This document shows positions 1 to 64,000 of a stretch of 64,000 nucleotides of DNA, in pieces. The DNA lies in the NCBI GenBank assembly GCA_017458065.1, contig JAFTGD010000038.1, forward strand, positions 62,001 through 126,000. The letters are read 5' to 3'. The translations under genes were made by a program, and so were the position numbers. This DNA is from Oscillospiraceae bacterium. GTDB lineage: Bacteria; Bacillota; Clostridia; Oscillospirales; Oscillospiraceae. A model generated the notes under the pieces. The model did not search any database. It was not told the DNA's origin and saw nothing but the letters and a program-made list of their open reading frames with translations. Within the stretch, counting starts at the first letter, position 1, and every line of letters begins with the position of its first letter.

Positions 1-81
1 GGTCTGGAGCACAAGTTTCTTCAGGACTTTATCCTCCCGTTCCACCCGTTCTTTTACCTGTTGATATTCCATTTTTTTCAT
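1..81 (-). CDS. N-terminus of unknown protein, truncated by window edge
   Basis: An ATG at 81 (reading leftward) is preceded by a good ribosome site (GGAAGGAG, about 91-98) and opens a frame that stays open to the window edge. The 27 visible codons give a very charged start, MKKMEYQQVKERVERED and on. No domain can be recognised from so little. It lies head to tail with the acetyltransferase gene to the right and would be downstream of it on the same strand. Confidence 0.5.
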   Translation of the reverse strand, partial: MKKMEYQQVKERVEREDKVLKKLVLQT

Positions 82-147
82 CGGGGTTCACTCCTTCCGA
101 GAGATGTTATCCTCATTCTAACACAGCTTTCTGCCGTACACAAGCCG

Positions 148-705
148 TCATATGATAGATTTTGCTTTTTTACGGTCTGAGGCCAACATGGCGTATTCCA
201 GTTCGTCATGCCAGGAGATTTTGCCCCGCTTGATATACCGGCACTTCTGCCGGAGGCAGGCCTCCAGCTGCAGCCCGCAGCGCTCCAGAACCCGCCGGGA
301 GGCGGCGTTCTTGGGGTTGCAGACTGCGTTCACCCGGTGTAGCCCCAGCGTATCAAAGCAGTAGCTTACCAGCGCCTCGCCGGATTCCAGCGCGTAGTGC
401 TGCCCCCAGTGCTCCCGCCGCAGGAGCCAGCCGATCATCCCCGTGTCCGTCTCCGGGTCTATGAGGATGTGGCAGCGGCCGATTTTCTCCCCGTCACGCT
501 TGCGCTCCATCGCAAATTCCATGCTCAGCAGCCGCTGATCCTCCCAGTCGCGGACGATCTTTGCAAGATGCTCTTTTGCCTGCTCCTGAGTCAGAGCGTC
601 AAAAGGCGTATATTCCAGGATCTCCTCGTCGCAGTAGAGCGCCTGGATGAGGTCCAGGTCGTCCATGCAAAACGGTCGTAATACTAATCTTTCGGTTTCG
701 ATCAT
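148..705 (-). CDS. GNAT family N-acetyltransferase (RimJ/RimL type)
   Basis: A 185-residue protein likely to move an acetyl group from acetyl-CoA to an amine. The N-terminus IETERLVLRPF is typical of the RimJ/RimL branch (Acetyltransf_3). The middle carries a WGQHYALES segment corresponding to the acetyl-CoA pyrophosphate-binding loop, followed by an LHRVNAVCNPKNAASRRVLERCG stretch typical of this branch's C-terminal half. Two ATGs in a row start the frame (708 and 705); the second is chosen because AAGGAG lies 7 nt before it. It is transcribed alone, divergent from the ion channel gene. The substrate cannot be told: it may be a ribosomal protein, an amino acid, an aminoglycoside-like compound or a toxin. 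Confidence 0.85.
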   Translation of the reverse strand: MIETERLVLRPFCMDDLDLIQALYCDEEILEYTPFDALTQEQAKEHLAKIVRDWEDQRLLSMEFAMERKRDGEKIGRCHILIDPETDTGMIGWLLRREHWGQHYALESGEALVSYCFDTLGLHRVNAVCNPKNAASRRVLERCGLQLEACLRQKCRYIKRGKISWHDELEYAMLASDRKKAKSII

Positions 706-743
706 CATGGGGCTCCTTCTTTGCCGTTGGTTGCGGTTCTGTT

Positions 744-768
744 CCGCCGGGTTCTGTCCGGCGGTTTT
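744..768. other. GC-rich hairpin in the acetyltransferase 5' leader
   Basis: CCGCCGG (744-750) pairs with CCGGCGG (758-764) around a 7-nt loop, and TTTT follows on the plus strand. It lies between the predicted start of the leftward transcript and the acetyltransferase start codon. It has terminator shape only on the plus strand, where no gene ends. Confidence 0.4.
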
Positions 769-782
769 CTTCTAATGAGGGC

Positions 783-791
783 AGTATAGCA
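783..791 (-). promoter_or_regulatory. Extended -10 promoter of the acetyltransferase gene
   Basis: Read on the minus strand, TGC (791-789) precedes TATACT (788-783): an extended -10 (TGnTATACT). No good -35 hexamer is seen at 17 bp, as is common for extended -10 promoters. Confidence 0.5.
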
Positions 792-830
792 CAAATCCTC
801 CGATTCAGCCATCAGGGACTTGCATTTTTC

Positions 831-859
831 TTGAACTGTCCGTCTTTTTGCGCTATACT
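831..859 (+). promoter_or_regulatory. Sigma-A type promoter of the channel gene
   Basis: TTGAAC (831-836), a 17-bp spacer and TATACT (854-859). Transcription would start near 866. This excludes the longer upstream reading of the channel frame (from 848) and supports the ATG at 917. Confidence 0.75.
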
Positions 860-916
860 GTTAACAACGCGCAAAGAGCGGCAGTTTCTGCCGTAACAGT
901 CAGGATAGGAATCGCC

Positions 917-2443
917 ATGAAAAGAAACCTCAGAATCATCCTCGCGGCGCTCGCGGCCTATGTCCTTTTGGTCGTGCTGCTGTTCGCGGTCGAATACCGT
1001 GCCCCCTCCGCCGGCATCCACAGCATCTGGGACGCTGTCTGGTACTCCCTCATTACCATGACCACCGTCGGCTACGGGGATATCGCGCCCGTCACGCCCT
1101 TTGGACGCCTGATCGGTGCGCTCTTTGCCCTCTGCAGCGTCGGGATCTTTGCCGCGCTGATCGGCCTTGGAATCCACATGATCGGCGGCCAGCTTCTTCC
1201 GCGTCTGAAGCTGATGGACGCAAAGAACAAGCCCTGGTACGTGTTCAACGAAGTAAATGAGGATTCCCTCGTCCTGGCCGACGCTCTGCAGCGGCAGGAG
1301 GACTGCGCTGTGATCTTCCTGGAGGGGGAGCGGAAGGAGCGCCTCCCGGGCGCTGTCATCCTCAATACGGATTTTGAGAGCCTGATCGCCCGGTTTTCCG
1401 GGAAGAAGACGGCAAGCTTTTTCTTTATGGGTGATGATCCCTGGCAGAACTATTCCAACGGTCTTCTGGCCGCCGACCGCGGTATGCAGGCCTACAGCAT
1501 GTCCTCTGCAGCCATAGACCGCTATCCGGCCAATCTCCATCTCTTCTGCCGGGAGGACGCGCTGAGCCGCTTCTACTGGCAGCAGCACCCGCTGAGAAGG
1601 GAAGAGCGCTGCGTGGTCCTGATCGGCTGCGGCTGTTTTGGCAGCGCGCTGCTCGAGCGGGCGCTGCTCACCAACGTCTATGAACCGGACCGGACAGTCG
1701 AATACCATGTTTTTGAAGATACCGCATGCTTTCAGGCAATGCACAGCGAGCTGGCGCAGGTGCTCAGCGGGGAGAAAACAGGGGAGGACAGGCTCGTCTT
1801 CCATGAAGATAGCTGGACCGACTGCCGCGACCTGATTCTCCGCGCCGACCGCGTCATCATCTGCCAGGACAGCGACACGGCCTGCATGAGCACCTATGAG
1901 ACTATGAAGAAGTGGTATGTCGCTGTCTCTCCGATCCATGTCCGCCTCTCTGCGGACTTTGCCGGGATCACGGCCTTCGGCGAGCGGGCGCAGGTTTTGA
2001 CGCCCGAGTTTGTCATGAAGGATCTTGTGAACCGCCAGGCCATCATGATGAACGACATCTATAACGAGGGCTCTGCGAACCCGACCGCATGGAACGACCT
2101 GAACGGCTATTACCGTGCGTCCAACATCGCCGCAGCGGACCACATGATCGTCAAGGTGCGATATCTGCTGGAGGACGATGATCTCACCGTTTTGACCAGG
2201 GAAGACTGTCTTCGCGCCTATGAGCGCTACAAGGAGCGGTATGCGGAAAGCTTTGCTCTCTTTGAGGAGATCGAGCACCGCCGCTGGATGCGCTTCTCCC
2301 AAATGTATAACTGGCAGTATGCCGATACGCGGGACAACGCCCGACGGCTCCACCCGCTGATGGTTCCTTATGAACAGCTTTCGGAGGAGGAGAAGCGCAA
2401 GGACGACTTCGCCTGGGAGCTCCTCGGCCGGATGAAGCTCTGA
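917..2443 (+). CDS. Two-TM potassium channel with Rossmann-like module and C-terminal RyR-like domain
   Basis: A 508-residue membrane protein. TM1 is about residues 5-26; the selectivity filter TTVGYGD is at 49-55; TM2 is about 60-85. A long cytosolic part follows with a nucleotide-binding-like glycine motif GCGCFG near residue 240, suggesting a degenerate RCK/TrkA-like Rossmann fold. The last ~55 residues (HRRW, W-x-YAD-x-RDN, HPLMVPYEQL, EEEKRKD) resemble the ryanodine-receptor repeat domain (RyR, Pfam PF02026), seen in some bacterial proteins. The start is the ATG at 917, with AGGATAGGA upstream and a promoter at 831-859. Inferred role: K+ flux gated by a small ligand bound by the cytosolic modules. 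The gating ligand is unknown. The gene stands alone. Confidence 0.75.
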   Translation: MKRNLRIILAALAAYVLLVVLLFAVEYRAPSAGIHSIWDAVWYSLITMTTVGYGDIAPVTPFGRLIGALFALCSVGIFAALIGLGIHMIGGQLLPRLKLMDAKNKPWYVFNEVNEDSLVLADALQRQEDCAVIFLEGERKERLPGAVILNTDFESLIARFSGKKTASFFFMGDDPWQNYSNGLLAADRGMQAYSMSSAAIDRYPANLHLFCREDALSRFYWQQHPLRREERCVVLIGCGCFGSALLERALLTNVYEPDRTVEYHVFEDTACFQAMHSELAQVLSGEKTGEDRLVFHEDSWTDCRDLILRADRVIICQDSDTACMSTYETMKKWYVAVSPIHVRLSADFAGITAFGERAQVLTPEFVMKDLVNRQAIMMNDIYNEGSANPTAWNDLNGYYRASNIAAADHMIVKVRYLLEDDDLTVLTREDCLRAYERYKERYAESFALFEEIEHRRWMRFSQMYNWQYADTRDNARRLHPLMVPYEQLSEEEKRKDDFAWELLGRMKL

Positions 2444-2523
2444 TCATCGGCAGAGCGCCCCTCCGGACTATATCAGCCGATTCAAACAGGCATCAGTCTC
2501 CGGACGGCACATCAAAAAAACAT

Positions 2524-3330
2524 TTATTCTGAGATGAAATCGAAGACCTTGTCGTAGAACTCCGGACTCTCTTCAAACGCCCCGTGGCCGAGCCCGCTGA
2601 ACACGACCAGCCTGCTGCCTGCGATCTTGCTTTTCAGCTCGCCCGCGGCCTCGTTCCCGACCGTAAGGTCATTTTCGCCGGCCAGGATCAGCGTCGGACA
2701 CCTGATCCGATCCAACTCTTCCCGCGCATCGAAGCTCAGGATCGCTTCGGCGTTGCGATAGAAGCGCTCATAGCTTGCCGGTTTGGTGAATCTGGCGAGG
2801 AGAGGGAAGAGCCTGCTTTTTTTCTCCAGATAGGCTTTGGAATACATTTTCTCCGCGGTGTCGATCATCAGCGCCTTGTGGTCGCCTTGCTTCGCCATCT
2901 CGACCCAGCCCGTGACCGCATTTTTCACTGTGTCATTTGCACAGGGGGCGGTGACGGCCAGCACCAGCCGCTCAACCGCCTCCGGATGGTCGATCGCCAT
3001 ATACTGGGCGATCATGCCGCCCTGTGAGACCCCAAGCACCGATGCTTTTCGGATCCCGAGCTTCTTCATGGCCTCGATCTGGTCCGCAGCCATATCCTGG
3101 ATCGTAGTACCCTCAGGCATTTTGTTCTTTCGGCTGAACAGATATACGCTGAAGTCGTCCAGGTACCCCTTGTACGGCGCTGCCAGCATCCAGGCCTTTC
3201 CCTTGACCGTGGCCAGCCCGTCCGACAACCCCGGCAATACCACCAGTGTCCGCTTTCCGCTCCCGAAAGAAGCGTAGTACATCTCGGTGTCGCCGATGAC
3301 GACGCTCCCGTTTTTGATATTTCTGCTCAT
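2524..3330 (-). CDS. Alpha/beta hydrolase
   Basis: A 268-residue single-domain hydrolase of the alpha/beta fold. The nucleophile elbow is GVSQGGM (Ser about 102), the acid is probably the Asp in AGENDLTVG (about 223), and the catalytic His is in GLGHGAFEES (about 252). The oxyanion region is VVLPGLSDG near residue 30. No signal peptide is visible, so it should be cytosolic. The ATG at 3330 has a strong upstream AAGGAAGG at good spacing. It is a lone gene with the channel convergent to it on the left. Substrate is unknown: esterase, lipase or C-C hydrolase activity all fit the fold. Confidence 0.85.
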   Translation of the reverse strand: MSRNIKNGSVVIGDTEMYYASFGSGKRTLVVLPGLSDGLATVKGKAWMLAAPYKGYLDDFSVYLFSRKNKMPEGTTIQDMAADQIEAMKKLGIRKASVLGVSQGGMIAQYMAIDHPEAVERLVLAVTAPCANDTVKNAVTGWVEMAKQGDHKALMIDTAEKMYSKAYLEKKSRLFPLLARFTKPASYERFYRNAEAILSFDAREELDRIRCPTLILAGENDLTVGNEAAGELKSKIAGSRLVVFSGLGHGAFEESPEFYDKVFDFISE

Positions 3331-3428
3331 CGCTGCGCCTTCCTTTCCTCAGAAAATATACGATTTCTAACTGATTGTAACATACTGCCGTATGCCTTTT
3401 CAAGGGAGGCCTGGGCTTTTAAAAGGCA

Positions 3429-3458
3429 ACAGAGCCAGGATTGATCTCCTGACTCTGT
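3429..3458. other. Inverted repeat
   Basis: ACAGAGCCAGGA (3429-3440) and TCCTGACTCTGT (3447-3458) form a 12-bp stem with one mismatch and a 6-nt loop. It sits between two divergent genes, so a terminator role is doubtful; an operator or remnant is possible. Confidence 0.4.
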
Positions 3459-3517
3459 CAATGATACAAAGCGCAATAGCGGTCGTGATCTGACCCCTGT
3501 TTTTTCTTTCTGCTCTG

Positions 3518-3526
3518 TGCTATAAT
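3518..3526 (+). promoter_or_regulatory. Extended -10 promoter
   Basis: TGC followed by TATAAT (3521-3526) forms a perfect extended -10. Transcription would begin near 3533, so the ATG at 3536 would be practically leaderless. This favours the TTG start at 3560. Confidence 0.65.
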
Positions 3527-3559
3527 ACTTCCAACATGATTATCCGGGAGGAAAGCCCT

Positions 3560-3805
3560 TTGACAGAACAGATACTTTCACTGCTCCGGCAGCACGTCCA
3601 GTCCAATCCTGGTTTCAGGATCAATGAAAAGGTCATCACTTACCTGAATCAGAACGCCAAAACCTTTGACCGCCTGGCTCAGCGTTACCGGATGAAGCCG
3701 GAGATCACGGCAGAGAACGAGCTCATCATCCGTTTCGTCGATGAAGAGGACGCCCTGTATACGACTTACACCTTCTTCAAGGCCATGATTGAAGAGAAAA
3801 AATAA
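3560..3805 (+). CDS. Small hypothetical protein (81 aa)
   Basis: I do not recognise this family. The frame can be read from an ATG at 3536, but that codon sits only about 3 nt past the predicted transcription start. The TTG at 3560 has a perfect GGGAGG (3546-3551) with an 8-nt gap, so 3560 is chosen. The protein is mixed helix and strand, charged, without membrane segments, cysteines or a signal. Visible stretches include AKTFDRLAQRYRMKP and a C-terminal FFKAMIEEKK. It is a lone gene, convergent with a 36-codon gene on the other strand. Confidence 0.6.
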   Translation: MTEQILSLLRQHVQSNPGFRINEKVITYLNQNAKTFDRLAQRYRMKPEITAENELIIRFVDEEDALYTTYTFFKAMIEEKK

Positions 3806-3842
3806 GCCCTCCGGAAGCGTACCGTGTGCCTGTCGAAGCTGA

Positions 3843-3953
3843 TCATGCAGCTTCTTCCTCCATGAACTCGTAGTAGTCCGTCTCATCCGAGAACAGAACA
3901 TAGGTGGTTCCGACCAGCCCGTAAAACCCGTTTGTTGTGTAAAATCCTTTCAT
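3843..3953 (-). CDS. Tiny protein (36 aa), Tyr- and acidic-rich
   Basis: A very short frame with a strong GAGGAGG ribosome site and its own promoter. The product starts MKGFYTTNGFYGLVGTTYVL and ends with an acidic tail rich in Asp, Glu and Tyr. The compact alternation of aromatic and Gly residues suggests a small beta structure, but I know no function. The frame is supported by SD, promoter and codon pattern together. The upstream element (3996-4020) is repeated exactly before another tiny gene at 31738-31917. Confidence rests on this context, not on homology. Confidence 0.6.
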   Translation of the reverse strand: MKGFYTTNGFYGLVGTTYVLFSDETDYYEFMEEEAA

Positions 3954-3985
3954 TTTCGGTACCTCCTCATTGTTTTCATGCTCCC

Positions 3986-4020
3986 ATTATAACCGAAAAC
4001 CTGTCCCGAAAATGCCCCAG
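3986..4020 (-). promoter_or_regulatory. Promoter with 25-bp shared element, copy A
   Basis: On the minus strand, a 25-bp element (4020-3996, beginning CTGGGGCATTTTCGGG) is followed after 4 nt by TATAAT (3991-3986). The same 25 bp, with the same 4-nt gap to a TAGAAT box, occur at 31957-31991. The element contains two GGG-CA-TTTT half-sites about one helical turn apart, suggesting a direct-repeat operator over the -35 region. Confidence 0.65.
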
Positions 4021-4284
4021 GGTTGGACAAGACACTGACAAGTTTTTAAAAGCAATTTCTGCCAAAAAAGAATAATCCGAAGCAGTATCCAGTTTATGTT
4101 CTTCTGGAGTTATCTTCCGGAAGAGCTTTTTTATACTCAAACTCGCAATTTGCTTTATTATGATGCCGCAGACCATCTGCCCGGGAGTTCGAATCCCGTG
4201 GCTCTGAGCGATAGGAAAAACGTTATGGTGACGATCGTGACAGTCCCTTCTATTCTTTTGACAGATTAGACGCCACTTCCAATC

Positions 4285-4318
4285 AAAAAAGCACCTGCCT
4301 CCGTGAAGAGACAGGTGC
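4285..4318 (-). terminator. Intrinsic terminator of the Rpn-like gene
   Basis: GCACCTG-CTC pairing (4291-4301 with 4308-4318) forms an 11-bp stem. On the minus strand it is followed by TTTTTT (4290-4285). It lies 24 bp past the stop codon of the nuclease gene. Confidence 0.8.
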
Positions 4319-4341
4319 AGAACAGATGAGAAGATATAAGA

Positions 4342-5160
4342 TTATAGCATAGCGGCGTATTTCGCCTGGTCTTCAGCCGGGATGCTCAAAGCATCCATAG
4401 CCTGTTTTGCCGTAAAACTAAGGTTGTTCATCAACGCTTTGACATTGCTGATTTTTTCTTCCTGCATGCCCTCGGCTCTGCTCTCATCTCTCACTTCTTC
4501 AAATGCTTTGCACATATACGCCACTCCTTCCTGCGTTTCTTTATAATACCTTGTAATTTCTTCCAACAGTGGAAACTTCATCTGGTTTGGATCGGTACAC
4601 GAAAAATCATGCATGAGCTTCCCAATTTCTGTATCATCCCGATAACTGCCGTTCACATAAAGAATATGAGATCCGTCGTTAAAAGGCTCTCCGGTAGCAA
4701 GAATTGTCCGCTCAATTGTATAGCATGGGAGCCCTTTCCCCAGAACATCCGCTTCCGTGATAAAGATGGTGTAGGTGTCCGGCAGATCTTCAAAATCCTG
4801 TCCCGCATCCAGGTTTTCGATATCCATTGCACCGGAGTGAAATCTGGCTCTGTGTGCCCCTGCGCCTCTTGACGATCTCTGAATTTCCAGATCATATTTC
4901 TTCCCTGTGGAGTCCGTGGCATAACAGTCAAGGCAGAGAGACCGGGATCCGACCAGACGTTTCAAGTCTTTCTGTGTTTCAAGCTCTGTGACGGTAAGGT
5001 CTTCAATATTTGTCAGAATCCTCAGGACAAACTGCGCAAGGGGAATGTTATCCCGGAAGATACACCGCATAAAATCATCATCGATCGGACGAAGTCCTCT
5101 CAGACGGGCGAGGTCTTCCTGTCTGTGCCGTGCTCTGCGGGCTTCTTCAGTTTCAAACAA
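4342..5160 (-). CDS. Rpn family recombination-promoting nuclease / PD-(D/E)XK transposase-like protein
   Basis: About 272 residues. The N-terminal part has the family pattern (LRPIDDDFMRCIFRDN, then LVGSRSLCLDCYATD and YDLEIQRS), in which the Asp and the E-x-Q triad form the PD-(D/E)XK nuclease core (PDDEXK_2 type). The C-terminus (DESRAEGMQEEKISNVKALM) is the charged helical tail common in this group. The frame opens with GTG at 5169, but AGAGGTG then falls at the right distance for the TTG at 5160, so that start is chosen. Related proteins promote RecA-independent DNA exchange; they are abundant and mobile in gut Clostridia and Bacteroidetes. No terminal repeats are visible around this copy. 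Confidence 0.8.
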   Translation of the reverse strand: MFETEEARRARHRQEDLARLRGLRPIDDDFMRCIFRDNIPLAQFVLRILTNIEDLTVTELETQKDLKRLVGSRSLCLDCYATDSTGKKYDLEIQRSSRGAGAHRARFHSGAMDIENLDAGQDFEDLPDTYTIFITEADVLGKGLPCYTIERTILATGEPFNDGSHILYVNGSYRDDTEIGKLMHDFSCTDPNQMKFPLLEEITRYYKETQEGVAYMCKAFEEVRDESRAEGMQEEKISNVKALMNNLSFTAKQAMDALSIPAEDQAKYAAML

Positions 5161-5346
5161 ACAGATCACCTCTGCTTTCCATCATATTTTACACATTAAT
5201 TGTGTCCATTTCAAGATGTATTCGTAAATATCACACAACTTATTATGTAGAATAAACTGCAAGGTAGGAAATGGCTTTCATGATGCTCTTCATGCCGGAT
5301 TGTATTATACCGAAAATATTTTATAATCAGAAATGTCTTCTTTCAA

Positions 5347-5511
5347 CTCACTGAGGAGGATCAGCTGATTCTGGATAAGATGCTCATCCATCCTTACCGC
5401 AACAGTGCTTTTGACCTGATGGAGACTCTGCACTGTGAAAAGTCCTGGCTCTACAAGCACCGCGCTGCTGCTCTCGATACTCTCTGCCGCCTCCGCTATG
5501 GCGCAGGATAG
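5347..5511 (+). pseudogene. Remnant of a phage RinA/ArpU-type transcriptional regulator (C-terminal part)
   Basis: No start codon or ribosome site is seen, but the frame 5347-5511 reads LTEEDQLILDKMLIHPYR, then an acidic segment, then SWLYKHRAAALDTLCRLRYG and a stop. This resembles the C-terminal sigma-region-4-like helix-turn-helix of phage late-gene activators (RinA/ArpU). The upstream sequence is AT-rich and contains no matching N-terminal half. It is most simply a decayed prophage fragment. A stem-loop follows directly. Confidence 0.5.
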
Positions 5512-5518
5512 AAAAACC

Positions 5519-5540
5519 AGCCCGCCATTACCGGCGGGCT
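5519..5540 (+). terminator. Stem-loop, terminator-like
   Basis: AGCCCGCC (5519-5526) pairs perfectly with GGCGGGCT (5533-5540) around a 6-nt loop. The following sequence is only weakly T-rich, so termination would be inefficient. It follows the phage regulator remnant. Confidence 0.5.
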
Positions 5541-5646
5541 GTTGCAGTTGTGGCGTCCACCGCCATACACGACGGCGGTCAGCGAGCCTCTTTTGTCATT
5601 TAATTCTGTCTGGACTGAGTCGGACTGTGATCAGAATAATCTGGGG

Positions 5647-6579
5647 TTAACGTTCAGAAAAATGGATGATGCTGGAATCTATTTTGCTCAAATCCGTACA
5701 TCCCGTATATGCCATTGCCTTTGCAAGCTCCTGATTGGCTTTCAGCAGATAATCTTTTACGCCGTTTTCGGGGTCGTTTCGGATGGCCGTCATCAGCGGA
5801 CGGCCAATGCCCACGGCTGTCGCGCCGAGGGCAAGCGCTTTCAGCGCGTCCATGCCGGTTTGTATCATGCAGTCCACAAACAGAGGCACGCTACCGTCAA
5901 CGACCTTTGCGATATCCGGCAGGATCCGCAGGGGAGCAACGGCGAACTCAATCCGGTTATGATGGTGAGAAAGAACCATGCCACCTACGCCGGCTTTTAA
6001 GGTCTCCTCAGCGTCATAGGTGCTGAGGACGCCCTTTGCGATAACCGGGAGCTTCGCCGCTTTGCAGATGTCCGCCAGTTCTGCCGTCGTTAAGGCGCGC
6101 AGCTCTTCGCCGAAGCAGATACAGGGGGAGCCGTCATTTGCAAAGACGTGGTCGATATCGATTCCCACGGCCATCAGCCCGCATGCTTCGGCATGCTCAA
6201 TCTTCCTGTAGATTTTATCCCTGTCGGCAAAGGGCTTGATGACTTCGATCATCCTCGCGCCCATACTCACAAAGCGATCGATCTCCTCATCCGGGGCCAT
6301 GCCGTACCAGAACGCCGCATTGGCGTCGATCACGCCTCGCGCCAGACGTTCAGCGGAGCCCGGAGCCATAAAATGGTCAATATGAGAGAGCGCGGCCGAC
6401 ATAATGGGGGATGAAAAGGTTTCCCCATAGAGGGTAAACTCCGTGGACGGCGTACCGGAGTTCATATACCGGGTCTCAATAAACAGAGAGTCCAGGTAGT
6501 TTCTGGAAATCACGTTTGAGTTTCCGACCGTCGGGCTGCCGTACCATCTTTTTACAAATTCTTCGTTTTCCGTTGCCAT
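5647..6579 (-). CDS. FMN-dependent alpha-hydroxy-acid dehydrogenase/oxidase family protein
   Basis: A 310-residue TIM-barrel flavoprotein of the lactate/glycolate oxidase family. The segment PVIAKGVLSTYDAEETLKAG supplies the flavin-contacting Lys, and GMVLSHHHNR corresponds to the family's active-site S-x-H-G-x-R motif. ALGATAVGIGRPLM is the phosphate-binding end of the FMN site. The protein is shorter than the classical ~350-residue members, mainly at the N-terminus. Start ATG 6579 has GGGAG upstream. Likely it oxidises a 2-hydroxy acid, with an electron acceptor that need not be oxygen in this anaerobe. It is separated from the pot operon by about 80 bp and could be read through from it. 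Confidence 0.85.
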   Translation of the reverse strand: MATENEEFVKRWYGSPTVGNSNVISRNYLDSLFIETRYMNSGTPSTEFTLYGETFSSPIMSAALSHIDHFMAPGSAERLARGVIDANAAFWYGMAPDEEIDRFVSMGARMIEVIKPFADRDKIYRKIEHAEACGLMAVGIDIDHVFANDGSPCICFGEELRALTTAELADICKAAKLPVIAKGVLSTYDAEETLKAGVGGMVLSHHHNRIEFAVAPLRILPDIAKVVDGSVPLFVDCMIQTGMDALKALALGATAVGIGRPLMTAIRNDPENGVKDYLLKANQELAKAMAYTGCTDLSKIDSSIIHFSER

Positions 6580-6660
6580 GGTGTCTGCTCCCTTCTGAAA
6601 TGATAATCACATTAGGCCTCTCGCGGCGCAGACGCCGCGTTTATTGCTTATTGCGAAGCA

Positions 6661-8613
6661 TCAGTTGATCTTCAGCTCTTCCCAGAGGGTGTTGACCAGA
6701 TCAAGGGTCTGGCTGTCGAGGTTGCGGTAGGCAAACTCGTTGAACTTCTCTGCAAACTGGTCCAGGTCGGGGTAGAGGATCTCCATGGCCTCTTCGCCCA
6801 TCTCCTCGGCGTAGTCCTCGTTTTCATAGACCAGCCGGTTGGGGCAGCCGTACATGATGTACTCGGCGTTGGCGATGGCAGGCTCCTCCTCCAGCATGTA
6901 GTTGATGAAGGCTTCGGCCAGCTCCTTCTGCTGGCAGCAGCTGGGGATGCACATGGCGTCGATGAAGTAGTTGGTGCGCTCCGGAACATAGAACTGCAGG
7001 TCCACCGTGTCCGCCTCGCTGTCCACCATGGTGAAGTAGTCCCCGGCGTAATAGGACGCGATGGCAGCCTCGCCGGACTCCATCATGTTATAGATCTCGT
7101 CCATGACATAGCTCTTGACCAGCGGCTGCTGCGCTTTGAGCTCCTCCAGCGCTGCGCGCCACTCGGCGGGATCGGTGTTGTTCACGTCCAGACCAAGCTT
7201 GTACTGTGCCGTGGCGAAAGCGTCGCGCGAGTTGTTGAACTGCAGGATGTTGCCGCGGTATTTTTCGTTCCACAGCAGATCCCAGTCGCCGGTATCTTCT
7301 TCGTCTACCTGCTCTGCGTCCCAGATCACGCCGACAAAGCTGTAGGTGTAGGGCACGGTGTACAGATCCTCCGGGTCGTAATACAGCCCGCGGAAGCTCT
7401 CCCCGATGCATTCGTCATAGTTCGGGATGTTGTCCTTGTCCAGCGGCAGCAGCATGCCCTCTTCCCGCATCCGGGCGATCATATAGTCCGAGGGGATAAT
7501 GACGTCATAGCTCACGGCTCCGCTTGCGATCTTTGAGTACATGTCCTCATTGGAGGCGAAGGTCGAGTAGTTGACCTCCACCTCTGAGCCGTAGTTCTCT
7601 TTGTACCACTTCTCAAAGCCCTTGATCGTGTTGAAGCTGTCCTCAGACCCGTCGGAGATATACTCGCCCCAGTTGTAGACGTTCAGAACCGGCCGGTCCG
7701 GTGCGCCGATGATCATCACTGCGATCATCCCGGCGGCCAGCACGACGCCGATCCCGCCCGCAATGCGAAGACGCTTTTTCTGCTCGGCTGTGCGGACCTT
7801 CTTCTCGGGACGCTCCACGCCGGGGGCGGTGGTGTCGATGAGGTTGGACATGATGAGCAGCGCCAGGATCGTGAAGAAGATGATTGTCGACAGCGCGTAC
7901 ATCTTCGGCGTCACCGTCTTCTTCGTCATGTTATAAATCCGGATCGGCAGCGTCTCAAAACCGTTGCCGCTGGTGAAGTAGCTGATGACAAAGTCGTCCA
8001 GGCTCAGCGTGAAGGCCATGATCAGCCCCGTCACGATGCCCGGCATGATCTCCGGGATCTCCACCTTCAAGAAGGCCTTTAAGGGCGTGCAGCCCAGATC
8101 CATTGCCGCCTCCGGAAGACTGCTGTCCATCTGCTGCAGCTTCGGCAGCACCTGCAGGATCACGTAGGGGAGGCAGAAGGTGATATGGGCGATCAGCATC
8201 GTCCAGAAGTTCAGACTCGTGGCCGCGCCGAACAGCCTTCCCACGAACACGAACATCAGCATCAGAGAGATACCCGTGATGATATCGGGGTTGATCATCG
8301 GGATGTTGGTCACGGTGTCATAGGCGAGACGCAGGTAACGGCTTCTCAGCCGGTGGATCCCCACCGCGGCCGCCGTCCCCATCACGGTGGAGACCACTGC
8401 CGCCGTGATGGCCAGCAGCAGCGTGTTGCGCACCGCGCCCAAGGTCTCGGCGTCCCGGAACAGCTCTCTGTACCAGTACAGCGAACCGCCCTGCATCACG
8501 CTCAGGCTCTTAGACGCGTTGAAGGAGAACACCAGCAGAATCACAATCGGCGCGAACAGAAACACCAGGATCAGCGCCGTATAAATCTTTGCAGATAATT
8601 TTATCGTAAACAC
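6661..8613 (-). CDS. potCD: Fused spermidine/putrescine permease PotC and substrate-binding protein PotD
   Basis: 650 residues in two parts. Residues 1 to ~265 are a six-TM PotC-type permease with the EAA loop (MDLGCTPLKAFLKVEIPEIMPG) that contacts the ATPase. A charged linker leads to a seventh TM (~283-305), then residues ~310-650 form a PotD-type solute receptor beginning LNVYNWGEYISDGSED, the usual mature PotD start. The extra TM puts the receptor outside the cell and replaces the lipid anchor, so no lipobox is needed. Start is GTG at 8613, 26 bp after potB. Last gene of potA-potB-potCD. Such fusions are known in Firmicutes. Polyamine import is the expected role. Confidence 0.9.
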   Translation of the reverse strand: MFTIKLSAKIYTALILVFLFAPIVILLVFSFNASKSLSVMQGGSLYWYRELFRDAETLGAVRNTLLLAITAAVVSTVMGTAAAVGIHRLRSRYLRLAYDTVTNIPMINPDIITGISLMLMFVFVGRLFGAATSLNFWTMLIAHITFCLPYVILQVLPKLQQMDSSLPEAAMDLGCTPLKAFLKVEIPEIMPGIVTGLIMAFTLSLDDFVISYFTSGNGFETLPIRIYNMTKKTVTPKMYALSTIIFFTILALLIMSNLIDTTAPGVERPEKKVRTAEQKKRLRIAGGIGVVLAAGMIAVMIIGAPDRPVLNVYNWGEYISDGSEDSFNTIKGFEKWYKENYGSEVEVNYSTFASNEDMYSKIASGAVSYDVIIPSDYMIARMREEGMLLPLDKDNIPNYDECIGESFRGLYYDPEDLYTVPYTYSFVGVIWDAEQVDEEDTGDWDLLWNEKYRGNILQFNNSRDAFATAQYKLGLDVNNTDPAEWRAALEELKAQQPLVKSYVMDEIYNMMESGEAAIASYYAGDYFTMVDSEADTVDLQFYVPERTNYFIDAMCIPSCCQQKELAEAFINYMLEEEPAIANAEYIMYGCPNRLVYENEDYAEEMGEEAMEILYPDLDQFAEKFNEFAYRNLDSQTLDLVNTLWEELKIN

Positions 8614-8639
8614 CTACCTTCTATAACGGCTGAAAGACC

Positions 8640-9500
8640 TTATACGAAGGCCCTCTTGTTGGCATACCGCTGCATCAGCGCCATGCACACCAGCAGCACC
8701 ACCATCAGCAGCAGCGCGATCGCCGCGGCAAAGTGCAGGTTGTTGGCCACATACTGCCCCTCGATCGCGTCGCCGATGAGGTAGAACTTTCCGTTGCCCA
8801 GCTTCTGCGAGATGTAGAAGGTGCTGATCGAAGGGATCAGGACCATCGTCACACCCGAGATCACCCCGGGCAGGCTCAGCGGGAAGATCACCCGTCTCAG
8901 CACGTTCCAGCCGTTGCAGCCCAGATCCCTTGCGGCTTCCACCAGCTTCATGTCCAGCTTGGCCATCACGGAATAGATCGGCAGGATCATGTACGGGAAG
9001 TAGTCGTAGACCATCCCGATCACCACAGCCGTCTCTGTCCCGATGATGTGGACCGGACCCAGACCGATCTTCGCCAGCAAGCCGTTCAGAATACCGGTGT
9101 CCTGCAGGATCGTCATCCACGCGTAGGTACGGATCAGAAAGTTCATCCACATCGGGATCATAATGAGCGTGATGAGGATTTTCTGGGTCCGGTCCGAGGC
9201 CCGCGAGAGAATGTAGGCGATCGGATAGCCCAGCAGAAGGCAGATCGCCGTCGAGATGATGGCCAGCTTCAGAGACCGCCAGAAAATCAGCAGATAGGTA
9301 TGCACCGTAGCTCCGCCCACCGTCGAGGTCGCCGTGAAAAACCTTGTCACGTTCTCCGTCGTAAAGCGGAAGGAGGAATCCGTAAACGCGTAGTATGCCA
9401 CAAAGAACAGCGGCACCACGATAAAGATCATGCTCCACACCCCGTAGGGCGCCAGCACCGCCCGCCTCACGGCGGCCAGGCCTTTGTTTTCTTTTCTCAC
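8640..9500 (-). CDS. potB: Spermidine/putrescine ABC transporter permease PotB
   Basis: 286 residues with six predicted membrane helices. The coupling loop [21 protein letters not shown] (read in two pieces around residue 190) is the EAA motif that docks on the PotA ATPase. It forms the heterodimeric channel with the PotC half of the following fusion. Its GTG start at 9500 overlaps the potA stop (GTGA junction), implying translational coupling. The N-terminus [21 protein letters not shown] is cytosolic. The substrate is inferred from gene content; putrescine, spermidine or a mixture cannot be separated from sequence. Confidence 0.9.
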
Positions 9501-10618
9501 TCTTCCTCCACCTCAGCTTCCGCGTCGCTCAGCTCGTCAAACTCGTTGGAGAAGCTGCTGTAATCACCGAACATCCCCGAGTATTTGGACTTCTTCATGA
9601 TCTGGATCGCGTCCGGTTCGATGTACAGGCCGATGTGCTCGTCCACGTCCACAAAGTCCGTCGTCTGGATCATCCACTTGAAGCCCTGCACGTCCACGAT
9701 GATCTCATAGTGTACCCCAAGGAAGGTGACACCCGTCACCACGCCGCGCAGCATGCCTTTCTCTTCGGGGACGATATCCACGTCCTCCGGCCGCACCACC
9801 ACGTCCACCGGCTCGTTTTTGCCGAATCCCGCATCCACGCACTCGAACACATGCCCGTGGAACCGGACCTTCCGGTCCTCCAGCATCACGCCGTTGAGGA
9901 TGTTTGATTCCCCGATAAAGTCCGCTACAAACGCATTCTGCGGTTCGTTGTAGATGTCCACGGGAGTCCCGATCTGCTGGATCTTGCCCTCTGCCATGAC
10001 CACGACGGTATCGGACATACTCAGCGCCTCTTCCTGATCGTGCGTCACGAAGATGAAGGTGATCCCGGAAGCCCTCTGGATCTTGTGCAGCTCCAGCTGC
10101 ATGTCCTTGCGCAGTTTTGCGTCCAGAGCAGCAAGAGGCTCGTCCAGAAGAAGCACCTTCGGTCTCGAGACCAGAGCTCTCGCAATGGCCACGCGCTGCT
10201 GCTGTCCGCCGGAGAGGGAGGTCACAGAGCGCTTTTCAAAGCCCTCCAGCGCCACCAGCTTCAGCATCTCGTGCACCTGGGTGTCGATCTCGTCGTTCGG
10301 GGCCTTTTTTACCCGCAGGGGGAAGGCGATGTTTTCATACACGTTCAGATGAGGGAAGAGAGCATAGCGCTGAAACACGGTGTTGACATTCCGTTTGTGG
10401 GGCGGAAGCGACAGCAGATCCTCTCCGAGGAAGGTCACGGTGCCGCTGTCAGGCTGCTCGAAGCCCGCAATAATCCGGAGAGTGGTCGTCTTGCCGCAGC
10501 CGCTGGGCCCCAGCAGAGTGATAAACTCATTGTCATAGATATCCAGATCGATATGATCCAGAACGACGTCTCCGTCAAAACTCTTTGTGATACCCTTCAG
10601 CTCGATGATTTTTCTCAT
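9497..10618 (-). CDS. potA: Spermidine/putrescine ABC transporter ATPase PotA
   Basis: 373 residues. Walker [10 protein letters not shown] is at 37-45, the Q-loop and signature LSGGQQQR at about 136-143, Walker [13 protein letters not shown] next, and the switch His in [16 protein letters not shown]-terminal TOBE-type domain (about 280-350) is typical of polyamine importers. The frame can be read further upstream to 10657, but that part runs through the terminator hairpin; GAGGAGGGCACC directly before the ATG at 10618 fixes the start. First gene of the operon. Expression is probably conditional because an intrinsic terminator lies just 13-45 nt upstream of the start. Confidence 0.92.
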
Positions 10619-10631
10619 GGTGCCCTCCTCA

Positions 10632-10663
10632 GTAAAAAAGACTGCATGCACAAGCATACAGTC
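10632..10663 (-). terminator. Intrinsic terminator within the potA leader
   Basis: GACTGTATGC (10663-10654, minus strand) pairs with GCATGCAGTC (10649-10640) through ten pairs including one G-U, with a 4-nt loop, followed by TTTTTT (10639-10634). It sits between the pot promoter and the potA ribosome site, so it must be bypassed for potABCD expression. Confidence 0.85.
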
Positions 10664-10949
10664 CTTGTTGGAATCAGGGTATATAAAAAGACCCCAATTG
10701 GCTACAGAGCTCTCTTATCAGCGAAGATAGACCTACTCTTATTGACCATTTCACAAGTTTGCATGCTTGACAGCACTGGTTTATAGTTACCAACTTATAA
10801 AACTTGAGCTTTTAACTCAATCAATAAGGCAACCCAAGGTTGCCGCCCGCATCACAGCGGGATTCGGCGTTCGACCCGGCTGTCCGTGTGGCCTTGGCTG
10901 CTTCCGCAGCGGTCGTATCTTGCTTCGGATAAACTTGATCCAATTGAGA
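10664..10949 (-). promoter_or_regulatory. Structured untranslated leader of potABCD (candidate riboswitch/attenuator)
   Basis: The transcript from the promoter at 10956-10984 runs about 330 nt before potA and has no convincing reading frame. Local hairpins are seen: GCTGC/GCAGC with a four-base loop (10897-10910), CCCGC/GCGGG (10846-10861) and GGCAACC/GGTTGCC (10828-10844). CCTTGG at 10892-10897 can alternatively pair with CCAAGG at 10834-10839, which would break the third hairpin. The leader ends in the terminator at 10632-10663. I do not recognise it as FMN, TPP, SAM, lysine, cobalamin, glycine, guanidine or T-box type. Confidence 0.55.
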
Positions 10950-10955
10950 CAATTA

Positions 10956-10984
10956 ATATTAGCAAGATTTGATTTCAGTGTCAA
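10956..10984 (-). promoter_or_regulatory. Promoter of the potABCD leader
   Basis: On the minus strand: TTGACA (10984-10979), a 17-bp spacer and TAATAT (10961-10956). This is close to the consensus. The predicted start is near 10949, about 330 nt upstream of potA. Confidence 0.8.
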
Positions 10985-11078
10985 GTGATTTTTTGCATAT
11001 ATTTTAGGGCTTGTACCTTCCGCTGTTTCGTGGTATTTTATTAAAAATCTTGTTGATTGGAAGAAGGCTTAAAAGAAT

Positions 11079-12143
11079 ATGAAAATCGTAGTTCTGGGCG
11101 GCGGAATCAGTACGGAACGGCACGTCGCGCTCGTGACGGCGACATCGGCCTGTCTGGCCCTGAGACGCCGCGGCCATCAGGCGATCTTTGTGGATCTTTT
11201 TCTCGGCCTTGAAAACTATAACAAGCCGCTGGAAGAGGCGTTTCTGGAACCGGACGGCCTCTGCGGCGATGTCGCGATTGAGAAGCAGGAGCCCGATCTG
11301 GACGCGGTATGGAAGAGCAGAAGCTACCGGAGCAGCGGACACCTGGGAAAATACGTCCCCGAGATCTGCGCCATGGCAGACTGTGTCTTCCTCGGGCTCC
11401 ACGGGAAAGACGGGGAGGACGGTAAGATCCAGGCGCTACTGGAACTGATCGGCGTCCCGTATACGGGTTCCGGTCCGCTCTCCAGCGCGATCGCCATGGA
11501 CAAGGCGATGACCAAGCGTGTGCTGCGTGAGAGCGGGCTGAATATCCCGGCATGGAGAGAACTGTATTATCAAGAAGAGGACATCCCCCGTCTCACGGAA
11601 GAACTGCCGGTGCCCTGCGCCGTCAAGGTCATCAACGGCGGAAGCTCCATCGGCGTCGAACTGCCGGAAACCCGGGAGGCACTGCGCGGCGCGCTGCACA
11701 GACTGCTGAAGTACGGGAACCACGTGATCGTGGAAGACAAGATCTACGGACGGGAACTGACCGTCCCGGTATTGGACGGGCGCGCGCTCAGCCCGATCGA
11801 GATCATCTCTCCCGACGGAGAGTTCAATTATGTGGCCAAGTACCAGAATGGCGCGGACGGCGGAGCACAGGAAATCTGCCCAGCACAGAACCTGAGCAAA
11901 GAGGCGGAACGGAAGCTCCGTGAGGCCGCCGAGACCGTACAGCGGGAACTGAACTTGAAGGTCTATTCCAGATCGGATTTCATCCTCGATGCGGATGGGA
12001 AAGCCTGGTTCCTGGAAGTCAATACGCTGCCCGGCATGACGCCGAACAGCCTCATTCCCCGTGCGGCCCGCGTGGAAGGAATGAGCTATGATGAGCTCTG
12101 CGAAAAGATCGTGATGCTTTCCTTCCGGGAAGAGCGCGGATGA
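11079..12143 (+). CDS. ddl: D-alanine--D-alanine ligase
   Basis: 354 residues. ATP-grasp ligase making the D-Ala-D-Ala dipeptide for peptidoglycan in the cytosol. The N-terminus VVLGGGISTERHVAL is the family's GG-x-S-x-E start, LHGKDGEDGKIQALLELIG the conserved H-G-x-G-E-D-G-x-x-Q loop, SAIAMDKAMTK the substrate-binding region, and EVNTLPGMTPNS the Mg/ATP site near the C-terminus. EFNYVAKY in the omega-loop region contains Tyr, as in D-Ala rather than D-lactate ligases, though this is weak evidence. Start ATG 11079 follows AAGAAGG. It is divergent from pot, about 130 bp from that promoter. Confidence 0.92.
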   Translation: MKIVVLGGGISTERHVALVTATSACLALRRRGHQAIFVDLFLGLENYNKPLEEAFLEPDGLCGDVAIEKQEPDLDAVWKSRSYRSSGHLGKYVPEICAMADCVFLGLHGKDGEDGKIQALLELIGVPYTGSGPLSSAIAMDKAMTKRVLRESGLNIPAWRELYYQEEDIPRLTEELPVPCAVKVINGGSSIGVELPETREALRGALHRLLKYGNHVIVEDKIYGRELTVPVLDGRALSPIEIISPDGEFNYVAKYQNGADGGAQEICPAQNLSKEAERKLREAAETVQRELNLKVYSRSDFILDADGKAWFLEVNTLPGMTPNSLIPRAARVEGMSYDELCEKIVMLSFREERG

Positions 12144-12244
12144 GCCGTGATGTTCACAATTTCTTGATGTATTGACCCGGGGATATGAGTAAAATAATCC
12201 ACGGATTGTAAGCAAAGCGCAAGCATCGTGAAGGTGAGCATTCA

Positions 12245-12649
12245 ATGAGGGATAAACTGCTGCAATTTATGATCGGACGGAACGGGAATGATGAGCTGAA
12301 CCGTTTCCTGCTGATGACGGATATGGTTCTGATTCTGCTGTCTCTGATTTTCAGAGACGGAATCGGGCGTATTCTGCCTCCGATTGTGCTTGTTTTGCTT
12401 GGCCTGACCTACTACCGGATGCTGTCCCGCGATCTGATCCGCCGCGGGGATGAGAACAGCCGTTTTCTCCGCTATCGGGAGAGCGTTTACAGCGCGATAC
12501 GGATCCGGAAGGAACAGTGGGTGCAGCGCAAGGAATACAAGTTTCTTCGCTGTCCGGCCTGCAAGGCAACGCTGCGTGTTCCGAAAGGCCGCGGCAAAAT
12601 CAAGATCGTCTGCAGAAAGTGCGGCAACTCCTTTATGGGGAAGTCCTGA
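12245..12649 (+). CDS. Membrane-anchored zinc-ribbon protein
   Basis: 134 residues. Two hydrophobic helices (about 20-60) are followed by a basic segment and a C-terminal zinc ribbon with two CxxC pairs (CPAC about 103, CRKC about 123). Start ATG 12245 has GAAGGTGAG before it. The stop abuts the start of the next gene. Zinc ribbons of this kind with a DUF5685 protein and a J-domain protein form a recurrent Clostridia gene set. The role is unknown. The ribbon probably binds protein or nucleic acid at the cytosolic face of the membrane. Confidence 0.7.
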   Translation: MRDKLLQFMIGRNGNDELNRFLLMTDMVLILLSLIFRDGIGRILPPIVLVLLGLTYYRMLSRDLIRRGDENSRFLRYRESVYSAIRIRKEQWVQRKEYKFLRCPACKATLRVPKGRGKIKIVCRKCGNSFMGKS

Positions 12650-13498
12650 ATGTTCGGATACCTGACCGCAGACCGCGGCCATCTGACCCCGGAAGAAGAC
12701 AGCCGGTACCGCGCCGCCTACTGCGGCCTCTGCCGCAGCCTGCGGAGCCGCTGGGGCAGTCATTCCGGGCTGACGCTGAACTATGACCAGTGTTTTCTGA
12801 TCCTGCTGCTGCAGTCGCTCTACGAGGCGGAAGAGCAGAGCGGGGATGAGACCTGCATCGCCCATCCGCTGAAGTCGCATGCCTGGTGGCAGAGCAGATA
12901 TACCGACTACGGTGCGGATATGAACATCGCACTGAGCTATCTGAAGCTGAGGGACAACTGGGAAGACGATGGCAGTCTTGCGGCACTGACCGGGTCCGCG
13001 GCGTTCAGGTACTCGTTTGAAGCCGTCTCGGCGCGCTATCCGAGACAGTGTGAAGCCATGGACCGATCCATCCGGGACCTGCGCGCGATCGAAAAGGAGA
13101 AAAGGGAAGACCCTGACGCAGCGGCGGAGACCTTCGCAATGATGATGGCGGAGGTTTTTGTATACTCGGAGGACCGCTGGAGCGCTGTGCTGAGGCAGTT
13201 TGGAGCCGCGCTCGGACGCTTCCTCTATATCATGGATGCCTGTGTGGACCTGGATGAGGACGCGATCCGGGGACATTATAACCCCTTCCGGCGTTATTAC
13301 GGCCTGACCGATAACGGCAGCCGCTTTGATGATATTCTGCGGATGATCCTGGGGGAATGTCTGTTTTATTTTGACAAGCTCCCGCTGGTGACGGACGCCG
13401 GCATCCTGAAAAACATCCTCTGCTATGGCCTGTGGACGCAGTTTGATAAAAAATACAACATGAGCAGGAACAACTCCAATGGTATCGAATCCGTATAA
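12650..13498 (+). CDS. DUF5685 family protein
   Basis: 282 residues, starting with ATG immediately after the upstream stop codon. The N-terminus [20 protein letters not shown] followed by YCGLCRSL is characteristic of DUF5685, with a CxxC pair that may bind metal. Further acidic and His positions ([26 protein letters not shown]) suggest a metal-binding helical bundle. No signal or TM is visible. It is coupled to the zinc-ribbon gene before it and overlaps the J-domain gene by 20 bp. I infer a joint role in folding or maturation of a client protein; the function is not known. Confidence 0.75.
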
Positions 13499-14156
13499 GG
13501 TCCTCGGCGTTTCTCCGGATGCCAGCGATGAGGAAATCAAAAAGGCATACCGCGAACTGACAAAAAAATACCACCCGGACCTGAATCCCGGTGACGAACA
13601 TGCCGCGCAGATGATGAACGATGTGAATGCCGCCTATGACCAGATCAAGAACGGGACAGCGGCACAGCAGGGGCCGAGCGCCGGGGCTTATCAGTACCAG
13701 CAGTACGCGGATCCCTTCAACACGTACCGCGATCCCTGGGGCGGGACCTGGTACAGCTGGCAGCAGTCTGCGCAGCAGCAGCGGACAGAACGCAACGAGT
13801 ACACCGCTGCGAAAAACTACATCCGAAACGGCATGTACAAGGAAGCGCTCAACGCGCTGTCCTCGGTTCCGGTGTCCGAGCGTGACGGAAAGTGGTACTA
13901 CCTCTGCGCCGGTGCGAACATGCACCTCGGCAATAAGATTGCGGCCCTGGACGCCGCAAAGCGCGCGGTGGAGATCGAGCCGGACAACGAAGAATACCGG
14001 CGCCTTCTGGAACAGCTGCAGAGCGGCGGGGACTTCTATGACAACTACCGTGTGAACTACACCAGCGGTCTCCGCACCGACAGGCTGTGTTTGACGCTGT
14101 GCGCGGCGAACATGTGTCTCGGTCCGCTCTGCCGTACCGGCGTCATCTGCTGCTGA
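13479..14156 (+). CDS. J-domain (DnaJ-like) protein with cysteine-rich tail
   Basis: 225 residues. The J domain occupies residues ~4-60, with the HPD tripeptide at 32-34 ([10 protein letters not shown]), which stimulates DnaK ATPase. A Gln/Tyr-rich linker follows, then a TPR-like helical segment (~108-170; [37 protein letters not shown]). The last ~25 residues are hydrophobic and Cys-rich ([16 protein letters not shown] and CC at the end), perhaps a metal site or membrane-associated. It lacks the G/F and zinc-finger regions of canonical DnaJ, so it is a specialised co-chaperone. It overlaps the DUF5685 gene, and a terminator follows. Confidence 0.8.
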
Positions 14157-14159
14157 TAT

Positions 14160-14192
14160 AACAGCCTCGACCTTGAAGGTCGGGGCTGTTTT
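14160..14192 (+). terminator. Terminator after the J-domain gene
   Basis: A 14-bp stem (14160-14173 with 14177-14190) with a 3-nt loop ends in a TTTT run. It overlaps the last codons of the convergent SLOG gene. Confidence 0.8.
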
Positions 14193-14704
14193 CAATAGGA
14201 TGATTCGATATCGAGGATGATGGTCCGGACGCCGCTGCGCTCCGCGTAAAGAATCGTGTTCATGGTCCCGCTGCTGCGGCCGTTGAAGCAGGCGAGGAGC
14301 AGAGAAGAAGAATCGATCATGTATTCGTTCCGCCTCATCATGCAGCCGGGCGTATAAGTGTGGGAGACATAAGTGACCTTGTCGCACTGCTTCAGCAGCT
14401 CAGAGTATCGCTTTTGCTGGGCATGGGTCCACTTCTCCGCCTGGCTTTCACAGGGGACCGCGGCCTCCAGCGTGATGTCCGGGTGAGAAGCCTTCATGGC
14501 GAGCACGGCCTCGGCGAAGTAGGTGTCGCAGCCGGTGGCCATGCCGCAGATATAATGCCGATAGCCGGACTCGTAGATCCCTTCCAGAGACGCGGCGATC
14601 TGCTCTTTCAGGGAAAGACAGCGCGGGTCGCTCTCGTTCACTTTCCAGGGCAGCCGGACCGGGCGATGCCCGGTAAAACAGCAGGTGGTTTCTCTTTCGC
14701 CCAT
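14192..14704 (-). CDS. SLOG family protein (YpsA/DUF1273-like)
   Basis: 170 residues with a Rossmann-like SLOG (SMF/DprA-LOG) fold. CCFTGHRPVRLPW starts the domain, GMATGCDTYFAEAVL is the nucleotide-binding glycine segment, and PGCMMRRNEYMIDSSSLLLACF is the second conserved block. YpsA-like members are known to affect cell division and surface traits in Firmicutes, and the fold is thought to bind nucleotides or NAD/ADP-ribose-type ligands. The actual ligand is unknown here. It is a lone gene, convergent with the J-domain gene. Confidence 0.8.
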   Translation of the reverse strand: MGERETTCCFTGHRPVRLPWKVNESDPRCLSLKEQIAASLEGIYESGYRHYICGMATGCDTYFAEAVLAMKASHPDITLEAAVPCESQAEKWTHAQQKRYSELLKQCDKVTYVSHTYTPGCMMRRNEYMIDSSSLLLACFNGRSSGTMNTILYAERSGVRTIILDIESSY

Positions 14705-14756
14705 ACGGTCCTCCGGATCAGATTTCTTGAGTCAAGTATAAACTGCATTTGAGGGC

Positions 14757-14785
14757 TTGTCAAATGCAAGATCAGGTGCTATAAT
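14757..14785 (+). promoter_or_regulatory. Promoter of the FMN riboswitch / ribU transcript
   Basis: TTGTCA (14757-14762), a 17-bp spacer and TATAAT (14780-14785). The start falls near 14792, exactly at the 5' edge of the riboswitch. Confidence 0.8.
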
Positions 14786-14791
14786 GCAAAC

Positions 14792-14900
14792 ATCTTCAGG
14801 GCAGGGTGTAATTCCCGACCGGCGGTAAAGTCCGCGAGCCGAAAGGCATGATCCGGTGTGATTCCGGGACCGACAGTAGAGTCTGGATGGAAGAAGATGG
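14792..14900 (+). promoter_or_regulatory. FMN riboswitch (RFN element)
   Basis: Contains the RFN hallmarks: TCTTCAGGGCAGGGTG at the 5' side, ATTCCCGACCGGCGGT, GAGCCGAAAGGC-type arm, and GACAGTAGAGTCTGGATG near the 3' side, closed by the complementary GAAGA end (5' TCTTC). FMN binding should favour the terminator at 14937-14967 and so reduce riboflavin transporter synthesis. Confidence 0.93.
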
Positions 14901-14936
14901 AGAAGTCCATAGTTTTCCTTGCCCTCATTTTTTGAG

Positions 14937-14967
14937 CCTGAAGATTCGTCTTCAGGTATTTTTCTTT
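14937..14967 (+). terminator. Riboswitch-controlled terminator
   Basis: CCTGAAGA (14937-14944), TTCG loop, TCTTCAGG (14949-14956), then TATTTTTCTTT. It lies between the RFN aptamer and ribU and is the expression platform. Confidence 0.85.
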
Positions 14968-14981
14968 ATGGAGGGAAAAAC

Positions 14982-15647
14982 ATGAAAGAAAGCAAAATGT
15001 CCACGCGCTACATGGCGGCAGTCGCCATGTTCGCAGCCGTCTCCTTCGTGGCGGTGCTGATCAGCAAGGTGATCCCCAATGTGGCGGGATTTCTGAGCTA
15101 CGAGCCCAAAGATGCCGTGATCGTGATCGCGGGGCTGCTCTACGGGCCTATGACAAGTGTGCTGATCTCGGTGATCGTATCTTTTATTGAGATGATCACC
15201 ATCAGCACCACAGGGCCTTACGGACTGCTGATGAACATCGTCTCCACCTGCGCCTTCGCAGTTCCGGCGGCGTGGTTCTATCAGAAGCACCGCACCCAAA
15301 AGGACGCGGTCATCGGGCTCGGATTCGGCGTTGCGACCATGGTCGTTGCCATGCTGCTCTGGAACTATATTATCACGCCTTTCTATATGGGCGTCCCGCG
15401 CGCTACGGTTGCAGGCATGCTGATGACGGTCTTCCTGCCCTTCAACCTGGTGAAAGGCGGCATCAACGCGGGCCTGACCCTGCTGCTCTACAAACCGGTG
15501 GTGAACGCCCTGAGAAAGGCACATCTGGCCGAGCCGAGCAAGAGCGGTACGGAAAAAGGGCATTTCAGCGCGGGCTTTACGCTGTTTGCACTGGCTGTCC
15601 TGATCACCTTTGTGCTTCTGTTCCTCGTGCTGATCGGCGTGATCTGA
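14982..15647 (+). CDS. ribU: ECF riboflavin transporter S component RibU
   Basis: 221 residues with about six membrane helices. The N-terminal TRYMAAVAMFAAVSF matches the Ala-rich TM1 motif by which S components dock onto EcfT, and PKDAVIVIAGLLYGP and EMITISTTGPYGLLMN are typical RibU segments. It binds riboflavin outside the cell and works with the EcfA/A'/T energising module, which is not in this window. A C-terminal extra helix (about 190-221) extends past the usual ~190 residues. Start ATG 14982 has GGAGGG. The FMN riboswitch directly upstream supports riboflavin over other vitamins. Confidence 0.9.
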   Translation: MKESKMSTRYMAAVAMFAAVSFVAVLISKVIPNVAGFLSYEPKDAVIVIAGLLYGPMTSVLISVIVSFIEMITISTTGPYGLLMNIVSTCAFAVPAAWFYQKHRTQKDAVIGLGFGVATMVVAMLLWNYIITPFYMGVPRATVAGMLMTVFLPFNLVKGGINAGLTLLLYKPVVNALRKAHLAEPSKSGTEKGHFSAGFTLFALAVLITFVLLFLVLIGVI

Positions 15648-15676
15648 ATATTATTCAATCCCGATTTAAAAATAAC

Positions 15677-15705
15677 TTGACAATCGACCGGGTTTGGTCT
15701 ATATT
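15677..15705 (+). promoter_or_regulatory. Promoter of the aromatic amino-acid operon
   Basis: TTGACA (15677-15682), a 17-bp spacer and TATATT (15700-15705). Predicted start near 15712, followed by the leader peptide gene. Confidence 0.85.
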
Positions 15706-15734
15706 ACTTGCAGTTCCGATCTGGAGGAATATTT

Positions 15735-15791
15735 ATGAAGGCTTTCCGTTTTGCATCCTACTATTATTACTTTACTGACTCGCTTCGGTAA
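15735..15791 (+). CDS. Attenuator leader peptide rich in Tyr and Phe
   Basis: An 18-codon frame, MKAFRFASYYYYFTDSLR, with a perfect GGAGG (15723-15727) 7 nt before the ATG. Codons 9-12 are four Tyr in a row (15759-15770) and three Phe codons flank them. It lies between the operon promoter and a terminator, and its position relative to the RNA pairings (see attenuator entry) is that of the trp/phe/his leader peptides. The ribosome would stall here when charged tRNA-Tyr (or tRNA-Phe) is scarce. The peptide itself should have no other role. Confidence 0.85.
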   Translation: MKAFRFASYYYYFTDSLR

Positions 15792-15866
15792 GGATAATTT
15801 GTGGTGCAAAGAGAGCTCTGATTGTTGAGAATTGCCGCACAGGTTATCCTGTGCGGTTTTTATTTT
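15749..15866 (+). promoter_or_regulatory. Ribosome-mediated transcription attenuator of the aro-tyrA-pheA operon
   Basis: Four segments pair in alternative ways. Segment 1 (15749-15758, in the leader peptide just before the Tyr run) pairs with segment 2 (15803-15810). Segment 2 (15800-15809) can instead pair with segment 3 (15832-15841) through 8 pairs around a 2x2 loop. Segment 3 CCGCACAGG (15835-15843) pairs perfectly with segment 4 CCTGTGCGG (15848-15856), followed by TTTTTATTTT: the terminator. Stalling at Tyr codons masks segment 1 and frees 2 to form the antiterminator; a ribosome at the stop codon (15789) masks 2 and allows termination. Confidence 0.8.
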
Positions 15867-15877
15867 GGAGGTACAAC

Positions 15878-16879
15878 ATGATTGTCGTTTTAAAACACGG
15901 AGTATCGGATGAGAAAAAGGCGCAGCTGATCGCGTGGCTGGAAGCGCTGGGGCTGAAGATCCACATCTCCAACGGAGAGTTTCAGACGGTTCTTGGTCTG
16001 ATCGGCGATACGACCTCGGTGGATATCGATCTTGTCGAGAGTCTGGAGATCGTCGATTCGGTCAAGCGGGTTACCGAACCATTTAAGTGCTGCAACCGCA
16101 AATTCCATCCCGACGATATGATCGTTGAGATCGGCGACGTCAAGGTCGGCGGCGGCAACTTCGTCATGATTGCGGGCCCGTGCTCGGTGGAGTCGGAAGA
16201 ACAGATCGTCGCGGTCGCAAAGGCGGTCAAGGCTGCCGGCGCCAAGATGATGCGCGGCGGCGCGTTCAAGCCCCGCACGTCTCCCTATGATTTTGCCGGT
16301 CTGAAAGCGACAGGGCTGGAGTACCTGAAAATCGCCCGGCAGGAAACCGGGCTGCCCATCGTGACAGAGCTGATGAACATCATGGACCTTCCGCTTTTTG
16401 AGGATGTGGATGTCATCCAGGTGGGCGCCAGAAACATGCAGAACTTTGACCTTCTGCGCGAGCTCGGCCGTATGAACAAGCCCATTCTGTTAAAGCGCGG
16501 GCTTGCCAACACCCTGAAGGAGCTGCTGATGAGCGCGGAGTACATCATGGCAAACGGAAACGAGCGCGTGATGCTCTGCGAGCGCGGCATCCGTACCTTC
16601 TCCGATTACACCAGGAACACGCTGGACCTCGCGGCGGTACCGATGCTGCATCAGCTGACCCATCTGCCGATCATTGTGGACCCGAGTCATGCCACCGGCA
16701 TTGCGAAGCTGGTCCCGCCCATGGCGATGGCGGCGACGGCCGGCGGGGCAGACGGCCTGATCATCGAAGTGCACAACGACCCAATCCATGCTCTCTGCGA
16801 CGGTGCGCAGTCGCTTCGCCCGGAGGAGTTTGCGGAGCTGGCGGATAAGATCCGTGCGATCAGAGGTGTTATCGCATGA
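15878..16879 (+). CDS. aroF: 3-deoxy-7-phosphoheptulonate (DAHP) synthase, type I-beta with regulatory N-domain
   Basis: 333 residues. Condenses phosphoenolpyruvate and erythrose 4-phosphate, the first shikimate step. Residues 1-~68 (MIVVLKHGVSDEKK) are the ferredoxin-like domain that gives feedback control in the Thermotoga-type enzymes. The catalytic barrel contains AGPCSVESEEQ, GGAFKPRTSPYDFAGL, VGARNMQNFDLL, LLKRGLANTLKE, CERGIRTFSDYTRNTLD and VDPSHATG, all standard. An upstream in-frame ATG at 15851 lies inside the terminator; GGAGG at 15867-15871 fixes ATG 15878. First structural gene of the operon, overlapping tyrA by 4 bp. Confidence 0.93.
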   Translation: MIVVLKHGVSDEKKAQLIAWLEALGLKIHISNGEFQTVLGLIGDTTSVDIDLVESLEIVDSVKRVTEPFKCCNRKFHPDDMIVEIGDVKVGGGNFVMIAGPCSVESEEQIVAVAKAVKAAGAKMMRGGAFKPRTSPYDFAGLKATGLEYLKIARQETGLPIVTELMNIMDLPLFEDVDVIQVGARNMQNFDLLRELGRMNKPILLKRGLANTLKELLMSAEYIMANGNERVMLCERGIRTFSDYTRNTLDLAAVPMLHQLTHLPIIVDPSHATGIAKLVPPMAMAATAGGADGLIIEVHNDPIHALCDGAQSLRPEEFAELADKIRAIRGVIA

Positions 16880-17712
16880 GCACCGTGGGCGTAGTGGGAC
16901 TCGGCTTGATCGGCGGCAGCTTTGTCAAGGCCTATCATGAGGCCGGCTGGCAGGTTTTGGCGGCAAACCGCACAAAATCCACGCTGGAATTTGCAAAGAT
17001 TTCGGGCGACGTGGACGGGGAGCTCACCAAAGAGAATGTGGGCAGCTGCGATCTTGTTCTGGTGACGATTTTCCCGGAGGCGGCGATTCAGACCATACGG
17101 GAGTTTGCCCCGTATTTCGGCACCAAACCCATCGTTATGGACTGCTGCGGCACCAAACGTGTCGTTTGCGAAGCTTGTTTCCCGATTGCGGAAGAATACG
17201 GCTTTACCTACGTGGGCGGACACCCGATGGCCGGTACCAAGTACTCCGGTTACAAATACGCCAAGGCAAACATGTATCAGAATCAGCCGATGGTCATTGT
17301 GCCGCCCAAATATGACGATATATTTCTGCTGGACCGGATAAAAGAACTGCTGCGTCCGGTGGGCATTAATCACATTTCCGTGACGACTGCGGAAAAGCAC
17401 GATGAGATGATCGCCTTTACCTCTCAGCTGGCGCACGTTGTCTCCAACGCCTATGTCAAGAGCCCGACCGCCAGGATCCATCACGGCTTTTCCGCCGGCA
17501 GCTATAAGGATCTCACGCGAGTGGCATGGCTGAACGCCCCGATGTGGGCGGAGCTCTTCCTCGAGAACAAGGATTACCTCCTGACCGAAGTCAACGGACT
17601 CATCGAACGCCTCGATGCCTATCGCAAGGCGATGGAAGAGGACAATATCCAGGAACTGACAGACCTGTTGAATGAGGGCAAGCGCATGAAGGAGGAGGTC
17701 GACGGCCGGTGA
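16876..17712 (+). CDS. tyrA: Prephenate dehydrogenase
   Basis: 278 residues. Oxidatively decarboxylates prephenate to 4-hydroxyphenylpyruvate, the tyrosine branch. The dinucleotide-binding motif GLGLIGGSFVKAY begins at residue 7; GGHPMAGTKYSGYKYA and the His in TSQLAHVVSNAYV are the conserved active-site blocks. There is no C-terminal ACT domain, so feedback must come from AroF or from transcription control. ATGA overlap with aroF; GTGA overlap with aroB. Confidence 0.92.
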   Translation: MSTVGVVGLGLIGGSFVKAYHEAGWQVLAANRTKSTLEFAKISGDVDGELTKENVGSCDLVLVTIFPEAAIQTIREFAPYFGTKPIVMDCCGTKRVVCEACFPIAEEYGFTYVGGHPMAGTKYSGYKYAKANMYQNQPMVIVPPKYDDIFLLDRIKELLRPVGINHISVTTAEKHDEMIAFTSQLAHVVSNAYVKSPTARIHHGFSAGSYKDLTRVAWLNAPMWAELFLENKDYLLTEVNGLIERLDAYRKAMEEDNIQELTDLLNEGKRMKEEVDGR

Positions 17713-18761
17713 GAAGCGTTTCCGTTCATACGCCGTCTTCATCCTACGATGTCCTGATCGGCAGCGGGATTCTTGGGGAGCTCGGCGCACGGGTCAGAGA
17801 TCTCACTGCGGCGCGGCGCTGCGTGCTGGTGTCGGGCGAGAACGTGTTCCCGCTCTACGGAGAGGAAGCGCTGAAAAGTCTCCGGAATTCCGGGCTGCAG
17901 GCGGAGGCGCTGGTCTTTCCGTCCGGGGAGAGTACCAAGAGCCTTGCCCGGTACGAAGAACTGCTGAACTTTCTGACCGAACAGCGCATGACCCGCACGG
18001 ACTGCCTGATTGCGCTGGGCGGCGGCGTGACCGGGGATCTGACCGGCTTTGCCGCGGCGACTTATCAGAGGGGCATCCCTTATCTGCAGGTCCCGACGAC
18101 GCTGCTGGCGGCGGTGGATTCCTCCGTCGGAGGGAAGACCGCGGTGAACCTGCCCGCGGCCAAAAACCAGGTTGGTGCGTTCTATCAGCCTGCTGCCGTC
18201 CTCTGCGACACCGATACGCTCGCGACCCTTCCGGAGCGCGAGCTCAGAGCCGGCTATGCCGAAGCGATCAAGTACGCCGTCCTCGGCGACGCGGACCTGT
18301 TTGACGGTCTGCAGCGCCGTTCTGTTTCACTGGATGAAGTGATTGAAACCTGTGTCAGGATGAAGGCCGATATCGTCGAAGAGGACGAGCACGACCTCGG
18401 AAGGCGCAGACTGCTGAACCTTGGCCATACCTTCGGCCACGCGGTGGAGTCCTGCAGCGGCTATGGTCTGCTGCACGGGGAAGCGGTCGCCATCGGAATG
18501 GCAATGATCGCGAATGCCGCCGTCAGGATGCATCACATGGACGAAAAGAGCCGGGATATCATGATTGAACTGCTCCGGGATTACGGCCTCCCGACAGAGA
18601 CGGACTATACCGCGGACGAGCTCTACGATATCCTGCTGCTGGATAAGAAGATCGCCTCCGGAAAGCTGCACCTGATTGTCCCGCACTCCATCGGCTGGTG
18701 CAATACGGTCGCGGTGGGACCGGAAGAGCTGAGACAATGGCTCGAGGCTGCCTATGAATAA
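17709..18761 (+). CDS. aroB: 3-dehydroquinate synthase
   Basis: 350 residues; converts DAHP to 3-dehydroquinate with NAD and a divalent metal. GGGVTGDLTGFAAATYQRGIPY is the NAD-binding loop (within residues ~100-125), TTLLAAVDSSVGGKTAVN the phosphate and substrate site, and the zinc ligands come from Glu in EAIKYAVLG and the His of NLGHTFGHAVE and LLHGEAVAIGM. Start is GTG at 17709 in a GTGA overlap with tyrA. The stop overlaps the aroA start by 8 bp. Normal length for the family. Confidence 0.93.
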   Translation: MRSVSVHTPSSSYDVLIGSGILGELGARVRDLTAARRCVLVSGENVFPLYGEEALKSLRNSGLQAEALVFPSGESTKSLARYEELLNFLTEQRMTRTDCLIALGGGVTGDLTGFAAATYQRGIPYLQVPTTLLAAVDSSVGGKTAVNLPAAKNQVGAFYQPAAVLCDTDTLATLPERELRAGYAEAIKYAVLGDADLFDGLQRRSVSLDEVIETCVRMKADIVEEDEHDLGRRRLLNLGHTFGHAVESCSGYGLLHGEAVAIGMAMIANAAVRMHHMDEKSRDIMIELLRDYGLPTETDYTADELYDILLLDKKIASGKLHLIVPHSIGWCNTVAVGPEELRQWLEAAYE

Positions 18762-20052
18762 GACGATCCCGCCCGGAAGGAGAAGCGGATCGGTTACGAT
18801 CCCGTCTTCCAAATCCGTCGTCCACCGGCTGATGATCTGCGCGGCGCTCGGTGAGCATCCTGTCAGACTCGAAATCGACGGCCTGTCAAAAGACATTCTC
18901 GCGACGGCAAACTGCCTCAGGGCCTTGGGAGCGGAGATTGAAGTCTCGGACAGAGAAATCCGGATCCAGCCAATCGGCCGCAGGGAAGAGCAGGCTTCGG
19001 AGGCGCTGCTTCTGACCGGAGAGAGCGGATCGACACTGCGCTTTCTGCTACCGGTTGTCGGCGCGCTCGGAAGGAAAGCGGTTTTCCGCATGGAGGGGCG
19101 GCTCTCCGACCGGCCCCTCGCACCCTTTGACAGGCTGCTCACAGAACACGGCATGTGCATCCGGAAAGAAGGCTGCCTGCTTCATTGTTCCGGCAAGCTT
19201 GCCGGAGGGAATTATCCGTTGCCCGGCAATGTCTCCTCCCAGTATTTTTCCGGTCTGCTGATGGCGCTGTCGCTATTGCGGGAGGAAAGTCTGCTCACCG
19301 TCGAGGGTGAGCTCGAGTCGGAGGCCTATGTGCGGCTGACGGAGGATGCGCTTCGGCTATCCGGTATCTGCTTTGAAAAGCGAGACGGTTTCGGCTGGCA
19401 TATTCCCGGAAACCAGATCCCGGCTCCGCCGGCCGTACTGCGGGCGGAAGGGGACTGGTCAAACGCCGCCTTCTATCTCTGTATGGGCGCGCTCAGTAAC
19501 GAGGGCGTCACAGTTGCCGGACTGAACCCGCAGTCCACACAGGGCGACCGCTCCGTAACGGAAATCCTCCGCTCCTTCGGCGCTGAGATCACCTTCTCCC
19601 CGGAGGGCGGGATCACCGTAAAGCAGGGCGATAAGAAACCCATCCGCATCGATGCGGCCCCGGTACCGGATCTGGTGCCGGTACTGGCGGTGCTCTGCTG
19701 CGCAGCAGGCGGGACGTCGGAGATCTATAACGCGGCCCGCGTACGGCTGAAGGAGTCAGACCGGCTTCATACGACGACGGCGCTGATCCGCTGCTGCGGC
19801 GGCGACGTGGAGGAGCATGCGGACGGACTCACGATCCACGGGACCGGAACTCTCAGAGGGGGAGCGGTCGACGCTTTCAACGACCACCGCATTGCCATGA
19901 GCGCGGCAGTTGCAGCCTGCCTCTGCCGCGAGCCGGTTTCGGTCAGCGGGGCCGAATGTGTCGAAAAATCGTATCCCGCCTTCTGGCAGGATTATGAGAA
20001 CCTGACTCTCCCGACCGTATCGGAAGCCGGAGAGAATAACGCTTTGGAGTGA
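18754..20052 (+). CDS. aroA: 3-phosphoshikimate 1-carboxyvinyltransferase (EPSP synthase)
   Basis: 432 residues. Transfers the enolpyruvyl group of PEP to shikimate 3-phosphate. GSVTIPSSKSVVHRLMICAAL is the N-terminal substrate loop (Lys, Ser and Arg ligands), LTGESGSTLRFLLPVV contains the region homologous to the GNAGTA/T PEP site, SSQYFSGLLMALSLL is the shikimate-3-P site, RVRLKESDRLHTTTALI and FNDHRIAMSAAVA complete the site. GESGST in place of GNAGTA is of the class II, low-glyphosate-affinity type. Overlaps aroB; aroC follows after 4 bp. Confidence 0.93.
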   Translation: MNKTIPPGRRSGSVTIPSSKSVVHRLMICAALGEHPVRLEIDGLSKDILATANCLRALGAEIEVSDREIRIQPIGRREEQASEALLLTGESGSTLRFLLPVVGALGRKAVFRMEGRLSDRPLAPFDRLLTEHGMCIRKEGCLLHCSGKLAGGNYPLPGNVSSQYFSGLLMALSLLREESLLTVEGELESEAYVRLTEDALRLSGICFEKRDGFGWHIPGNQIPAPPAVLRAEGDWSNAAFYLCMGALSNEGVTVAGLNPQSTQGDRSVTEILRSFGAEITFSPEGGITVKQGDKKPIRIDAAPVPDLVPVLAVLCCAAGGTSEIYNAARVRLKESDRLHTTTALIRCCGGDVEEHADGLTIHGTGTLRGGAVDAFNDHRIAMSAAVAACLCREPVSVSGAECVEKSYPAFWQDYENLTLPTVSEAGENNALE

Positions 20053-20056
20053 CAGC

Positions 20057-21130
20057 ATGAGCAGCATTTTTAGCGGTTCCGCTTTGCGCCTGTCCATATT
20101 CGGCCAGAGCCACAGCGAGGCAATCGGCATGACGCTGGACGGACTTCCCGCGGGGATCCCGCTGGACCTCGACAGGCTACAGACCTTTCTGAACCGGAGG
20201 GCGCCCGGACAGAACGACTGGTCCACGCCCAGAAGGGAAGAGGACAGGCCGGAGTTCCTTTCCGGGCTGAAGAACGGCAAAACCTGCGGCGCGCCACTGA
20301 CCGCGGTCATCCGAAACGGCAACACCCGCGGGAAGGACTACGAGCAGCTCCGTGTTCTGCCGCGGCCCGGTCATGCGGATTACACGGCCCAGCTGAAGTA
20401 CGGCGGTTATCAGGATTATTCCGGCGGCGGGCATTTTTCCGGTCGGCTCACAGCTCCGCTCTGCATCTCCGGAGGCATCCTAAAGCAGATGCTGCAGGCA
20501 AGGGGAATCCTCTGTGATGCGAGGATCCTCAGCATCGGCCCCGTGCAGGACGACTCTGCCTTTCCCGCGTCTGTTGCCGGGAAGGACTTCCCGACGGTCT
20601 CCGACGGGAAAGCGGAAGAGATGAAGAACGTGATCGCAGCTGCCCGCGCCGACGGGGACTCCGTCGGCGGCGTGATCGAATGTGTGATCCGCGGCGTACC
20701 GGGCGGTTTGGGCGAGCCCATGTTTGACGGAGTGGAGAACCGGATCGCCCAGCTCGCTTTTGCGGTTCCTGCGGTAAAGGGCATCGAATTCGGCAGCGGT
20801 TTTGCCGCGGCTGCCATGCGGGGAAGCGAGAATAACGACGCGTACACGGTCTGTGACGGACGGGTCGTCACGACGACAAACCACGCCGGCGGGATCCTCG
20901 GCGGCATCACCGACGGGATGCCGGTTGTGTTTCGCGTGGCAGTCAAACCGACGCCGTCCATTGCCAGGGCGCAAAACAGCATCAATCTGGAAAGCATGGA
21001 ACCGGGGATCCTACGCATCAGCGGCCGCCACGATCCCTGTATCGTCCCGCGGGCGGTGCCGGTGATCGAAGCCGTGGCGGCTATTGCCATATCAGATCTA
21101 CTTCTGGGAGGGAAGAACATATGGAACTGA
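20057..21130 (+). CDS. aroC: Chorismate synthase
   Basis: 357 residues. Needs reduced FMN; converts EPSP to chorismate, the branch point for Phe, Tyr, Trp and folate. N-terminal LSIFGQSHSEAIGMTLDGLPAG is the family signature with the active-site His. GGGHFSGRLTAP, the ARADGDSVGGVIECVIRG region, and TTNHAGGILGGITDGMP complete the conserved blocks, and GRHDPCIVPRAVPVIEA is the C-terminal signature. Overlaps pheA by 10 bp, with the pheA ribosome site inside its last codons. Confidence 0.94.
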   Translation: MSSIFSGSALRLSIFGQSHSEAIGMTLDGLPAGIPLDLDRLQTFLNRRAPGQNDWSTPRREEDRPEFLSGLKNGKTCGAPLTAVIRNGNTRGKDYEQLRVLPRPGHADYTAQLKYGGYQDYSGGGHFSGRLTAPLCISGGILKQMLQARGILCDARILSIGPVQDDSAFPASVAGKDFPTVSDGKAEEMKNVIAAARADGDSVGGVIECVIRGVPGGLGEPMFDGVENRIAQLAFAVPAVKGIEFGSGFAAAAMRGSENNDAYTVCDGRVVTTTNHAGGILGGITDGMPVVFRVAVKPTPSIARAQNSINLESMEPGILRISGRHDPCIVPRAVPVIEAVAAIAISDLLLGGKNIWN

Positions 21131-22263
21131 ACGAATACAGAGAACGAATCGACCAAATCGACCGGCAACTGCTCAATCTGTTTACCGAGCGCATGGATGT
21201 CGTGTCCGAAATCGCCTCCTGGAAACAGGAAAAACACATGCCGGTTCTTGACGTGCGCAGGGAGAAGGAGAAGCTTCAGAAGATTGAGGAACTCAGCCGT
21301 CCGGAGCTCGCGGAATACAGCTTCACCCTGTTCTCGGTCCTGCTGGAGCTGTCACGCAGCAGACAGAACCGCATCCTGCATCGCGAAAGCGCGGAAACCG
21401 CGGCAATTGAGGCTGCCCTGCGCGATACGCCGCAGCTTTTCCCGGAGAAAGCGATCGTCGCATGCCAGGGGGTGGAAGGGGCTTATTCCGGTATCGCGTG
21501 TGAGAAGCTGTTTGCCAAGCCCAGCATCTTCTATTTCTCGACCTTTGACGCGGTGTTCTCGGCGGTGGAAAAGGGACTCTGCCGCTATGGAGTGATCCCG
21601 GTGGAGAACAGCACGGCCGGTACCGTGAACGCGGTATACGATCTGATGAGGAAGCACAATTTCCGGATTGTGCGCTCGGTTCGGATCAAGATCGACCACA
21701 ATCTGCTGGTAAAGCCCGGGACCAAGCTCGAGGACATCCGAGAGATTTATTCCCACGGTCAGGCGCTGACCCAGTGCGCCGGCTTTCTGCAGAAGTTCCC
21801 GAACGCCAAGATCATCCCCTGCGAGAACACCGCCGTGGCATCCAAGATGGTGGCCGAGTCGGAGGACCCGGGCGTTGCGGCGCTCTCCTCCCGCAGCTGT
21901 GCCAGACTGTACGGGCTCGAGATCCTGATGCCCTCGGTACAGGACTCCTCGGACAATTATACGCGCTTTATCTGTATCTCGAAGAATCTGGAGATTTATC
22001 CGGGAGCGGACCACACCAGCCTGATGATGGTCATCCAGGATGAGCCGGGGACTCTCTATAACGTGCTGGCCCGTTTTTATGCCCTCGGGATCAACATGCA
22101 CAAGCTGGAGAGCCGCCCGATTCCCGGAAGGAACTGGGAGTACCGTTTCTACTTTGACCTCGACACCTCGGTCTATTCTCCGCGCTTTATCCAGCTGATG
22201 GGAGAGCTCGGTGATCTCTGTGAGGAGTACGAATACCTCGGCAGTTACAGTGAGGTGGTCTGA
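21121..22263 (+). CDS. pheA: Bifunctional chorismate mutase / prephenate dehydratase (P-protein)
   Basis: 380 residues in three parts. Residues 1-~85 are an AroQ-type chorismate mutase (LNEYRERIDQIDRQLLNLFTERM). About 115-290 is the prephenate dehydratase domain (CQGVEGAYSGIACEKLF, PVENSTAGTVNAVYDLM, SRSCARLYGLEIL, SSDNYTRF). About 300-375 is an ACT domain (MMVIQDEPGTLYNVLARFYALGINMHKLESRPI), whose ESRP motif binds phenylalanine for feedback inhibition. It makes phenylpyruvate from chorismate. In the operon it balances tyrA at the chorismate/prephenate fork. Confidence 0.94.
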   Translation: MELNEYRERIDQIDRQLLNLFTERMDVVSEIASWKQEKHMPVLDVRREKEKLQKIEELSRPELAEYSFTLFSVLLELSRSRQNRILHRESAETAAIEAALRDTPQLFPEKAIVACQGVEGAYSGIACEKLFAKPSIFYFSTFDAVFSAVEKGLCRYGVIPVENSTAGTVNAVYDLMRKHNFRIVRSVRIKIDHNLLVKPGTKLEDIREIYSHGQALTQCAGFLQKFPNAKIIPCENTAVASKMVAESEDPGVAALSSRSCARLYGLEILMPSVQDSSDNYTRFICISKNLEIYPGADHTSLMMVIQDEPGTLYNVLARFYALGINMHKLESRPIPGRNWEYRFYFDLDTSVYSPRFIQLMGELGDLCEEYEYLGSYSEVV

Positions 22264-23481
22264 ATGAAGTGCGGACTGCTCGGTGAAAAGCTGGGCCATA
22301 GCTATTCTCCGCAAATCCACGCAGAAGTGGCCGACTACGAGTACCGGCTGTACGAGAAGCGGCCGGATGAGGTGGAGGCCTTTGTCCGGCAGGGGGACTG
22401 GCACGGCCTCAATGTGACGATTCCCTATAAGAAGACCGTGATCCCGTTCTGCGACGAGCTGACGCCGCTTGCCGAAAAGATCGGCAGCGTCAACACGCTC
22501 CTGCGGAGAGATGACGGGACGATCCTCGGGGACAACACGGATGCCTGCGGCTTTGAGTCGCTTCTGACGGCGGCCGGCTTTGACCCGACAGGGAAAAAGG
22601 CTCTTGTCCTCGGCAGCGGGGGCGCCTCCGCCACGGTATGCGCCTGCCTGCGTATGCGCGGCGCACAGGTGGTCACCGTCTCCCGGACCGGCGAAGACAA
22701 CTATCAGAACGTCGCAAGGCATCAGAACGCCGCCCTCGTTGTGAATACCACGCCCCTCGGCATGTATCCGAAGAACGGAGAGAAGGCGCTGGATCTGAGC
22801 GTTTTCCCGAGGCTGGAGGCGGTGCTGGACGTGGTGTACAACCCGGCCAGAACCGCGCTGCTTCTGCAGGCGGAGGAGCTCGGCATCCCCTGTGCGGGCG
22901 GACTTCGGATGCTGGTCGGGCAGGGAGTGCGCGCATCCGAGATCTTTCAGGGACACAGCCTGCCTGCGACGGAGCTGGAACGCGTCCTCAAAAAGCTCAG
23001 CTTCGAGATGCAGAATCTTGTTCTGATCGGGATGCCCGGTTCCGGCAAGTCCACCGTGGCAAGGCTGCTTTCCGAGGCCCTGGACCGCCGCTGCGTGGAA
23101 GCGGACGCGGAGATCGAAAAAGCTGCCGGCATGTCCATCCCCGAGATCTTTGCCCGGGAGGGCGAGGACGGGTTCCGCCGTCGGGAGACCGAGGTGCTCT
23201 CCGCCTTCGGAAAGCAGTCCGCCATTATCCTGTCGACAGGCGGCGGCTGCGTCACCCGCGGGGAGAACTATCCGCTTCTGCACCAGAACGGGACCATCAT
23301 TCGCATCACGCGTGATCTCGGCAGACTTGCCAGAGAGGGGAGACCGCTCTCCCTGAATGCGGACCTGGAGCAGATGGCCACGGTGAGAGAGCCGTTTTAC
23401 CGGCGCTTTGCGGATATCACGGTGTCAAATGTCGGGACGCCGGAGGAGACTGTGCGGGCGATCCTGGAGGCGCTGAAATGA
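22264..23481 (+). CDS. aroEK: Fused shikimate dehydrogenase - shikimate kinase
   Basis: 405 residues. AroE: residues 1-~245, with GEKLGHSYSPQIHA and NVTIPYKKTVIPF (substrate and catalytic Lys), NTDACGFESLL, the NADP loop VLGSGGASATV and NTTPLGMYP. Then AroK: residues ~250-405, with Walker A GMPGSGKSTVARLL (about 258), EADAEIEKAAGMSIPEIFAREGE read in parts around 280, RRRETEVL and STGGGCVTR. One chain thus does dehydroshikimate reduction and shikimate phosphorylation. The start follows the pheA stop by one base; the end overlaps aroQ (ATGA). No free-standing aroK is present in the window. Confidence 0.93.
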   Translation: MKCGLLGEKLGHSYSPQIHAEVADYEYRLYEKRPDEVEAFVRQGDWHGLNVTIPYKKTVIPFCDELTPLAEKIGSVNTLLRRDDGTILGDNTDACGFESLLTAAGFDPTGKKALVLGSGGASATVCACLRMRGAQVVTVSRTGEDNYQNVARHQNAALVVNTTPLGMYPKNGEKALDLSVFPRLEAVLDVVYNPARTALLLQAEELGIPCAGGLRMLVGQGVRASEIFQGHSLPATELERVLKKLSFEMQNLVLIGMPGSGKSTVARLLSEALDRRCVEADAEIEKAAGMSIPEIFAREGEDGFRRRETEVLSAFGKQSAIILSTGGGCVTRGENYPLLHQNGTIIRITRDLGRLAREGRPLSLNADLEQMATVREPFYRRFADITVSNVGTPEETVRAILEALK

Positions 23482-23918
23482 AGTTTTTAATCATCAACGG
23501 ACCGAACCTGAATATGCTTGGGATCCGCGAGCCGGATATCTACGGCGCACAGGATTTCCAGGCGCTGCAGCGGTTCATCTATGACTGCTGTCTGGAGGAG
23601 GGCATCGAACCGGTTCTCTTCCAGTCCAACCATGAAGGGGCGATCGTGGATCGGATCCAGGCTGCCTACGGTGAAGCCGACGGTATTGTGATCAATCCGG
23701 CAGCCTATACCCACACCAGCGTTGCGATTCTCGACGCACTGAAGGCTGTGGCGATCCCCGCGGTGGAGGTCCATCTCTCCAATGTCAGCGAGAGGGAGAG
23801 CTTCCGACAGATTTCCTATCCCGGCATGGCCTGTATCAAGGCTTTCGTCGGGCTTGGCTTCGAAGGCTATCGACAGGCGATTTTGTATCTGAAGGATTGG
23901 CTGCAGAAAGAAAAATAA
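23478..23918 (+). CDS. aroQ: 3-dehydroquinate dehydratase, type II
   Basis: 146 residues, the normal size of the dodecameric type II enzyme. INGPNLNMLGIREPDIYG holds the catalytic Tyr and the N-terminal signature, QSNHEGAIVDRIQ the catalytic loop, and NPAAYTHTSVAILDAL and EVHLSNVSERESFR the substrate ligands. It performs the third pathway step although it is the last gene. A strong terminator follows at 23923-23949. Confidence 0.94.
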   Translation: MKFLIINGPNLNMLGIREPDIYGAQDFQALQRFIYDCCLEEGIEPVLFQSNHEGAIVDRIQAAYGEADGIVINPAAYTHTSVAILDALKAVAIPAVEVHLSNVSERESFRQISYPGMACIKAFVGLGFEGYRQAILYLKDWLQKEK

Positions 23919-23922
23919 AAGA

Positions 23923-23949
23923 CGGAGGCCGGTGCGGTACCGGCCTCCG
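23923..23949 (+). terminator. Terminator of the aromatic operon
   Basis: CGGAGGCCGGT (23923-23933) pairs perfectly with ACCGGCCTCCG (23939-23949) around a 5-nt loop and is followed by ATTTACTTT. Confidence 0.8.
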
Positions 23950-23983
23950 ATTTACTTTAAAAGGGTTTGAGAAATAAAAAGGT

Positions 23984-24454
23984 TTACTCGGGGAGCTTGC
24001 AGACGTCAATCCACTCCAGCGCCTTGGAGTATTCAAAGAGCTCGTCCAGATTCAGCTCAATGGCGCTGCTGCCGCTGCCGACAGCGGGAAAGACGGTCTC
24101 AAAGCGCTTCATGCTGACATCCAGATAAACCGGGATACCCGGCTTGATGCCGAAGGGGCAAACTCCGCCCACAGGATGACCGACCATCTCGAGCACTTCA
24201 TCCGCGGAAAGCATTTTCGCTTTATAGTGGAACTTGTCTTTGAACTTGTGGTTGTCGATCCGTGCGTCGCCGGCAGCCAGAATCAGCATGCAGCCTTCCG
24301 GGGTTTTAAAGGACAGGGTCTTTGCGATCCTTGCGCCCTCTACGCCGAGCGCTGCTGCGGCCAGATCAACGGTTGCGGACGATACGGTGAACTCCTGAAC
24401 GCGGTCCTCGAGACCGAGCTCGCGAAAATATGCTCTTCCTTCTGCGATAGACAT
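23984..24454 (-). CDS. YbaK/EbsC-type aminoacyl-tRNA deacylase
   Basis: 156 residues of the YbaK/ProX editing fold. LGVEGARIAKTLSFK includes the conserved Lys that positions the aminoacyl-tRNA end, and GHPVGGVCPFG is the Gly-Pro rich loop typical of Cys-tRNA(Pro)/Ala-tRNA(Pro) deacylases. It hydrolyses mischarged tRNA in trans. The exact misacylated species (Cys, Ala or Ser) cannot be told. ATG 24454 with a GGAG some distance upstream. Lone or first gene before a leftward gap; the aro terminator faces it. Confidence 0.85.
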   Translation of the reverse strand: MSIAEGRAYFRELGLEDRVQEFTVSSATVDLAAAALGVEGARIAKTLSFKTPEGCMLILAAGDARIDNHKFKDKFHYKAKMLSADEVLEMVGHPVGGVCPFGIKPGIPVYLDVSMKRFETVFPAVGSGSSAIELNLDELFEYSKALEWIDVCKLPE

Positions 24455-24505
24455 GGTATGGTACTGCTCCTGTTCTGTAGGGTTTTGATTATTGAATATA
24501 GTGGA

Positions 24506-25063
24506 TTATGCAAAGAGAGTCGGCAGCGTTACGCCGCTGAGTTTTGCGATCTGCGGGGTGGGGAACTGATGATAGCGCTTGAGAAAGCCGCGTACGGTAT
24601 CGTTGTATGAGGAACTGTCAATTGCAGCTTTGGCGTCGGACGCGGCATGCTGCGCGCTGGCATAAGAAGCCTCGTCCGCTTCGGAAAGCGTCATCCGGGA
24701 AAGCGCGCTCTCCAGAGAGAAGGTATCTTTGAGCAGATCCTGATACTCCTCAAAAAGGTTGTCCATATCACGGCTCTGGTTGCGGATGGCATCCCGGATC
24801 TCATCCAGAGCGTCCATGGCCTCCTCGGCGTCATCGACATCGTACTTTACGCCCAGCAGGACAAGCTGCTCAGAAGCGTTGCACAGCGTACGCAGGGAAT
24901 CGGCAATGGAGGCTTCCGACGCCCGGTCCGGGCTGTAAAAGAGGCCGCTGACGGCTTCGCACTGCTTTCCGAGCCTGGTTCGGGTGTTCAGGACAACGGA
25001 ACCGATGACAACGACGACGGTGAGAAGGACCGCGACAACCGGGTTGGAAAAGAACTTTTTCAT
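24506..25063 (-). CDS. LemA-like membrane-anchored helical protein
   Basis: 185 residues. A single N-terminal membrane helix (about 8-24, VVAVLLTVVVVIGSVVL) is followed by a helical external or cytosolic domain with the RTRLG and YNDTVRGFLKRYHQFP segments found in LemA family proteins (Asn-x-x-Val then a Phe-Pro motif). The ATGA junction with telA shows one transcription unit xpaC-telA-lemA-like. Function of LemA proteins is unclear; envelope association is likely from the TM anchor. Confidence 0.65.
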   Translation of the reverse strand: MKKFFSNPVVAVLLTVVVVIGSVVLNTRTRLGKQCEAVSGLFYSPDRASEASIADSLRTLCNASEQLVLLGVKYDVDDAEEAMDALDEIRDAIRNQSRDMDNLFEEYQDLLKDTFSLESALSRMTLSEADEASYASAQHAASDAKAAIDSSSYNDTVRGFLKRYHQFPTPQIAKLSGVTLPTLFA

Positions 25064-26229
25064 CCCTGCATATCCAGAAGCTTCTGCTTCAGTTCGCCCT
25101 CGATGCGGGCAAGCTCTTCCTCTGCAGCGGCGCGGCGTGCACGGCCGTCATCCTGAATCTGGCGGACCTCGTCCAGCGTCTTGATGAGCTCTTCATTGGT
25201 CTTCATCAGGGTCTCCATGTCGACAATGCCGCGCTCAGATTCGCGCGCCACATCGACGCTGCCCTGATGCAGGGCTTTGGCATTGGCTTCGAGAAGCTGG
25301 TTTGTCACGTCGGTCACCTCGCGCTGCGCTTTCATGGCCTGATCGGAATGATAGAGACTCATGGCCAGGACCATCTGGTTTTTCCAGAGCGGAATGGTGT
25401 TGTTGATGGAGGAGCGGATCTTTTCCATCATCAGGGTGTCGTTGTTCTGGACCATGCGGATCTGGGGCGACATCTGCACCGAGATCGTACGGGTAAGCTC
25501 CAGATCGTGGATCTTCTTCTCAAAGCGGCCGATCATATTGGCAAAGTCGTTTGCGGCCTGGGCATCCTCCGGCAGACCGGTCTCGAGGGCCTTCTGCTTG
25601 TACTTGGGCAGCTCTTCCTCGCGGAGCTGTTCAATGCGGAGCTTGCCGGCCAGGATATACATGGTCAGCTCCTTCATGTATTCCTCGTTGCGCTCATACA
25701 TCTTGTCCATGAGAGAGATGTCCTTCATGAGCGTGACCTCGTGGCCTTCGAGGGATTCCACAATCTTGTCGACGTTGACCTCGGCCTTGTCATACTGTGC
25801 CTTGAGGGAGGCGATGTTGCCGGTGGACTTTTTGAAGAGGCCCTTCAGGCCCTTCTTCTCCTCGGGACTGAAGTTCATCCCCTTGAGCTCAACGACGAGG
25901 TCGCCCAGCATGTCGCCGACTTCACCGAGGTCCTTGGTGCGCACGGAATTGAGCGCGGCATCGGAGAACTCCGAAATGTTCTTCTGCGCGGCGGAGCCGT
26001 AGTTCATCACCTGTTCGGTGTTCAGAATGTCGATCTGCTGGGAAAACTCACGCACGGCAGCCTGCTCGGCGGGGGAGAGGGCGGAGATGTCCAGCTTTTC
26101 AGCTTTGACTTCTTCCTTCTTCTCTTCTTCTTTGACTTCTTCTTCGACAGGGGCTTCCTGAACGGCGGCCTCGGTTGCGGCATTGGGCTCGAGAGTCAGC
26201 TTCGGAATATACGCGGTGTTTTCGTCCAT
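25060..26229 (-). CDS. telA: Toxic anion resistance protein TelA family
   Basis: 389 residues, soluble and highly helical. It begins with a Glu/Lys-rich low-complexity tail (about 20-50), then the TelA core (LSPAEQAAVREFSQQIDI; FFKKSTGNIASLKAQYDKAEVN-like region; PLWKNQMVLAMSLYHSDQAMKAQREVTDVTNQLL read in parts), which is the family signature. ATG 26229 is chosen (AAAGGA upstream) over an earlier in-frame GTG/ATG. Genetic work in other Firmicutes ties TelA to tellurite and cell-envelope antimicrobial resistance, but the mechanism is not known. Middle gene of the operon. Confidence 0.85.
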   Translation of the reverse strand: MDENTAYIPKLTLEPNAATEAAVQEAPVEEEVKEEEKKEEVKAEKLDISALSPAEQAAVREFSQQIDILNTEQVMNYGSAAQKNISEFSDAALNSVRTKDLGEVGDMLGDLVVELKGMNFSPEEKKGLKGLFKKSTGNIASLKAQYDKAEVNVDKIVESLEGHEVTLMKDISLMDKMYERNEEYMKELTMYILAGKLRIEQLREEELPKYKQKALETGLPEDAQAANDFANMIGRFEKKIHDLELTRTISVQMSPQIRMVQNNDTLMMEKIRSSINNTIPLWKNQMVLAMSLYHSDQAMKAQREVTDVTNQLLEANAKALHQGSVDVARESERGIVDMETLMKTNEELIKTLDEVRQIQDDGRARRAAAEEELARIEGELKQKLLDMQG

Positions 26230-26292
26230 GGTAATCGTCCTTTCTTCTTGTTGATCGAAATTCAAATTCAAAATGAGTACTGGAAAGCAGGG

Positions 26293-27072
26293 TTATTTTG
26301 TCCCGCCGGAGGCGGCGACGGTGCCTCTGGGCTCTTCCCGGATGATGAAGTCCTTTTTGTCGCTCAGTCCCTCACGGGCGAGCATGGCGTTCATGACCTC
26401 AATATCGGTCTCAATATCGAGAGCCTGATTGGCAAAGAGCGAATCCAGCTGCTTCTTGTAAGCGGAGATCGCGGCATCCAGCATCTCGGAAATGTTCTTC
26501 ATGCTCTTGTCGATGTTCTCGCCTTCGATCCCCTGTGAATCCATGCGGTCATAAGCGTTCAGAAGCTTGATGGTCGTGGGCAGATAGTAGTTCATGAACT
26601 TTTTGATCTTGGGGATGTCGCTAGGATCGGCAATGGCGTCCTGAACAATCTTATCGGTGATGCGCATGATCTCGTTGATCTTGACACGGATCTCCGGATC
26701 CTTGATCGACATATAGAGACGGCCCATCTCGCTGAGCGCCTTGTTGCCCTCTTCAATAATGGGGTCGACTTCGGGACCGTAACTCTTCTTCTCTACGGGC
26801 TTCTCCTTGGGCTTCTCCGCTTCGCCGACCTTGCGGACCGTGGTGTCCACCGTTTTGCGGGCGGAAGACTTTTTCCCGGAAGAGCTGCGGTTCTTTTTCT
26901 CACTGAGCTTTCCAAAGGCGCGGCCTGCGAAAAACGCAATCGCAAGCGCAGACCCAAACACCAGCAGCAGGCTGCCCAGCCTGTACATGGGGAAGAAGAA
27001 AGACAGAATCAGCCATGTGAAGAGAAAGCTGTATATGGACCCGGTACGGGGTCCTCTGCCACGTCTGAACAT
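26293..27072 (-). CDS. xpaC: XpaC family protein (5-bromo-4-chloroindolyl phosphate hydrolysis)
   Basis: 259 residues. Two N-terminal hydrophobic helices (about 10-50), a Lys/Ser/Glu-rich linker, then a helical domain (EVDPIIEEGNKALSEMGRLYMSI and onward) that matches XpaC. ATG 27072 follows GGAGG closely; the longer in-frame reading upstream lacks a ribosome site. XpaC and TelA genes are neighbours in many Firmicutes (yceG/yceH-like) and act together. Probably a membrane adaptor for TelA. Confidence 0.8.
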   Translation of the reverse strand: MFRRGRGPRTGSIYSFLFTWLILSFFFPMYRLGSLLLVFGSALAIAFFAGRAFGKLSEKKNRSSSGKKSSARKTVDTTVRKVGEAEKPKEKPVEKKSYGPEVDPIIEEGNKALSEMGRLYMSIKDPEIRVKINEIMRITDKIVQDAIADPSDIPKIKKFMNYYLPTTIKLLNAYDRMDSQGIEGENIDKSMKNISEMLDAAISAYKKQLDSLFANQALDIETDIEVMNAMLAREGLSDKKDFIIREEPRGTVAASGGTK

Positions 27073-27204
27073 AATGCCTCCATCTGAACGATACGAATAC
27101 GACGGGTAAACCGCCGGAAACTCAAGTTTCAAAAATCAAATTATTATACAATAGGAAGCTTTTTTCGTCAAGAATTCCCTGCACGGTTTTAGCATAAAAT
27201 TATA

Positions 27205-27234
27205 TTGCAATAAAGCCGGTTTCTGGTGTATAAT
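27205..27234 (+). promoter_or_regulatory. Promoter of rpe
   Basis: TTGCAA (27205-27210), an 18-bp spacer and TATAAT (27229-27234), 31 bp before the rpe start codon. Confidence 0.7.
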
Positions 27235-27265
27235 AACATAGTTTAGAAGTGTTGGAGGACCGGAT

Positions 27266-27919
27266 ATGATTACTGTTGCCCCGTCTCTGCTGGCGGCAGA
27301 TTTTGCAAGGCTTTCCGAGGAGATTGAAGACGTCCGCCGCGCCGGCGCCGAGTGGCTCCATTATGACGTGATGGACGGCGTTTTCGTCCCGAATATCTCG
27401 ATGGGCATACCCGTCCTGCAGTCTGTCCGGAAGGTGACAGATCTGTTCCTGGACGCCCATCTGATGGTCACGGAACCGGTCCGCTATGCCAAGCGCTTCT
27501 GCGATGCGGGCGCGGATCTGGTGAACGTCCATGTCGAGGCCGACAGGGAAGAGAAGATCCTGGAAGCGCTCCGCGATATCAGGCAGGCGGGGAAGCTCTG
27601 CGGCGTGACGATCAAGCCCGCTACCCCGTGGGAAGCGGTCCTGCCGTTTATCGACCTGGTGGACCTGGTCCTTGTGATGACGGTGGAACCGGGCTTTGGC
27701 GGACAGCATTTTATGCCGGAGCAGATGAGCAAGGTCAGGGCCCTCCGCAGGCTCTTTGATGAGAGGGGCCTGGACATCCGGCTGGAGGTTGACGGCGGCG
27801 TCGACCGCAATACGGCGCCTGTCTGCATCGAAGCGGGGGCGGATGTCCTCGTGGCCGGGAGCGCGGTCTTCTGCACCAATGACCGGGCGGAAGCGGTCCG
27901 GCTGATCCGCGGCGAATAA
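27266..27919 (+). CDS. rpe: Ribulose-phosphate 3-epimerase
   Basis: 217 residues, TIM barrel, normal length. APSLLAADFARLSEE, HYDVMDGVFVPNISMGIPVLQSV (read in parts), LDAHLMVTEP, VLVMTVEPGFGGQHF and LEVDGGVDRNTA carry the metal ligands (His, Asp) and catalytic Asp pair. Interconverts ribulose 5-phosphate and xylulose 5-phosphate in the pentose phosphate route, also the supply line of erythrose 4-phosphate for aroF. GGAGG upstream of ATG 27266. recR follows after 23 bp in the same unit. Confidence 0.94.
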   Translation: MITVAPSLLAADFARLSEEIEDVRRAGAEWLHYDVMDGVFVPNISMGIPVLQSVRKVTDLFLDAHLMVTEPVRYAKRFCDAGADLVNVHVEADREEKILEALRDIRQAGKLCGVTIKPATPWEAVLPFIDLVDLVLVMTVEPGFGGQHFMPEQMSKVRALRRLFDERGLDIRLEVDGGVDRNTAPVCIEAGADVLVAGSAVFCTNDRAEAVRLIRGE

Positions 27920-27942
27920 CAACAGAGGAGTAACTTGGTTTT

Positions 27943-28542
27943 ATGGCTTTTTTCCCGGCATCCCTGGACAACCTGATCGACCGCTTTGCCTCTCTCCCCG
28001 GGATCGGGAGAAAGAGTGCGCAGCGTCTCGCGTTCTATGTGCTCTCTCTTCCGGACGACGAGGCCATTGCCTTTGCCGATACCATCCGTTCTGCAAAAAA
28101 AGAAGTCCGACGCTGCAGCGTCTGCAGGAACTACACCGACAGAGATGTCTGCCCGATCTGTTCCAGCGACCGGCGTGACCGGAGCGTGATCTGCGTGGTC
28201 TCGGACCCGAAGGACGTCCTGAGCATCGAGCGCGCAAGAGAGTATAACGGGCTCTACCATGTGCTGCACGGCGTGATCTCTCCGATGAATCACATCGGGC
28301 CGGACGACATCGGCGTCAAAGAGCTGCTGGTGCGCGCAGCGGAGGAAGAGGTCCAGGAAGTAATTATGGCGACAAACCCCGACACCGAAGGGGAGGCAAC
28401 TGCAATCTACATCTCCCGCCTGCTGAAGCCCTTCGGACTGAAAGTGACGAGGCTGGCATACGGCATTCCGGTCGGCTCCAATCTGGAGTTTGCGGACGAC
28501 GCAACCCTGACAAGAGCCCTTGAGGGCAGAACAGAAATCTGA
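27943..28542 (+). CDS. recR: Recombination mediator protein RecR
   Basis: 199 residues. N-terminal helix-hairpin-helix (LPGIGRKSAQRLAFYVL), a four-Cys zinc finger (CSVCRNYTDRDVCPIC), then the Toprim domain (VVSDPKDVLSIER through ATNPDTEGEATAIY) and the C-terminal Walker-B-like end. Helps RecO load RecA at gaps during repair. Normal family length. Co-transcribed with rpe. Confidence 0.95.
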   Translation: MAFFPASLDNLIDRFASLPGIGRKSAQRLAFYVLSLPDDEAIAFADTIRSAKKEVRRCSVCRNYTDRDVCPICSSDRRDRSVICVVSDPKDVLSIERAREYNGLYHVLHGVISPMNHIGPDDIGVKELLVRAAEEEVQEVIMATNPDTEGEATAIYISRLLKPFGLKVTRLAYGIPVGSNLEFADDATLTRALEGRTEI

Positions 28543-28626
28543 GGGAATAACCCAGCAATTTTACAGGTTATATTCATCGACAGCTATGTGCATTATGGTC
28601 ATCATTATTCGTAGAAAGGAGAACGA

Positions 28627-30288
28627 ATGACATCTAAACTGAAAATTATCCCGCTGGGCGGGCTTGGCGAAATCGGAAAAAACATGACGGTCATTGAGTT
28701 TGGCAGTGACCTGATCCTGATTGACTGCGGTATGGGCTTTCCGGATGAAGACATGTACGGCATTGACGTCGTGTTGCCGGATATTACGTATCTGAGAAAC
28801 AATGCCAGCCGCATCCGTGCCATGATCATCACGCACGGACATGAAGACCACATCGGCGCAGTACCCTATCTGCTGAAAGAACTTGACATCCCCATCTACA
28901 CAACCCCGCTGACGGCGGCTTTGATCGAACTGAAACTGGAAGAACACGATCTGCTCTATAATACGCAGATCTTTACAAAGAAAGCCGGTTCCGTTTTCCG
29001 GATCGGCTGCTTCACGATAGAGTTTATCCGGGTCAACCACAGCATCCCGGACGCGGTTGCCCTTGCCATCAAGACCCCGGTTGGAACGGTTGTCCACACC
29101 GGCGACTTCAAGATTGACGTGACCCCCATCTCCGGCGGGATGACGGACCTGGTCCGCTTCGGCGAGCTGGGCAACGACGGCGTCCTCGTGCTGATGAGCG
29201 ATTCGACAAACGTCGAGACCCCGGGCCATTCTGCATCCGAGCGCAAGGTGGGCGAGAGCTTTGATAAGCTCTTTCTCAACTGCGACAAGCGTATCATCAT
29301 CACGACGTTTGCTTCCAACGTCCATCGCCTGCAGCAGATCATCAACGTCGCGGCCAAATACCACCGCAAAGTCGCTGTCACCGGCCGCAGCATGGAGAAC
29401 ATCCTGCGCACCGCGATGGTCCTGGGCTATATGGAGGTGCCCGAGGGTGTCCTGATGGACCTGGAGCAGATCAAGTCCCAGCCGAAGAACCGGACCGTGA
29501 TCATCTCCACCGGCAGCCAGGGTGAGGCAATGTCGGCGCTGTACCGCATGGCATTCGCCGAACACAAGCAGATCCAGATCGACAGCAGCGACCGCGTGAT
29601 CATCTCCGCCTCCGCCATCCCCGGGAACGAAAATACCATCAGCCGCGTCATTGACGAGCTGTTTCACAAGGGCGCCGAGGTCATCTATGACCGGCATACG
29701 GATCTCCATGTCTCCGGCCACGCCTGCCAGGAAGAGCAGAAGATGATGCTGGCGCTTGTAAAACCCAAGTATTTTATCCCTGTCCACGGCGAACACCGCA
29801 TGCTGGTCAAGCACGCCGAGCTCGGCAAGCTGATGGGCGTCGCACCCAAAAACGTCGTGATCGCGGAGAACGGTTCGGTGATTGAGTTCACCAAGAAGGG
29901 CGTTATCTGTGAGGAGACCGTCCAGGCAGGCGCCGTCCTCGTATCCGGCAGCGGCGGGCTCGGAGAAGTCGGCAGTGTCGTCATGCGCGATAGGCACAAG
30001 CTGGCCGAAGACGGCATGGTCGTCATTGTGATGACCTATTCGTCCTACGATCACAAGCTGCTGGCGGCCCCCGAGATCCTGACAAGAGGCTTCATCTATG
30101 TCAAGGATTCGGAAGAGCTGATCGACGAGATGTCCCGCGTGGTGATGGAGACCGTGGAGAGCTGCGACGAGCAGAACGTCAACGACTGGAACACCATCAA
30201 GACCAAGGTGAAATCTAACCTCTCCGGCTATCTGTACAAATCCACCCGCCGTAGCCCAATGATCCTCCCGGTTATCACCGAGATCTGA
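28627..30288 (+). CDS. rnj: Ribonuclease J
   Basis: 553 residues. Metallo-beta-lactamase/beta-CASP RNase with 5' exonuclease and endonuclease activity, central to mRNA decay and rRNA processing in Firmicutes. Metal ligands are in ITHGHEDHIGAVPYLL (about residue 75) and HTGDFKID; beta-CASP motifs include SDSTNVETPGHSASE, TTFASNVHRLQQII and PVHGEHRML, and the C-terminal dimerisation region follows. AAAGGAG lies before ATG 28627. A terminator follows. Confidence 0.94.
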   Translation: MTSKLKIIPLGGLGEIGKNMTVIEFGSDLILIDCGMGFPDEDMYGIDVVLPDITYLRNNASRIRAMIITHGHEDHIGAVPYLLKELDIPIYTTPLTAALIELKLEEHDLLYNTQIFTKKAGSVFRIGCFTIEFIRVNHSIPDAVALAIKTPVGTVVHTGDFKIDVTPISGGMTDLVRFGELGNDGVLVLMSDSTNVETPGHSASERKVGESFDKLFLNCDKRIIITTFASNVHRLQQIINVAAKYHRKVAVTGRSMENILRTAMVLGYMEVPEGVLMDLEQIKSQPKNRTVIISTGSQGEAMSALYRMAFAEHKQIQIDSSDRVIISASAIPGNENTISRVIDELFHKGAEVIYDRHTDLHVSGHACQEEQKMMLALVKPKYFIPVHGEHRMLVKHAELGKLMGVAPKNVVIAENGSVIEFTKKGVICEETVQAGAVLVSGSGGLGEVGSVVMRDRHKLAEDGMVVIVMTYSSYDHKLLAAPEILTRGFIYVKDSEELIDEMSRVVMETVESCDEQNVNDWNTIKTKVKSNLSGYLYKSTRRSPMILPVITEI

Positions 30289-30301
30289 AAAAACACATGA
30301 T

Positions 30302-30346
30302 AAGGCATTCAAAAGCCGATCCGTCAGCGGGTCGGCATGCCTTTAT
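30302..30346 (+). terminator. Terminator of rnj
   Basis: Two-tier hairpin: AAGGCAT (30302-30308) with ATGCCTT (30337-30343), inside it a 7-bp stem (30316-30322 with 30329-30335). A short TTTAT tail follows. Confidence 0.65.
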
Positions 30347-30417
30347 CGGGGAGAATTGACAAAGAAGCCATGAAAACAGGATTTTTTATCTTTGACGAAT
30401 TGACATCGGAGGGAAAC

Positions 30418-31632
30418 ATGAGGCTTCCGGAACTGCTGTCCCCGGCGGGGGACCTGGACCGTGTTCATACAGCGCTTCTCTATGGGGCGGATGCCGTCTA
30501 CCTGGCAGGCAGACTCCTGAGCATGCGTGCAAAGGCGGTCAGTTTTCAGGACGCGGATCTCGGGCAGGCAATCCGCCTGATCCATGACCAGGGGAAGAAG
30601 GCGTATATCACCTGCAATGCGCTCCCCCGGGAGAACGAGTTGGAACTGCTTCCGGACTATTTTTCCTTCCTGCAGGAGCTTGGGGCTGACGCATTGATTC
30701 TGGCGGATCTGGGGCTTCTACGTATGGCGGAACGGTACGCGCCGAAATGTGCGAGGCATGTCAGTACTCAGTTCGGAGTGCGAAACAGCGAAACCGCCTC
30801 CTTCCTGTACGACCTCGGCGCGGATACCGTGGTCCTTGCGCGGGAATGCAGCCTGGACGAAATCCGCAATATTCGCGTGCACTGTCCCGCAGAGCTCCGC
30901 CTGGAAGCGTTTGTCCACGGTGCAATGTGTGTTTCTTTTTCCGGGCGATGCCTGCTGTCCAATTATCTGACCGGGAGAGATTCCAACCACGGCGAATGTG
31001 CGCAGCCCTGCCGGTGGAAATATCATCTTGTGGAAGAGACCCGTCCGGGGAAATACATGGAGATTTCAGAAAGCGACGGTACCTTTATTCTCAACGCGGA
31101 AGATCTGTGTATGATAGAGCATCTGGCGGATCTGCGGGAGGCCGGGATCGACAGCTTTAAAATTGAAGGGAGAATGAAGTCCGCTTATTATACCGGAGCA
31201 GTTACAAACGCTTACCGTATGGCGCTGGATGCCCTCGGACGAGGCGAGCCGCCGGCCATCGGTACGATTCAGGAATGCGAGGCTGTCAGTCACCGTCCGT
31301 ACTGCACCGGCTTCTACTATGGTCAGCCGCAGCAGTACTATTCGGATTCTCTTTACCACTCAACGGCGGAGGTCTCGGCAATTGTCGTCTCCTGTGATGA
31401 AGACGGGATGGCGCTGCTGAAACAGTGCAACAAGATCAAAACAGGTGACAGCCTTGAGCTGCTGCTTCCGGGTACGGACGGGGTTCCCTTCACGGCTGAA
31501 AGCCTTTGGGATGAACAGGGCGAGCGCATCGCCGATACCCGCCACGCGGAAATGCGCTATCGAATGCAGCTCCCGGAATATGCGCCGCCTTATACCCTTG
31601 TCAGAACAGCCCGGAGCTCCGGCGCTTCCTGA
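30418..31632 (+). CDS. Peptidase U32 family protein
   Basis: 404 residues. LLSPAGDLDRVHTALLYGADAVY begins the barrel, and EAFVHGAMCVSFSGRCLLSNYL followed by RDSNHGECAQPCRW is the U32 signature with its cysteine cluster, which in the RlhA/TrhP/UbiU-V relatives holds an iron-sulphur cluster. KIEGRMKSAYYTG is another hallmark. Related proteins hydroxylate rRNA or tRNA uridine/cytidine (RlhA, TrhP) rather than act as proteases, so RNA hydroxylation is the best guess. ATG 30418 with GGAGGG is chosen over an in-frame ATG at 30337. Confidence 0.88.
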   Translation: MRLPELLSPAGDLDRVHTALLYGADAVYLAGRLLSMRAKAVSFQDADLGQAIRLIHDQGKKAYITCNALPRENELELLPDYFSFLQELGADALILADLGLLRMAERYAPKCARHVSTQFGVRNSETASFLYDLGADTVVLARECSLDEIRNIRVHCPAELRLEAFVHGAMCVSFSGRCLLSNYLTGRDSNHGECAQPCRWKYHLVEETRPGKYMEISESDGTFILNAEDLCMIEHLADLREAGIDSFKIEGRMKSAYYTGAVTNAYRMALDALGRGEPPAIGTIQECEAVSHRPYCTGFYYGQPQQYYSDSLYHSTAEVSAIVVSCDEDGMALLKQCNKIKTGDSLELLLPGTDGVPFTAESLWDEQGERIADTRHAEMRYRMQLPEYAPPYTLVRTARSSGAS

Positions 31633-31689
31633 ACAGCCTTTTTCACCGTGTTTCGCCTGACCACCCCATCGGTTTCTGCCCGGATGGAC

Positions 31690-31716
31690 AAAAAACCTGG
31701 CAAACGGAAGCCCAGG
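31690..31716 (-). terminator. Weak terminator after the tiny gene
   Basis: On the minus strand, CCTGG (31716-31712) pairs with CCAGG (31700-31696), followed by TTTTTT (31695-31690). Short stem, good T-run. It lies 22 bp after the tiny gene's stop. Confidence 0.5.
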
Positions 31717-31737
31717 CATCGTGCATTATACAGATTT

Positions 31738-31917
31738 TTACAGCAGGACTTCCGAATAGCCTTCGTCGTCCATAACCACGGCGCGGATCAGGCTGCGCTC
31801 GGCAGGGGAGACACGGTCTTTCTCAAGCTGGGAAGCGATGATGACAGCCTCTTTGCTCTGGCAGGTCCTCAGGTGTGTGATCGAGCGATCCCGGTTCTCT
31901 CTGATGACGGCAAACAT
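31738..31917 (-). CDS. Tiny protein (59 aa), unknown
   Basis: A 59-codon frame from ATG 31917, with AAGGAGG 11 nt upstream, its own promoter and a following terminator. The product begins MFAVIRENRDRSITHLRTCQ and contains SKEAVIIASQLEKDRVSPAE and a C-terminal DDEGYSEVLL. It looks like a small alpha/beta protein with one Cys, no TM. I know no function. The promoter carries the same 25-bp element as the tiny gene at 3843-3953, suggesting common control. Confidence 0.6.
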   Translation of the reverse strand: MFAVIRENRDRSITHLRTCQSKEAVIIASQLEKDRVSPAERSLIRAVVMDDEGYSEVLL

Positions 31918-31956
31918 GATGTTCCATTCCTCCTTTTCGGATCCGTTCTGTCATCC

Positions 31957-31991
31957 ATTCTACATCAAAACCTGTCCCGAAAATGCCCCAG
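31957..31991 (-). promoter_or_regulatory. Promoter with 25-bp shared element, copy B
   Basis: On the minus strand the 25-bp element (31991-31967) is identical to that at 4020-3996, followed after 4 nt by TAGAAT (31962-31957). Sequence outside the element and the -10 box does not match copy A, so conservation is limited to the regulatory bases. Confidence 0.65.
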
Positions 31992-32002
31992 CATCATATT
32001 TG

Positions 32003-32041
32003 AAAACGCTGCAGCACCAACTCACGGTACTGCAGCGTTTT
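32003..32041 (-). terminator. Terminator of the lipoprotein operon
   Basis: AAAACGCTGCAG (32003-32014) pairs perfectly with CTGCAGCGTTTT (32030-32041). On the minus strand the stem ends in a TTTT run. It lies 18 bp past the last lipoprotein stop. Confidence 0.75.
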
Positions 32042-32058
32042 ATCGGTAATAAACTTTT

Positions 32059-33306
32059 TTATGCGGCAAGAACTGCGGCGGCAAGAGGATTGCCCATGCC
32101 GGTGTCCATCAGCACCCACATGGCTTGATCCATGTTCACGGGGCCCTCCGGACCGGTGCAGGAGGCTGAGGCCTGTGTCAGCACGACAACAAAGCCGTCG
32201 TCCAGCGTCAGCAGCTCTTTTACCTCAACGCCGTTGAAGAGGAAGCCATAATTTACCGGGGCGATATCGTCCGTGATCTCGGCGCGGAGCAGCATGTCCA
32301 GTTCGCCGCCCGGTTCCAGATAGGGCTGGACCAGATTGCAGCTGAAGAAGGCGTTCATGACCTTCGCGTGGGAGCTCAGCCAAGCGTTGAGGAACCCGAT
32401 CAGAAAGGCTTCATAGTTTCCGGAGGCGGCGTCCGCGGCAGAGAAGACCGAACGGTCTTCCAGCTGGCTGAATTTCACCAGCGCTTCGTGATAAGCGCCG
32501 GATTGGAGCAGGGTCTGTACCAGAAGCATGGTGGCCCTGTCGCGCTGCTCTGCGGCATCGCGGTAGCTTCCGAGCGCGGCGAATGCGATGATCGCTTTTT
32601 CATAGTCGCCGGCCTCTGTCAGCGACACGGCCAGCTGATAAGCGCGGTTCTGCGCGGACTCGGCCCTTGCGGAGGCATCCATGACGTCCGGGATCTCGGA
32701 ATACAGGTTCGCTGCCTCGATATAGCTGCCCTGATCCTCGAGAGCGGCTGCTTTGCAGTATTTCTGAAGCACAGCGCTGTCCTCGAATGTTCCGAGTGCG
32801 GCAAAACCGGATGCAGCCGCATCATAGCGCGAGAGATTCATCCACTCCGACGATTGGGCATAGAGCCGATTGCGGCAGTCTGCCGTTCGCTGGTCGCTGT
32901 CTCGGAAAAACGAGAGTTCGGAATAGCGTGTAAACGCCTCCCGGCTCGCGCTGACAGCAAGTTCGGCGTCGCTCGCAGCAAAGGCCGCTTCGGCTGCCGC
33001 CTCCTGAGCTCGGGCTTCGCAGTAGGTGAGCATCAGGGCGCTGTCCTTAAAGTCGCCCAGAGCTTCAAACCCGGCCCGGGCGCTCTCGGCGGATCCGTTT
33101 TCCAGCTCCAGCCAGGCGTTGGCATATTCGAGGAGCTGTTCCGCGTCTTCCAGGCTGCCTGCTTTTTGAAACGCGGCGGCAGCTTCGGCGTATTTTTCCG
33201 CTGCCAGAGCTTTCTGGCCGGCCTTCAGCGCGCGTTCTACTGAGCCTGCACAGCCGGAGAGCAGCACAAGCGAGAGCAGCAGAAGAAAAGCGATGGCTTT
33301 TTTCAT
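32059..33306 (-). CDS. TPR-type lipoprotein
   Basis: 415 residues. A signal peptide ends in the lipobox LLSGC (Cys about 19), so it is lipid-anchored outside the cell. Repeats of about 35-45 residues (EKYAEAAAAFQKAGSLEDAEQLLEY; FAALGSYRDAAEQRDRA and similar) form TPR/SEL1-like helices to about residue 280. The last ~125 residues (NYEAFLIGFLNAWLSSH to the end) are an NTF2-like or TcaA-like domain matching the middle of the upstream protein. Tandem paralogue of the next gene upstream (14-bp gap). Possible role: envelope binding or sensing; not known. Confidence 0.75.
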   Translation of the reverse strand: MKKAIAFLLLLSLVLLSGCAGSVERALKAGQKALAAEKYAEAAAAFQKAGSLEDAEQLLEYANAWLELENGSAESARAGFEALGDFKDSALMLTYCEARAQEAAAEAAFAASDAELAVSASREAFTRYSELSFFRDSDQRTADCRNRLYAQSSEWMNLSRYDAAASGFAALGTFEDSAVLQKYCKAAALEDQGSYIEAANLYSEIPDVMDASARAESAQNRAYQLAVSLTEAGDYEKAIIAFAALGSYRDAAEQRDRATMLLVQTLLQSGAYHEALVKFSQLEDRSVFSAADAASGNYEAFLIGFLNAWLSSHAKVMNAFFSCNLVQPYLEPGGELDMLLRAEITDDIAPVNYGFLFNGVEVKELLTLDDGFVVVLTQASASCTGPEGPVNMDQAMWVLMDTGMGNPLAAAVLAA

Positions 33307-33319
33307 GTTCCGCCTCCAA

Positions 33320-35341
33320 TCATTTCTTGATCAAAAAAGCATTCGGGAGATAGCGTGATGTCCCGCTGGCAGAAGAGGGACTGTTCAGGTACTCGCCGTT
33401 ATAATACATGACCGTAGAGGAACCGCCGTCCAGACTGCAGGCATTTACCGCGCCAAAGTCAAGCATCACATCCCGGATATCGCCGAAGTTTGCACCGATG
33501 CTGTGGATCTGGCGGCCGTCAATACATAGCATGAGGACAGCGCCGTCCTCGCGCTGGCCGATGGCGGTGCGCGGATTGATGCCGCTCTCCATATAGGGGC
33601 CGTATTCACCGCTGCCGTCGACAATCAGGGCGGGACCAAAGCTGACACAGTCGCGGATGCCCGCCTCGGCGGCGCTTTCGATGCTGTAGTAGCCGACGTG
33701 AAGAACGTTGTTGGTGTCGAAGGCCGCGGAAGCGCCGGAGCCCGCCCAGTGATAGGACTGTCCGTCCACTATAGTGAGTCCTTCCGGAAGACCGCCGGAG
33801 CCGCCGCCGTCTTCGTCGATAAAGCCGCCGCCGTTGATTCCACCGAGAGCGTCATAGCGGCGTGCCAGATCCTCAAGGATCATACCGCTGCCGCCGTAAA
33901 AGCCAGGACCGCCTACAAACACTCTGGACGGATCCAGAACAATGATCATTGTCCCGTTAAAGCCCTTCTTCATGACATCAACGATGATAATGCCGTCTCC
34001 GTCTTCGTCCGCAGGAAGTTCATTGTTCGGGAGCGGGCCAGTGATCACGGGCCGTGCAGGCGGCTGATCCTGTCCGTACAGGCAGTCGTCGATGGTCTCG
34101 GCGTACATGCCGCCGGCGGTGTCCCGGACGAGAATGCGGAAGGTCCTGGTGACTTCGACCGGGCCGACCGGCTGATTCACCGAGGCGGAAGCGCGGATAT
34201 ATGCGATATAGCAGTCGCCGTCCAGCAGATAGACGTCCAGCAGCTCACTGCCGTAATAGATATAATAGGAGTTGTGGCTGTAGCTGCCAATCATCAGGAC
34301 CTGATAGAAGCGCTTGTCCAACGCGCCGCCCTGTTCGATATAGGGCAGAACGCCGTAATAGCCGGAGACGGAATCCATGCTTCCGGCGCTGAAGTGGAGA
34401 TAGGCGTCGACAAAACCGTCCAGGAAGCCGGCAAAGCGCTGCGGAACCGAACGGTCGACCGCCTGCAGCGGCATGGCGTCCGGAGCGGCATCCAGCTGGA
34501 AGAGCGCGCCCTCATAGTCTCCGCGTTTCAGCCGGTCCTGTACGAGCTGACGGGTTGCCTGGTTCCGCTGTGCCGCTGCATCCCGATACGAGCCGAGCGC
34601 GCCGAACAGGTTGATGGCGCTCTCCGGATCGCCCTGCGCGGAGAGGTCGAGAGCCTGCTGATAGATCCGGTCGCGGTTCTGGTCTGCACGCGCAGAGGCA
34701 TCCAGTGTGGAGGGGATGCCGGAGAAGAGATCCGCCGCTTTGAGATATGCCCCGTCCGCTTCCAGCAGACAGGCTTTGCAGTAGGAGAAGAGCTCGCTGC
34801 TGTCCTGATAGCTCCCGAGCGCGGTGAACATGTCGCCGGCTGTAGAATACTGAGCGCTGCCCAGAAGGGACCTGCCCCGCTCATAGACGGCGTTGAGGCA
34901 GTCTGCTTCACGCAGAGCCGCGTCCCGGACATCCGGGAGCTCCGAATAGATCTCGGCAGCGCCGGTCATGGACCGGACGGCGGCGCCGTAGTCTTCGGCC
35001 GCGAGGGCGCTGCGCCCAGCGGCTTCCTGTTCACGGGCATCGTAGTAGCGCAGCATCGCCTGCGCGTCACGGAAACTGCCCAGAGAAGCAAAGGCGCTGC
35101 GGGCGGCTTCATAGTCGCCGTTTTCCGCTGCCTCGGAAGCCCTGCTGTACATCAGCAGGAGGCTTGCGTCCTCATAGCTGCCAAGCTGCTGAAACTTGCC
35201 CGCCGCCTCTTCAAACTGCCCCTGCTGCAGAAGGCTCTCGCCCTCCTGATAGTTCTTCTGCTCCGCCGACGTACAGCCGGTCAGAAGCAGCAGCGCGCAG
35301 AGGGAAGACAGGACGACGGTTTTCTTCTTTTTGTTGATCAT
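33320..35341 (-). CDS. TPR lipoprotein with C-terminal phosphodiester glycosidase (NAGPA) domain
   Basis: 673 residues. Lipobox LLTGC near residue 21, TPR-like repeats (GSYEDASLLLMYSRA; GSYQDSSELFSYCKA; GSYRDAAAQRNQA) to about 285, a domain shared with the downstream paralogue (~290-420), then a PF09992-type phosphodiester glycosidase domain (~445-673). The last shows INGGGFIDEDG, NPRTAIGQREDGAVLMLCIDG, CSLDGGSSTVMYYNGEY and SRYLPNAFLI, the usual motifs. ATG 35341 with GGGAG is chosen; the upstream frame to 35494 lacks a signal peptide. It would act on glycan phosphodiesters at the cell surface; the substrate is unknown. Confidence 0.82.
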   Translation of the reverse strand: MINKKKKTVVLSSLCALLLLTGCTSAEQKNYQEGESLLQQGQFEEAAGKFQQLGSYEDASLLLMYSRASEAAENGDYEAARSAFASLGSFRDAQAMLRYYDAREQEAAGRSALAAEDYGAAVRSMTGAAEIYSELPDVRDAALREADCLNAVYERGRSLLGSAQYSTAGDMFTALGSYQDSSELFSYCKACLLEADGAYLKAADLFSGIPSTLDASARADQNRDRIYQQALDLSAQGDPESAINLFGALGSYRDAAAQRNQATRQLVQDRLKRGDYEGALFQLDAAPDAMPLQAVDRSVPQRFAGFLDGFVDAYLHFSAGSMDSVSGYYGVLPYIEQGGALDKRFYQVLMIGSYSHNSYYIYYGSELLDVYLLDGDCYIAYIRASASVNQPVGPVEVTRTFRILVRDTAGGMYAETIDDCLYGQDQPPARPVITGPLPNNELPADEDGDGIIIVDVMKKGFNGTMIIVLDPSRVFVGGPGFYGGSGMILEDLARRYDALGGINGGGFIDEDGGGSGGLPEGLTIVDGQSYHWAGSGASAAFDTNNVLHVGYYSIESAAEAGIRDCVSFGPALIVDGSGEYGPYMESGINPRTAIGQREDGAVLMLCIDGRQIHSIGANFGDIRDVMLDFGAVNACSLDGGSSTVMYYNGEYLNSPSSASGTSRYLPNAFLIKK

Positions 35342-35592
35342 ATATTGCTCCCAAGGATTGTTAATAAAGTCAGTTGACGGGATTATACCACGATCGGGTG
35401 TTTCAGGTAAAGAAAATCCGTAAACAATCCGGGAACTGCCACGGCGTTTTCCGGATGAGAACGGACGTTGGACTTGATTACAGCGACGCAGCATGGTATA
35501 TTCTAATTAACATGTTAACATGCTGATCTTGAGGGATTGGGCGCGATGACTCGTGAGAAGCGAAAAAGAGCATAAGAATAAGGAGGGAACCG

Positions 35593-35925
35593 ATGAACAT
35601 CCAGATCTTTGGCAAAGCGAAATGCTTTGATTCTAAAAAAGCCGAGCGATATTTCAAGGAGCGGCGGATCCGTTATCAGTACATCGACATCATCAAATAC
35701 GGCATGAGCAGGGGAGAGCTGAAGAGCGTCTGCGCTGCGCTCGGCATGGACGCTGTTGTGAACCCCGATGATCAGGACTATCCGCTGTACCAGTATCTGG
35801 CCTCCGACGAGGCGAAAATCGAAAAACTGTATGAGATCCCGGAACTCATCCGGACCCCGATCGTACGCAACGGGAAGAAGGCGACGGTGGGTTATTGTCC
35901 GGAGATCTGGAAAGAATGGGAATAA
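35593..35925 (+). CDS. ArsC/Spx family protein
   Basis: 110 residues, thioredoxin-like fold. MNIQIFGKAKCFDSKKAERYF has one Cys at the active-site position where ArsC has CxxC or Spx CxxC; the partner Cys is missing (KCFDSKK). RTPIVRNGKKATVGYCPEIW has the conserved cis-Pro loop and a second Cys near the C-terminus. It may be a monothiol reductase or a non-redox Spx-like regulator; arsenate reduction is unlikely without the other arsenic genes. AGGAGG precedes ATG 35593. Confidence 0.75.
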   Translation: MNIQIFGKAKCFDSKKAERYFKERRIRYQYIDIIKYGMSRGELKSVCAALGMDAVVNPDDQDYPLYQYLASDEAKIEKLYEIPELIRTPIVRNGKKATVGYCPEIWKEWE

Positions 35926-35969
35926 GGACCGATTGGGAAAGATTTTGTCACAAAAACGGGAAAAATCCA

Positions 35970-35998
35970 TTGACACGCCCGGGAAAAAGTGTTATATT
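35970..35998 (+). promoter_or_regulatory. Promoter of the rplU-rpmA-obg operon
   Basis: TTGACA (35970-35975), a 17-bp spacer and TATATT (35993-35998). Confidence 0.85.
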
Positions 35999-36003
35999 AC
36001 CTG

Positions 36004-36078
36004 CGCCGCATTGAAAGGGCCTGAAGTGAACCCTGTGTTCCGCCCTGAGAGCGAGACCTGAAAAGAGGGAGGATATTC
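36004..36078 (+). promoter_or_regulatory. Ribosomal protein L21 leader RNA
   Basis: The ~75-nt untranslated region between the promoter and rplU (with AGGGCCTGAAGTGAACCC and CCGCCCTGAGAGCGAGACC) resembles the L21 leader of Firmicutes, thought to bind free L21 for autogenous control. Assigned by position and general look; not folded in full. Confidence 0.5.
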
Positions 36079-36080
36079 CA

Positions 36081-36395
36081 GTGAAGCATGCCGTTATTGT
36101 TACCGGTGGCAAGCAGTATCGCGTTGCCGAAGGCGATGTGATCTACGTCGAGAAGCTCGAGGCGGAAGCCGGTGAAACGGTCACCTTTGACAAAGTTCTG
36201 TGCGTGGTGAATGATGACAACGCCACAGTCGGTACGCCTGTTGTTGACGGTGCTACCGTTACCGCGAAGGTTGAGAAGAGCGGTAAGTCTGCGAAGGTTC
36301 GCGTCTACAAGATGAAGCCGAAAAAGGGCTATCGTCGTACGCAGGGCCACAGACAGCCCTATACCAAGCTCACGGTAGAAGCGATCAACGCGTAA
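36081..36395 (+). CDS. rplU: 50S ribosomal protein L21
   Basis: 104 residues, normal size. [26 protein letters not shown] at the N-terminus (read in parts) and [19 protein letters not shown] at the C-terminus are diagnostic. It starts with GTG at 36081 after GGGAGG. In most Firmicutes the small protease gene prp (ysxB) lies between rplU and rpmA; here only 37 bp separate them. Confidence 0.96.
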
Positions 36396-36432
36396 GTGAT
36401 TCAACAGGTTTTAACGATGGAGGTGTAATTCG

Positions 36433-36696
36433 ATGGCTCATAAAAAAGGTATGGGTTCTACCAAGAACGGCCGCGACAGCGAGTCTAAACGTCTCGGCGC
36501 GAAGCGTGCAGACGGTCAGTTCGTTCTGGCAGGCAACATTCTCGTCCGCCAGCGCGGTACGAAGATTCATCCCGGCACCAATGTCGGCAAGGGCAAGGAT
36601 GATACCCTGTTCGCACTTGTTGACGGTACCGTTAAGTTCGAACGCATGGGCAAGGACCGCAAGAAGGTCTCCGTTTACGAAGAACTCGCCCAGTAA
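36433..36696 (+). CDS. rpmA: 50S ribosomal protein L27, without N-terminal extension
   Basis: 87 residues. The protein starts [20 protein letters not shown], i.e. directly with the mature sequence that reaches the peptidyl-transferase centre. Typical Firmicute L27 carries a nine-residue N-terminal extension ending in FFA that Prp cleaves. Both that extension and prp are absent here. GGAGG precedes ATG 36433 and no in-frame upstream start is possible with a ribosome site. A terminator follows, so read-through sets obg expression. Confidence 0.95.
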
Positions 36697-36708
36697 ATTG
36701 ACGGAAAC

Positions 36709-36743
36709 AGGCCGGACGCATGTCCGGCCTTTTCATTATTTTC
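36709..36743 (+). terminator. Terminator between rpmA and obg
   Basis: AGGCCGGAC (36709-36717), GCAT loop, GTCCGGCCT (36722-36730), then TTTCATTATTTTC. Strong stem, so obg and the genes behind it are likely expressed at a lower level than the ribosomal proteins. Confidence 0.8.
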
Positions 36744-36764
36744 ATCGGATCCACGGAGGAAGAG

Positions 36765-38048
36765 ATGCCTTCATTTGTAGATAAAGCGAAGATTCATCTG
36801 CACGCCGGCAAAGGCGGCGACGGCGCTGTGGCTTTCCACAGGGAGAAGTACGTCGCAGCCGGCGGACCGGACGGCGGCGACGGCGGTCGCGGCGGCAGCG
36901 TGATTTTTGTCCCTGACGATAACATGACCACCCTGATGGACTTCCGCTATAAGAGGAAATATACCGCCGAGAACGGAGCCAACGGCCAGGGGAAGCGCTG
37001 CGCCGGGAAAGACGGGGCCGATCTCGTGGTCAAGGTGCCGCGCGGGACCCTGATCCGCGACACCGAGTCCGGCAGCGTCATGCACGATATGTCCGACGGA
37101 CAGCCTTTTGTCGCGGCCAAAGGCGGCCGGGGCGGCTGGGGTAACATGCACTTTGCAACGCCGACCAGACAGGTGCCGCGTTTTGCCAAGCCCGGTCTTC
37201 CGGGCGAGGTGAGGGACATCACTCTGGAGCTGAAGCTGCTGGCGGATGTGGGGCTGATCGGCTTCCCGAATGTCGGCAAGTCCACGCTTCTGTCTGTCGT
37301 AAGCAAGGCGCATCCGAAGATCGCCAACTACCACTTCACGACTCTTTACCCCAATCTCGGCGTCGTTTACGCCGACGAGGGAAGCAGCTTTGTCATGGCG
37401 GATATCCCCGGCATCATTGAAGGTGCTTCGGAAGGCGCAGGCCTCGGGCATGACTTTCTGCGGCACGTGGAACGCTGCAGGCTGCTTGTCCATGTGGTGG
37501 ACGTATCCGGCTCCGAAGGACGCGACCCGGTAGAGGACTTTGACGTGATCAACCGGGAGCTGCGCGAGTATGAGCCGGCGCTTGCCGACCGTCCGCAGAT
37601 CGTGGTCGCGAACAAGTGCGATATCATGACGGACGATGGGGAAGTGCTTGAAAAGCTGCGGGCACATGTCAGCGAGATGGGCTATCCGCTTCTGCAGCTC
37701 AGTGCCGTGACGCATCAGGGCACGGTCGAGCTCATCAAACTCTGTGCCGAAAAGCTCTCCACCCTTCCGCCGATTGCGCCTTTTGAAGTGGACTACGTCG
37801 AGCCCGAGCCCGTCCTCGAGAATGCAGAGGACGTCCGGATCGAGCGCACGGACGACGGCCTGTGGCAGCTGGAAGGCGAGTGGCTGAAACGCGTCGCGGC
37901 GTCGGTGAACTTCTCTGATTATGAGAGCAGGATGTTTTTCGACCGCTGCCTGCGGAAAGCCGGCATCTTTGACCGGCTGGAGGACATGGGAATCAAAGAT
38001 GGAGAGACGGTCTGCATCTACGACCTGATGTTCGACTTCCGGTACTGA
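36765..38048 (+). CDS. obg: GTPase Obg/CgtA
   Basis: 427 residues in three domains. Glycine-rich Obg fold (1-~158: FVDKAKIHLHAGKGGDGAVAFH), the G domain (~159-330: Walker A GFPNVGKSTLLS, DIPGIIEGASEGAGLG, NKCD), and the C-terminal OCT domain (~345-427). Acts in 50S assembly and stringent control. ATG 36765 after GGAGG is used; an earlier in-frame start at 36720 falls inside the terminator. Normal length for Firmicutes. Confidence 0.95.
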   Translation: MPSFVDKAKIHLHAGKGGDGAVAFHREKYVAAGGPDGGDGGRGGSVIFVPDDNMTTLMDFRYKRKYTAENGANGQGKRCAGKDGADLVVKVPRGTLIRDTESGSVMHDMSDGQPFVAAKGGRGGWGNMHFATPTRQVPRFAKPGLPGEVRDITLELKLLADVGLIGFPNVGKSTLLSVVSKAHPKIANYHFTTLYPNLGVVYADEGSSFVMADIPGIIEGASEGAGLGHDFLRHVERCRLLVHVVDVSGSEGRDPVEDFDVINRELREYEPALADRPQIVVANKCDIMTDDGEVLEKLRAHVSEMGYPLLQLSAVTHQGTVELIKLCAEKLSTLPPIAPFEVDYVEPEPVLENAEDVRIERTDDGLWQLEGEWLKRVAASVNFSDYESRMFFDRCLRKAGIFDRLEDMGIKDGETVCIYDLMFDFRY

Positions 38049-38056
38049 GTAAGCAA

Positions 38057-38521
38057 ATGGTTCGAAGCAGGGCACGCCTGTGGGGATACGGCCTCCTTAC
38101 ACTGGCGATCATGTGCATGATCTTCTTCATGTCGGCCAAGGACGGGACCGAGTCCAGCAGTATGAGCGAATGGCTGCTCAACACGGCATTCGGCCAGTTC
38201 CTCATCCGGCTGCTGCCGAGGCTTACAGACTACGGCGAAGAACTGGATATACGGAAATATGCCCATATGGCGGAATACGCGATGCTGGCGTTTTCTTCCG
38301 GCTTCTTCTTTCGGGAAGTGTTCCTCGACCGGATACCGCGGCGGTCTCTCTGCTGCGGAGGACTGTTCTGTCTCCTGTACGCCTGTTCGGATGAATACCA
38401 TCAGACCTTTGTGGCGGGCCGTGTCGGATCTGCTGTGGACGTGATGGTGGATATGGTCGGCGTCACTGCCGGCCTGATCATTGTTTTCCTGATCTGTATT
38501 CTGAGAAAGGAACTGAAATGA
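38057..38521 (+). CDS. VanZ family membrane protein
   Basis: 154 residues with four membrane helices. LDIRKYAHMAEYAMLAF and CSDEYHQTFVAGRVGSAVDVMVDMVG are the two VanZ motifs (R-K-x-x-H-x-x-E-Y and D-E-x-H-Q-x-F-x-x-x-R). VanZ proteins give low-level teicoplanin resistance in Van clusters, but most, like this one, occur outside them. It is 8 bp after obg, and its stop overlaps the next start (ATGA), tying it to the degenerate ATPase gene. Function not known. Confidence 0.85.
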   Translation: MVRSRARLWGYGLLTLAIMCMIFFMSAKDGTESSSMSEWLLNTAFGQFLIRLLPRLTDYGEELDIRKYAHMAEYAMLAFSSGFFFREVFLDRIPRRSLCCGGLFCLLYACSDEYHQTFVAGRVGSAVDVMVDMVGVTAGLIIVFLICILRKELK

Positions 38522-40200
38522 GTAAACACAGCTCTTCATCAAATACGATCCCTTCCGTGCTGTCGATCCCCGAAAAGCTGGATGCTTTCCGGGACCGGCT
38601 GTTCAAACTTCGAATGCCACTGGATAGACGCTTTTCCGGGCGTGATATCCTGCTGGCTGCAGGCGCAGCGCTGCTGCTGATTCTGTCCTCGGCGATCAGA
38701 GCGCTGTCCGGACTGCGCGCGTTCTTCTGCATCGCTGCGCTGCTGATAGCGGCGGTTCCGGTCTGTCTCCAGGGCTGGCGGCTTATCCTGAAAAAGCGGA
38801 TCCCGCTTGAAGAGGGGGCCTTGCTGCTCGCCGCCGTTGTGGCGGCGCTGATACGGGAATATGCGGCCGCGCCGCTGATCCTGATCTTTGCAACGGTCAT
38901 CTGCCAGACGGAAGCTTATTGCCTCCTGCACCGGGAAGCGGCGCCGGACTATCTTTCGGAAGCGGACCTCCGTTTCCGGAACGCTGTGGAGAACGCCGAC
39001 GAGGAGAAAAGCCCCGAGCGCCGGATGCTTGCATCCTGTGCGCTTGCGTTTTTTGCGTTGTTTGTCCTGATTGCATTTGTGTTTGCGGTATGTACGCTGT
39101 TTCATCTGAAGGACTATGCCGTCTGGCTGCACAGGACGGTCATTTTCCTCGCGCTGGCGGGGCCGTCGGCTTTCCTGTTCTCCTCGCTGCTCTCTCACTT
39201 TGCCGCCATCTACAGTGCGGCAAAAGCGAATATTCTCTTTGAAAACGATGCGATCCCTGAAGGCTTCGCCCGATGCAGGCTCTTTGCCTTCAGCAAGACC
39301 GGGACCATCACCGACGGGAAGTATATCATCTCGGAGATCTCGCCCGTTGGTCTGAAGGAAGAAGACCTTCTGAAGATCGCCGCCATCGGCGAGAGCCAGT
39401 CGCAGCATCCGATCGCTCTGGCGCTGAAAGCCGCTGCCGGACTGCAGGACGGCGCGGTGCCGGAGGACCGGATCGAGACAAAAGAGATCCCCGGAAGAGG
39501 GGTCAGCACCTTCTTCTCCGGACACCATATCCATGTCGGCAACGCCGGACTCCTGGAAGAGAACGGGATCTGGTATCAGATCCCGAAGAAGAGCGGTTCG
39601 GCGATCCATGTCGCGGTGGACGGAACCTACCGCGGTTATATCATGATCTCAGACGCGATCCGGGACAATGCGTTTGAAGCCCTGGAGGAGATGCGCGCAC
39701 TCGGAGCCTCCACGCTGGTCATGCTGACGGGCGATGTGCGCTCCACCGCGAGGACGCTGGCTTCCTCCATGAACTTCGACATGGTGAAGCCGGAGCTGAC
39801 TGCGGAGGAAAAGGGTTCCGCCATCCGCTTCCTGCGTTCGTCCCACGGTGAACGGGCCAAAATCGCCGTGATCGGAGACGGCTTCCACGATGCCGGGATG
39901 TTTGATGCGGCGGATGTCTCGGTCTGTCTTGAACCGCAGAACGAAGACTTCCGTTCCGATGTGAGCATCTATTCGGACGATATCACGCGCATCCCGCTGT
40001 CGTTCCGTATTTGCCGGAGCACCGAGCGTGTGCTGTTCATCAACACGGCAGCGCTCCTGCTGGTTAAGCTTCTGCTTGCGGTCCTCGGGGCGGCCGCGGT
40101 ACTGCAGACCGGCCTTGTCGTCGGGCTTGACTGCCTGGTCGGCGCCGCGGCCTGCATCTACGCGCTGACCTGCTTCACGCTCGAGAAGAGGGGCAGATAG
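38518..40200 (+). CDS. Degenerate P-type ATPase-like protein (phosphorylated Asp replaced by Ser)
   Basis: 560 residues with P1B-ATPase layout: six hydrophobic helices before and two after the catalytic part. The phosphorylation motif D-K-T-G-T reads SKTGTIT (about residue 261; codon AGC at 39292-39294), so the phospho-acceptor Asp is gone. The actuator domain (TGE) is absent: only ~35 residues lie between helices 4 and 5. The metal site CPC in TM6 reads AGPS. Remaining P1B features are SQHPIALALK (HP motif), MLTGD and GDGFHDAG (normally GDGxNDAP). It cannot pump by the P-type cycle; a binding or regulatory role is inferred. In an operon with VanZ and a HAD phosphatase. Confidence 0.78.
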   Translation: MSKHSSSSNTIPSVLSIPEKLDAFRDRLFKLRMPLDRRFSGRDILLAAGAALLLILSSAIRALSGLRAFFCIAALLIAAVPVCLQGWRLILKKRIPLEEGALLLAAVVAALIREYAAAPLILIFATVICQTEAYCLLHREAAPDYLSEADLRFRNAVENADEEKSPERRMLASCALAFFALFVLIAFVFAVCTLFHLKDYAVWLHRTVIFLALAGPSAFLFSSLLSHFAAIYSAAKANILFENDAIPEGFARCRLFAFSKTGTITDGKYIISEISPVGLKEEDLLKIAAIGESQSQHPIALALKAAAGLQDGAVPEDRIETKEIPGRGVSTFFSGHHIHVGNAGLLEENGIWYQIPKKSGSAIHVAVDGTYRGYIMISDAIRDNAFEALEEMRALGASTLVMLTGDVRSTARTLASSMNFDMVKPELTAEEKGSAIRFLRSSHGERAKIAVIGDGFHDAGMFDAADVSVCLEPQNEDFRSDVSIYSDDITRIPLSFRICRSTERVLFINTAALLLVKLLLAVLGAAAVLQTGLVVGLDCLVGAAACIYALTCFTLEKRGR

Positions 40201-40205
40201 GCCTT

Positions 40206-40769
40206 ATGAATGTCTATGACTTTGACGATACGATCTTTGTGCCGGACAGCTCTGTCTGCTTTATCAGGTACTGTCTGAGGCACTATCCCCGCGCGGTATA
40301 CAAGGTGCTGCCGGGCTCGCTCTGGCAGTTCGTCCTCTATCTCCGGGAGGGGAAGAAGGATGCCCGCAGACTGAAGGAGACGCTTTTCTCGTTCCTGAAC
40401 CGCATTGACAATATCGGGCAGGTGACGGAAGAGTTCTGGGCAGAGAGTATTGACCGGATCGAAGCCTGGTACCTGGAACAGAAGCAGGACGACGATCTCA
40501 TTATCTCCGCTTCTCCCGAGTTTCTGCTACGGCCTGCTGCCGAGAGGCTCGGCGTCAGGCTGATGGCAACCCCGATGAATCCATATACCGGTAAAATCAG
40601 CGAAAAGAACTGCCACGACGCCGAAAAAGTACGCCGCTATCTGGAGCGGTTTTCTCCGGATGAGATCGATAACTTTTATTCTGACTCTCTGAGTGACAGC
40701 CCCATGGCAAAGCTTGCAAAACAGGCCTGGCTTGTAAAAGAAGGGCGACGCATTCCCTGGCCCGGATGA
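40206..40769 (+). CDS. HAD-superfamily phosphatase (SerB/HAD-IB-like)
   Basis: 187 residues. Motif I is DFDDT (residues 5-9) with two Asp, motif II Ser in IISASPEF (about 100), motif III Lys in the KNCHDAEKVRR region, and motif IV DSLSDSPM (about 160), a full catalytic set. The cap is a small helical insert (about 20-85), as in phosphoserine phosphatase-like enzymes. No membrane anchor. It follows the degenerate ATPase after 5 bp, so the active HAD may act on the same process. Substrate unknown. Confidence 0.8.
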   Translation: MNVYDFDDTIFVPDSSVCFIRYCLRHYPRAVYKVLPGSLWQFVLYLREGKKDARRLKETLFSFLNRIDNIGQVTEEFWAESIDRIEAWYLEQKQDDDLIISASPEFLLRPAAERLGVRLMATPMNPYTGKISEKNCHDAEKVRRYLERFSPDEIDNFYSDSLSDSPMAKLAKQAWLVKEGRRIPWPG

Positions 40770-40784
40770 AAAAGAGACGAAAAT

Positions 40785-40823
40785 GCCAACCCCGGCATCC
40801 TGTGGCTGGATGCCGGGGTTGGC
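40785..40823. terminator. Bidirectional terminator
   Basis: A perfect 16-bp stem (40785-40800 with 40808-40823) with a 7-nt loop between two convergent genes. On the minus strand ATTTTCGTCTC follows; on the plus strand AATCTTA. Confidence 0.8.
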
Positions 40824-40837
40824 AATCTTAAACGGGT

Positions 40838-41311
40838 TTAATCTTTTTTGAATTCCGGGACGAAGCTGTGATCGTAGCCCATCTCACGGAGGCGGCGGTT
40901 GATCTTCTTCACGTCCTTGTTGTACATGATGGTCCTGAGTTCGTCATCCGGAACAAAACGGCAGTATCCCACGCAGAAGTTGTCGAACATCGGCCGGTTT
41001 TGGGGCGCGATCTTGTTGAGCAGCATCACAAGACAGATCAGCACCCCGACGAAGAACGAAATAATCAGGTATTTCGGGCAGAAGTAAACGACAAGAAACA
41101 CGATAACGGCCGAAACCAGAATGCAGACCAGAACAGAGGTGGAGGTATAACGTCTGGCGCCGACGGCGATCAGATCCTCGTCGATGGACTGCATTTTTTT
41201 GATCAGCGGGTAGGCCGTGACAAAGTTAAAAAGCAGCTGACGGATAAACACGTAAGACAGAAGCCAGCCGCCAAAGAAGATAGCGGCGGCGAGCATGATT
41301 TTGATCTGCAT
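40838..41311 (-). CDS. Hypothetical membrane protein
   Basis: 157 residues. A first helix (about 4-24), a loop with IKKMQSIDEDLIAVGARRYTS, two close helices (about 57-95), then a cytosolic tail with FCVGYCRFVPDDELRTIMY and a C-terminal basic helix. ATG 41311 with GGGAG is chosen over 41362. I do not recognise the family. It stands alone between a terminator and the divergent asp23 promoter. Confidence 0.65.
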   Translation of the reverse strand: MQIKIMLAAAIFFGGWLLSYVFIRQLLFNFVTAYPLIKKMQSIDEDLIAVGARRYTSTSVLVCILVSAVIVFLVVYFCPKYLIISFFVGVLICLVMLLNKIAPQNRPMFDNFCVGYCRFVPDDELRTIMYNKDVKKINRRLREMGYDHSFVPEFKKD

Positions 41312-41447
41312 AGCGGGATCTCCCTTCGTTATTGATATGCGACTTTTGTGAATATAACACATTTTTCGAAATCTTTCAACAAGGGATGAGCGCTTTCTCT
41401 CAAATCCTGAAAAATATGCAATGAGGCTTTTCTTTTTTTCGCTTTCG

Positions 41448-41456
41448 TGTTAAAAT
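41448..41456 (+). promoter_or_regulatory. Extended -10 promoter of the asp23-nusB operon
   Basis: TGT then TAAAAT (41451-41456), an extended -10, 30 bp before the start codon. The -35 region is T-rich without a clear TTGACA. Confidence 0.5.
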
Positions 41457-41486
41457 AAAACCAACTATGCATTGGAGGAACTTCCT

Positions 41487-41849
41487 ATGGGCGAAAACTA
41501 TATCAGCTACCGTGAAGAGAACGGCAGTATTAATATTTCGGAAGATGTGATTTCGAGCATTGTTCGCACCGCAGCGGCCGATGTGGAGGGCGTTTCCGGC
41601 CTCTCCGTCACCGCAGGGGCGGAGCTTGCCGAGATGATCGGCTTGAAGACCCTGCCGAAGGGGGTCAAGGTCCGCTTTGAGAATAACAGGATTCTGGTCG
41701 ATACGATTATCTCGGTCTCATACGGATGCAATGTGGTCAGTGTCGCAAAGAATGTTCAGGATGCCGTCAGAAACGTGATTTTATCCTCTACCGGGTTTGA
41801 AGACGCTGAGGTGAACGTGCACGTCTCGGGGATCTCTTTTGACCGCTGA
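41487..41849 (+). CDS. Asp23/Gls24 family envelope stress protein
   Basis: 120 residues. INISEDVISSIVRTAAADVEGV and LVDTIISVSYGCNVVSVAKNVQ are the Asp23 signature. Family members sit at the membrane through partner proteins and respond to envelope or alkaline stress. Placement directly before nusB is common in Clostridia. GGAGG with an 8-nt gap fixes ATG 41487 over the TTG at 41472. Confidence 0.88.
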   Translation: MGENYISYREENGSINISEDVISSIVRTAAADVEGVSGLSVTAGAELAEMIGLKTLPKGVKVRFENNRILVDTIISVSYGCNVVSVAKNVQDAVRNVILSSTGFEDAEVNVHVSGISFDR

Positions 41850-41865
41850 TCACCGGAGGCATATG

Positions 41866-42327
41866 ATGACAAGAATAACCGCCAGACAGATCGCTGTTCA
41901 GCTGCTGTTTGCCATGGAGGCCAATTCCGCTTCCGCGGAGGATACGCTGGCGCTGTTTTTCTCCGAAGAACACTATGACACGCTGAAGGATGAGGATAAG
42001 ATCTATCTGGAAGCACCGGATGAGGAACAGACCGCCTATATCCGCCGTATCGTTCAGACCGTCGAGGATCGCCGGGAAGAGATCGACGGGGTCATCAGCC
42101 GCTATTCCAGCGGCTGGAAGATCAGCCGCCTTACCAAATCCACCCTTGCGATCCTGCGCTGCGCGCTGTGCGAGATCCTCTATCTGGACGATATCCCGGA
42201 TGCCGCCGCTGTGAACGAGGCCGTAGAGCTCGGGAAAGCCTATGATTCGCCCCAGGCGGGCGCGTTTATCAACGGGGTGCTTGGAAGCTTCCTGCGCGGC
42301 AGAGAACAGGAGCAGACAGAAGCATGA
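41866..42327 (+). CDS. nusB: Transcription antitermination factor NusB
   Basis: 153 residues, helical. ITARQIAVQLLFAMEA at the start and LRCALCEILYLDDIPDAAAVNEAVELGKAY near the end are diagnostic (the latter is the NusE/boxA contact region). Two ATGs occur in a row (41863, 41866); the second has the better spacing from GGAGG. It forms the rRNA antitermination complex with S10. ATGA overlap with xseA. Confidence 0.93.
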   Translation: MTRITARQIAVQLLFAMEANSASAEDTLALFFSEEHYDTLKDEDKIYLEAPDEEQTAYIRRIVQTVEDRREEIDGVISRYSSGWKISRLTKSTLAILRCALCEILYLDDIPDAAAVNEAVELGKAYDSPQAGAFINGVLGSFLRGREQEQTEA

Positions 42328-43538
42328 TTGCCGAAGGACGCATGACCCTCACGGTCAGCGAACTGAACGACGCTGTCAAAACCCTTCTGGAGGGCGACAT
42401 CCGCTTCACGGATCTCTGTGTGCAGGGCGAGCTCTCCAACTATAAGATCTATCCCTCCGGCCATCATTACTTCACGCTGAAGGATCAGGAGAGCAGCCTG
42501 CGCTGCGTGATGTTCCGCGGCAATGCGTCCAGACTGCGTTTTCGGCCGGAAAACGGTATGAAGGTGTTTGTCTTCGGGAGCCTGCGGGTCTATCCCAGAG
42601 ACGGCGCTTATCAGCTTTATACCAGCAATATTGTCCCGGACGGCATCGGGGATCTGCAGATCGCCTTTGAGCAACTGAAGCAGCGCCTGGAAGCCGAAGG
42701 GCTTTTTGAACCATCCAGAAAGAAAGCGCTCCCGCCCTTCCCGGAGCGGGTTGCCATCATCACTTCTTCTGCCGGCGCGGCGGTCCATGACATGATCCGC
42801 ATCTTCCGTCAGAGGTGGCCCATGACCAAACTCATTCTGCTTCCGGTGCGTGTGCAGGGAACTGAGGCTCCGGCTGAGATCGCCTCTGCGATTCGTTATG
42901 CAAACAGGCACCATGTGGCGGATCTGATCATTACGGGACGCGGAGGCGGCTCTCTGGAGGACCTCTGGGCCTTTAACGACGAGCGTGTCGCGAGAGCGAT
43001 CTACGCGTCTGAGATCCCGGTGATCTCGGCCGTCGGGCATGAGCCGGATGTCACCATTTCAGACTATGTTGCCGACAGACGGGCATCTACGCCGAGTAAC
43101 GCGGCGGAGATTGCCGTGCCGGATTACCGCGAGATACAGGACGTGCTTACGGGCTTTTCAGTCCGGATGAATCAGGCGGTTTCCAGACAGCTGCTCAGAC
43201 AGAGGCAGCAGCTGGAATCCCTGCGGAGCCGCAGAGTGCTGGCGGACGCCTCTTCGTTTGTGGACATCAGGCGGATGGAGCTGGACCACATTCTGGCACG
43301 GCTGTCTTCCGCGGGAGAGAGGATGCTGCTGGAGAAGCGCGCTGGCATCGGAGGCCTTTCCGCGTCCCTGGACGCGCTGAGCCCGCTCAAGGTGCTCGCC
43401 AGAGGCTATGCGGCCGCAAGCGACGGGAGCGGGAAGACGCTGAAGAGCGTCCGGCAGCTCAGCCCCGGAGACCGGATCGGCCTGAGGCTTGCGGATGGTC
43501 GGGCAGCCTGCCTGGTAGAACAATTGGAGGAACGCTAA
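42324..43538 (+). CDS. xseA: Exodeoxyribonuclease VII large subunit
   Basis: 404 residues. N-terminal OB fold (ELNDAVKTLLEGDIRFTDLCVQGELSNYK region, in pieces) then the catalytic domain (VAIITSSAGAAVHDMI, ITGRGGGSLEDLWAFNDE, SAVGHEPDVTISDYVADRRASTPS in parts), followed by a coiled coil and a C-terminal tail. Degrades single-stranded DNA in repair together with XseB. One base separates it from xseB. Confidence 0.94.
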   Translation: MIAEGRMTLTVSELNDAVKTLLEGDIRFTDLCVQGELSNYKIYPSGHHYFTLKDQESSLRCVMFRGNASRLRFRPENGMKVFVFGSLRVYPRDGAYQLYTSNIVPDGIGDLQIAFEQLKQRLEAEGLFEPSRKKALPPFPERVAIITSSAGAAVHDMIRIFRQRWPMTKLILLPVRVQGTEAPAEIASAIRYANRHHVADLIITGRGGGSLEDLWAFNDERVARAIYASEIPVISAVGHEPDVTISDYVADRRASTPSNAAEIAVPDYREIQDVLTGFSVRMNQAVSRQLLRQRQQLESLRSRRVLADASSFVDIRRMELDHILARLSSAGERMLLEKRAGIGGLSASLDALSPLKVLARGYAAASDGSGKTLKSVRQLSPGDRIGLRLADGRAACLVEQLEER

Positions 43539-43539
43539 A

Positions 43540-43767
43540 ATGGCGCGGAAAAAACTGTCTTTTGAAGATTCCCTGAAGCGGCTGGAAGAGATTGTTGCGC
43601 ATCTGGAAAAAGGCGACACTCCGCTACAGGAATCCATTGCACTTTTCGATGAAGGCACCAGACTGCTCGCCGACTGCAGCGGCATGCTGGACGAAGCGGA
43701 ACAGACCGTCGTCAAGCTCAGGAAGGGCAGCGACGGAGAACCGGAGGAACTTCCTTTTGAAGAATAA
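43540..43767 (+). CDS. xseB: Exodeoxyribonuclease VII small subunit
   Basis: 75 residues. LSFEDSLKRLEEIVAHLEKG and LQESIALFDEG are the family signature; the acidic tail EPEELPFEE is usual. Several copies wrap the XseA coiled coil. The ispA start lies inside its last codons. Confidence 0.93.
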   Translation: MARKKLSFEDSLKRLEEIVAHLEKGDTPLQESIALFDEGTRLLADCSGMLDEAEQTVVKLRKGSDGEPEELPFEE

Positions 43768-44641
43768 GGTTTATACGGCCGCGGATTATAAAAAGATGGT
43801 CGAAGACCGGCTGGAACAGTTCTTTGTCCTGCCGGAGAGCGACCCTATGCGCGGATACGCGGAAGCTGCACGTTACAGTCTTCTTGCCGGCGGCAAGAGG
43901 ATCCGGGCCATGCTGGTGCTGGAGTTCTGCAGGATCTGCGGCAAGGCGCCGGAGACGGCGCTGGATGTAGCGTGCGCCATTGAGATACTGCACGCTTACA
44001 ACCTGATCCACGACGATCTGCCCTGCATGGATAACGACGATCTCCGCCGCGGAAAGCCTACCAACCACATCGTTTACGGTGAGTGCGTGGCGACGCTGGC
44101 AGGCGATGTGCTGCAGGCGGAGGCTTTCGGGACGATTTTGCGCTGTGAGCTCCCGGACGATGCCAGACTGCGCTGCGCCACCCAGCTCGCCAATGCCGTG
44201 GGTTTTGACGGAATGTGCGGCGGTCAGTATCTGGATATGATCGGCGAAGGAAAGCAGCTGACGGCACAGCAACTGGACGAAATCAACGCCCGGAAAACCG
44301 GCGCGCTCCTGACCGCGGCCTGCACGATGGGCGTATCTGCTGCGGGAGGCACGGCACAACAGGAAAAAATCGCAGCGCAGTTTGGCGCGGCGATCGGCAT
44401 GGCCTTTCAGATCCGCGATGATATGCTGGATGTTTTGAGCAGCGAAGCGGAGCTCGGAAAGCCGATCGGTTCGGACCGGGAGGAGAACAAGAACACCTAT
44501 ATGGCGCTTCTGGGTCAGGAGGAATGCGAGCGTCTGGTCCTGAAGCTCACCGACCATGCGACAGCACTGCTCCGTGAGAGCTTTGAAGACACGGCGTTTC
44601 TGGAGGATCTTGCATCCAATCTGGCGAAACGGAAAAACTGA
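43757..44641 (+). CDS. ispA: Polyprenyl synthetase (farnesyl diphosphate synthase)
   Basis: 294 residues. Condenses IPP with DMAPP/GPP to FPP. First Asp-rich motif DDLPCMDNDD (about 84), second DDMLD (about 225) and GGKRIRAMLVLE at about 40. The short residue set before the first motif fits a short-chain enzyme. The start is taken as TTG 43757: GGAGG (43743-43747) lies 9 nt before it, it gives the usual ~295 residues, and it overlaps xseB by 11 bp. No ATG occurs in-frame until codon 14. dxs follows after 3 bp. Confidence 0.9.
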   Translation: MKNKVYTAADYKKMVEDRLEQFFVLPESDPMRGYAEAARYSLLAGGKRIRAMLVLEFCRICGKAPETALDVACAIEILHAYNLIHDDLPCMDNDDLRRGKPTNHIVYGECVATLAGDVLQAEAFGTILRCELPDDARLRCATQLANAVGFDGMCGGQYLDMIGEGKQLTAQQLDEINARKTGALLTAACTMGVSAAGGTAQQEKIAAQFGAAIGMAFQIRDDMLDVLSSEAELGKPIGSDREENKNTYMALLGQEECERLVLKLTDHATALLRESFEDTAFLEDLASNLAKRKN

Positions 44642-44644
44642 ACG

Positions 44645-46492
44645 ATGAAAATACTGGATCGAATCAATTCCTCACGGGATGTCAAACTGCTGACCGATGA
44701 GGAACTGCAGTCCCTGGCCGCAGAAATGCGGATGTTTCTGGTGGACACGGTATCCAAGACCGGCGGTCATCTCGCCTCAAACCTCGGCGCGGTAGAGCTT
44801 ACACTGGCGCTGCACCGGGTCTATGACACAGAGAGAGACAGGCTTGTTTTCGATGTCGGGCACCAGAGCTATGTACACAAGATTATCACCGGCCGCAGAG
44901 ACCGTTTTGAGACCCTGCGGCAATACGAAGGGCTTTCTGGCTTTCCAAAACCCCATGAGAGCGTCGATGATGCGTTTATCGCCGGGCATGCGTCCAATTC
45001 CGTTTCCGTTGCGGTCGGAATGGCAAAGGCGAGAACGCTGCTGGGGGAGAACTACGACGTCGTCGCCGTGCTGGGTGACGGCGCCATGACCGGCGGGCTC
45101 GCCTACGAAGGTCTGGCGGCCGCCGCCTCCAGCAAAGAACCGATCGTCATCATCCTCAACGATAACAACATGTCCATCGACCAGAATGTCGGCGGCACGG
45201 CAAGGCTTCTGCAGAGCATGCGCATCCGCCCCGGCTATCTGCGCTTCAAGCGCCTGTACCGGGATGTGTTTTCCGCGGTCCCGGCGGTCTATTCCTTTAA
45301 CCATGAGGTGAAGGAGAAGCTGAAAGACAAGCTGCTGCCGGTCAACACCTTCAGCGCCATGGGGCTCAATTATCTCGGCCCGGTGGACGGACACGACATC
45401 AGGGAACTGGAGAACGTCATCCGGCTTGCAAAGGAAATGGAAGAGCCGGTCCTTGTCCATGTCCTCACGCGCAAGGGCAAGGGTGTCAGCTATGCCGAGG
45501 AGCATCCGGACATCTATCACGGTGTCAGCCCCTTTAACCCCTTCACCGGCGAACTGTTTCCCACGGGCAGATGTTTTTCCGACTGTGCGGGAGAAGTGCT
45601 CACAGAGCTTGCCGGGGAGAAGGAGAATCTCTTTGCGGTTACGGCGGCTATGTCCATCGGCACGGGTCTGGACAGCTTTGCCAAAAAGTATCCAAAGCGC
45701 TTCTGGGACGTCGGGATTGCGGAAGGCCACGCCACTTCCATGGCGGCCGGTATGGCAAAACAGGGCCTTGTTCCGGTTTTCGCGGTGTATTCCAGTTTCC
45801 TGCAGCGCGGATACGACATGCTGATTCATGACGTATCGCTGCAGAACCTGCATGTGGTGTTCTGCGTGGACCGGGCGGGCATTGTCGGCAGCGACGGCGA
45901 AACCCATCACGGGATCTTTGATGTGTCGTATCTGAGAACCGTCCCCGGGATGAGCATCTGCTGTCCCGCAAGCTTTGCAGAACTCGCGGCCATGCTGCGC
46001 GAGGCGATCTGCCGTATGGATGGTCCTGTTGCGGTGCGCTATCCGCGCGGCGGTGAATGCGGCTACAGCGGGCTGCACCCGGAAAAGGAAGCGCTGCTGC
46101 GGGACGGTACGGATCTCACACTGGTGGCTTACGGCACCATGATCTGCGAAGCGCTGCGCGCAGCGAACATGCTGGCGGAGCAGGGGATCTCGGCGGAAGT
46201 CATCAAACTTGGCGAGATCGGCGGAAGCAGCTATCCGATGGTCATGACCTCTCTGCGGAAGACCGGCAGGCTGCTGGCGGCGGAAGAGGTGATCGCCACA
46301 GGCTGTATCGGCACGGTGCTGAGCACGGCGGCCGCGGAAAACGGCATCCCCGTGAAAGCAGCGCTGCTCAATCTGGGCGAGGGAATCGTGGTCCACGGCG
46401 GGCGTGCACAGCTGATGCACGACTACGGGATCGACGCGCTTTCCGTCGCAGAACGCGGCAGAGCCCTGTGTGCTCCGGAACAGCATGAGTAA
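44645..46492 (+). CDS. dxs: 1-deoxy-D-xylulose-5-phosphate synthase
   Basis: 615 residues, thiamine-diphosphate enzyme at the head of the MEP isoprenoid route. GHQSYVHKIITGR, GDGAMTGGLAYEGLAAAA with LNDNNMSIDQNVGG (TPP motif), the DVGIAEGHATSMAAGMA segment and DRAGIVGSDGETHHGIFD are all present. It supplies precursor for the ispA product. The tlyA start overlaps its last codons. Confidence 0.95.
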   Translation: MKILDRINSSRDVKLLTDEELQSLAAEMRMFLVDTVSKTGGHLASNLGAVELTLALHRVYDTERDRLVFDVGHQSYVHKIITGRRDRFETLRQYEGLSGFPKPHESVDDAFIAGHASNSVSVAVGMAKARTLLGENYDVVAVLGDGAMTGGLAYEGLAAAASSKEPIVIILNDNNMSIDQNVGGTARLLQSMRIRPGYLRFKRLYRDVFSAVPAVYSFNHEVKEKLKDKLLPVNTFSAMGLNYLGPVDGHDIRELENVIRLAKEMEEPVLVHVLTRKGKGVSYAEEHPDIYHGVSPFNPFTGELFPTGRCFSDCAGEVLTELAGEKENLFAVTAAMSIGTGLDSFAKKYPKRFWDVGIAEGHATSMAAGMAKQGLVPVFAVYSSFLQRGYDMLIHDVSLQNLHVVFCVDRAGIVGSDGETHHGIFDVSYLRTVPGMSICCPASFAELAAMLREAICRMDGPVAVRYPRGGECGYSGLHPEKEALLRDGTDLTLVAYGTMICEALRAANMLAEQGISAEVIKLGEIGGSSYPMVMTSLRKTGRLLAAEEVIATGCIGTVLSTAAAENGIPVKAALLNLGEGIVVHGGRAQLMHDYGIDALSVAERGRALCAPEQHE

Positions 46493-47282
46493 AATACGAC
46501 TGGACCAGCTCGTCTTCGACAGCGGCTATGCCGAAAGCCGGGAACGGGCCAAGGCCATTGTGATGAGCGGCGCCGTCTATGTGAACGGTCAGAAGGCGGA
46601 CAAGCCCGGAATGGCGGTCCCAGCCGACTGCGAGCTGGAGGTCAGAGGCGCCCCGCTCAAATACGTTTCCCGAGGCGGTCTGAAGCTTGAAAAGGCGCTG
46701 AAGGTGTTCCCGGTAAACCCGGAAGGAAAATGCTGTATTGACTGCGGCGCTTCGACCGGGGGCTTCACCGATGTGCTGCTGCAAAACGGCGCTTCAAAGG
46801 TCTACTCCGTCGATGTCGGCTATGGGCAGCTCGCCTGGAAGCTGCGGCAGGATGAACGCGTCGTCAATCTCGAACGCTGCAACCTGCGCTACCTGACAGA
46901 GGAACAGATCCCGGAACCGCTGGATCTGGCGGTTATGGATGTGTCGTTTATTTCGATCCGGCTGATTCTTCCCGTGATCCGGCAGTTCCTGAAACCGGGG
47001 GCGGATTATATCTGCCTCATCAAGCCTCAGTTTGAGGCCGGCAGAGAGCAGGTCGGGAAAAAGGGCGTTGTGAGAGACCCGGATGTACACCGTTCGGTGA
47101 TCCAGACCTGCCTGGACTCGGCCAGAGAAGACGGATACAGCGTGATGGGACTGGATTTTTCTCCCATCCGGGGGCCGGAAGGTAACATCGAGTTTCTCTG
47201 CCATCTGGTGAATGAGAAACGGGCCGAACCGGAGATCAAAATTGCGGCCGTTGTAGAAGCCGCGCACAGGGGAAAGCTATGA
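46485..47282 (+). CDS. tlyA: TlyA family rRNA (cytidine-2'-O)-methyltransferase / hemolysin-like protein
   Basis: 265 residues. An S4 RNA-binding domain (1-~60: IRLDQLVFDSGYAESRERAK) is followed by a FtsJ-type methyltransferase with SAM motif CIDCGASTGGFTDVLLQNGA (about 85-105), the catalytic Lys-Asp-Lys-Glu set in MDVSFISIR and LIKPQFEAGRE. Methylates rRNA ribose; loss in mycobacteria gives capreomycin resistance. ATG 46485 rather than 46470 is chosen. Overlaps dxs by 8 bp and nadK by 4 bp. Confidence 0.92.
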   Translation: MSKIRLDQLVFDSGYAESRERAKAIVMSGAVYVNGQKADKPGMAVPADCELEVRGAPLKYVSRGGLKLEKALKVFPVNPEGKCCIDCGASTGGFTDVLLQNGASKVYSVDVGYGQLAWKLRQDERVVNLERCNLRYLTEEQIPEPLDLAVMDVSFISIRLILPVIRQFLKPGADYICLIKPQFEAGREQVGKKGVVRDPDVHRSVIQTCLDSAREDGYSVMGLDFSPIRGPEGNIEFLCHLVNEKRAEPEIKIAAVVEAAHRGKL

Positions 47283-48118
47283 TTGCTCTATGTTCAAACC
47301 CCTATCGGGACACCAATCTGTCCAGGGCGGAAGAATGCCGGAGGATCCTGACGGACGCCGGATACCGGGCGTGCATCTGTCCGGTCTTTACGGATGAGGA
47401 CTGGACTGCGCCGGATGGGATCCGGGTCACACAGCTGCGTGACGTGATGGCGGAGCTGTCCCATGTCATTGTACTCGGCGGAGACGGGACCATCCTCGCC
47501 GTGGTGAGAGAGCTCCACGGGCTGTCCGTTCCGATCCTTGGCGTCAATCTTGGTACAAAGGGGTTTATGACCAGCCTGGAGCCGGAAGAGCTGGGGCGGA
47601 TCACGGAAGCCCTGTGTCCGGACGTCCCGGTCAGCGAGCGCATGATGCTTGATGTATCTCTCATCAGAGGGAATAAGACGCTGCTGGAGGACCACGCCCT
47701 GAACGATGTTGTCATCCACGGCTATGGCGAATGTATTCAGCCGACCGCCTGGGCGGACGGGAAACAGATGTTCTCGTTTTCGGGCGACGGGCTGGTGGTT
47801 GCCACGCCGACCGGGTCAACGGGCTATTCCATGTCCGCAGGCGGGCCGATCGTCGAGCCGGACGCGAGAGCGATCCTGCTCACGCCGATCTGCGCCCATA
47901 CGCTCTCGGCAAAACCGTATGTTCTCTCCCCGCAGAAGAAAGTCCGTGTTCTGACGGAAAAGCTGACCGGAAGACGCGCCTATCTTGCCGTAGACGGCTA
48001 TTCGGTTGCGGACCTGGAGAGCGGGGATCTGCTGGAAGTGCGCCAGTCGCAGCACTTTGTCAGGATGATCGAGCTCTCGGGGAAGAGCTTCTATGAACGG
48101 CTTGAAAAATTAGTCTGA
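47279..48118 (+). CDS. nadK: NAD kinase
   Basis: 279 residues. VLGGDGTILAVVREL carries the GGDG motif and the catalytic Asp; ALNDVVIH and DGLVVATPTGSTGYSMSAGGPIV are the NAD site motifs. Makes NADP for biosynthesis, including AroE and the MEP pathway. ATGA overlap with tlyA. Normal length. Confidence 0.94.
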   Translation: MIALCSNPYRDTNLSRAEECRRILTDAGYRACICPVFTDEDWTAPDGIRVTQLRDVMAELSHVIVLGGDGTILAVVRELHGLSVPILGVNLGTKGFMTSLEPEELGRITEALCPDVPVSERMMLDVSLIRGNKTLLEDHALNDVVIHGYGECIQPTAWADGKQMFSFSGDGLVVATPTGSTGYSMSAGGPIVEPDARAILLTPICAHTLSAKPYVLSPQKKVRVLTEKLTGRRAYLAVDGYSVADLESGDLLEVRQSQHFVRMIELSGKSFYERLEKLV

Positions 48119-48141
48119 ACCTGCGGAAAGCAGGCGGACTT

Positions 48142-48633
48142 ATGAATACGAAAAACAAAAATAAGGATGAAAGGGTGTCTGGAACTGTGAAAAGCAACCG
48201 TCAATCGATCATTCTGGAGATCATCTCCACAGAAGAAATCGAAACCCAGAACCAGCTGATGCTTGCCTTGAAGGCAAGGGGAATCCACACGACTCAGGCA
48301 ACGCTCTCCCGCGATATTCGGGATATGCACCTTACCAAGGAGGCGGCGCCGAACGGAGGCTATCGCTACGTGGCGGCGCGCCGGGATAACGGCGATCATG
48401 TGATCCGCCTGCAGAAAATCTTCCGAGAAAGCGTGGTCTCCTATGATATCGCACAGAATCTTTTTGTAATCCGCACGCTACCCGGTCTGGCCTCCGCCGC
48501 GTGCAGCGCCATGGACGCGATCCATGTCGACGGTCTTGTCGGCACGATTGCCGGAGACGACACGGCCTTTCTGGCCATGCGGGACAACGACGCGGCGTTG
48601 GCCTTGTTTGAGGAGATCCAGCACCTGTTTTAA
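48142..48633 (+). CDS. argR: Arginine repressor ArgR/AhrC
   Basis: 163 residues. N-terminal winged helix (QSIILEIISTEEIETQNQLMLAL, TQATLSRDIRDMHLTK, in parts) and the C-terminal hexamerisation and arginine-binding domain (VDGLVGTIAGDDTAFLAM with the GTIAGDDT motif). Controls arginine genes; it also sits before recN in many Firmicutes. It starts at ATG 48142, though a GTG further in would give the more usual ~150 residues. Confidence 0.92.
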   Translation: MNTKNKNKDERVSGTVKSNRQSIILEIISTEEIETQNQLMLALKARGIHTTQATLSRDIRDMHLTKEAAPNGGYRYVAARRDNGDHVIRLQKIFRESVVSYDIAQNLFVIRTLPGLASAACSAMDAIHVDGLVGTIAGDDTAFLAMRDNDAALALFEEIQHLF

Positions 48634-48660
48634 TCAGCGGAATATCGGAGTGAAGCATTC

Positions 48661-50349
48661 ATGCTGCGTGAACTACGCATAGAAAACATAGCGGTCATTG
48701 AACACGCGGACATTCCCTTCGGTCCGGGACTGAATGTCATGACGGGTGAGACCGGCGCCGGCAAAAGCATTGTGATCGATTCCATCGCCGCGGTGACCGG
48801 CGCCAGGACAAGCCGCGAGCTGATCCGGGCGGGGGCCGAGCGCGCAACGGTCACGGCTGTTTTCGACCGGCAGAACGCGGAGGACTGGCTTCGGGAGAAC
48901 GACATTGACTGCGACGATGAGGAGCTGATCGTCCAGCGGCGTATCACTGCCGAGGGCAAGAGCAGCTGCCGTGTCTGCGGCTATCCGGTGAGCGCCGCCC
49001 AGCTGAAGACGCTGGGAGAGCTGCTTCTTGAGCTGCACGGACAGAATGACGGTCTGCAGCTTCTTGATGAGCGGAGGCACCTCTCCGCCCTCGACCGTTA
49101 CGCCGCCATCGAGCCGGATGAGTACCGGGAGCAATACCGGAAGCTCACGGAACTGAACGCCGAGCGTGACCGGCTGAACCTGGACGAGGAAGAAAAGGAG
49201 CGCCTGCAGGAGCGTCTGAAGGAAACCGTGGCCGAGCTTGAGAAAGCCGGGCTGCGTGACGGCGAGCGCGAGGAACTGACCGCGAGGAGGGACCTCCTGC
49301 GCAACTCCGAGAAGCTGACGGAAGCGCTGCATATTGCGAGCGAAGCCCTGAACGGCGAGGAAGGAGCGCTAGGCAGCGCCCAGAATGCGGCCTGGCAGTG
49401 CCGGCATGCGGCCGCCTATGCCGCCGAGCTCGGGGAGGCGGCAAACAGTCTGGATCAGGCAGTCTTCCTCCTGACAGACGCGGATGAGATGATGCGGGAC
49501 TTTCTGGATTCGCTGAACTTCTCACCGGAAGAGTACGACCGGATCGAGCAGCGGCTGAGAGAGTTCTCCCGCCTCGAGCGCAAATACCGCAGGAGCCTGG
49601 AGGATCTGCCCGTTTATCTGGACGAATGCCGCGGCAGACTGGATGAAATCAGTTTTTCGGAAGAACGGCTGCAGCAGCTGGAGCGGGAGATCCGGAAGCA
49701 GGACAAACTGTGCCGCGATCTTGCCTTTCAGCTGCGGGAAAAGCGCCGCGCGGCATCGGTGCGGCTTGCAGAGCAGATCGAGAAGGAGCTGCACGAGCTC
49801 TCAATGCCTTCCGCGAGGTTCGAAGTCGAACTCAGCCCGACGGATACCCTCACCGCAACGGGGATGGACAGCGTCCGCTTCCTGCTCTCCGCCAACCGCG
49901 GGGAACCTCCCGGCCGCATCAGCCGGATTGCCTCCGGCGGCGAACTCAGCCGTATCATGCTCGCCATGAAACAGGTGCTGTCCCGGGGCGACACAGTGCC
50001 GACCATGATCTTTGATGAGATCGACACAGGCGTTTCGGGCATTGCCGCGCAGCGGGTGGGGGAGAAGCTGGCAGCGCTCTCCGGAGAAAAACAGGTCCTC
50101 TGTGTGACGCACCTGCCGCAGATCGCCTCCATGGCCGACCGGCATTTTGTCATTGTCAAGTCGGAGCAGGGCGAGCGGACGCTCACGGAGGTGACGCAGC
50201 TGGACCACGCCGGAGCCAGAAGCGAAATTGCCCGTCTGCACGGCGGAGACAACGTAACAGAGACCACACTGCAGTCCGCAGAAGAACAGCTTCAGTACGC
50301 GGAACACTACAAACAAATTGTGAAGGAGAAGAAACATGGGAGTCTATGA
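48661..50349 (+). CDS. recN: DNA repair protein RecN
   Basis: 562 residues. SMC-like: Walker A GETGAGKSIVIDSI (about 32), long coiled coil arms (about 150-350), signature ISRIASGGELSRIMLAMKQ and Walker B FDEIDTGVSGIAAQ, then VTHLPQIASMADRHF. Gathers DNA ends in double-strand break repair. Its end overlaps the tyrS start by 14 bp. Confidence 0.95.
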   Translation: MLRELRIENIAVIEHADIPFGPGLNVMTGETGAGKSIVIDSIAAVTGARTSRELIRAGAERATVTAVFDRQNAEDWLRENDIDCDDEELIVQRRITAEGKSSCRVCGYPVSAAQLKTLGELLLELHGQNDGLQLLDERRHLSALDRYAAIEPDEYREQYRKLTELNAERDRLNLDEEEKERLQERLKETVAELEKAGLRDGEREELTARRDLLRNSEKLTEALHIASEALNGEEGALGSAQNAAWQCRHAAAYAAELGEAANSLDQAVFLLTDADEMMRDFLDSLNFSPEEYDRIEQRLREFSRLERKYRRSLEDLPVYLDECRGRLDEISFSEERLQQLEREIRKQDKLCRDLAFQLREKRRAASVRLAEQIEKELHELSMPSARFEVELSPTDTLTATGMDSVRFLLSANRGEPPGRISRIASGGELSRIMLAMKQVLSRGDTVPTMIFDEIDTGVSGIAAQRVGEKLAALSGEKQVLCVTHLPQIASMADRHFVIVKSEQGERTLTEVTQLDHAGARSEIARLHGGDNVTETTLQSAEEQLQYAEHYKQIVKEKKHGSL

Positions 50350-51562
50350 AGAACTGACTGCGCGCGGACTGATCGCGCAGGTAACGAACGAAGAAGAGAT
50401 CCGGACGCTGGTCAATTCCGGCAAGGCCAGGTTCTATATCGGCTTTGACTGCACAGCGGACAGCCTGACGGCCGGGCATTTTATGGCCCTTTGCCTGATG
50501 AAGCGTCTCCAGATGGCCGGGAACACCCCCATCGCGCTCATCGGCGGCGGAACCACCATGATCGGCGATCCCTCCGGCAGAACCGACATGCGCAAGATGC
50601 TGACCCGCGAGGACATCAACTATAACGCCGAGTGCTTCCGCCGCCAGATGGAGCGGTTTGTCGACTTCTCCGACGGAAAGGCCATTATGGTGAACAATGC
50701 CGACTGGCTTCTGGATCTGAACTACGTCGAGCTGCTGCGCGAAGTAGGCCCCCATTTCTCGGTGAACAACATGCTGCGTGCCGAATGCTACAAAAACCGC
50801 ATGGAGCGAGGACTCAGCTTCTTTGAATTCAACTACATGATCATGCAGTCCTATGATTTCTACTATCTCTTCCAGCACTATGACTGCAACATGCAGTTCG
50901 GCGGAGACGATCAGTGGAGCAACATGCTTGGCGGTACGGAGCTGATCCGGCGCAAGCTGGGTAAGGACGCCCATGCCATGACCATCACCCTGCTCACGGA
51001 CTCTCAGGGCAACAAGATGGGCAAGACCGCCGGCAACGCGGTATGGCTGGATCCGAACAAGACCTCTCCCTTCGACTTCTATCAGTACTGGCGCAATGTC
51101 GGCGATGCCGATGTCATCAAGTGCATCCGGATGCTGACCTTCCTGCCGCTGGAGCAGATCGACGAAATGGCGACCTGGCAGGGAAGCGACCTGAACAAGG
51201 CCAAGGAAATCCTCGCCTGGGAGCTCACCGCTCTTGTACACGGCGAAGAAGAGGCCAACAAGGCGCAGACGCAGGCGAGAGCCCTGTTCTCCGGCGGCGC
51301 ATCCGACGGCGGCGATGCACCGGTGGTCGAGCTCACCGCGGCGGATCTCACTGACGACGGGATCACGCTCCCGGCACTGCTGGTTGCTGCCGGACTCTGC
51401 AAGAGCCGCAGCGAAGCGCGTACCAACGTCCAGCAGGGCGGCGTGAGCATCGACGGCGTCACGGAAAAAGACTTCGGCCGCATCCTGAAGGAAGAGGAGC
51501 TGCGGAAGGGATTTCTGCTCCGCCGCGGGAAAAAGGCCTATAAGCGGATCATCCTGAAGTGA
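50336..51562 (+). CDS. tyrS: Tyrosyl-tRNA synthetase
   Basis: 408 residues. FYIGFDCTADSLTAGHF holds the HIGH-equivalent (TAGH), GGDDQWSNMLGG the tyrosine site, GNKMGKTAGNAVWLD the KMSKS-equivalent (KMGKT), and the C-terminal S4 domain binds the tRNA. ATG 50336 has GGAG within recN. No T-box is seen upstream, so it follows recN transcription. It sets the level of charged tRNA-Tyr, the signal read by the attenuator at 15.7 kb. Confidence 0.95.
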   Translation: MGVYEELTARGLIAQVTNEEEIRTLVNSGKARFYIGFDCTADSLTAGHFMALCLMKRLQMAGNTPIALIGGGTTMIGDPSGRTDMRKMLTREDINYNAECFRRQMERFVDFSDGKAIMVNNADWLLDLNYVELLREVGPHFSVNNMLRAECYKNRMERGLSFFEFNYMIMQSYDFYYLFQHYDCNMQFGGDDQWSNMLGGTELIRRKLGKDAHAMTITLLTDSQGNKMGKTAGNAVWLDPNKTSPFDFYQYWRNVGDADVIKCIRMLTFLPLEQIDEMATWQGSDLNKAKEILAWELTALVHGEEEANKAQTQARALFSGGASDGGDAPVVELTAADLTDDGITLPALLVAAGLCKSRSEARTNVQQGGVSIDGVTEKDFGRILKEEELRKGFLLRRGKKAYKRIILK

Positions 51563-52299
51563 GACGGGCTCTGCTGTCGCTGGTCGCTGCGGTTCTGCTG
51601 CTTCTCGCTCTCGGCACGGCGTCTTGTGCCGAGCTGATGAACGTCGGAGGGGTTCTGAAGTATTATGACGAAAACGGCCGTCAGGCCGTCAAAATCGGGC
51701 TGGACCTCTCACAGTTCAACAATCAGGTCGACTTTCAGGCGCTGAAGGAACAGGGCTTTGACTTCGTCCTTGTGCGTCTCGGAGGACGCGGATGGGGCAG
51801 CGGCGGACTGCTGTACAGCGACCGTCAGACCCAGGCCTATCTGCGCGGTGCGCGGGAAGCCGGGATGGAGGTCGGGGGTTATTTTTACTCCACGGCGATC
51901 AATGCAAAGGAAGCCGTCGAAGAAGCGGCTTCCTGCATCCGCACGTTGGACGGCTTCCGGCTTGATCTGCCGGTTTTTCTGGATATGGAGTATTCCGGCG
52001 ATTATCCGAACGGGCGCGCGGACGTTCTTTCTCCCGGTGCGCGCGCGGATATCATCAGCACCTTCTGCACGGCGATCGACGCTTCCGGCTATCGCTCCGG
52101 GCTCTATGCGTCCGAGGGCTATCTGCGCTTTGATCTGGACTCTGAGGCGGTTTATTATCTGCCTCTCTGGATGGCGAGCTATACCGTCGACAACAGGCTG
52201 CCGCAGTATATCCGGAATTATGAGATCTGGCAGGCCAACGATTCGACCGTTGCTGGGGGCGCCGACGGCGCGTTCGATTTGAATATTATTCTTCCGTGA
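51559..52299 (+). CDS. GH25-family lysozyme-like secreted protein
   Basis: 246 residues. A signal peptide with a long Leu/Ala core (about 4-23) is followed by a GH25-type barrel: IGLDLSQFNNQVDFQALKEQG with the first conserved Asp, FVLVRLGGRGW, VGGYFYSTA, LPVFLDMEYSG with the catalytic D-x-E, and YEIWQANDS at the end. It should cleave peptidoglycan outside the membrane. The GTG start overlaps the tyrS stop (GTGA). No cell-wall binding repeat is present. Confidence 0.85.
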   Translation: MRRALLSLVAAVLLLLALGTASCAELMNVGGVLKYYDENGRQAVKIGLDLSQFNNQVDFQALKEQGFDFVLVRLGGRGWGSGGLLYSDRQTQAYLRGAREAGMEVGGYFYSTAINAKEAVEEAASCIRTLDGFRLDLPVFLDMEYSGDYPNGRADVLSPGARADIISTFCTAIDASGYRSGLYASEGYLRFDLDSEAVYYLPLWMASYTVDNRLPQYIRNYEIWQANDSTVAGGADGAFDLNIILP

Positions 52300-52301
52300 A
52301 G

Positions 52302-52335
52302 AATCATCCACCCTTTGGATGGATGATTTCTTTAT
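52302..52335 (+). terminator. Terminator after the GH25 gene
   Basis: AATCATCCA (52302-52310) pairs with TGGATGATT (52320-52328) and is followed by TCTTTAT. Confidence 0.7.
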
Positions 52336-52382
52336 CACCATGAGAAGGGGTCAAAGACTGTTTTGGCCCGGGAGGCTGCATA

Positions 52383-52919
52383 ATGAATTATGCCAACATC
52401 AAATACCTCGACGTAGCAAACGGAGCGGGCTGCAGAACCTCGCTGTTTGTCTCCGGCTGTACCCATCATTGCAGAGGATGCTTCAATGCCGAGACCTGGG
52501 ACTTTCAATACGGCAGGCCTTTTGACCGGGAAACCGAGGATGCCATTATCCGGTCGCTCCTGGTACCGTACAACGAAGGCCTCTCGATCCTAGGCGGCGA
52601 GCCCTTCGAACTGCCAAACCAGAAGGCTCTTCTGCCGTTTATCCGAAGGGTTCGAGACGCAGTCCCGAAGAAAAACATCTGGGTATGGAGCGGCTACACC
52701 TGGGAAGAGCTGACGGATCCTGAAAATCGCCGCTGTCACTCGGAGGACACGCTGCCCATGCTTGAGGAGATCGACGTTCTGGTGGACGGCGAATTTGTCC
52801 TGGAACAGAAAAACATGGCGCTGCGGTTCCGCGGCTCCGCAAACCAGCGTATTCTCGACGTCAGAGAGAGCATCCGCTGCGGTCAGCCGATGCTGTCCCA
52901 TTACAGGAACAGAGACTGA
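52383..52919 (+). CDS. nrdG: Anaerobic ribonucleotide reductase activating protein
   Basis: 178 residues, radical SAM. The [4Fe-4S] ligands are in VSGCTHHCRGCFNAETWDF (C-x3-C-x2-C), preceded by GAGCRTSLF, and LSILGGEPFELPNQ is the conserved SAM-binding GGEP segment; VWSGYTWEEL is typical NrdG. It makes the glycyl radical on NrdD. nrdD is not next to it, which is unusual but not rare. GGGAGG precedes ATG 52383. Confidence 0.92.
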   Translation: MNYANIKYLDVANGAGCRTSLFVSGCTHHCRGCFNAETWDFQYGRPFDRETEDAIIRSLLVPYNEGLSILGGEPFELPNQKALLPFIRRVRDAVPKKNIWVWSGYTWEELTDPENRRCHSEDTLPMLEEIDVLVDGEFVLEQKNMALRFRGSANQRILDVRESIRCGQPMLSHYRNRD

Positions 52920-52933
52920 GCGATTATTTTTTC

Positions 52934-52962
52934 TTGTAACACCCTCCGGAATCAGGTATAAT
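52934..52962 (+). promoter_or_regulatory. Promoter of the glycogen cluster
   Basis: TTGTAA (52934-52939), a 17-bp spacer and TATAAT (52957-52962). The glgB start is 52 bp downstream. Confidence 0.8.
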
Positions 52963-53014
52963 AAGATCAGAAAGAATGATGCAAAAGCTGTCGGATCAGG
53001 AAGGAGAACAACGG

Positions 53015-54925
53015 ATGGACCAGAGACATCAGGCTTTTATACCGAAGGATGATATCTATCTGTTCAATACGGGCCACGCCAGAAAGGCATGGCTCTGCTT
53101 CGGCTGCCGCTGGATTCCGGAGCTGGAAGAGTTCCGCTTTATCGTCTGGGCGCCGAACGCGCAGAAGGTCAGTCTGATCGGCGACTTCAACGGCTGGAAC
53201 GACACCCCCATGGAACGGCAGGAGGGCGGCGTCTGGGCCTGCTTTGTGGACAATGCCGTCGTTGGACACCATTATAAATACCGCGTTGTGGGCGCTGACG
53301 GGAAAACGGTCCTCAAGTCTGATCCCTTTGCCGCATGGTCAGAAAACCGCTCCGAGACGGCGTCGATCGTCTGGGACGGCGGGCATTTTATCTGGCAGGA
53401 TCAGCGCTTTATGGAGCAGCGCAGCCGGCAGAATTTTATGACGACGCCCATGAGCATCTATGAGCTCCATCTCGGCTCCTGGATGTATCCGGACGGCGGC
53501 GTCAATTACCGCAGCATCGGGGATGCCCTCGCGGCTTACTGCTCCGACATGGGCTATACGCATGTGGAGCTGATGCCGGTGACGGAATACCCCTATGACG
53601 GCTCCTGGGGCTATCAGGTGACCGGCTATTATGCGCCGACCTCGCGTTACGGAACGCCGGACGACTTCCGCTATTTTGTCGATACCCTTCACCGCGCGGG
53701 CATCGGCGTGATCATGGACTGGGTTCCGGCCCACTTCCCGAAGGACGAGCACGGACTGCGTCTGTTTGACGGGACGCCTCTGTATGAATGCAAAGAACAG
53801 CGCATGGCCGAGCATCCGGAGTGGGGGACGCTGATTTTCGATTACAGCAGCGACCAGGTGCAGAGCTTCCTGATCTCCTCCGCCTGTCTGTTCTTTGACG
53901 AGTATCACATCGACGGGATCCGTGTGGACGCGGTGTCCTCTATGCTGTATCTGAACTATGGTCGCAAGGAGGGAGAATATACCCCGAACAAGGACGGCGG
54001 CTATATTAACCTCAACGCGCTGGACTTTCTGCGGAATATGAATTCCGCCGTGCTCTCCAACTATCCCGGCGCCGTCACGATCGCGGAGGAATCCACCGCC
54101 TATCCGCTGATCACGGCTCCGCCCGATGTGGGAGGCGTAGGCTTCTGCCTGAAGTGGGACATGGGCTTCATGCACGATACGCTGGATTATATGGCACTCG
54201 ATCCCTATTTCCGCGCCTGGAACCACAACAAGCTGACCTTCTCTATGATGTACGCGTTCTCGGAGAACTATGTCCTGGCCTATTCCCACGACGAGGTGGT
54301 CCACGGCAAGTACTCGATGATCAACAAAATGAGCGGGGATTACGACCAGAAGTTTGCCTCGGTCCGCACGCTCTACGGGTATCAGTTCTCGCACCCCGGT
54401 AAGAAGCTCACCTTTATGGGAAGCGAGTTCGGTCAGTTTATCGAATGGAACTGGCAGCAGTCTCTGGACTGGCTTCTGCTGGATTATCCGCGCCATCGTG
54501 AGCTTCAGGCCTATATGCGCGCGCTCAACCACCTGTACCGTGAGCATCCGGCTCTCTACCTGCAGGATCGCTCCTGGGACGGTTTCCAGTGGCTGAATGT
54601 GGATGATTCGCAGCGCAGCTCCATCGCCTATATGAGGATCCCCGGCGACGGCAGCCGCAGCATGGTCTGCGTGTTCAACTTCACGCCGGTTCAGTACGAC
54701 GGTTTTGTCTTCGGTCTTCCGCAGAACGGGACCCTGAAGGAAATCCTCAACAGCGATGAGACCCGTTTCGGCGGGCACGGAGTGACAAATCCCGCAGCGA
54801 TCAGAGCAAAGAAGCAGCCCTTTGTGGAGCATCCTTGGTCTGCTTCGATCACGCTTCCCGCCCTGTCCGCTGTGTTCTTTGAATTCCGCCCGGTCTCCCC
54901 GCGCAAAAAGAAGAAAACCGACTGA
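53015..54925 (+). CDS. glgB: 1,4-alpha-glucan branching enzyme
   Basis: 636 residues. N-terminal CBM48 (about 30-115: FRFIVWAPNAQKVSLIGDFNGW) then the GH13 barrel with YELHLGSWM, WGYQVTGYYAPTSRYG, DWVPAHFPKDEHGL, the nucleophile Asp in GIRVDAVSSMLY, the acid Glu in TIAEESTAYP and YSHDEVVHGK. Introduces alpha-1,6 branches in glycogen. ATG 53015 with GGAAGGAG is chosen over 52976. Confidence 0.94.
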   Translation: MDQRHQAFIPKDDIYLFNTGHARKAWLCFGCRWIPELEEFRFIVWAPNAQKVSLIGDFNGWNDTPMERQEGGVWACFVDNAVVGHHYKYRVVGADGKTVLKSDPFAAWSENRSETASIVWDGGHFIWQDQRFMEQRSRQNFMTTPMSIYELHLGSWMYPDGGVNYRSIGDALAAYCSDMGYTHVELMPVTEYPYDGSWGYQVTGYYAPTSRYGTPDDFRYFVDTLHRAGIGVIMDWVPAHFPKDEHGLRLFDGTPLYECKEQRMAEHPEWGTLIFDYSSDQVQSFLISSACLFFDEYHIDGIRVDAVSSMLYLNYGRKEGEYTPNKDGGYINLNALDFLRNMNSAVLSNYPGAVTIAEESTAYPLITAPPDVGGVGFCLKWDMGFMHDTLDYMALDPYFRAWNHNKLTFSMMYAFSENYVLAYSHDEVVHGKYSMINKMSGDYDQKFASVRTLYGYQFSHPGKKLTFMGSEFGQFIEWNWQQSLDWLLLDYPRHRELQAYMRALNHLYREHPALYLQDRSWDGFQWLNVDDSQRSSIAYMRIPGDGSRSMVCVFNFTPVQYDGFVFGLPQNGTLKEILNSDETRFGGHGVTNPAAIRAKKQPFVEHPWSASITLPALSAVFFEFRPVSPRKKKKTD

Positions 54926-54981
54926 ACCGGGCACGGGTCAACATCTCAGCTTGAAACAGATTTCAGGAAAGGATGGCCACT

Positions 54982-56460
54982 ATGCACTATGATTTTCAGC
55001 AGGAACTGCTTGCGAAAGGGCGCAGCGAGCTGCCGAAGGTCCTCATGGCTTCCGCAGAGTGCGCGCCGCTCTCCAAAACCGGCGGTCTGGCCGATGTGAT
55101 CGGGACGCTCCCGAAGCAGCTGAAAAAAATTGGCCTCGACGTCCGGGTGATCACGCCTTATCACCGGGTGATCAAAGAAAAATATTCCGAACTGGTGCGC
55201 CACCTGTTCCACTTCTATGTCGACCTCGGCTGGCGGCACGCCTATGCCGGGATCGAACTGCTGAAGCTGGACGGCATCACGTATTATCTGGTCGATAACG
55301 AGCAGTATTACGGCGACCGGATATATTACGGAGGAGAGGCGGAAGGGGAGCAGTACGCCTTTTTCTCCCGGGTGATTCTGGAGGCGATGCCGCAGCTGGA
55401 TTTTACCCCGGACATCGTACACTGCAACGACTGGCATACGGCGGTCATCCCGATGCTGGCAAAGACCCAGTATCAGGGTAAGATGCAGGAGGAATGCCGC
55501 TACCTGCTATCAATTCACAACATCGCCTTCCAGGGAAAATATCACTTTGGCTTTGTAAAGGACGTTCTGGATATCGACGACAAGTACTATTCGCCTGAGT
55601 ATCTGGAGCTGGACGGATGTGCCGATCTGCTGAAGGCCGGATGTGTCTTTGCCGACCGGATCAGCACCGTGAGCCCCAGCTATGCGCAGGAAATCCGCAC
55701 GCCCTACTACGCGGAAGGTCTGGAGGACATCCTCAACCGGCGATCTGCCGAGCTCACCGGTATTCTGAACGGCATCGACCGCAAGGTGTTTAACCCGGCA
55801 GACGACGCTTTCCTCCCTGTGGCCTATGATCAGGCTCATCCGGAAGGCAAGGCGGTCTGCAAGCGGGCGCTCCAGGAGCGTATGGGCCTGGTGATCCAAC
55901 CGGATGTGCCCATCTTCGCCATGGTGACGAGAATGACCGAGCAAAAGGGCTTCGACCTCGTGCAGTGCATGCTGGACGACTTTATGCAGTCTGAGGATGT
56001 CCAGTTTATGCTGCTCGGGACCGGCGACGAGCGCTTTGAGAACTTCATGCGCTCGGCAGAGGGACGTTACCGCGGCCGGCTCTGCGCCTATATCGGCTAC
56101 AGCGAGGAGAACGCCCATCTCATCTATGCCGGGAGCGACTTTTTCCTCATGCCCTCCCGCTTTGAGCCCTGCGGCCTCGGCCAGATGATCGCCATGCGCT
56201 ATGGGACGCTGCCGATCGTCCGGGAGACCGGAGGACTGCGGGACAGCGTAAAGCCTTACAGCACGCTTTCTCCTGACGGCAACGGATTCTCTTTCAAAGA
56301 GTTCGACGCATGGGAGATGCGTGATGCGATCCGGTTTGCCATCAGCACCTATGCAAACAAACCGGTCATGAAACGCCTGATCACGAATGCCATGTCCGCG
56401 GACTTCGGCTTTGAGCGTTCGGCGGTCGAGTATGTGCGCCTCTATCTTGATATGATTTGA
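54982..56460 (+). CDS. glgA: Glycogen synthase
   Basis: 492 residues, GT5. KVLMASAECAPLSKTGGLADVIG carries the K-x-G-G-L ADP-glucose loop, and VTRMTEQKGFDLVQ plus PSRFEPCGLGQMIAMRYGTLPIVRETGGL (in parts) form the C-terminal nucleotide-sugar site. Two ATGs are possible, 54973 and 54982; the second has better spacing from AGGAAAGGA. It extends alpha-1,4 chains that GlgB branches. glgC/glgD and phosphorylase are not in the window. Confidence 0.93.
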   Translation: MHYDFQQELLAKGRSELPKVLMASAECAPLSKTGGLADVIGTLPKQLKKIGLDVRVITPYHRVIKEKYSELVRHLFHFYVDLGWRHAYAGIELLKLDGITYYLVDNEQYYGDRIYYGGEAEGEQYAFFSRVILEAMPQLDFTPDIVHCNDWHTAVIPMLAKTQYQGKMQEECRYLLSIHNIAFQGKYHFGFVKDVLDIDDKYYSPEYLELDGCADLLKAGCVFADRISTVSPSYAQEIRTPYYAEGLEDILNRRSAELTGILNGIDRKVFNPADDAFLPVAYDQAHPEGKAVCKRALQERMGLVIQPDVPIFAMVTRMTEQKGFDLVQCMLDDFMQSEDVQFMLLGTGDERFENFMRSAEGRYRGRLCAYIGYSEENAHLIYAGSDFFLMPSRFEPCGLGQMIAMRYGTLPIVRETGGLRDSVKPYSTLSPDGNGFSFKEFDAWEMRDAIRFAISTYANKPVMKRLITNAMSADFGFERSAVEYVRLYLDMI

Positions 56461-56481
56461 TTTCCGGAGTGTGAAGCGGTT

Positions 56482-58797
56482 TTGAAGTTGACTCAAGTCA
56501 TCCCTTACGGCGGTTCCTACCGCGAGGAATGGGATGATCAATACAGACTGACAATTGCATATGACAATCGTCAAACCCTGACGCTCCGTTTTTCTGCCGG
56601 AAAGTGGCAGCCGGAGGAAACGATGCCGGAGCTGCCTTTTGCCGGGACCTATTTCTCTCAGGCAGCCAGCGCGTCCGTCGCCGCGGAACGCTTTCTTGCG
56701 TCTGGACAGAGCGCGCAGGATCTTTGCGCGCTGGCGCCGGACTGCTGCAGGGGAGCTGTGTTTGCGGCGGAATGCCTCCGCATCCTGCTGGACGACTGCG
56801 GGATGCGAATGGAGACGGTCTATCCCTATGCGGCGCCCTGCGTGGATCGGGAGCTCAGCACGGAAGAGCTTGAAGCCATGCGGGTCCTTCAGCCGAGGAC
56901 CTATCATCTGATCCTTCTCCTGCAGGAGATGGCAAAGAACGTCCCCGCGGTCAGACACGATATCCGTCTTCCGCAGTACCGGACGCCCTTCGGCGCTGTT
57001 GAAGCGGGACAGGAGGTCCGTTTTGCATTCTCCGCTCCGCAGGATGCCTTTGATCAGGCCATGCTCGAGCTCTATGGCGATGAACTGAAGACCGAGATCC
57101 CCATGGAGCGCGATGCGTCCGGCTGGACCGTTACCTTCTGTGCTCCGAAAACTCCGGCCGCGCTCTGGTATCGCTTCCGGGTGGTGTCCGGCGGCAACCG
57201 GCAATGGGTCTGTCCGGCGCCGGACGGGATCCACTCCTGGCTGCGCAGCAGCGCGCACGACGGCTTCCGCTTTACGGTGACGGTACCGGGCTTTGAGACG
57301 CCGGAGTGGTTCCGCCATACGGTGATGTATCAGATTTTCCCCGACCGTTTTGCCTTTTCTGACGACGGGACAGCCGAGCGCGGAATCGACTATCACCGCA
57401 GTCTTGGACAGAACCCTGACCTGCACGCCACCCTCGAAGAAGAAGTACGTTGGCAGCCGCGGCCCTGTGAGACCGACTATATCCCTGACGACTTCTACGG
57501 AGGTACGCTCAAGGGTATTCGCTCGAGACTGCCGTATCTCAGAGATCTTGGGGTAAGCTGTCTTTATCTCAACCCCATTGTCGAATCGCGCTCCAACCAC
57601 CGCTACGACACCTCGGATTACACGAGGGTCGACCCCATTCTCGGCACCAACGAGGACTTCGTTGAGCTCTGCTCGGAGGCGAAGCGCCTCGGCATCCGTA
57701 TCATTTGCGACGGTGTGTTCTCCCATACCGGGGCGGACAGCATCTACTTTAACCGGGATCGGCACTATCCGGACCCCGGCGCCTGTCAGGCGGAGGCTTC
57801 TCCCTATGACAGCTGGTATGAGTTTACGCATTTTCCGGATGAATACCGGAGCTGGTGGGGCTTCCGCGAGCTGCCGGAGGTCAACGAAGAGGATCCGGCC
57901 TGGCAGAACTATGTGGTGACGGGCGAACATTCCGTCGTGCGTCAGTGGCTTCGGTACGGTGCGTCCGGATGGCGTCTGGATGTGGCGGACGAGCTTCCGG
58001 ATGACGTGCTGGAGCTGATCCGCCGCGCAGCCAAGGAAGAGAGCCCGGAGCACCTGATTCTGGGTGAGGTCTGGGAAGACGCCGTTTTAAAAGAAAGCTA
58101 CGGCGGCAGAAGACGCTATGCCCTCGGCTCGGCACTGGATTCGGTGATGAACTACCCCTTCCGTTCGGCAGTGCTGGACTTTCTGCACGGACGCAGCAAC
58201 GCTTTTACGCTGTCGGATTTCCTGACAAGCCAGCAGCTTCATTACCCAAAACCTCTGTATCTGAGTCTGATGAACCTGCTCGGAACGCATGATGTGGAGA
58301 GGCTGCGCACGTCGCTCGCCGTCAACTGCCGGCTGAAGGACATCCCGCGGGATGAACAGCTGGCCGTGGAAGCCGCCATGAAGGAAGAAGACTGGATCAA
58401 AGCGGATCAGCTGGAACGGCTTGCTGCCGCGATCCAGTTCTCGGTGCCGGGCGTTCCCAGCATCTACTACGGCGATGAGATCGGGATGACAGGGACCAAC
58501 GACCCCTTCAACCGGCGGCCGATGGCGGACAGCGGACTCTCAGAGAGTGCATTGTCCCTCCGGGAGTATATCCGTGGTCTTGCGGCGATGCGCAATCAGC
58601 ATGAGTGTCTGCAGGACGGGGAGGCCTTTTTCCTCGCTGTCAGCAACGATGTTCTGGTCATTGTCCGGGCGAAAGGGGAGCGGTCTGTGACTGTGGTCAA
58701 CCGGTCAGAGTCGCCGCAAACTTATTCCGTCTGCCTGCCGGACTGCAGCACAGAGGGAAGCATTGAAGCCCGCAGTGCCGTAATCCGTTTTCTCTGA
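56482..58797 (+). CDS. GH13 alpha-amylase family hydrolase (neopullulanase/cyclomaltodextrinase-like) with extra N-terminal domain
   Basis: 771 residues. The first ~165 residues (MKLTQVIPYGGSYREEWDD on) match nothing I know. About 165-275 is a CBM34-like beta domain; the barrel then has VMYQIFPDRFAF, DDFYGGTLKGI, NPIVESRSNHRYDTSDY, nucleophile Asp in GWRLDVADELPD, acid Glu in ILGEVWEDAVLK, third Asp in LLGTHDVERLR. It probably debranches or trims glycogen-derived oligosaccharides in the cytosol, since no signal peptide is seen. TTG start at 56482 (GGAG upstream) is provisional. Confidence 0.85.
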   Translation: MKLTQVIPYGGSYREEWDDQYRLTIAYDNRQTLTLRFSAGKWQPEETMPELPFAGTYFSQAASASVAAERFLASGQSAQDLCALAPDCCRGAVFAAECLRILLDDCGMRMETVYPYAAPCVDRELSTEELEAMRVLQPRTYHLILLLQEMAKNVPAVRHDIRLPQYRTPFGAVEAGQEVRFAFSAPQDAFDQAMLELYGDELKTEIPMERDASGWTVTFCAPKTPAALWYRFRVVSGGNRQWVCPAPDGIHSWLRSSAHDGFRFTVTVPGFETPEWFRHTVMYQIFPDRFAFSDDGTAERGIDYHRSLGQNPDLHATLEEEVRWQPRPCETDYIPDDFYGGTLKGIRSRLPYLRDLGVSCLYLNPIVESRSNHRYDTSDYTRVDPILGTNEDFVELCSEAKRLGIRIICDGVFSHTGADSIYFNRDRHYPDPGACQAEASPYDSWYEFTHFPDEYRSWWGFRELPEVNEEDPAWQNYVVTGEHSVVRQWLRYGASGWRLDVADELPDDVLELIRRAAKEESPEHLILGEVWEDAVLKESYGGRRRYALGSALDSVMNYPFRSAVLDFLHGRSNAFTLSDFLTSQQLHYPKPLYLSLMNLLGTHDVERLRTSLAVNCRLKDIPRDEQLAVEAAMKEEDWIKADQLERLAAAIQFSVPGVPSIYYGDEIGMTGTNDPFNRRPMADSGLSESALSLREYIRGLAAMRNQHECLQDGEAFFLAVSNDVLVIVRAKGERSVTVVNRSESPQTYSVCLPDCSTEGSIEARSAVIRFL

Positions 58798-58858
58798 GCT
58801 TTTATCGGTCAAATCACCTGAAAACGAAAGTTTTTCCCGTGTTTTTGTGAAATTCTTC

Positions 58859-58887
58859 TTGCAATCCGGGTAGATCTATGGTATCTT
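58859..58887 (+). promoter_or_regulatory. Promoter of rplS
   Basis: TTGCAA (58859-58864), a 17-bp spacer and TATCTT (58882-58887). Confidence 0.7.
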
Positions 58888-58893
58888 ATTAAA

Positions 58894-58976
58894 GCTTGTG
58901 ATTCAGCAAGAGATGAGAAAGGCGGTCCGCTGCCGCGTATACGCTCCGGTATGAACGTCTATAGATGAAAGGATTG
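58894..58976 (+). promoter_or_regulatory. Ribosomal protein L19 leader region
   Basis: The ~85-nt untranslated leader (AAGCTTGTGATTCAGCAAGA, later GCGGTCCGCTGCCGCG and GCTCCGGTATGAACG) lies where the Firmicute L19 leader RNA is found. Only short hairpins were checked by eye, so the assignment rests on position. Confidence 0.4.
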
Positions 58977-58980
58977 GATT

Positions 58981-59322
58981 ATGGATCTGGTCAAAATTCT
59001 CAGTGAGCAGTACATGAAGCCCGAGCTTCCTGAAATGAACGTCGGTGATACTGTTCGCGTCCTCGTCCGCGTCAAGGAAGGCAACCGTGAGCGCAACCAG
59101 GCTTTCGAAGGCACCATCATTGCCAAGAAGCATGGCGGCATCAACGAGACCATCACTGTCCGCCGTATTTCTTACGGCGTAGGCTGCGAGAAGGTCTTCC
59201 CGGTTCACTCTCCGTCGATTGTCTCCGTTACCACTGTCCGCAAGGGTAAGGTTCGCCGTGCGAAGCTGTACTATCTGCGTGACCGTGTCGGCAAGAAGGC
59301 AAAGGTCAAGGAGCGCCTGTAA
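58981..59322 (+). CDS. rplS: 50S ribosomal protein L19
   Basis: 113 residues, normal size. [41 protein letters not shown] (in parts) and [20 protein letters not shown] are diagnostic. It lies at the 30S-50S interface. A terminator follows at 59334-59364. In many genomes trmD precedes it; here the glycogen genes do. Confidence 0.96.
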
Positions 59323-59333
59323 GGGTGCATGTC

Positions 59334-59364
59334 AAATGGCGTCTTCACTCAGAAGACGCCATTT
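59334..59364 (+). terminator. Terminator of rplS
   Basis: AAATGGCGTCTTC (59334-59346) pairs perfectly with GAAGACGCCATTT (59352-59364) around a 5-nt loop. Confidence 0.75.
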
Positions 59365-59393
59365 CCATTATCAGGAGGAGAAAGGAGGCAAGG

Positions 59394-60854
59394 ATGGATC
59401 TGACTTCCGCAACAAAACCAAAAAGCGCATCTTCTCTGTGGCTGACGCTGCTCTTCGCGGCCCAGCCCTGTCTCGACGTGCTGGCCTTCTTTACCAGGAA
59501 CGAGACTGCCACCCCCGCGGGCTATATCCGTCTTGTGCTTCTGGTGCTGCTGCCGGTACTGGTCTTCTTCCGCACGAAGAAGAAAAAAGAATTCCTGCTC
59601 TTCCTGCTCGGGACGGGCCTTTTCTGCCTGCTCCATTTTGCCAATTCCTGGCGTCACGGCTATATCAGCCCGGTGACCGATATCCGCTATCTCGCCGGGG
59701 TGGTGCAGATGCCGGTTTTTGCCTTCTGTTTCCTGCTGCTGATCAGAGATGAGACAACAAAGACCTCTGCACTCCGCGGCGTCTGGATCGGCGCGGCGCT
59801 GACGCTTGTCTTCTTTGTGCTTGCCCGCGTCACCGATACGGGCAATGTCACTTACGGCGAAGGGCTGGGCTACAGCGGCTGGGTCATCGACGAGAACCGC
59901 AACGCCAACAGTACAAACCTCGTGATCTACGCCTGTTTCTGCGTGCTTCTGGCTTTGAGCTGTGAGCGGCGGTGGGCGAGGATCCTGATCCCGCTTGCAA
60001 TCGACCTGCTGTTCCTCTCAAACGGCACCAAGGGCTGCTATTTCTCGATCTTTGGTATTTTTGTCTCTTTTGCCTGCTTTCTCATACTGGACAGTGTCTG
60101 GCTCCGGCATGAGTGGAAAAAGGACGCCGTCGCGGTCCTGTTGCTGCTGAGCGTGGTCTCCGCGGTCATCTATCCCTGGACGCCGCGCTATAAGGTCACC
60201 CAGGCCCAGCAGGCCACTGCCCTCGGCACACAGGGCGAGATTGAGGCGACGCTTCTGGAGAAGGGGATCGACATTACCGACATGAGCCCCCGGGAGCGCT
60301 TTGACAACCCGGAGGTCAAAGAGGTTTTTATCCACTACTACTGGAAATACCTCGGCGTCAAGCCGGACATCATCGACCGTTTCGGCATGGACCGCGTGCT
60401 GATGCAGTATCAGATGAGCACCAATGTTGCAAAGCTTATCGACGCGCGTGTCATGGAGCGCAATTATGCCGATATGGTCTTTCAGGACAGCGATCTGCCG
60501 ACAAAGCTGGTCGGCTTTGAGGTCTCGCAGATGGGACCGAACGGATACGACGGCTCCTACGATATGGAAAACGACTGGCATGCGATCCTGTATTATTACG
60601 GCTTTCTGGGCTTTGCCCTGTATATCGGCTTCATGCTGTATTTTCTGCTGCGGATCGTGCGGCGTCTTCGCAGGGACGGAATAGGTTGCTGCTTCACGCT
60701 GGAGAATTTCAGCTATCTGCTGACGCTGGTGCTGATTGTAGGGCTGGCCCACTTCTCCGGAGCGACGCTGCGCAGGCCCAATGTGTCGATCTGGCTTTCA
60801 CTTGTTCTGGCGCTGCTCTATTATGTGACGGAGGTACATGCTGATGAAGCTTAG
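59394..60854 (+). CDS. O-antigen ligase/polymerase-like membrane protein
   Basis: 486 residues with about ten membrane helices in two groups, separated by a long external loop (about 265-395) carrying RYKVTQAQQ, FDNPEVKEVFIHYYW and the DMENDWHAILYYYGFLGFALY segment typical of O-antigen ligase-like proteins (PF13425). NENRNAN-like and LSNGTKGCYFSIFGIF segments fit the family. It probably joins glycan chains at the membrane. ATG 59394 with GGAGG; the frame upstream lies in the rplS terminator. It overlaps the following glycosyltransferase. Confidence 0.75.
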   Translation: MDLTSATKPKSASSLWLTLLFAAQPCLDVLAFFTRNETATPAGYIRLVLLVLLPVLVFFRTKKKKEFLLFLLGTGLFCLLHFANSWRHGYISPVTDIRYLAGVVQMPVFAFCFLLLIRDETTKTSALRGVWIGAALTLVFFVLARVTDTGNVTYGEGLGYSGWVIDENRNANSTNLVIYACFCVLLALSCERRWARILIPLAIDLLFLSNGTKGCYFSIFGIFVSFACFLILDSVWLRHEWKKDAVAVLLLLSVVSAVIYPWTPRYKVTQAQQATALGTQGEIEATLLEKGIDITDMSPRERFDNPEVKEVFIHYYWKYLGVKPDIIDRFGMDRVLMQYQMSTNVAKLIDARVMERNYADMVFQDSDLPTKLVGFEVSQMGPNGYDGSYDMENDWHAILYYYGFLGFALYIGFMLYFLLRIVRRLRRDGIGCCFTLENFSYLLTLVLIVGLAHFSGATLRRPNVSIWLSLVLALLYYVTEVHADEA

Positions 60855-61779
60855 TGTGATCGTCCCGGCATACAACGCGGAGAAGACGCTCCGTACCTGT
60901 CTGGATTCGATCCTTGCGCAGACCCGTCCGGCAGACGAGCTGATCGTCATCAATGACGGCTCCAAAGACGCGACCGAATCCATCCTCCGGGAATACGCAG
61001 AGCAGCATCCTGCGTGCTTCCGGTATCAGACGGTGGAAAACGGCGGACAGGGGAGAGCGCGCAACATCGGCTTTGAGCTCTCCACCGGGGACTGGATCGG
61101 CTATGTCGACAGCGACGACTGGATCGACCCAGAGATGTATGAGAAGCTGCTGGATGCCGCGGAGCGCGAAAACAGCGATATGGCTCTTTGTGAGGTGCTG
61201 GCTCACTATCCGGACGGCCGTACGGAAAAAGAATATATCTACAGGCCGGATCGCGCGATCGCCGCGACAGGTTTCCCGAATAATAAGCTATTTCGGAGAG
61301 AACTGATCGAGCACATCCGCTACCCGGAGGAAAAACTCTGGTACGAGGATGCGGAATACACCGCCGTTGCGATCCACCGGGCGAAGAAGATCACCCACCT
61401 CCCGGAAACGCTTTATCACTATCGCCGCGGTCTGCCCTCCACCATGAACAACAACAACGCACAGAAGAATCTGGATCTTCTCACGGTGATGATGCATCTG
61501 GAGGACGAGTTCTTACCGGAGGACCGGGACGATTTTGAATTCCTGGTTCTAAACCACATTCTGCTGGACGGTATGAACCGCGTACAGGCCATGACGGCAG
61601 AGGACAAAAAGGAAGTTCTCTGGCTGATGCGGGAATATGTAAAGGACAAGATCCCAAAGCTCTCCGCCTCACGCAGCTTCCGGGAAGAGACGCGCAACCG
61701 GCGGATCATCATGAGGCTTCACTATCTCGGCCTCTCCGATCTTGCGGCGGCGATCCTGAACATGAAAAACGGACGGTGA
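60844..61779 (+). CDS. Family 2 glycosyltransferase
   Basis: 311 residues. GT2/GT-A fold: LSVIVPAYNAEKTLRTCLDSIL at the start, NDGSKDATESI, NGGQGRARNIGFELSTGDW and the D-x-D motif in YVDSDDWIDPEMYEKLL. Later YEDAEYTAVAI is the acceptor-side E-D. No TM. ATG 60844 is preferred to 60838 because GGAGG is then 9 nt away. Makes a surface polysaccharide or wall glycan with the ligase-like protein. Sugar specificity unknown. Confidence 0.88.
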   Translation: MKLSVIVPAYNAEKTLRTCLDSILAQTRPADELIVINDGSKDATESILREYAEQHPACFRYQTVENGGQGRARNIGFELSTGDWIGYVDSDDWIDPEMYEKLLDAAERENSDMALCEVLAHYPDGRTEKEYIYRPDRAIAATGFPNNKLFRRELIEHIRYPEEKLWYEDAEYTAVAIHRAKKITHLPETLYHYRRGLPSTMNNNNAQKNLDLLTVMMHLEDEFLPEDRDDFEFLVLNHILLDGMNRVQAMTAEDKKEVLWLMREYVKDKIPKLSASRSFREETRNRRIIMRLHYLGLSDLAAAILNMKNGR

Positions 61780-61799
61780 CCCGTCCGTTTTTCATGTTC
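61758..61799. terminator. Convergent bidirectional terminator
   Basis: A perfect 19-bp stem (61758-61776 with 61781-61799) with a TGAC loop overlaps the last codons of the glycosyltransferase. TTTTT runs within both arms suit both directions, toward trpB2 and from it. Confidence 0.8.
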
Positions 61800-61810
61800 A
61801 AGCTTTTTCC

Positions 61811-63193
61811 TTATTCGACACCCGGGACCTTCGGGAGAGCGGCAATGCTCTTTGCCAGATCCTCGTCCGTGGGGATGTAGTCCGTCATCTCGCCGTCGTT
61901 GTACTTCTGATAGGCGACCAGATCGAAATAGCCGGTTCCTGTGAGACCGAAGACGATGGTCTTCTCCTCGCCGGTTTCCTTGCATTTGAGCGCCTCGTCA
62001 ATGGCAACGCGAATGGCGTGGCTGCTCTCCGGCGCGGGCAGGATGCCCTCAATACGCGCGAACTGTTCCGCGGCTTCAAACACCGAGGTCTGTTCGACGG
62101 CGCGGGCTTCCATATATCCGTCGTGGTAGAGCTGGCTCAATATGGTGCTCATGCCATGGAAGCGGAGGCCGCCGGCATGGTTCGGAGAGGGGATAAAGCT
62201 GCTGCCGAGGGTGTACATCTTTGCCAGCGGGCAGATCATGCCGGTATCGCAGAAGTCGTAGGCGAACACGCCTCTGGTAAAGCTCGGGCAGGAGGCGGGT
62301 TCCACGGCGATGATCTGGTAATCGGCCTCGCCGCGCAGCTTCTGTCCCATAAAGGGAGCGATCAGTCCGCCGAGGTTGCTGCCGCCGCCGGCGCAGCCGA
62401 TGATCATATCGGGCTTGATGCCGTATTTGTCCAGCGCGGCCTTCGTCTCGAGGCCGATCACCGACTGGTGCAGCAGGACCTGATTCAGCACACTGCCCAG
62501 CACATAGCGGTAGCCTGGATTCTTGACGGCAACTTCGACCGCCTCCGAGATCGCGCAGCCGAGAGAACCGGTTGTGTCGGGATGCTCGGCAAGGATCTTT
62601 TTGCCGACCTCAGTGGTCATGGAGGGGGAAGGTGTCACCTGTGCGCCGTAAGTGCGCATGACCTCACGGCGGAAGGGCTTCTGCTCATAGCTGACTTTGA
62701 CCATGTAGACCTTACAGTCCAGACCGAAATAGCTGCAGGCCATGGAGAGCGCGGTGCCCCACTGCCCGGCGCCGGTCTCGGTTGTGACGCCCTTCAGACC
62801 CTGCTTTTTGGCGTAATAAGCCTGGGCCACGGCGGAGTTCAGCTTATGGCTGCCGCTGGTGTTGTTGCCTTCGAACTTGTAGTAGATCTTGGCCGGGGTG
62901 CCGAGCTCCTTTTCCAGACAATAGGCGCGCACCAGGGGAGAGGGACGGTACATCTTGTAAAAGCTCTGGATCTCTTTCGGGATCTCAATATACGGGGTCT
63001 GATCATCCAGCTCCTGCTTCACAAGCTCCTCGCAGAAGATACCGCTCATCTCTTCGGCCGTAAGCGGCTGACCCGTTCCGGGATTGAGCAGGGGCGCCGG
63101 TTTGTTCTTCATATCGGCGCGAAGATTATACCACGTGCTGGGGATATCGGATTCGCTCAGATAGATTTTGTAGGGGATTTCGTTGACGCTCAT
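61811..63193 (-). CDS. trpB: TrpB2-type tryptophan synthase beta chain
   Basis: 460 residues, longer than the ~400 of TrpB1. PLP enzyme; the Lys is in NNTSGSHKLNSAVAQAYY (Lys about 112), with KFEGNN before it, ETGAGQWGTALSMAC next and GCAGGGSNLGG as phosphate loop. IPSTWYNLRADM and RPSPLVRAYCLE are typical of TrpB2. No trpA or other trp gene is near; TrpB2 can use free indole or act on O-phosphoserine. ATG 63193 with GGAG. A Trp T-box lies directly upstream, supporting a tryptophan-related role. Confidence 0.9.
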   Translation of the reverse strand: MSVNEIPYKIYLSESDIPSTWYNLRADMKNKPAPLLNPGTGQPLTAEEMSGIFCEELVKQELDDQTPYIEIPKEIQSFYKMYRPSPLVRAYCLEKELGTPAKIYYKFEGNNTSGSHKLNSAVAQAYYAKKQGLKGVTTETGAGQWGTALSMACSYFGLDCKVYMVKVSYEQKPFRREVMRTYGAQVTPSPSMTTEVGKKILAEHPDTTGSLGCAISEAVEVAVKNPGYRYVLGSVLNQVLLHQSVIGLETKAALDKYGIKPDMIIGCAGGGSNLGGLIAPFMGQKLRGEADYQIIAVEPASCPSFTRGVFAYDFCDTGMICPLAKMYTLGSSFIPSPNHAGGLRFHGMSTILSQLYHDGYMEARAVEQTSVFEAAEQFARIEGILPAPESSHAIRVAIDEALKCKETGEEKTIVFGLTGTGYFDLVAYQKYNDGEMTDYIPTDEDLAKSIAALPKVPGVE

Positions 63194-63220
63194 TTGATAC
63201 ACTCCTTCTTTTGCAGGGAC

Positions 63221-63263
63221 AAAAAGAAAACTCCTGTCGCCTGCCTATTTGCAGGGACAAGAG
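63221..63263 (-). terminator. T-box terminator upstream of trpB
   Basis: On the minus strand CTCTTGTCCCTGC (63263-63251) pairs with GCAGGCGACAGGAG (63244-63231) with one bulge, followed by TTTTCTTTTT (63230-63221). The competing antiterminator uses the GGGTGGTACCGC bulge at about 63276-63287. Confidence 0.85.
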
Positions 63264-63491
63264 CAATAACTCCTGCGGTACCACCCGGCTTGACGCTTAT
63301 GCGCCCACTTCAGCATGCCATCACATGCCGGCCTTACGATAACGGACGGCCAACTCCGTCTCTCATACTCGAGCCAAAGCTCTTTCTGTTCGCCCTCACA
63401 AGTCCATTCTTCAGATCCGTCCGTACCGCATTCCCACCGCCAGCGGCTCTCTGAGACATTCGGAAAAGAATACTCCTCTTGTTCTTCGGTT
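63264..63491 (-). promoter_or_regulatory. T-box riboswitch, Trp (UGG) specifier
   Basis: Minus-strand leader with the T-box antiterminator core GGGTGGTACCGC (63287-63276), an AG-rich stem I with the distal region, and a specifier-loop-like GAATGGACTTG (about 63395-63405) containing the codon TGG. Uncharged tRNA-Trp would pair with TGG and the T-box bulge and prevent the terminator at 63221-63263. It fits the downstream trpB2. Confidence 0.85.
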
Positions 63492-63497
63492 TATAAG

Positions 63498-63526
63498 AAA
63501 ATACCACAAACAGAAAAAGCTGTCAA
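63498..63526 (-). promoter_or_regulatory. Promoter of the T-box/trpB transcript
   Basis: On the minus strand TTGACA (63526-63521), a 17-bp spacer and TATTTT (63503-63498). Confidence 0.75.
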
Positions 63527-63588
63527 CAGTTTTTTCCAATCTTTTTTGTAGGTTTCTGCTGACAGCTTTGTTCGGTTTTTGAAATGGT

Positions 63589-64000
63589 TTACATAAATCT
63601 CGGCTTTTCCTTGCCGGTCGAAACATAGCCGATGGCGATCTGCGGCCGGATCTCCTGCAGACGCTGCAGGACCTTGTCTGCCACATCCTCCTCGTTGATG
63701 ATAAGATTGGCAAATTCTTTTCCGTCGTGCATCAGGATGATACGGTAGTAGTAATAGGCGGGGCTGTCGTCCGGCTGGCACTCGCTGATCCGGACAAAGC
63801 TTCTGTCTATGTAGTCATAGGGGACGTAGTAATCCTTGCCGAGGTCTCTGTAATAGAGAGCAAGCTTCCCGAGCCGGACACGGGGCAGCTTTTTCAGTCC
63901 CTGATGACCGTACTGTTCCGCGGAGGCGTGATCGGCGATCATGGGACCGTCCGTTACGACGCTGCGATCAACCCCGCGAAGCTTCAATCGACCTGTTCCG
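63589..64000 (-). CDS. Hypothetical protein, truncated at window edge
   Basis: At least 132 residues are visible from a TTG at 63987, and the frame stays open to the window edge, so the true start may lie beyond. Visible segments include LGKLALYYRDLGKDYYVPYDYIDR and a run of four Tyr near SPAYYYYRIIL, then KEFANLIINEEDVADKVLQRL and a C-terminal KEKPRF. It looks like a small PH-like beta-rich domain, but I do not recognise a family. The stop at 63589 is about 60 bp before the trpB promoter, so the two may be read in sequence. Confidence 0.6.
   Translation of the reverse strand, partial: GTGRLKLRGVDRSVVTDGPMIADHASAEQYGHQGLKKLPRVRLGKLALYYRDLGKDYYVPYDYIDRSFVRISECQPDDSPAYYYYRIILMHDGKEFANLIINEEDVADKVLQRLQEIRPQIAIGYVSTGKEKPRFM

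Follow-up and report, generated by a model that had tools for sequence, protein, structure and literature searches.

What controls the eight-gene aromatic operon aroF-tyrA-aroB-aroA-aroC-pheA-aroEK-aroQ (15878-23918) found in the window, a stretch of 64,000 nucleotides of DNA from an Oscillospiraceae bacterium? A short open reading frame (ORF) rich in tyrosine codons precedes aroF, and a preliminary description read it as the leader peptide of a ribosome-mediated attenuator of the trp-leader type. We examined this reading through comparison with relatives, pairing tests, folding with a modeled ribosome, and searches for similar sites elsewhere.

The leader locus

The elements first described at this locus are all present (Table 1): a consensus promoter, a GGAGG followed by a frame of 18 codons with four consecutive Tyr and three Phe codons, a terminator with a T-tract, and the complete operon behind them. 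The Phe codons lie at 15744-15746, 15750-15752 and 15771-15773 (codons 4, 6 and 13), and the peptide has the pattern FxF...YYYYF. Just 3' of the terminator follow the GGAGG of aroF and its ATG. As in a trp-type attenuator, a translatable leader ORF carries a run of codons for amino acids that the operon produces, and an intrinsic terminator stands between the leader and the first gene. The region 15708-15870 folds with z = -3.89, and none of 200 dinucleotide shuffles was equally stable. Compared with Rfam, including the T-box (RF00230) and the known riboswitch aptamers, neither this leader nor the leaders of 15 relatives matched any family at its gathering score.

Table 1. Features of the leader locus and of the operon behind it (window coordinates)
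Feature	Position	Strand	Basis
Sigma-70 type promoter TTGACA-17-TATATT, leader transcript	15677..15705	+	11/12 consensus matches
Shine-Dalgarno GGAGG of leader ORF	15723..15727	+	sequence
Leader peptide ORF MKAFRFASYYYYFTDSLR (then stop), 18 codons, ATG 15735, stop TAA 15789-15791	15735..15791	+	sequence; conserved in relatives
Segment 1, 5' strand of protector hairpin (1:2)	15750..15778	+	folding, pair counts, cognate-versus-foreign test
Four consecutive Tyr codons, predicted stall site	15759..15770	+	sequence, stall model
Segment 2, GGATAATTTGTG(GT)GC, 5' strand of antiterminator, abuts stop codon	15792..15807	+	pairing tests
Segment 3, GCCGCACAGGTTATCC, common to antiterminator (2:3) and terminator (3:4)	15834..15849	+	pairing tests
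Intrinsic terminator, 10-bp stem 15834-15857, then T-rich tail TTTTATTTTG	15834..15867	+	sequence; pair counts
aroF, DAHP synthase	15878..16879	+	NF006421, 480 bits
tyrA, prephenate dehydrogenase	16876..17712	+	family match, below equivalog cut-offs
aroB, 3-dehydroquinate synthase	17709..18761	+	profile match
aroA, EPSP synthase	18754..20052	+	profile match
aroC, chorismate synthase	20057..21130	+	profile match
pheA, chorismate mutase/prephenate dehydratase	21121..22263	+	family match, below equivalog cut-offs
aroE-aroK fusion, shikimate dehydrogenase and shikimate kinase	22264..23481	+	below equivalog cut-offs
aroQ, type II dehydroquinase	23478..23918	+	profile match

Two other RNA elements were seen in the window. 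An FMN riboswitch (117 bits) lies just upstream of the attenuator at 14788-14902 (+), with the substrate component of an ECF transporter behind it (14982-15647, +; riboflavin-type Pfam match), and the riboswitch was also found on loci L009, L014 and L022. At 10864-10915 (-) there is a match (62.8 bits, E 6.6e-9) to SpF59 (RF02440), a Streptococcus small RNA family, apparently outside Streptococcus here.

Conservation of the leader in relatives

We collected the sequences upstream of aroF in two sets, one from a genus draw in which 81 of 101 genomes had a match, and one of 80 loci from contigs, the best 80 of 582 confirmed relatives; 153 upstreams were usable and 142 distinct. Those nearest among the named relatives are Ruminococcaceae/Oscillospiraceae MAGs; isolate names point to ruminants as the source of several. 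Under a strict rule (ATG, Shine-Dalgarno sequence, 10-45 codons, at least four Phe/Tyr within eight codons), 51 of the 70 distinct same-genus upstreams contained a leader (0.15 in dinucleotide shuffles), as did 52 of 72 in the contig set (0.35 in shuffles). The comparison with related genomes that had been suggested at the outset bears out a conserved Tyr/Phe leader ORF before aroF. Seven of the 19 same-genus upstreams that failed the rule (L017, L020, L032, L033, L036, L119, L148) have a leader visible by eye and failed on the Shine-Dalgarno patterns. A loose rule, which allowed any start, counted Trp and was run without a shuffle control, accepted 127 of the 142; because it lacks that control and takes in some wrong ORFs (for example, in L032, L147 and L157), we rely on the strict counts.

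A hairpin search that was blind to the antiterminator found a terminator after 117 of these 127 candidates. Since the same search gives 23.4 hits when 127 shuffled stretches are used, a stricter rule (eight unbroken pairs, five of them G-C) is more telling, and it was satisfied in 81 of 127 cases as compared with 0.4 in shuffles. Of 58 genus leaders examined for promoter-like sites (at least 10 of 12 consensus matches), 51 had one upstream of the ATG, as against 0.8 in shuffles. The peptides differ in length (16 to about 40 codons), in the length of the run and in their termini; relatives keep the aromatic codons in the stall window and the positions that pair in the RNA, and the rest of the peptide is poorly kept.

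Alternative pairings of the RNA

The preliminary description proposed mutually exclusive segments, and these exist, but not with the boundaries it gave. Its distance of 11 nt between stop codon and segment 2 is wrong, because segment 2 begins directly after the stop. Its first segment, 15749-15758, is indeed part of the protector hairpin but was ruled out as the sole first strand: in the folding, 15750-15758 pairs with 15803-15810, and the Tyr/Phe codons themselves pair too, 15766-15778 with 15785-15798. The antiterminator 2:3 consists of 12 continuous pairs plus 2. In some relatives (L046, L060, L065, L137, and long leaders such as L077, L090 and L104) segment 2 lies inside the leader ORF, with the stop within or after TTTGTG, so the stop codon shifts relative to segment 2.

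Relatives alter both sides of the 2:3 helix, as in GGGTAA/TTGACCC (L036), GGCGAA/TTGCGCC (L043), GGCATATTT/AGATAATGTC (L139) and GGTCAA/TTGATCC (L148). We compared the duplex energy of each leader's own segments with that of segments from foreign leaders, using 91 representatives (117 leaders had a terminator, of which 115 were usable) and 5,000 permutations. Cognate 2:3 pairs averaged -19.9 kcal/mol as compared with -15.7 for foreign ones, and cognate 1:2 pairs -24.4 as compared with -19.3; neither difference was reached in any permutation. The control pairings were 1:3 (-9.8 versus -9.4, reached in 251 permutations), 2:4 (-10.0 versus -9.7, reached in 549) and 1:4 (-8.4 versus -7.8, reached in 9). 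The departure of 1:4 from chance means that relatedness or composition adds something to this test, although the advantage of own partners is 0.6 kcal/mol there as against 4.2 for 2:3 and 5.1 for 1:2. Within the 59 class-A leaders, 2:3 and 1:2 again gave 0 of 5,000.

A second check used an alignment of 57 leaders, comprising the 62 class-A candidates minus L078, excluded as mis-assigned, and L050, L057, L059, L065 and L142, excluded as divergent, with L023 added by hand. Here 2:3 was paired in 97.5% and 3:4 in 96.7% of cells, both with compensatory changes, and the covariation scores of both exceeded all 500 shuffles and the slid versions of the structures, a comparison that favors structures derived, as these were, from the first sequence; relatedness also limits these pair-count figures. 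For further pair types in 2:3, the shuffles were not exceeded (142 of 500). The protector 1:2 was paired in 75.9% of cells, with cells and score above shuffles; its pairs changed on both sides (10 observed, 10.6 expected; 224 of 500) and its further pair types were not above shuffles. Since 1:2 overlaps codons, its conservation is partly coding. The covariation anticipated in the preliminary description was accordingly found for 2:3 and 3:4; for 1:2, the energy, the score and the percentage paired agree with it, and the count of two-sided changes does not. With that exception, the leader has the mutually exclusive, conserved and covarying stems of a trp-type attenuator.

Stall-position folding and the proposed mechanism

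We folded the transcript as far as the 3' end of segment 3, assuming that a ribosome covers 31 nt. In this model the probability of 2:3 is 0.002 without a ribosome. It is 0.63 when codon 1 occupies the A site, lies between 0.965 and 0.996 throughout codons 2-15, falls to 0.03 at codon 16, and is 0 at codon 17 and all positions beyond it as far as the stop, which places all seven aromatic codons inside the permissive window. As in trp-type attenuation, a ribosome at the sensor codons is predicted to favor 2:3 and one at the stop to block it. When the full-length RNA is treated at equilibrium, the antiterminator exceeds 1% only with the ribosome on the Tyr run or on the Phe that follows it (codons 9-13), and the terminator always wins, the highest value for the antiterminator being 0.38 (Tyr codon 10); the mechanism therefore needs co-transcriptional kinetics.

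Averaged over 93 leaders, 2:3 had 6.4 pairs in free RNA, 13.7 with the ribosome stalled in the run, and 2.9 with it at the stop. The run exceeded the stop by more than 2 bp of 2:3 in 83 of the 93, the free RNA in 64, and both in 62, which leaves 31 leaders where it did not exceed both. In these the cause is often that the truncated RNA is predicted to form 2:3 by itself, so that not every untranslated leader would terminate. The model separates stalling from completion well, and predicts ribosome-free termination for only part of the family.

The leader ORF, the alternative stems (some 1:2 measures excepted), the terminator and the model's predictions all support the reading as ribosome-mediated attenuation. 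When charged tRNA is short, the ribosome would stall on the Tyr/Phe codons and open the 1:2 protector; the freed segment 2, directly behind the stop, would capture segment 3 before the polymerase has made segment 4, and transcription would continue into aroF. With plentiful charged tRNA, the ribosome would reach the stop, its body covering segment 2, so that 3:4 could pair and transcription would end near 15860-15867. If the leader were not translated, 1:2 would form and transcription would also end. We are thus confident, on modeling as well as comparative grounds, that the whole shikimate/Tyr/Phe operon is controlled here by ribosome-mediated transcription attenuation in response to charged tRNA-Tyr and probably also tRNA-Phe; the speed of leader translation very probably decides whether the operon is on or off. 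What we computed is the conservation, the specificity of pairing, the folding by stall position, and the occurrence of another such site ahead of a likely importer of Tyr; from these we infer the stalling and termination themselves, and which of Tyr and Phe dominates.

A second site before a probable tyrosine-binding protein

A covariance model (R1) built only from aroF leaders was run on the same genome and on the genus. In the genome it recovered the aroF leader itself, where a further match on the minus strand (E 1.44) was read as echoing the palindromic terminator. It also found a second site in the genome at G000:C20:42613-42751 (E 5e-7; locus L229, G000:C20:41113-44251), with the leader on the minus strand. 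This leader reads MKALSFAAAYDFRYYFRKTK up to its stop codon, has the segments TAGAAGTTTGTGCTGC and GCCGCACGGACTTCTCC, and lies 180 nt, ATG to ATG, before the gene of a PF04392 substrate-binding protein.

In the genus, 76 of 102 genomes had an R1 match; many of the matches at aroF are training sequences, while those elsewhere are not. We fetched 20 non-aroF matches, a part of all such matches, and behind 19 of them found homologues of the PF04392 protein, with Tyr/Phe leaders. The remaining one (L274, G062:C10) is an attenuator directly before a tyrA-like gene, presumably tyrA from our reading of its sequence. That genome lacks a close aroF, so the attenuator appears to stay with the operon where aroF is missing. 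At the non-aroF sites, too, a leader's own segments 2 and 3 paired better than foreign combinations (the observed value was reached in 4 of 5,000 permutations; n = 20, with near-identical copies kept).

The best solved relative of the PF04392 protein is 6HNI, the CD0873 protein of Clostridioides difficile. PMC6816091 describes CD0873 as binding tyrosine, a choice set by Glu-263 and Tyr-279, and relatives that bind Phe or Trp as having Ala at the first site, the Trp binder also having Gln at the second. We placed these two positions by hand on our protein from the alignment, and found Glu and Tyr there in it and in all 19 of 19 homologues (20 of 20). These 20 proteins are relatives, and therefore not 20 independent events. 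In C. difficile, loss of the genes of an ABC transporter with such a binding protein is accompanied by reduced uptake of Tyr and Phe (PMC5951980). Leader codons for Tyr/Phe and a tyrosine-type pocket occur together, and therefore the codons and the likely cargo agree; judging from sequence, the protein behind the second site is likely a component of a tyrosine importer.

Alternative explanations

The alternative that survives best is a variant of the preferred reading, so that confidence in the one does not exclude the other: Phe might be mainly sensed, with the Tyr run secondary. The Phe-Tyr-Phe leader of Corynebacterium glutamicum AroR responds to Phe and not to Tyr, according to PMC11802643, and Phe codons 4, 6 and 13 of our leader all fall within the predicted antitermination window. 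The Tyr codons, on the other hand, are consecutive and nearest the protector helix, and the protein behind the second site has pocket residues of the tyrosine type, so we consider this variant unlikely, though worth keeping in view.

Far less probable is a sensor of the TnaC kind, a nascent-peptide arrest sensor, in which free Tyr or Phe rather than charged tRNA would be sensed in the exit tunnel. Such sensors exist and the peptide is rich in aromatic residues; but the peptide varies in length, run and termini while aromatic codons persist in the stall window and the pairing positions, the terminator is intrinsic, and the modeled geometry would couple arrival at the stop codon with termination. 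We give slightly less credence still to a metabolite riboswitch or T-box with an incidental ORF. Riboswitch expression platforms also take the form of alternative stems before a terminator, and T-boxes hold this place in some relatives; against this, the leader has no Rfam family at gathering score, what folds ahead of the terminator is the ORF, relatives retain its aromatic runs but differ in other codons, and the second site has a Tyr/Phe leader too. That the ORF, which does have a promoter, Shine-Dalgarno sequence and stop, encodes a small functional protein before a constitutive terminator can practically be dismissed, given a peptide poorly kept outside its aromatic and RNA-pairing positions and antiterminator pairs that co-vary.

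T-boxes and leaders through the order and class

Searches of the order and the class gave matches in 41 of 59 and 58 of 79 genomes, from which we picked 60 aroF upstreams by hand, one per genome. With a rule of at least five aromatic codons (F, Y, W) in eight plus a clear Shine-Dalgarno sequence, a leader was found at 17 of 30 order/family loci (0.15 in shuffles) and 14 of 30 class loci (0.10). Loci L168 and L169 have long aromatic runs and no clear Shine-Dalgarno sequence at the listed start. Among the 56 loci scanned with Rfam (L201-L204 left out), five had a T-box on the aroF strand (L191, L194, L195, L226, L227), and none of these five had a Tyr/Phe leader by the same rule. Different members have a T-box or a leader at aroF; thus the same gene uses either device.

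A T-box for trpB had been reported near 63.3 kb of the window. The T-box is real (63250-63495, minus strand, 82.2 bits, E 4e-18), if below the Rfam gathering score of 93; the identity of the gene did not hold, as the gene behind it (61811-63202, -) encodes a TrpB-like PLP enzyme (NF009057), not canonical TrpB. The view that leader-peptide attenuation is foreign to Firmicutes is also too strong. Published cases include the His leaders of bacilli (PMC2965389), a Leu leader of Staphylococcus aureus (PMC5794164) and attenuators of the his operon in Peptostreptococcaceae (PMC9413887); they resemble our leaders in using leader-peptide attenuation, partly in alternation with T-boxes, and differ in serving other amino acids and other genes.

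RF04312 as a possible tryptophan counterpart

The best Rfam match of the aroF leader was RF04312 (the trpB motif), at 22.9 bits full-length as against a gathering cut-off of 59 bits, and we rejected it as the identity of the leader. In the genus, none of 101 genomes had an RF04312 match over the cut-off; three sub-threshold matches lay on contigs other than those of aroF, and no Tyr/Phe leader was visible in the stretches there (L165-L167). PMC11109978 presents RF04312 as a strong riboswitch candidate, its authors having left a classic attenuator possible.

In 196 class genomes there were ten RF04312 matches, all below the cut-off. Six (L281-L284, L287, L288) have leaders with His runs before what we take from their sequences to be hisZ-like genes, and two precede genes that we likewise read as sodium symporter-like, one with a Tyr-rich leader (L286) and one with an unclear leader (L280); nothing recognizable was seen at L285 and L289. 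Perhaps these RF04312 relatives are one platform with several sensor codons.

Among 398 genomes of the phylum a single match passed the cut-off, and we searched its order (that of G585), where 88 of 148 genomes had a match, 35 of them over the cut-off. We checked 30 high-scoring loci (L290, L292-L320), all but L320 over the cut-off. A leader with Shine-Dalgarno sequence, ATG and Trp codons ended near RF04312 in 29 of the 30 (0.62 in shuffles), and 26 of the 30 had a WxxW motif (0.00 in shuffles). At the 24 loci where a PF04392-like protein could be aligned, the position of residue 279 was Gln in all 24, and that of residue 263 was Val in 23 and Ala in one. Across the two families, Glu/Tyr accompanies Tyr leaders (20 of 20), and Val or Ala together with Gln, the Trp-type residue at 279, accompanies Trp leaders (all 24 that could be aligned, from 30 loci). 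RF04312 is most likely a Trp leader-peptide attenuator, to the extent that such comparisons can tell; we found no paper stating this in the literature searched. It resembles the aroF leader in having a hairpin plus terminator, an indicated leader (Trp) and sites before PF04392-like importers, and differs in its core sequence.

Known systems and significance

Among the closest known systems are the pheA/pheL and trpL attenuators of E. coli (PMC11802643). They use Phe or Trp codons and belong to Proteobacteria, and we know of no core sequence common to them and the aroF leader. They share with it the logic of 1:2, 2:3 and 3:4 and a stop codon beside segment 2. Two leader-type candidates at aroF itself have been described, in C. 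glutamicum (PMC11802643) and Acholeplasma (PMC8632094). The AroR-aroF attenuator of C. glutamicum, described by Neshat et al. 2014 as cited in PMC11802643, likewise places a Phe/Tyr leader before a DAHP synthase operon under ribosome-mediated transcription attenuation; it is set apart by its Actinobacterium host, its single Phe-Tyr-Phe and its response to Phe only. The uORFC-13-1 motif shares a candidate leader ORF and a terminator before aroF, and differs in its 24 representatives from Acholeplasma and environmental sequence; the available text of PMC8632094 describes a U-run coding at least one Phe and makes no mention of a Tyr run.

The mechanism is thus known. In the literature searched, we found no report of this family, of its run of Tyr codons, of its second target or of how widely it occurs in Clostridia. 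That search turned up no Tyr-run attenuator in Clostridia, and control by runs of Tyr codons is to our knowledge little described. The computational evidence for a new family of a known mechanism is strong. More broadly, we think it probable that leader-peptide attenuators with exchangeable sensor codons are a major level at which the phylum controls amino acids, one that has gone largely undescribed. In Clostridia, a Tyr/Phe family would take the place of T-boxes in controlling aromatic synthesis and a tyrosine importer, RF04312 would be its Trp counterpart (with weaker relatives for His and perhaps Tyr), and leader codons would predict the importer pocket. For gut and rumen bacteria, this attenuator family would link tyrosine synthesis with its probable uptake. 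T-boxes and leader peptides would be exchanged at one gene, transporter substrates may be predictable from leader codons, and for one published class of riboswitch candidates, RF04312, a reclassification is suggested.
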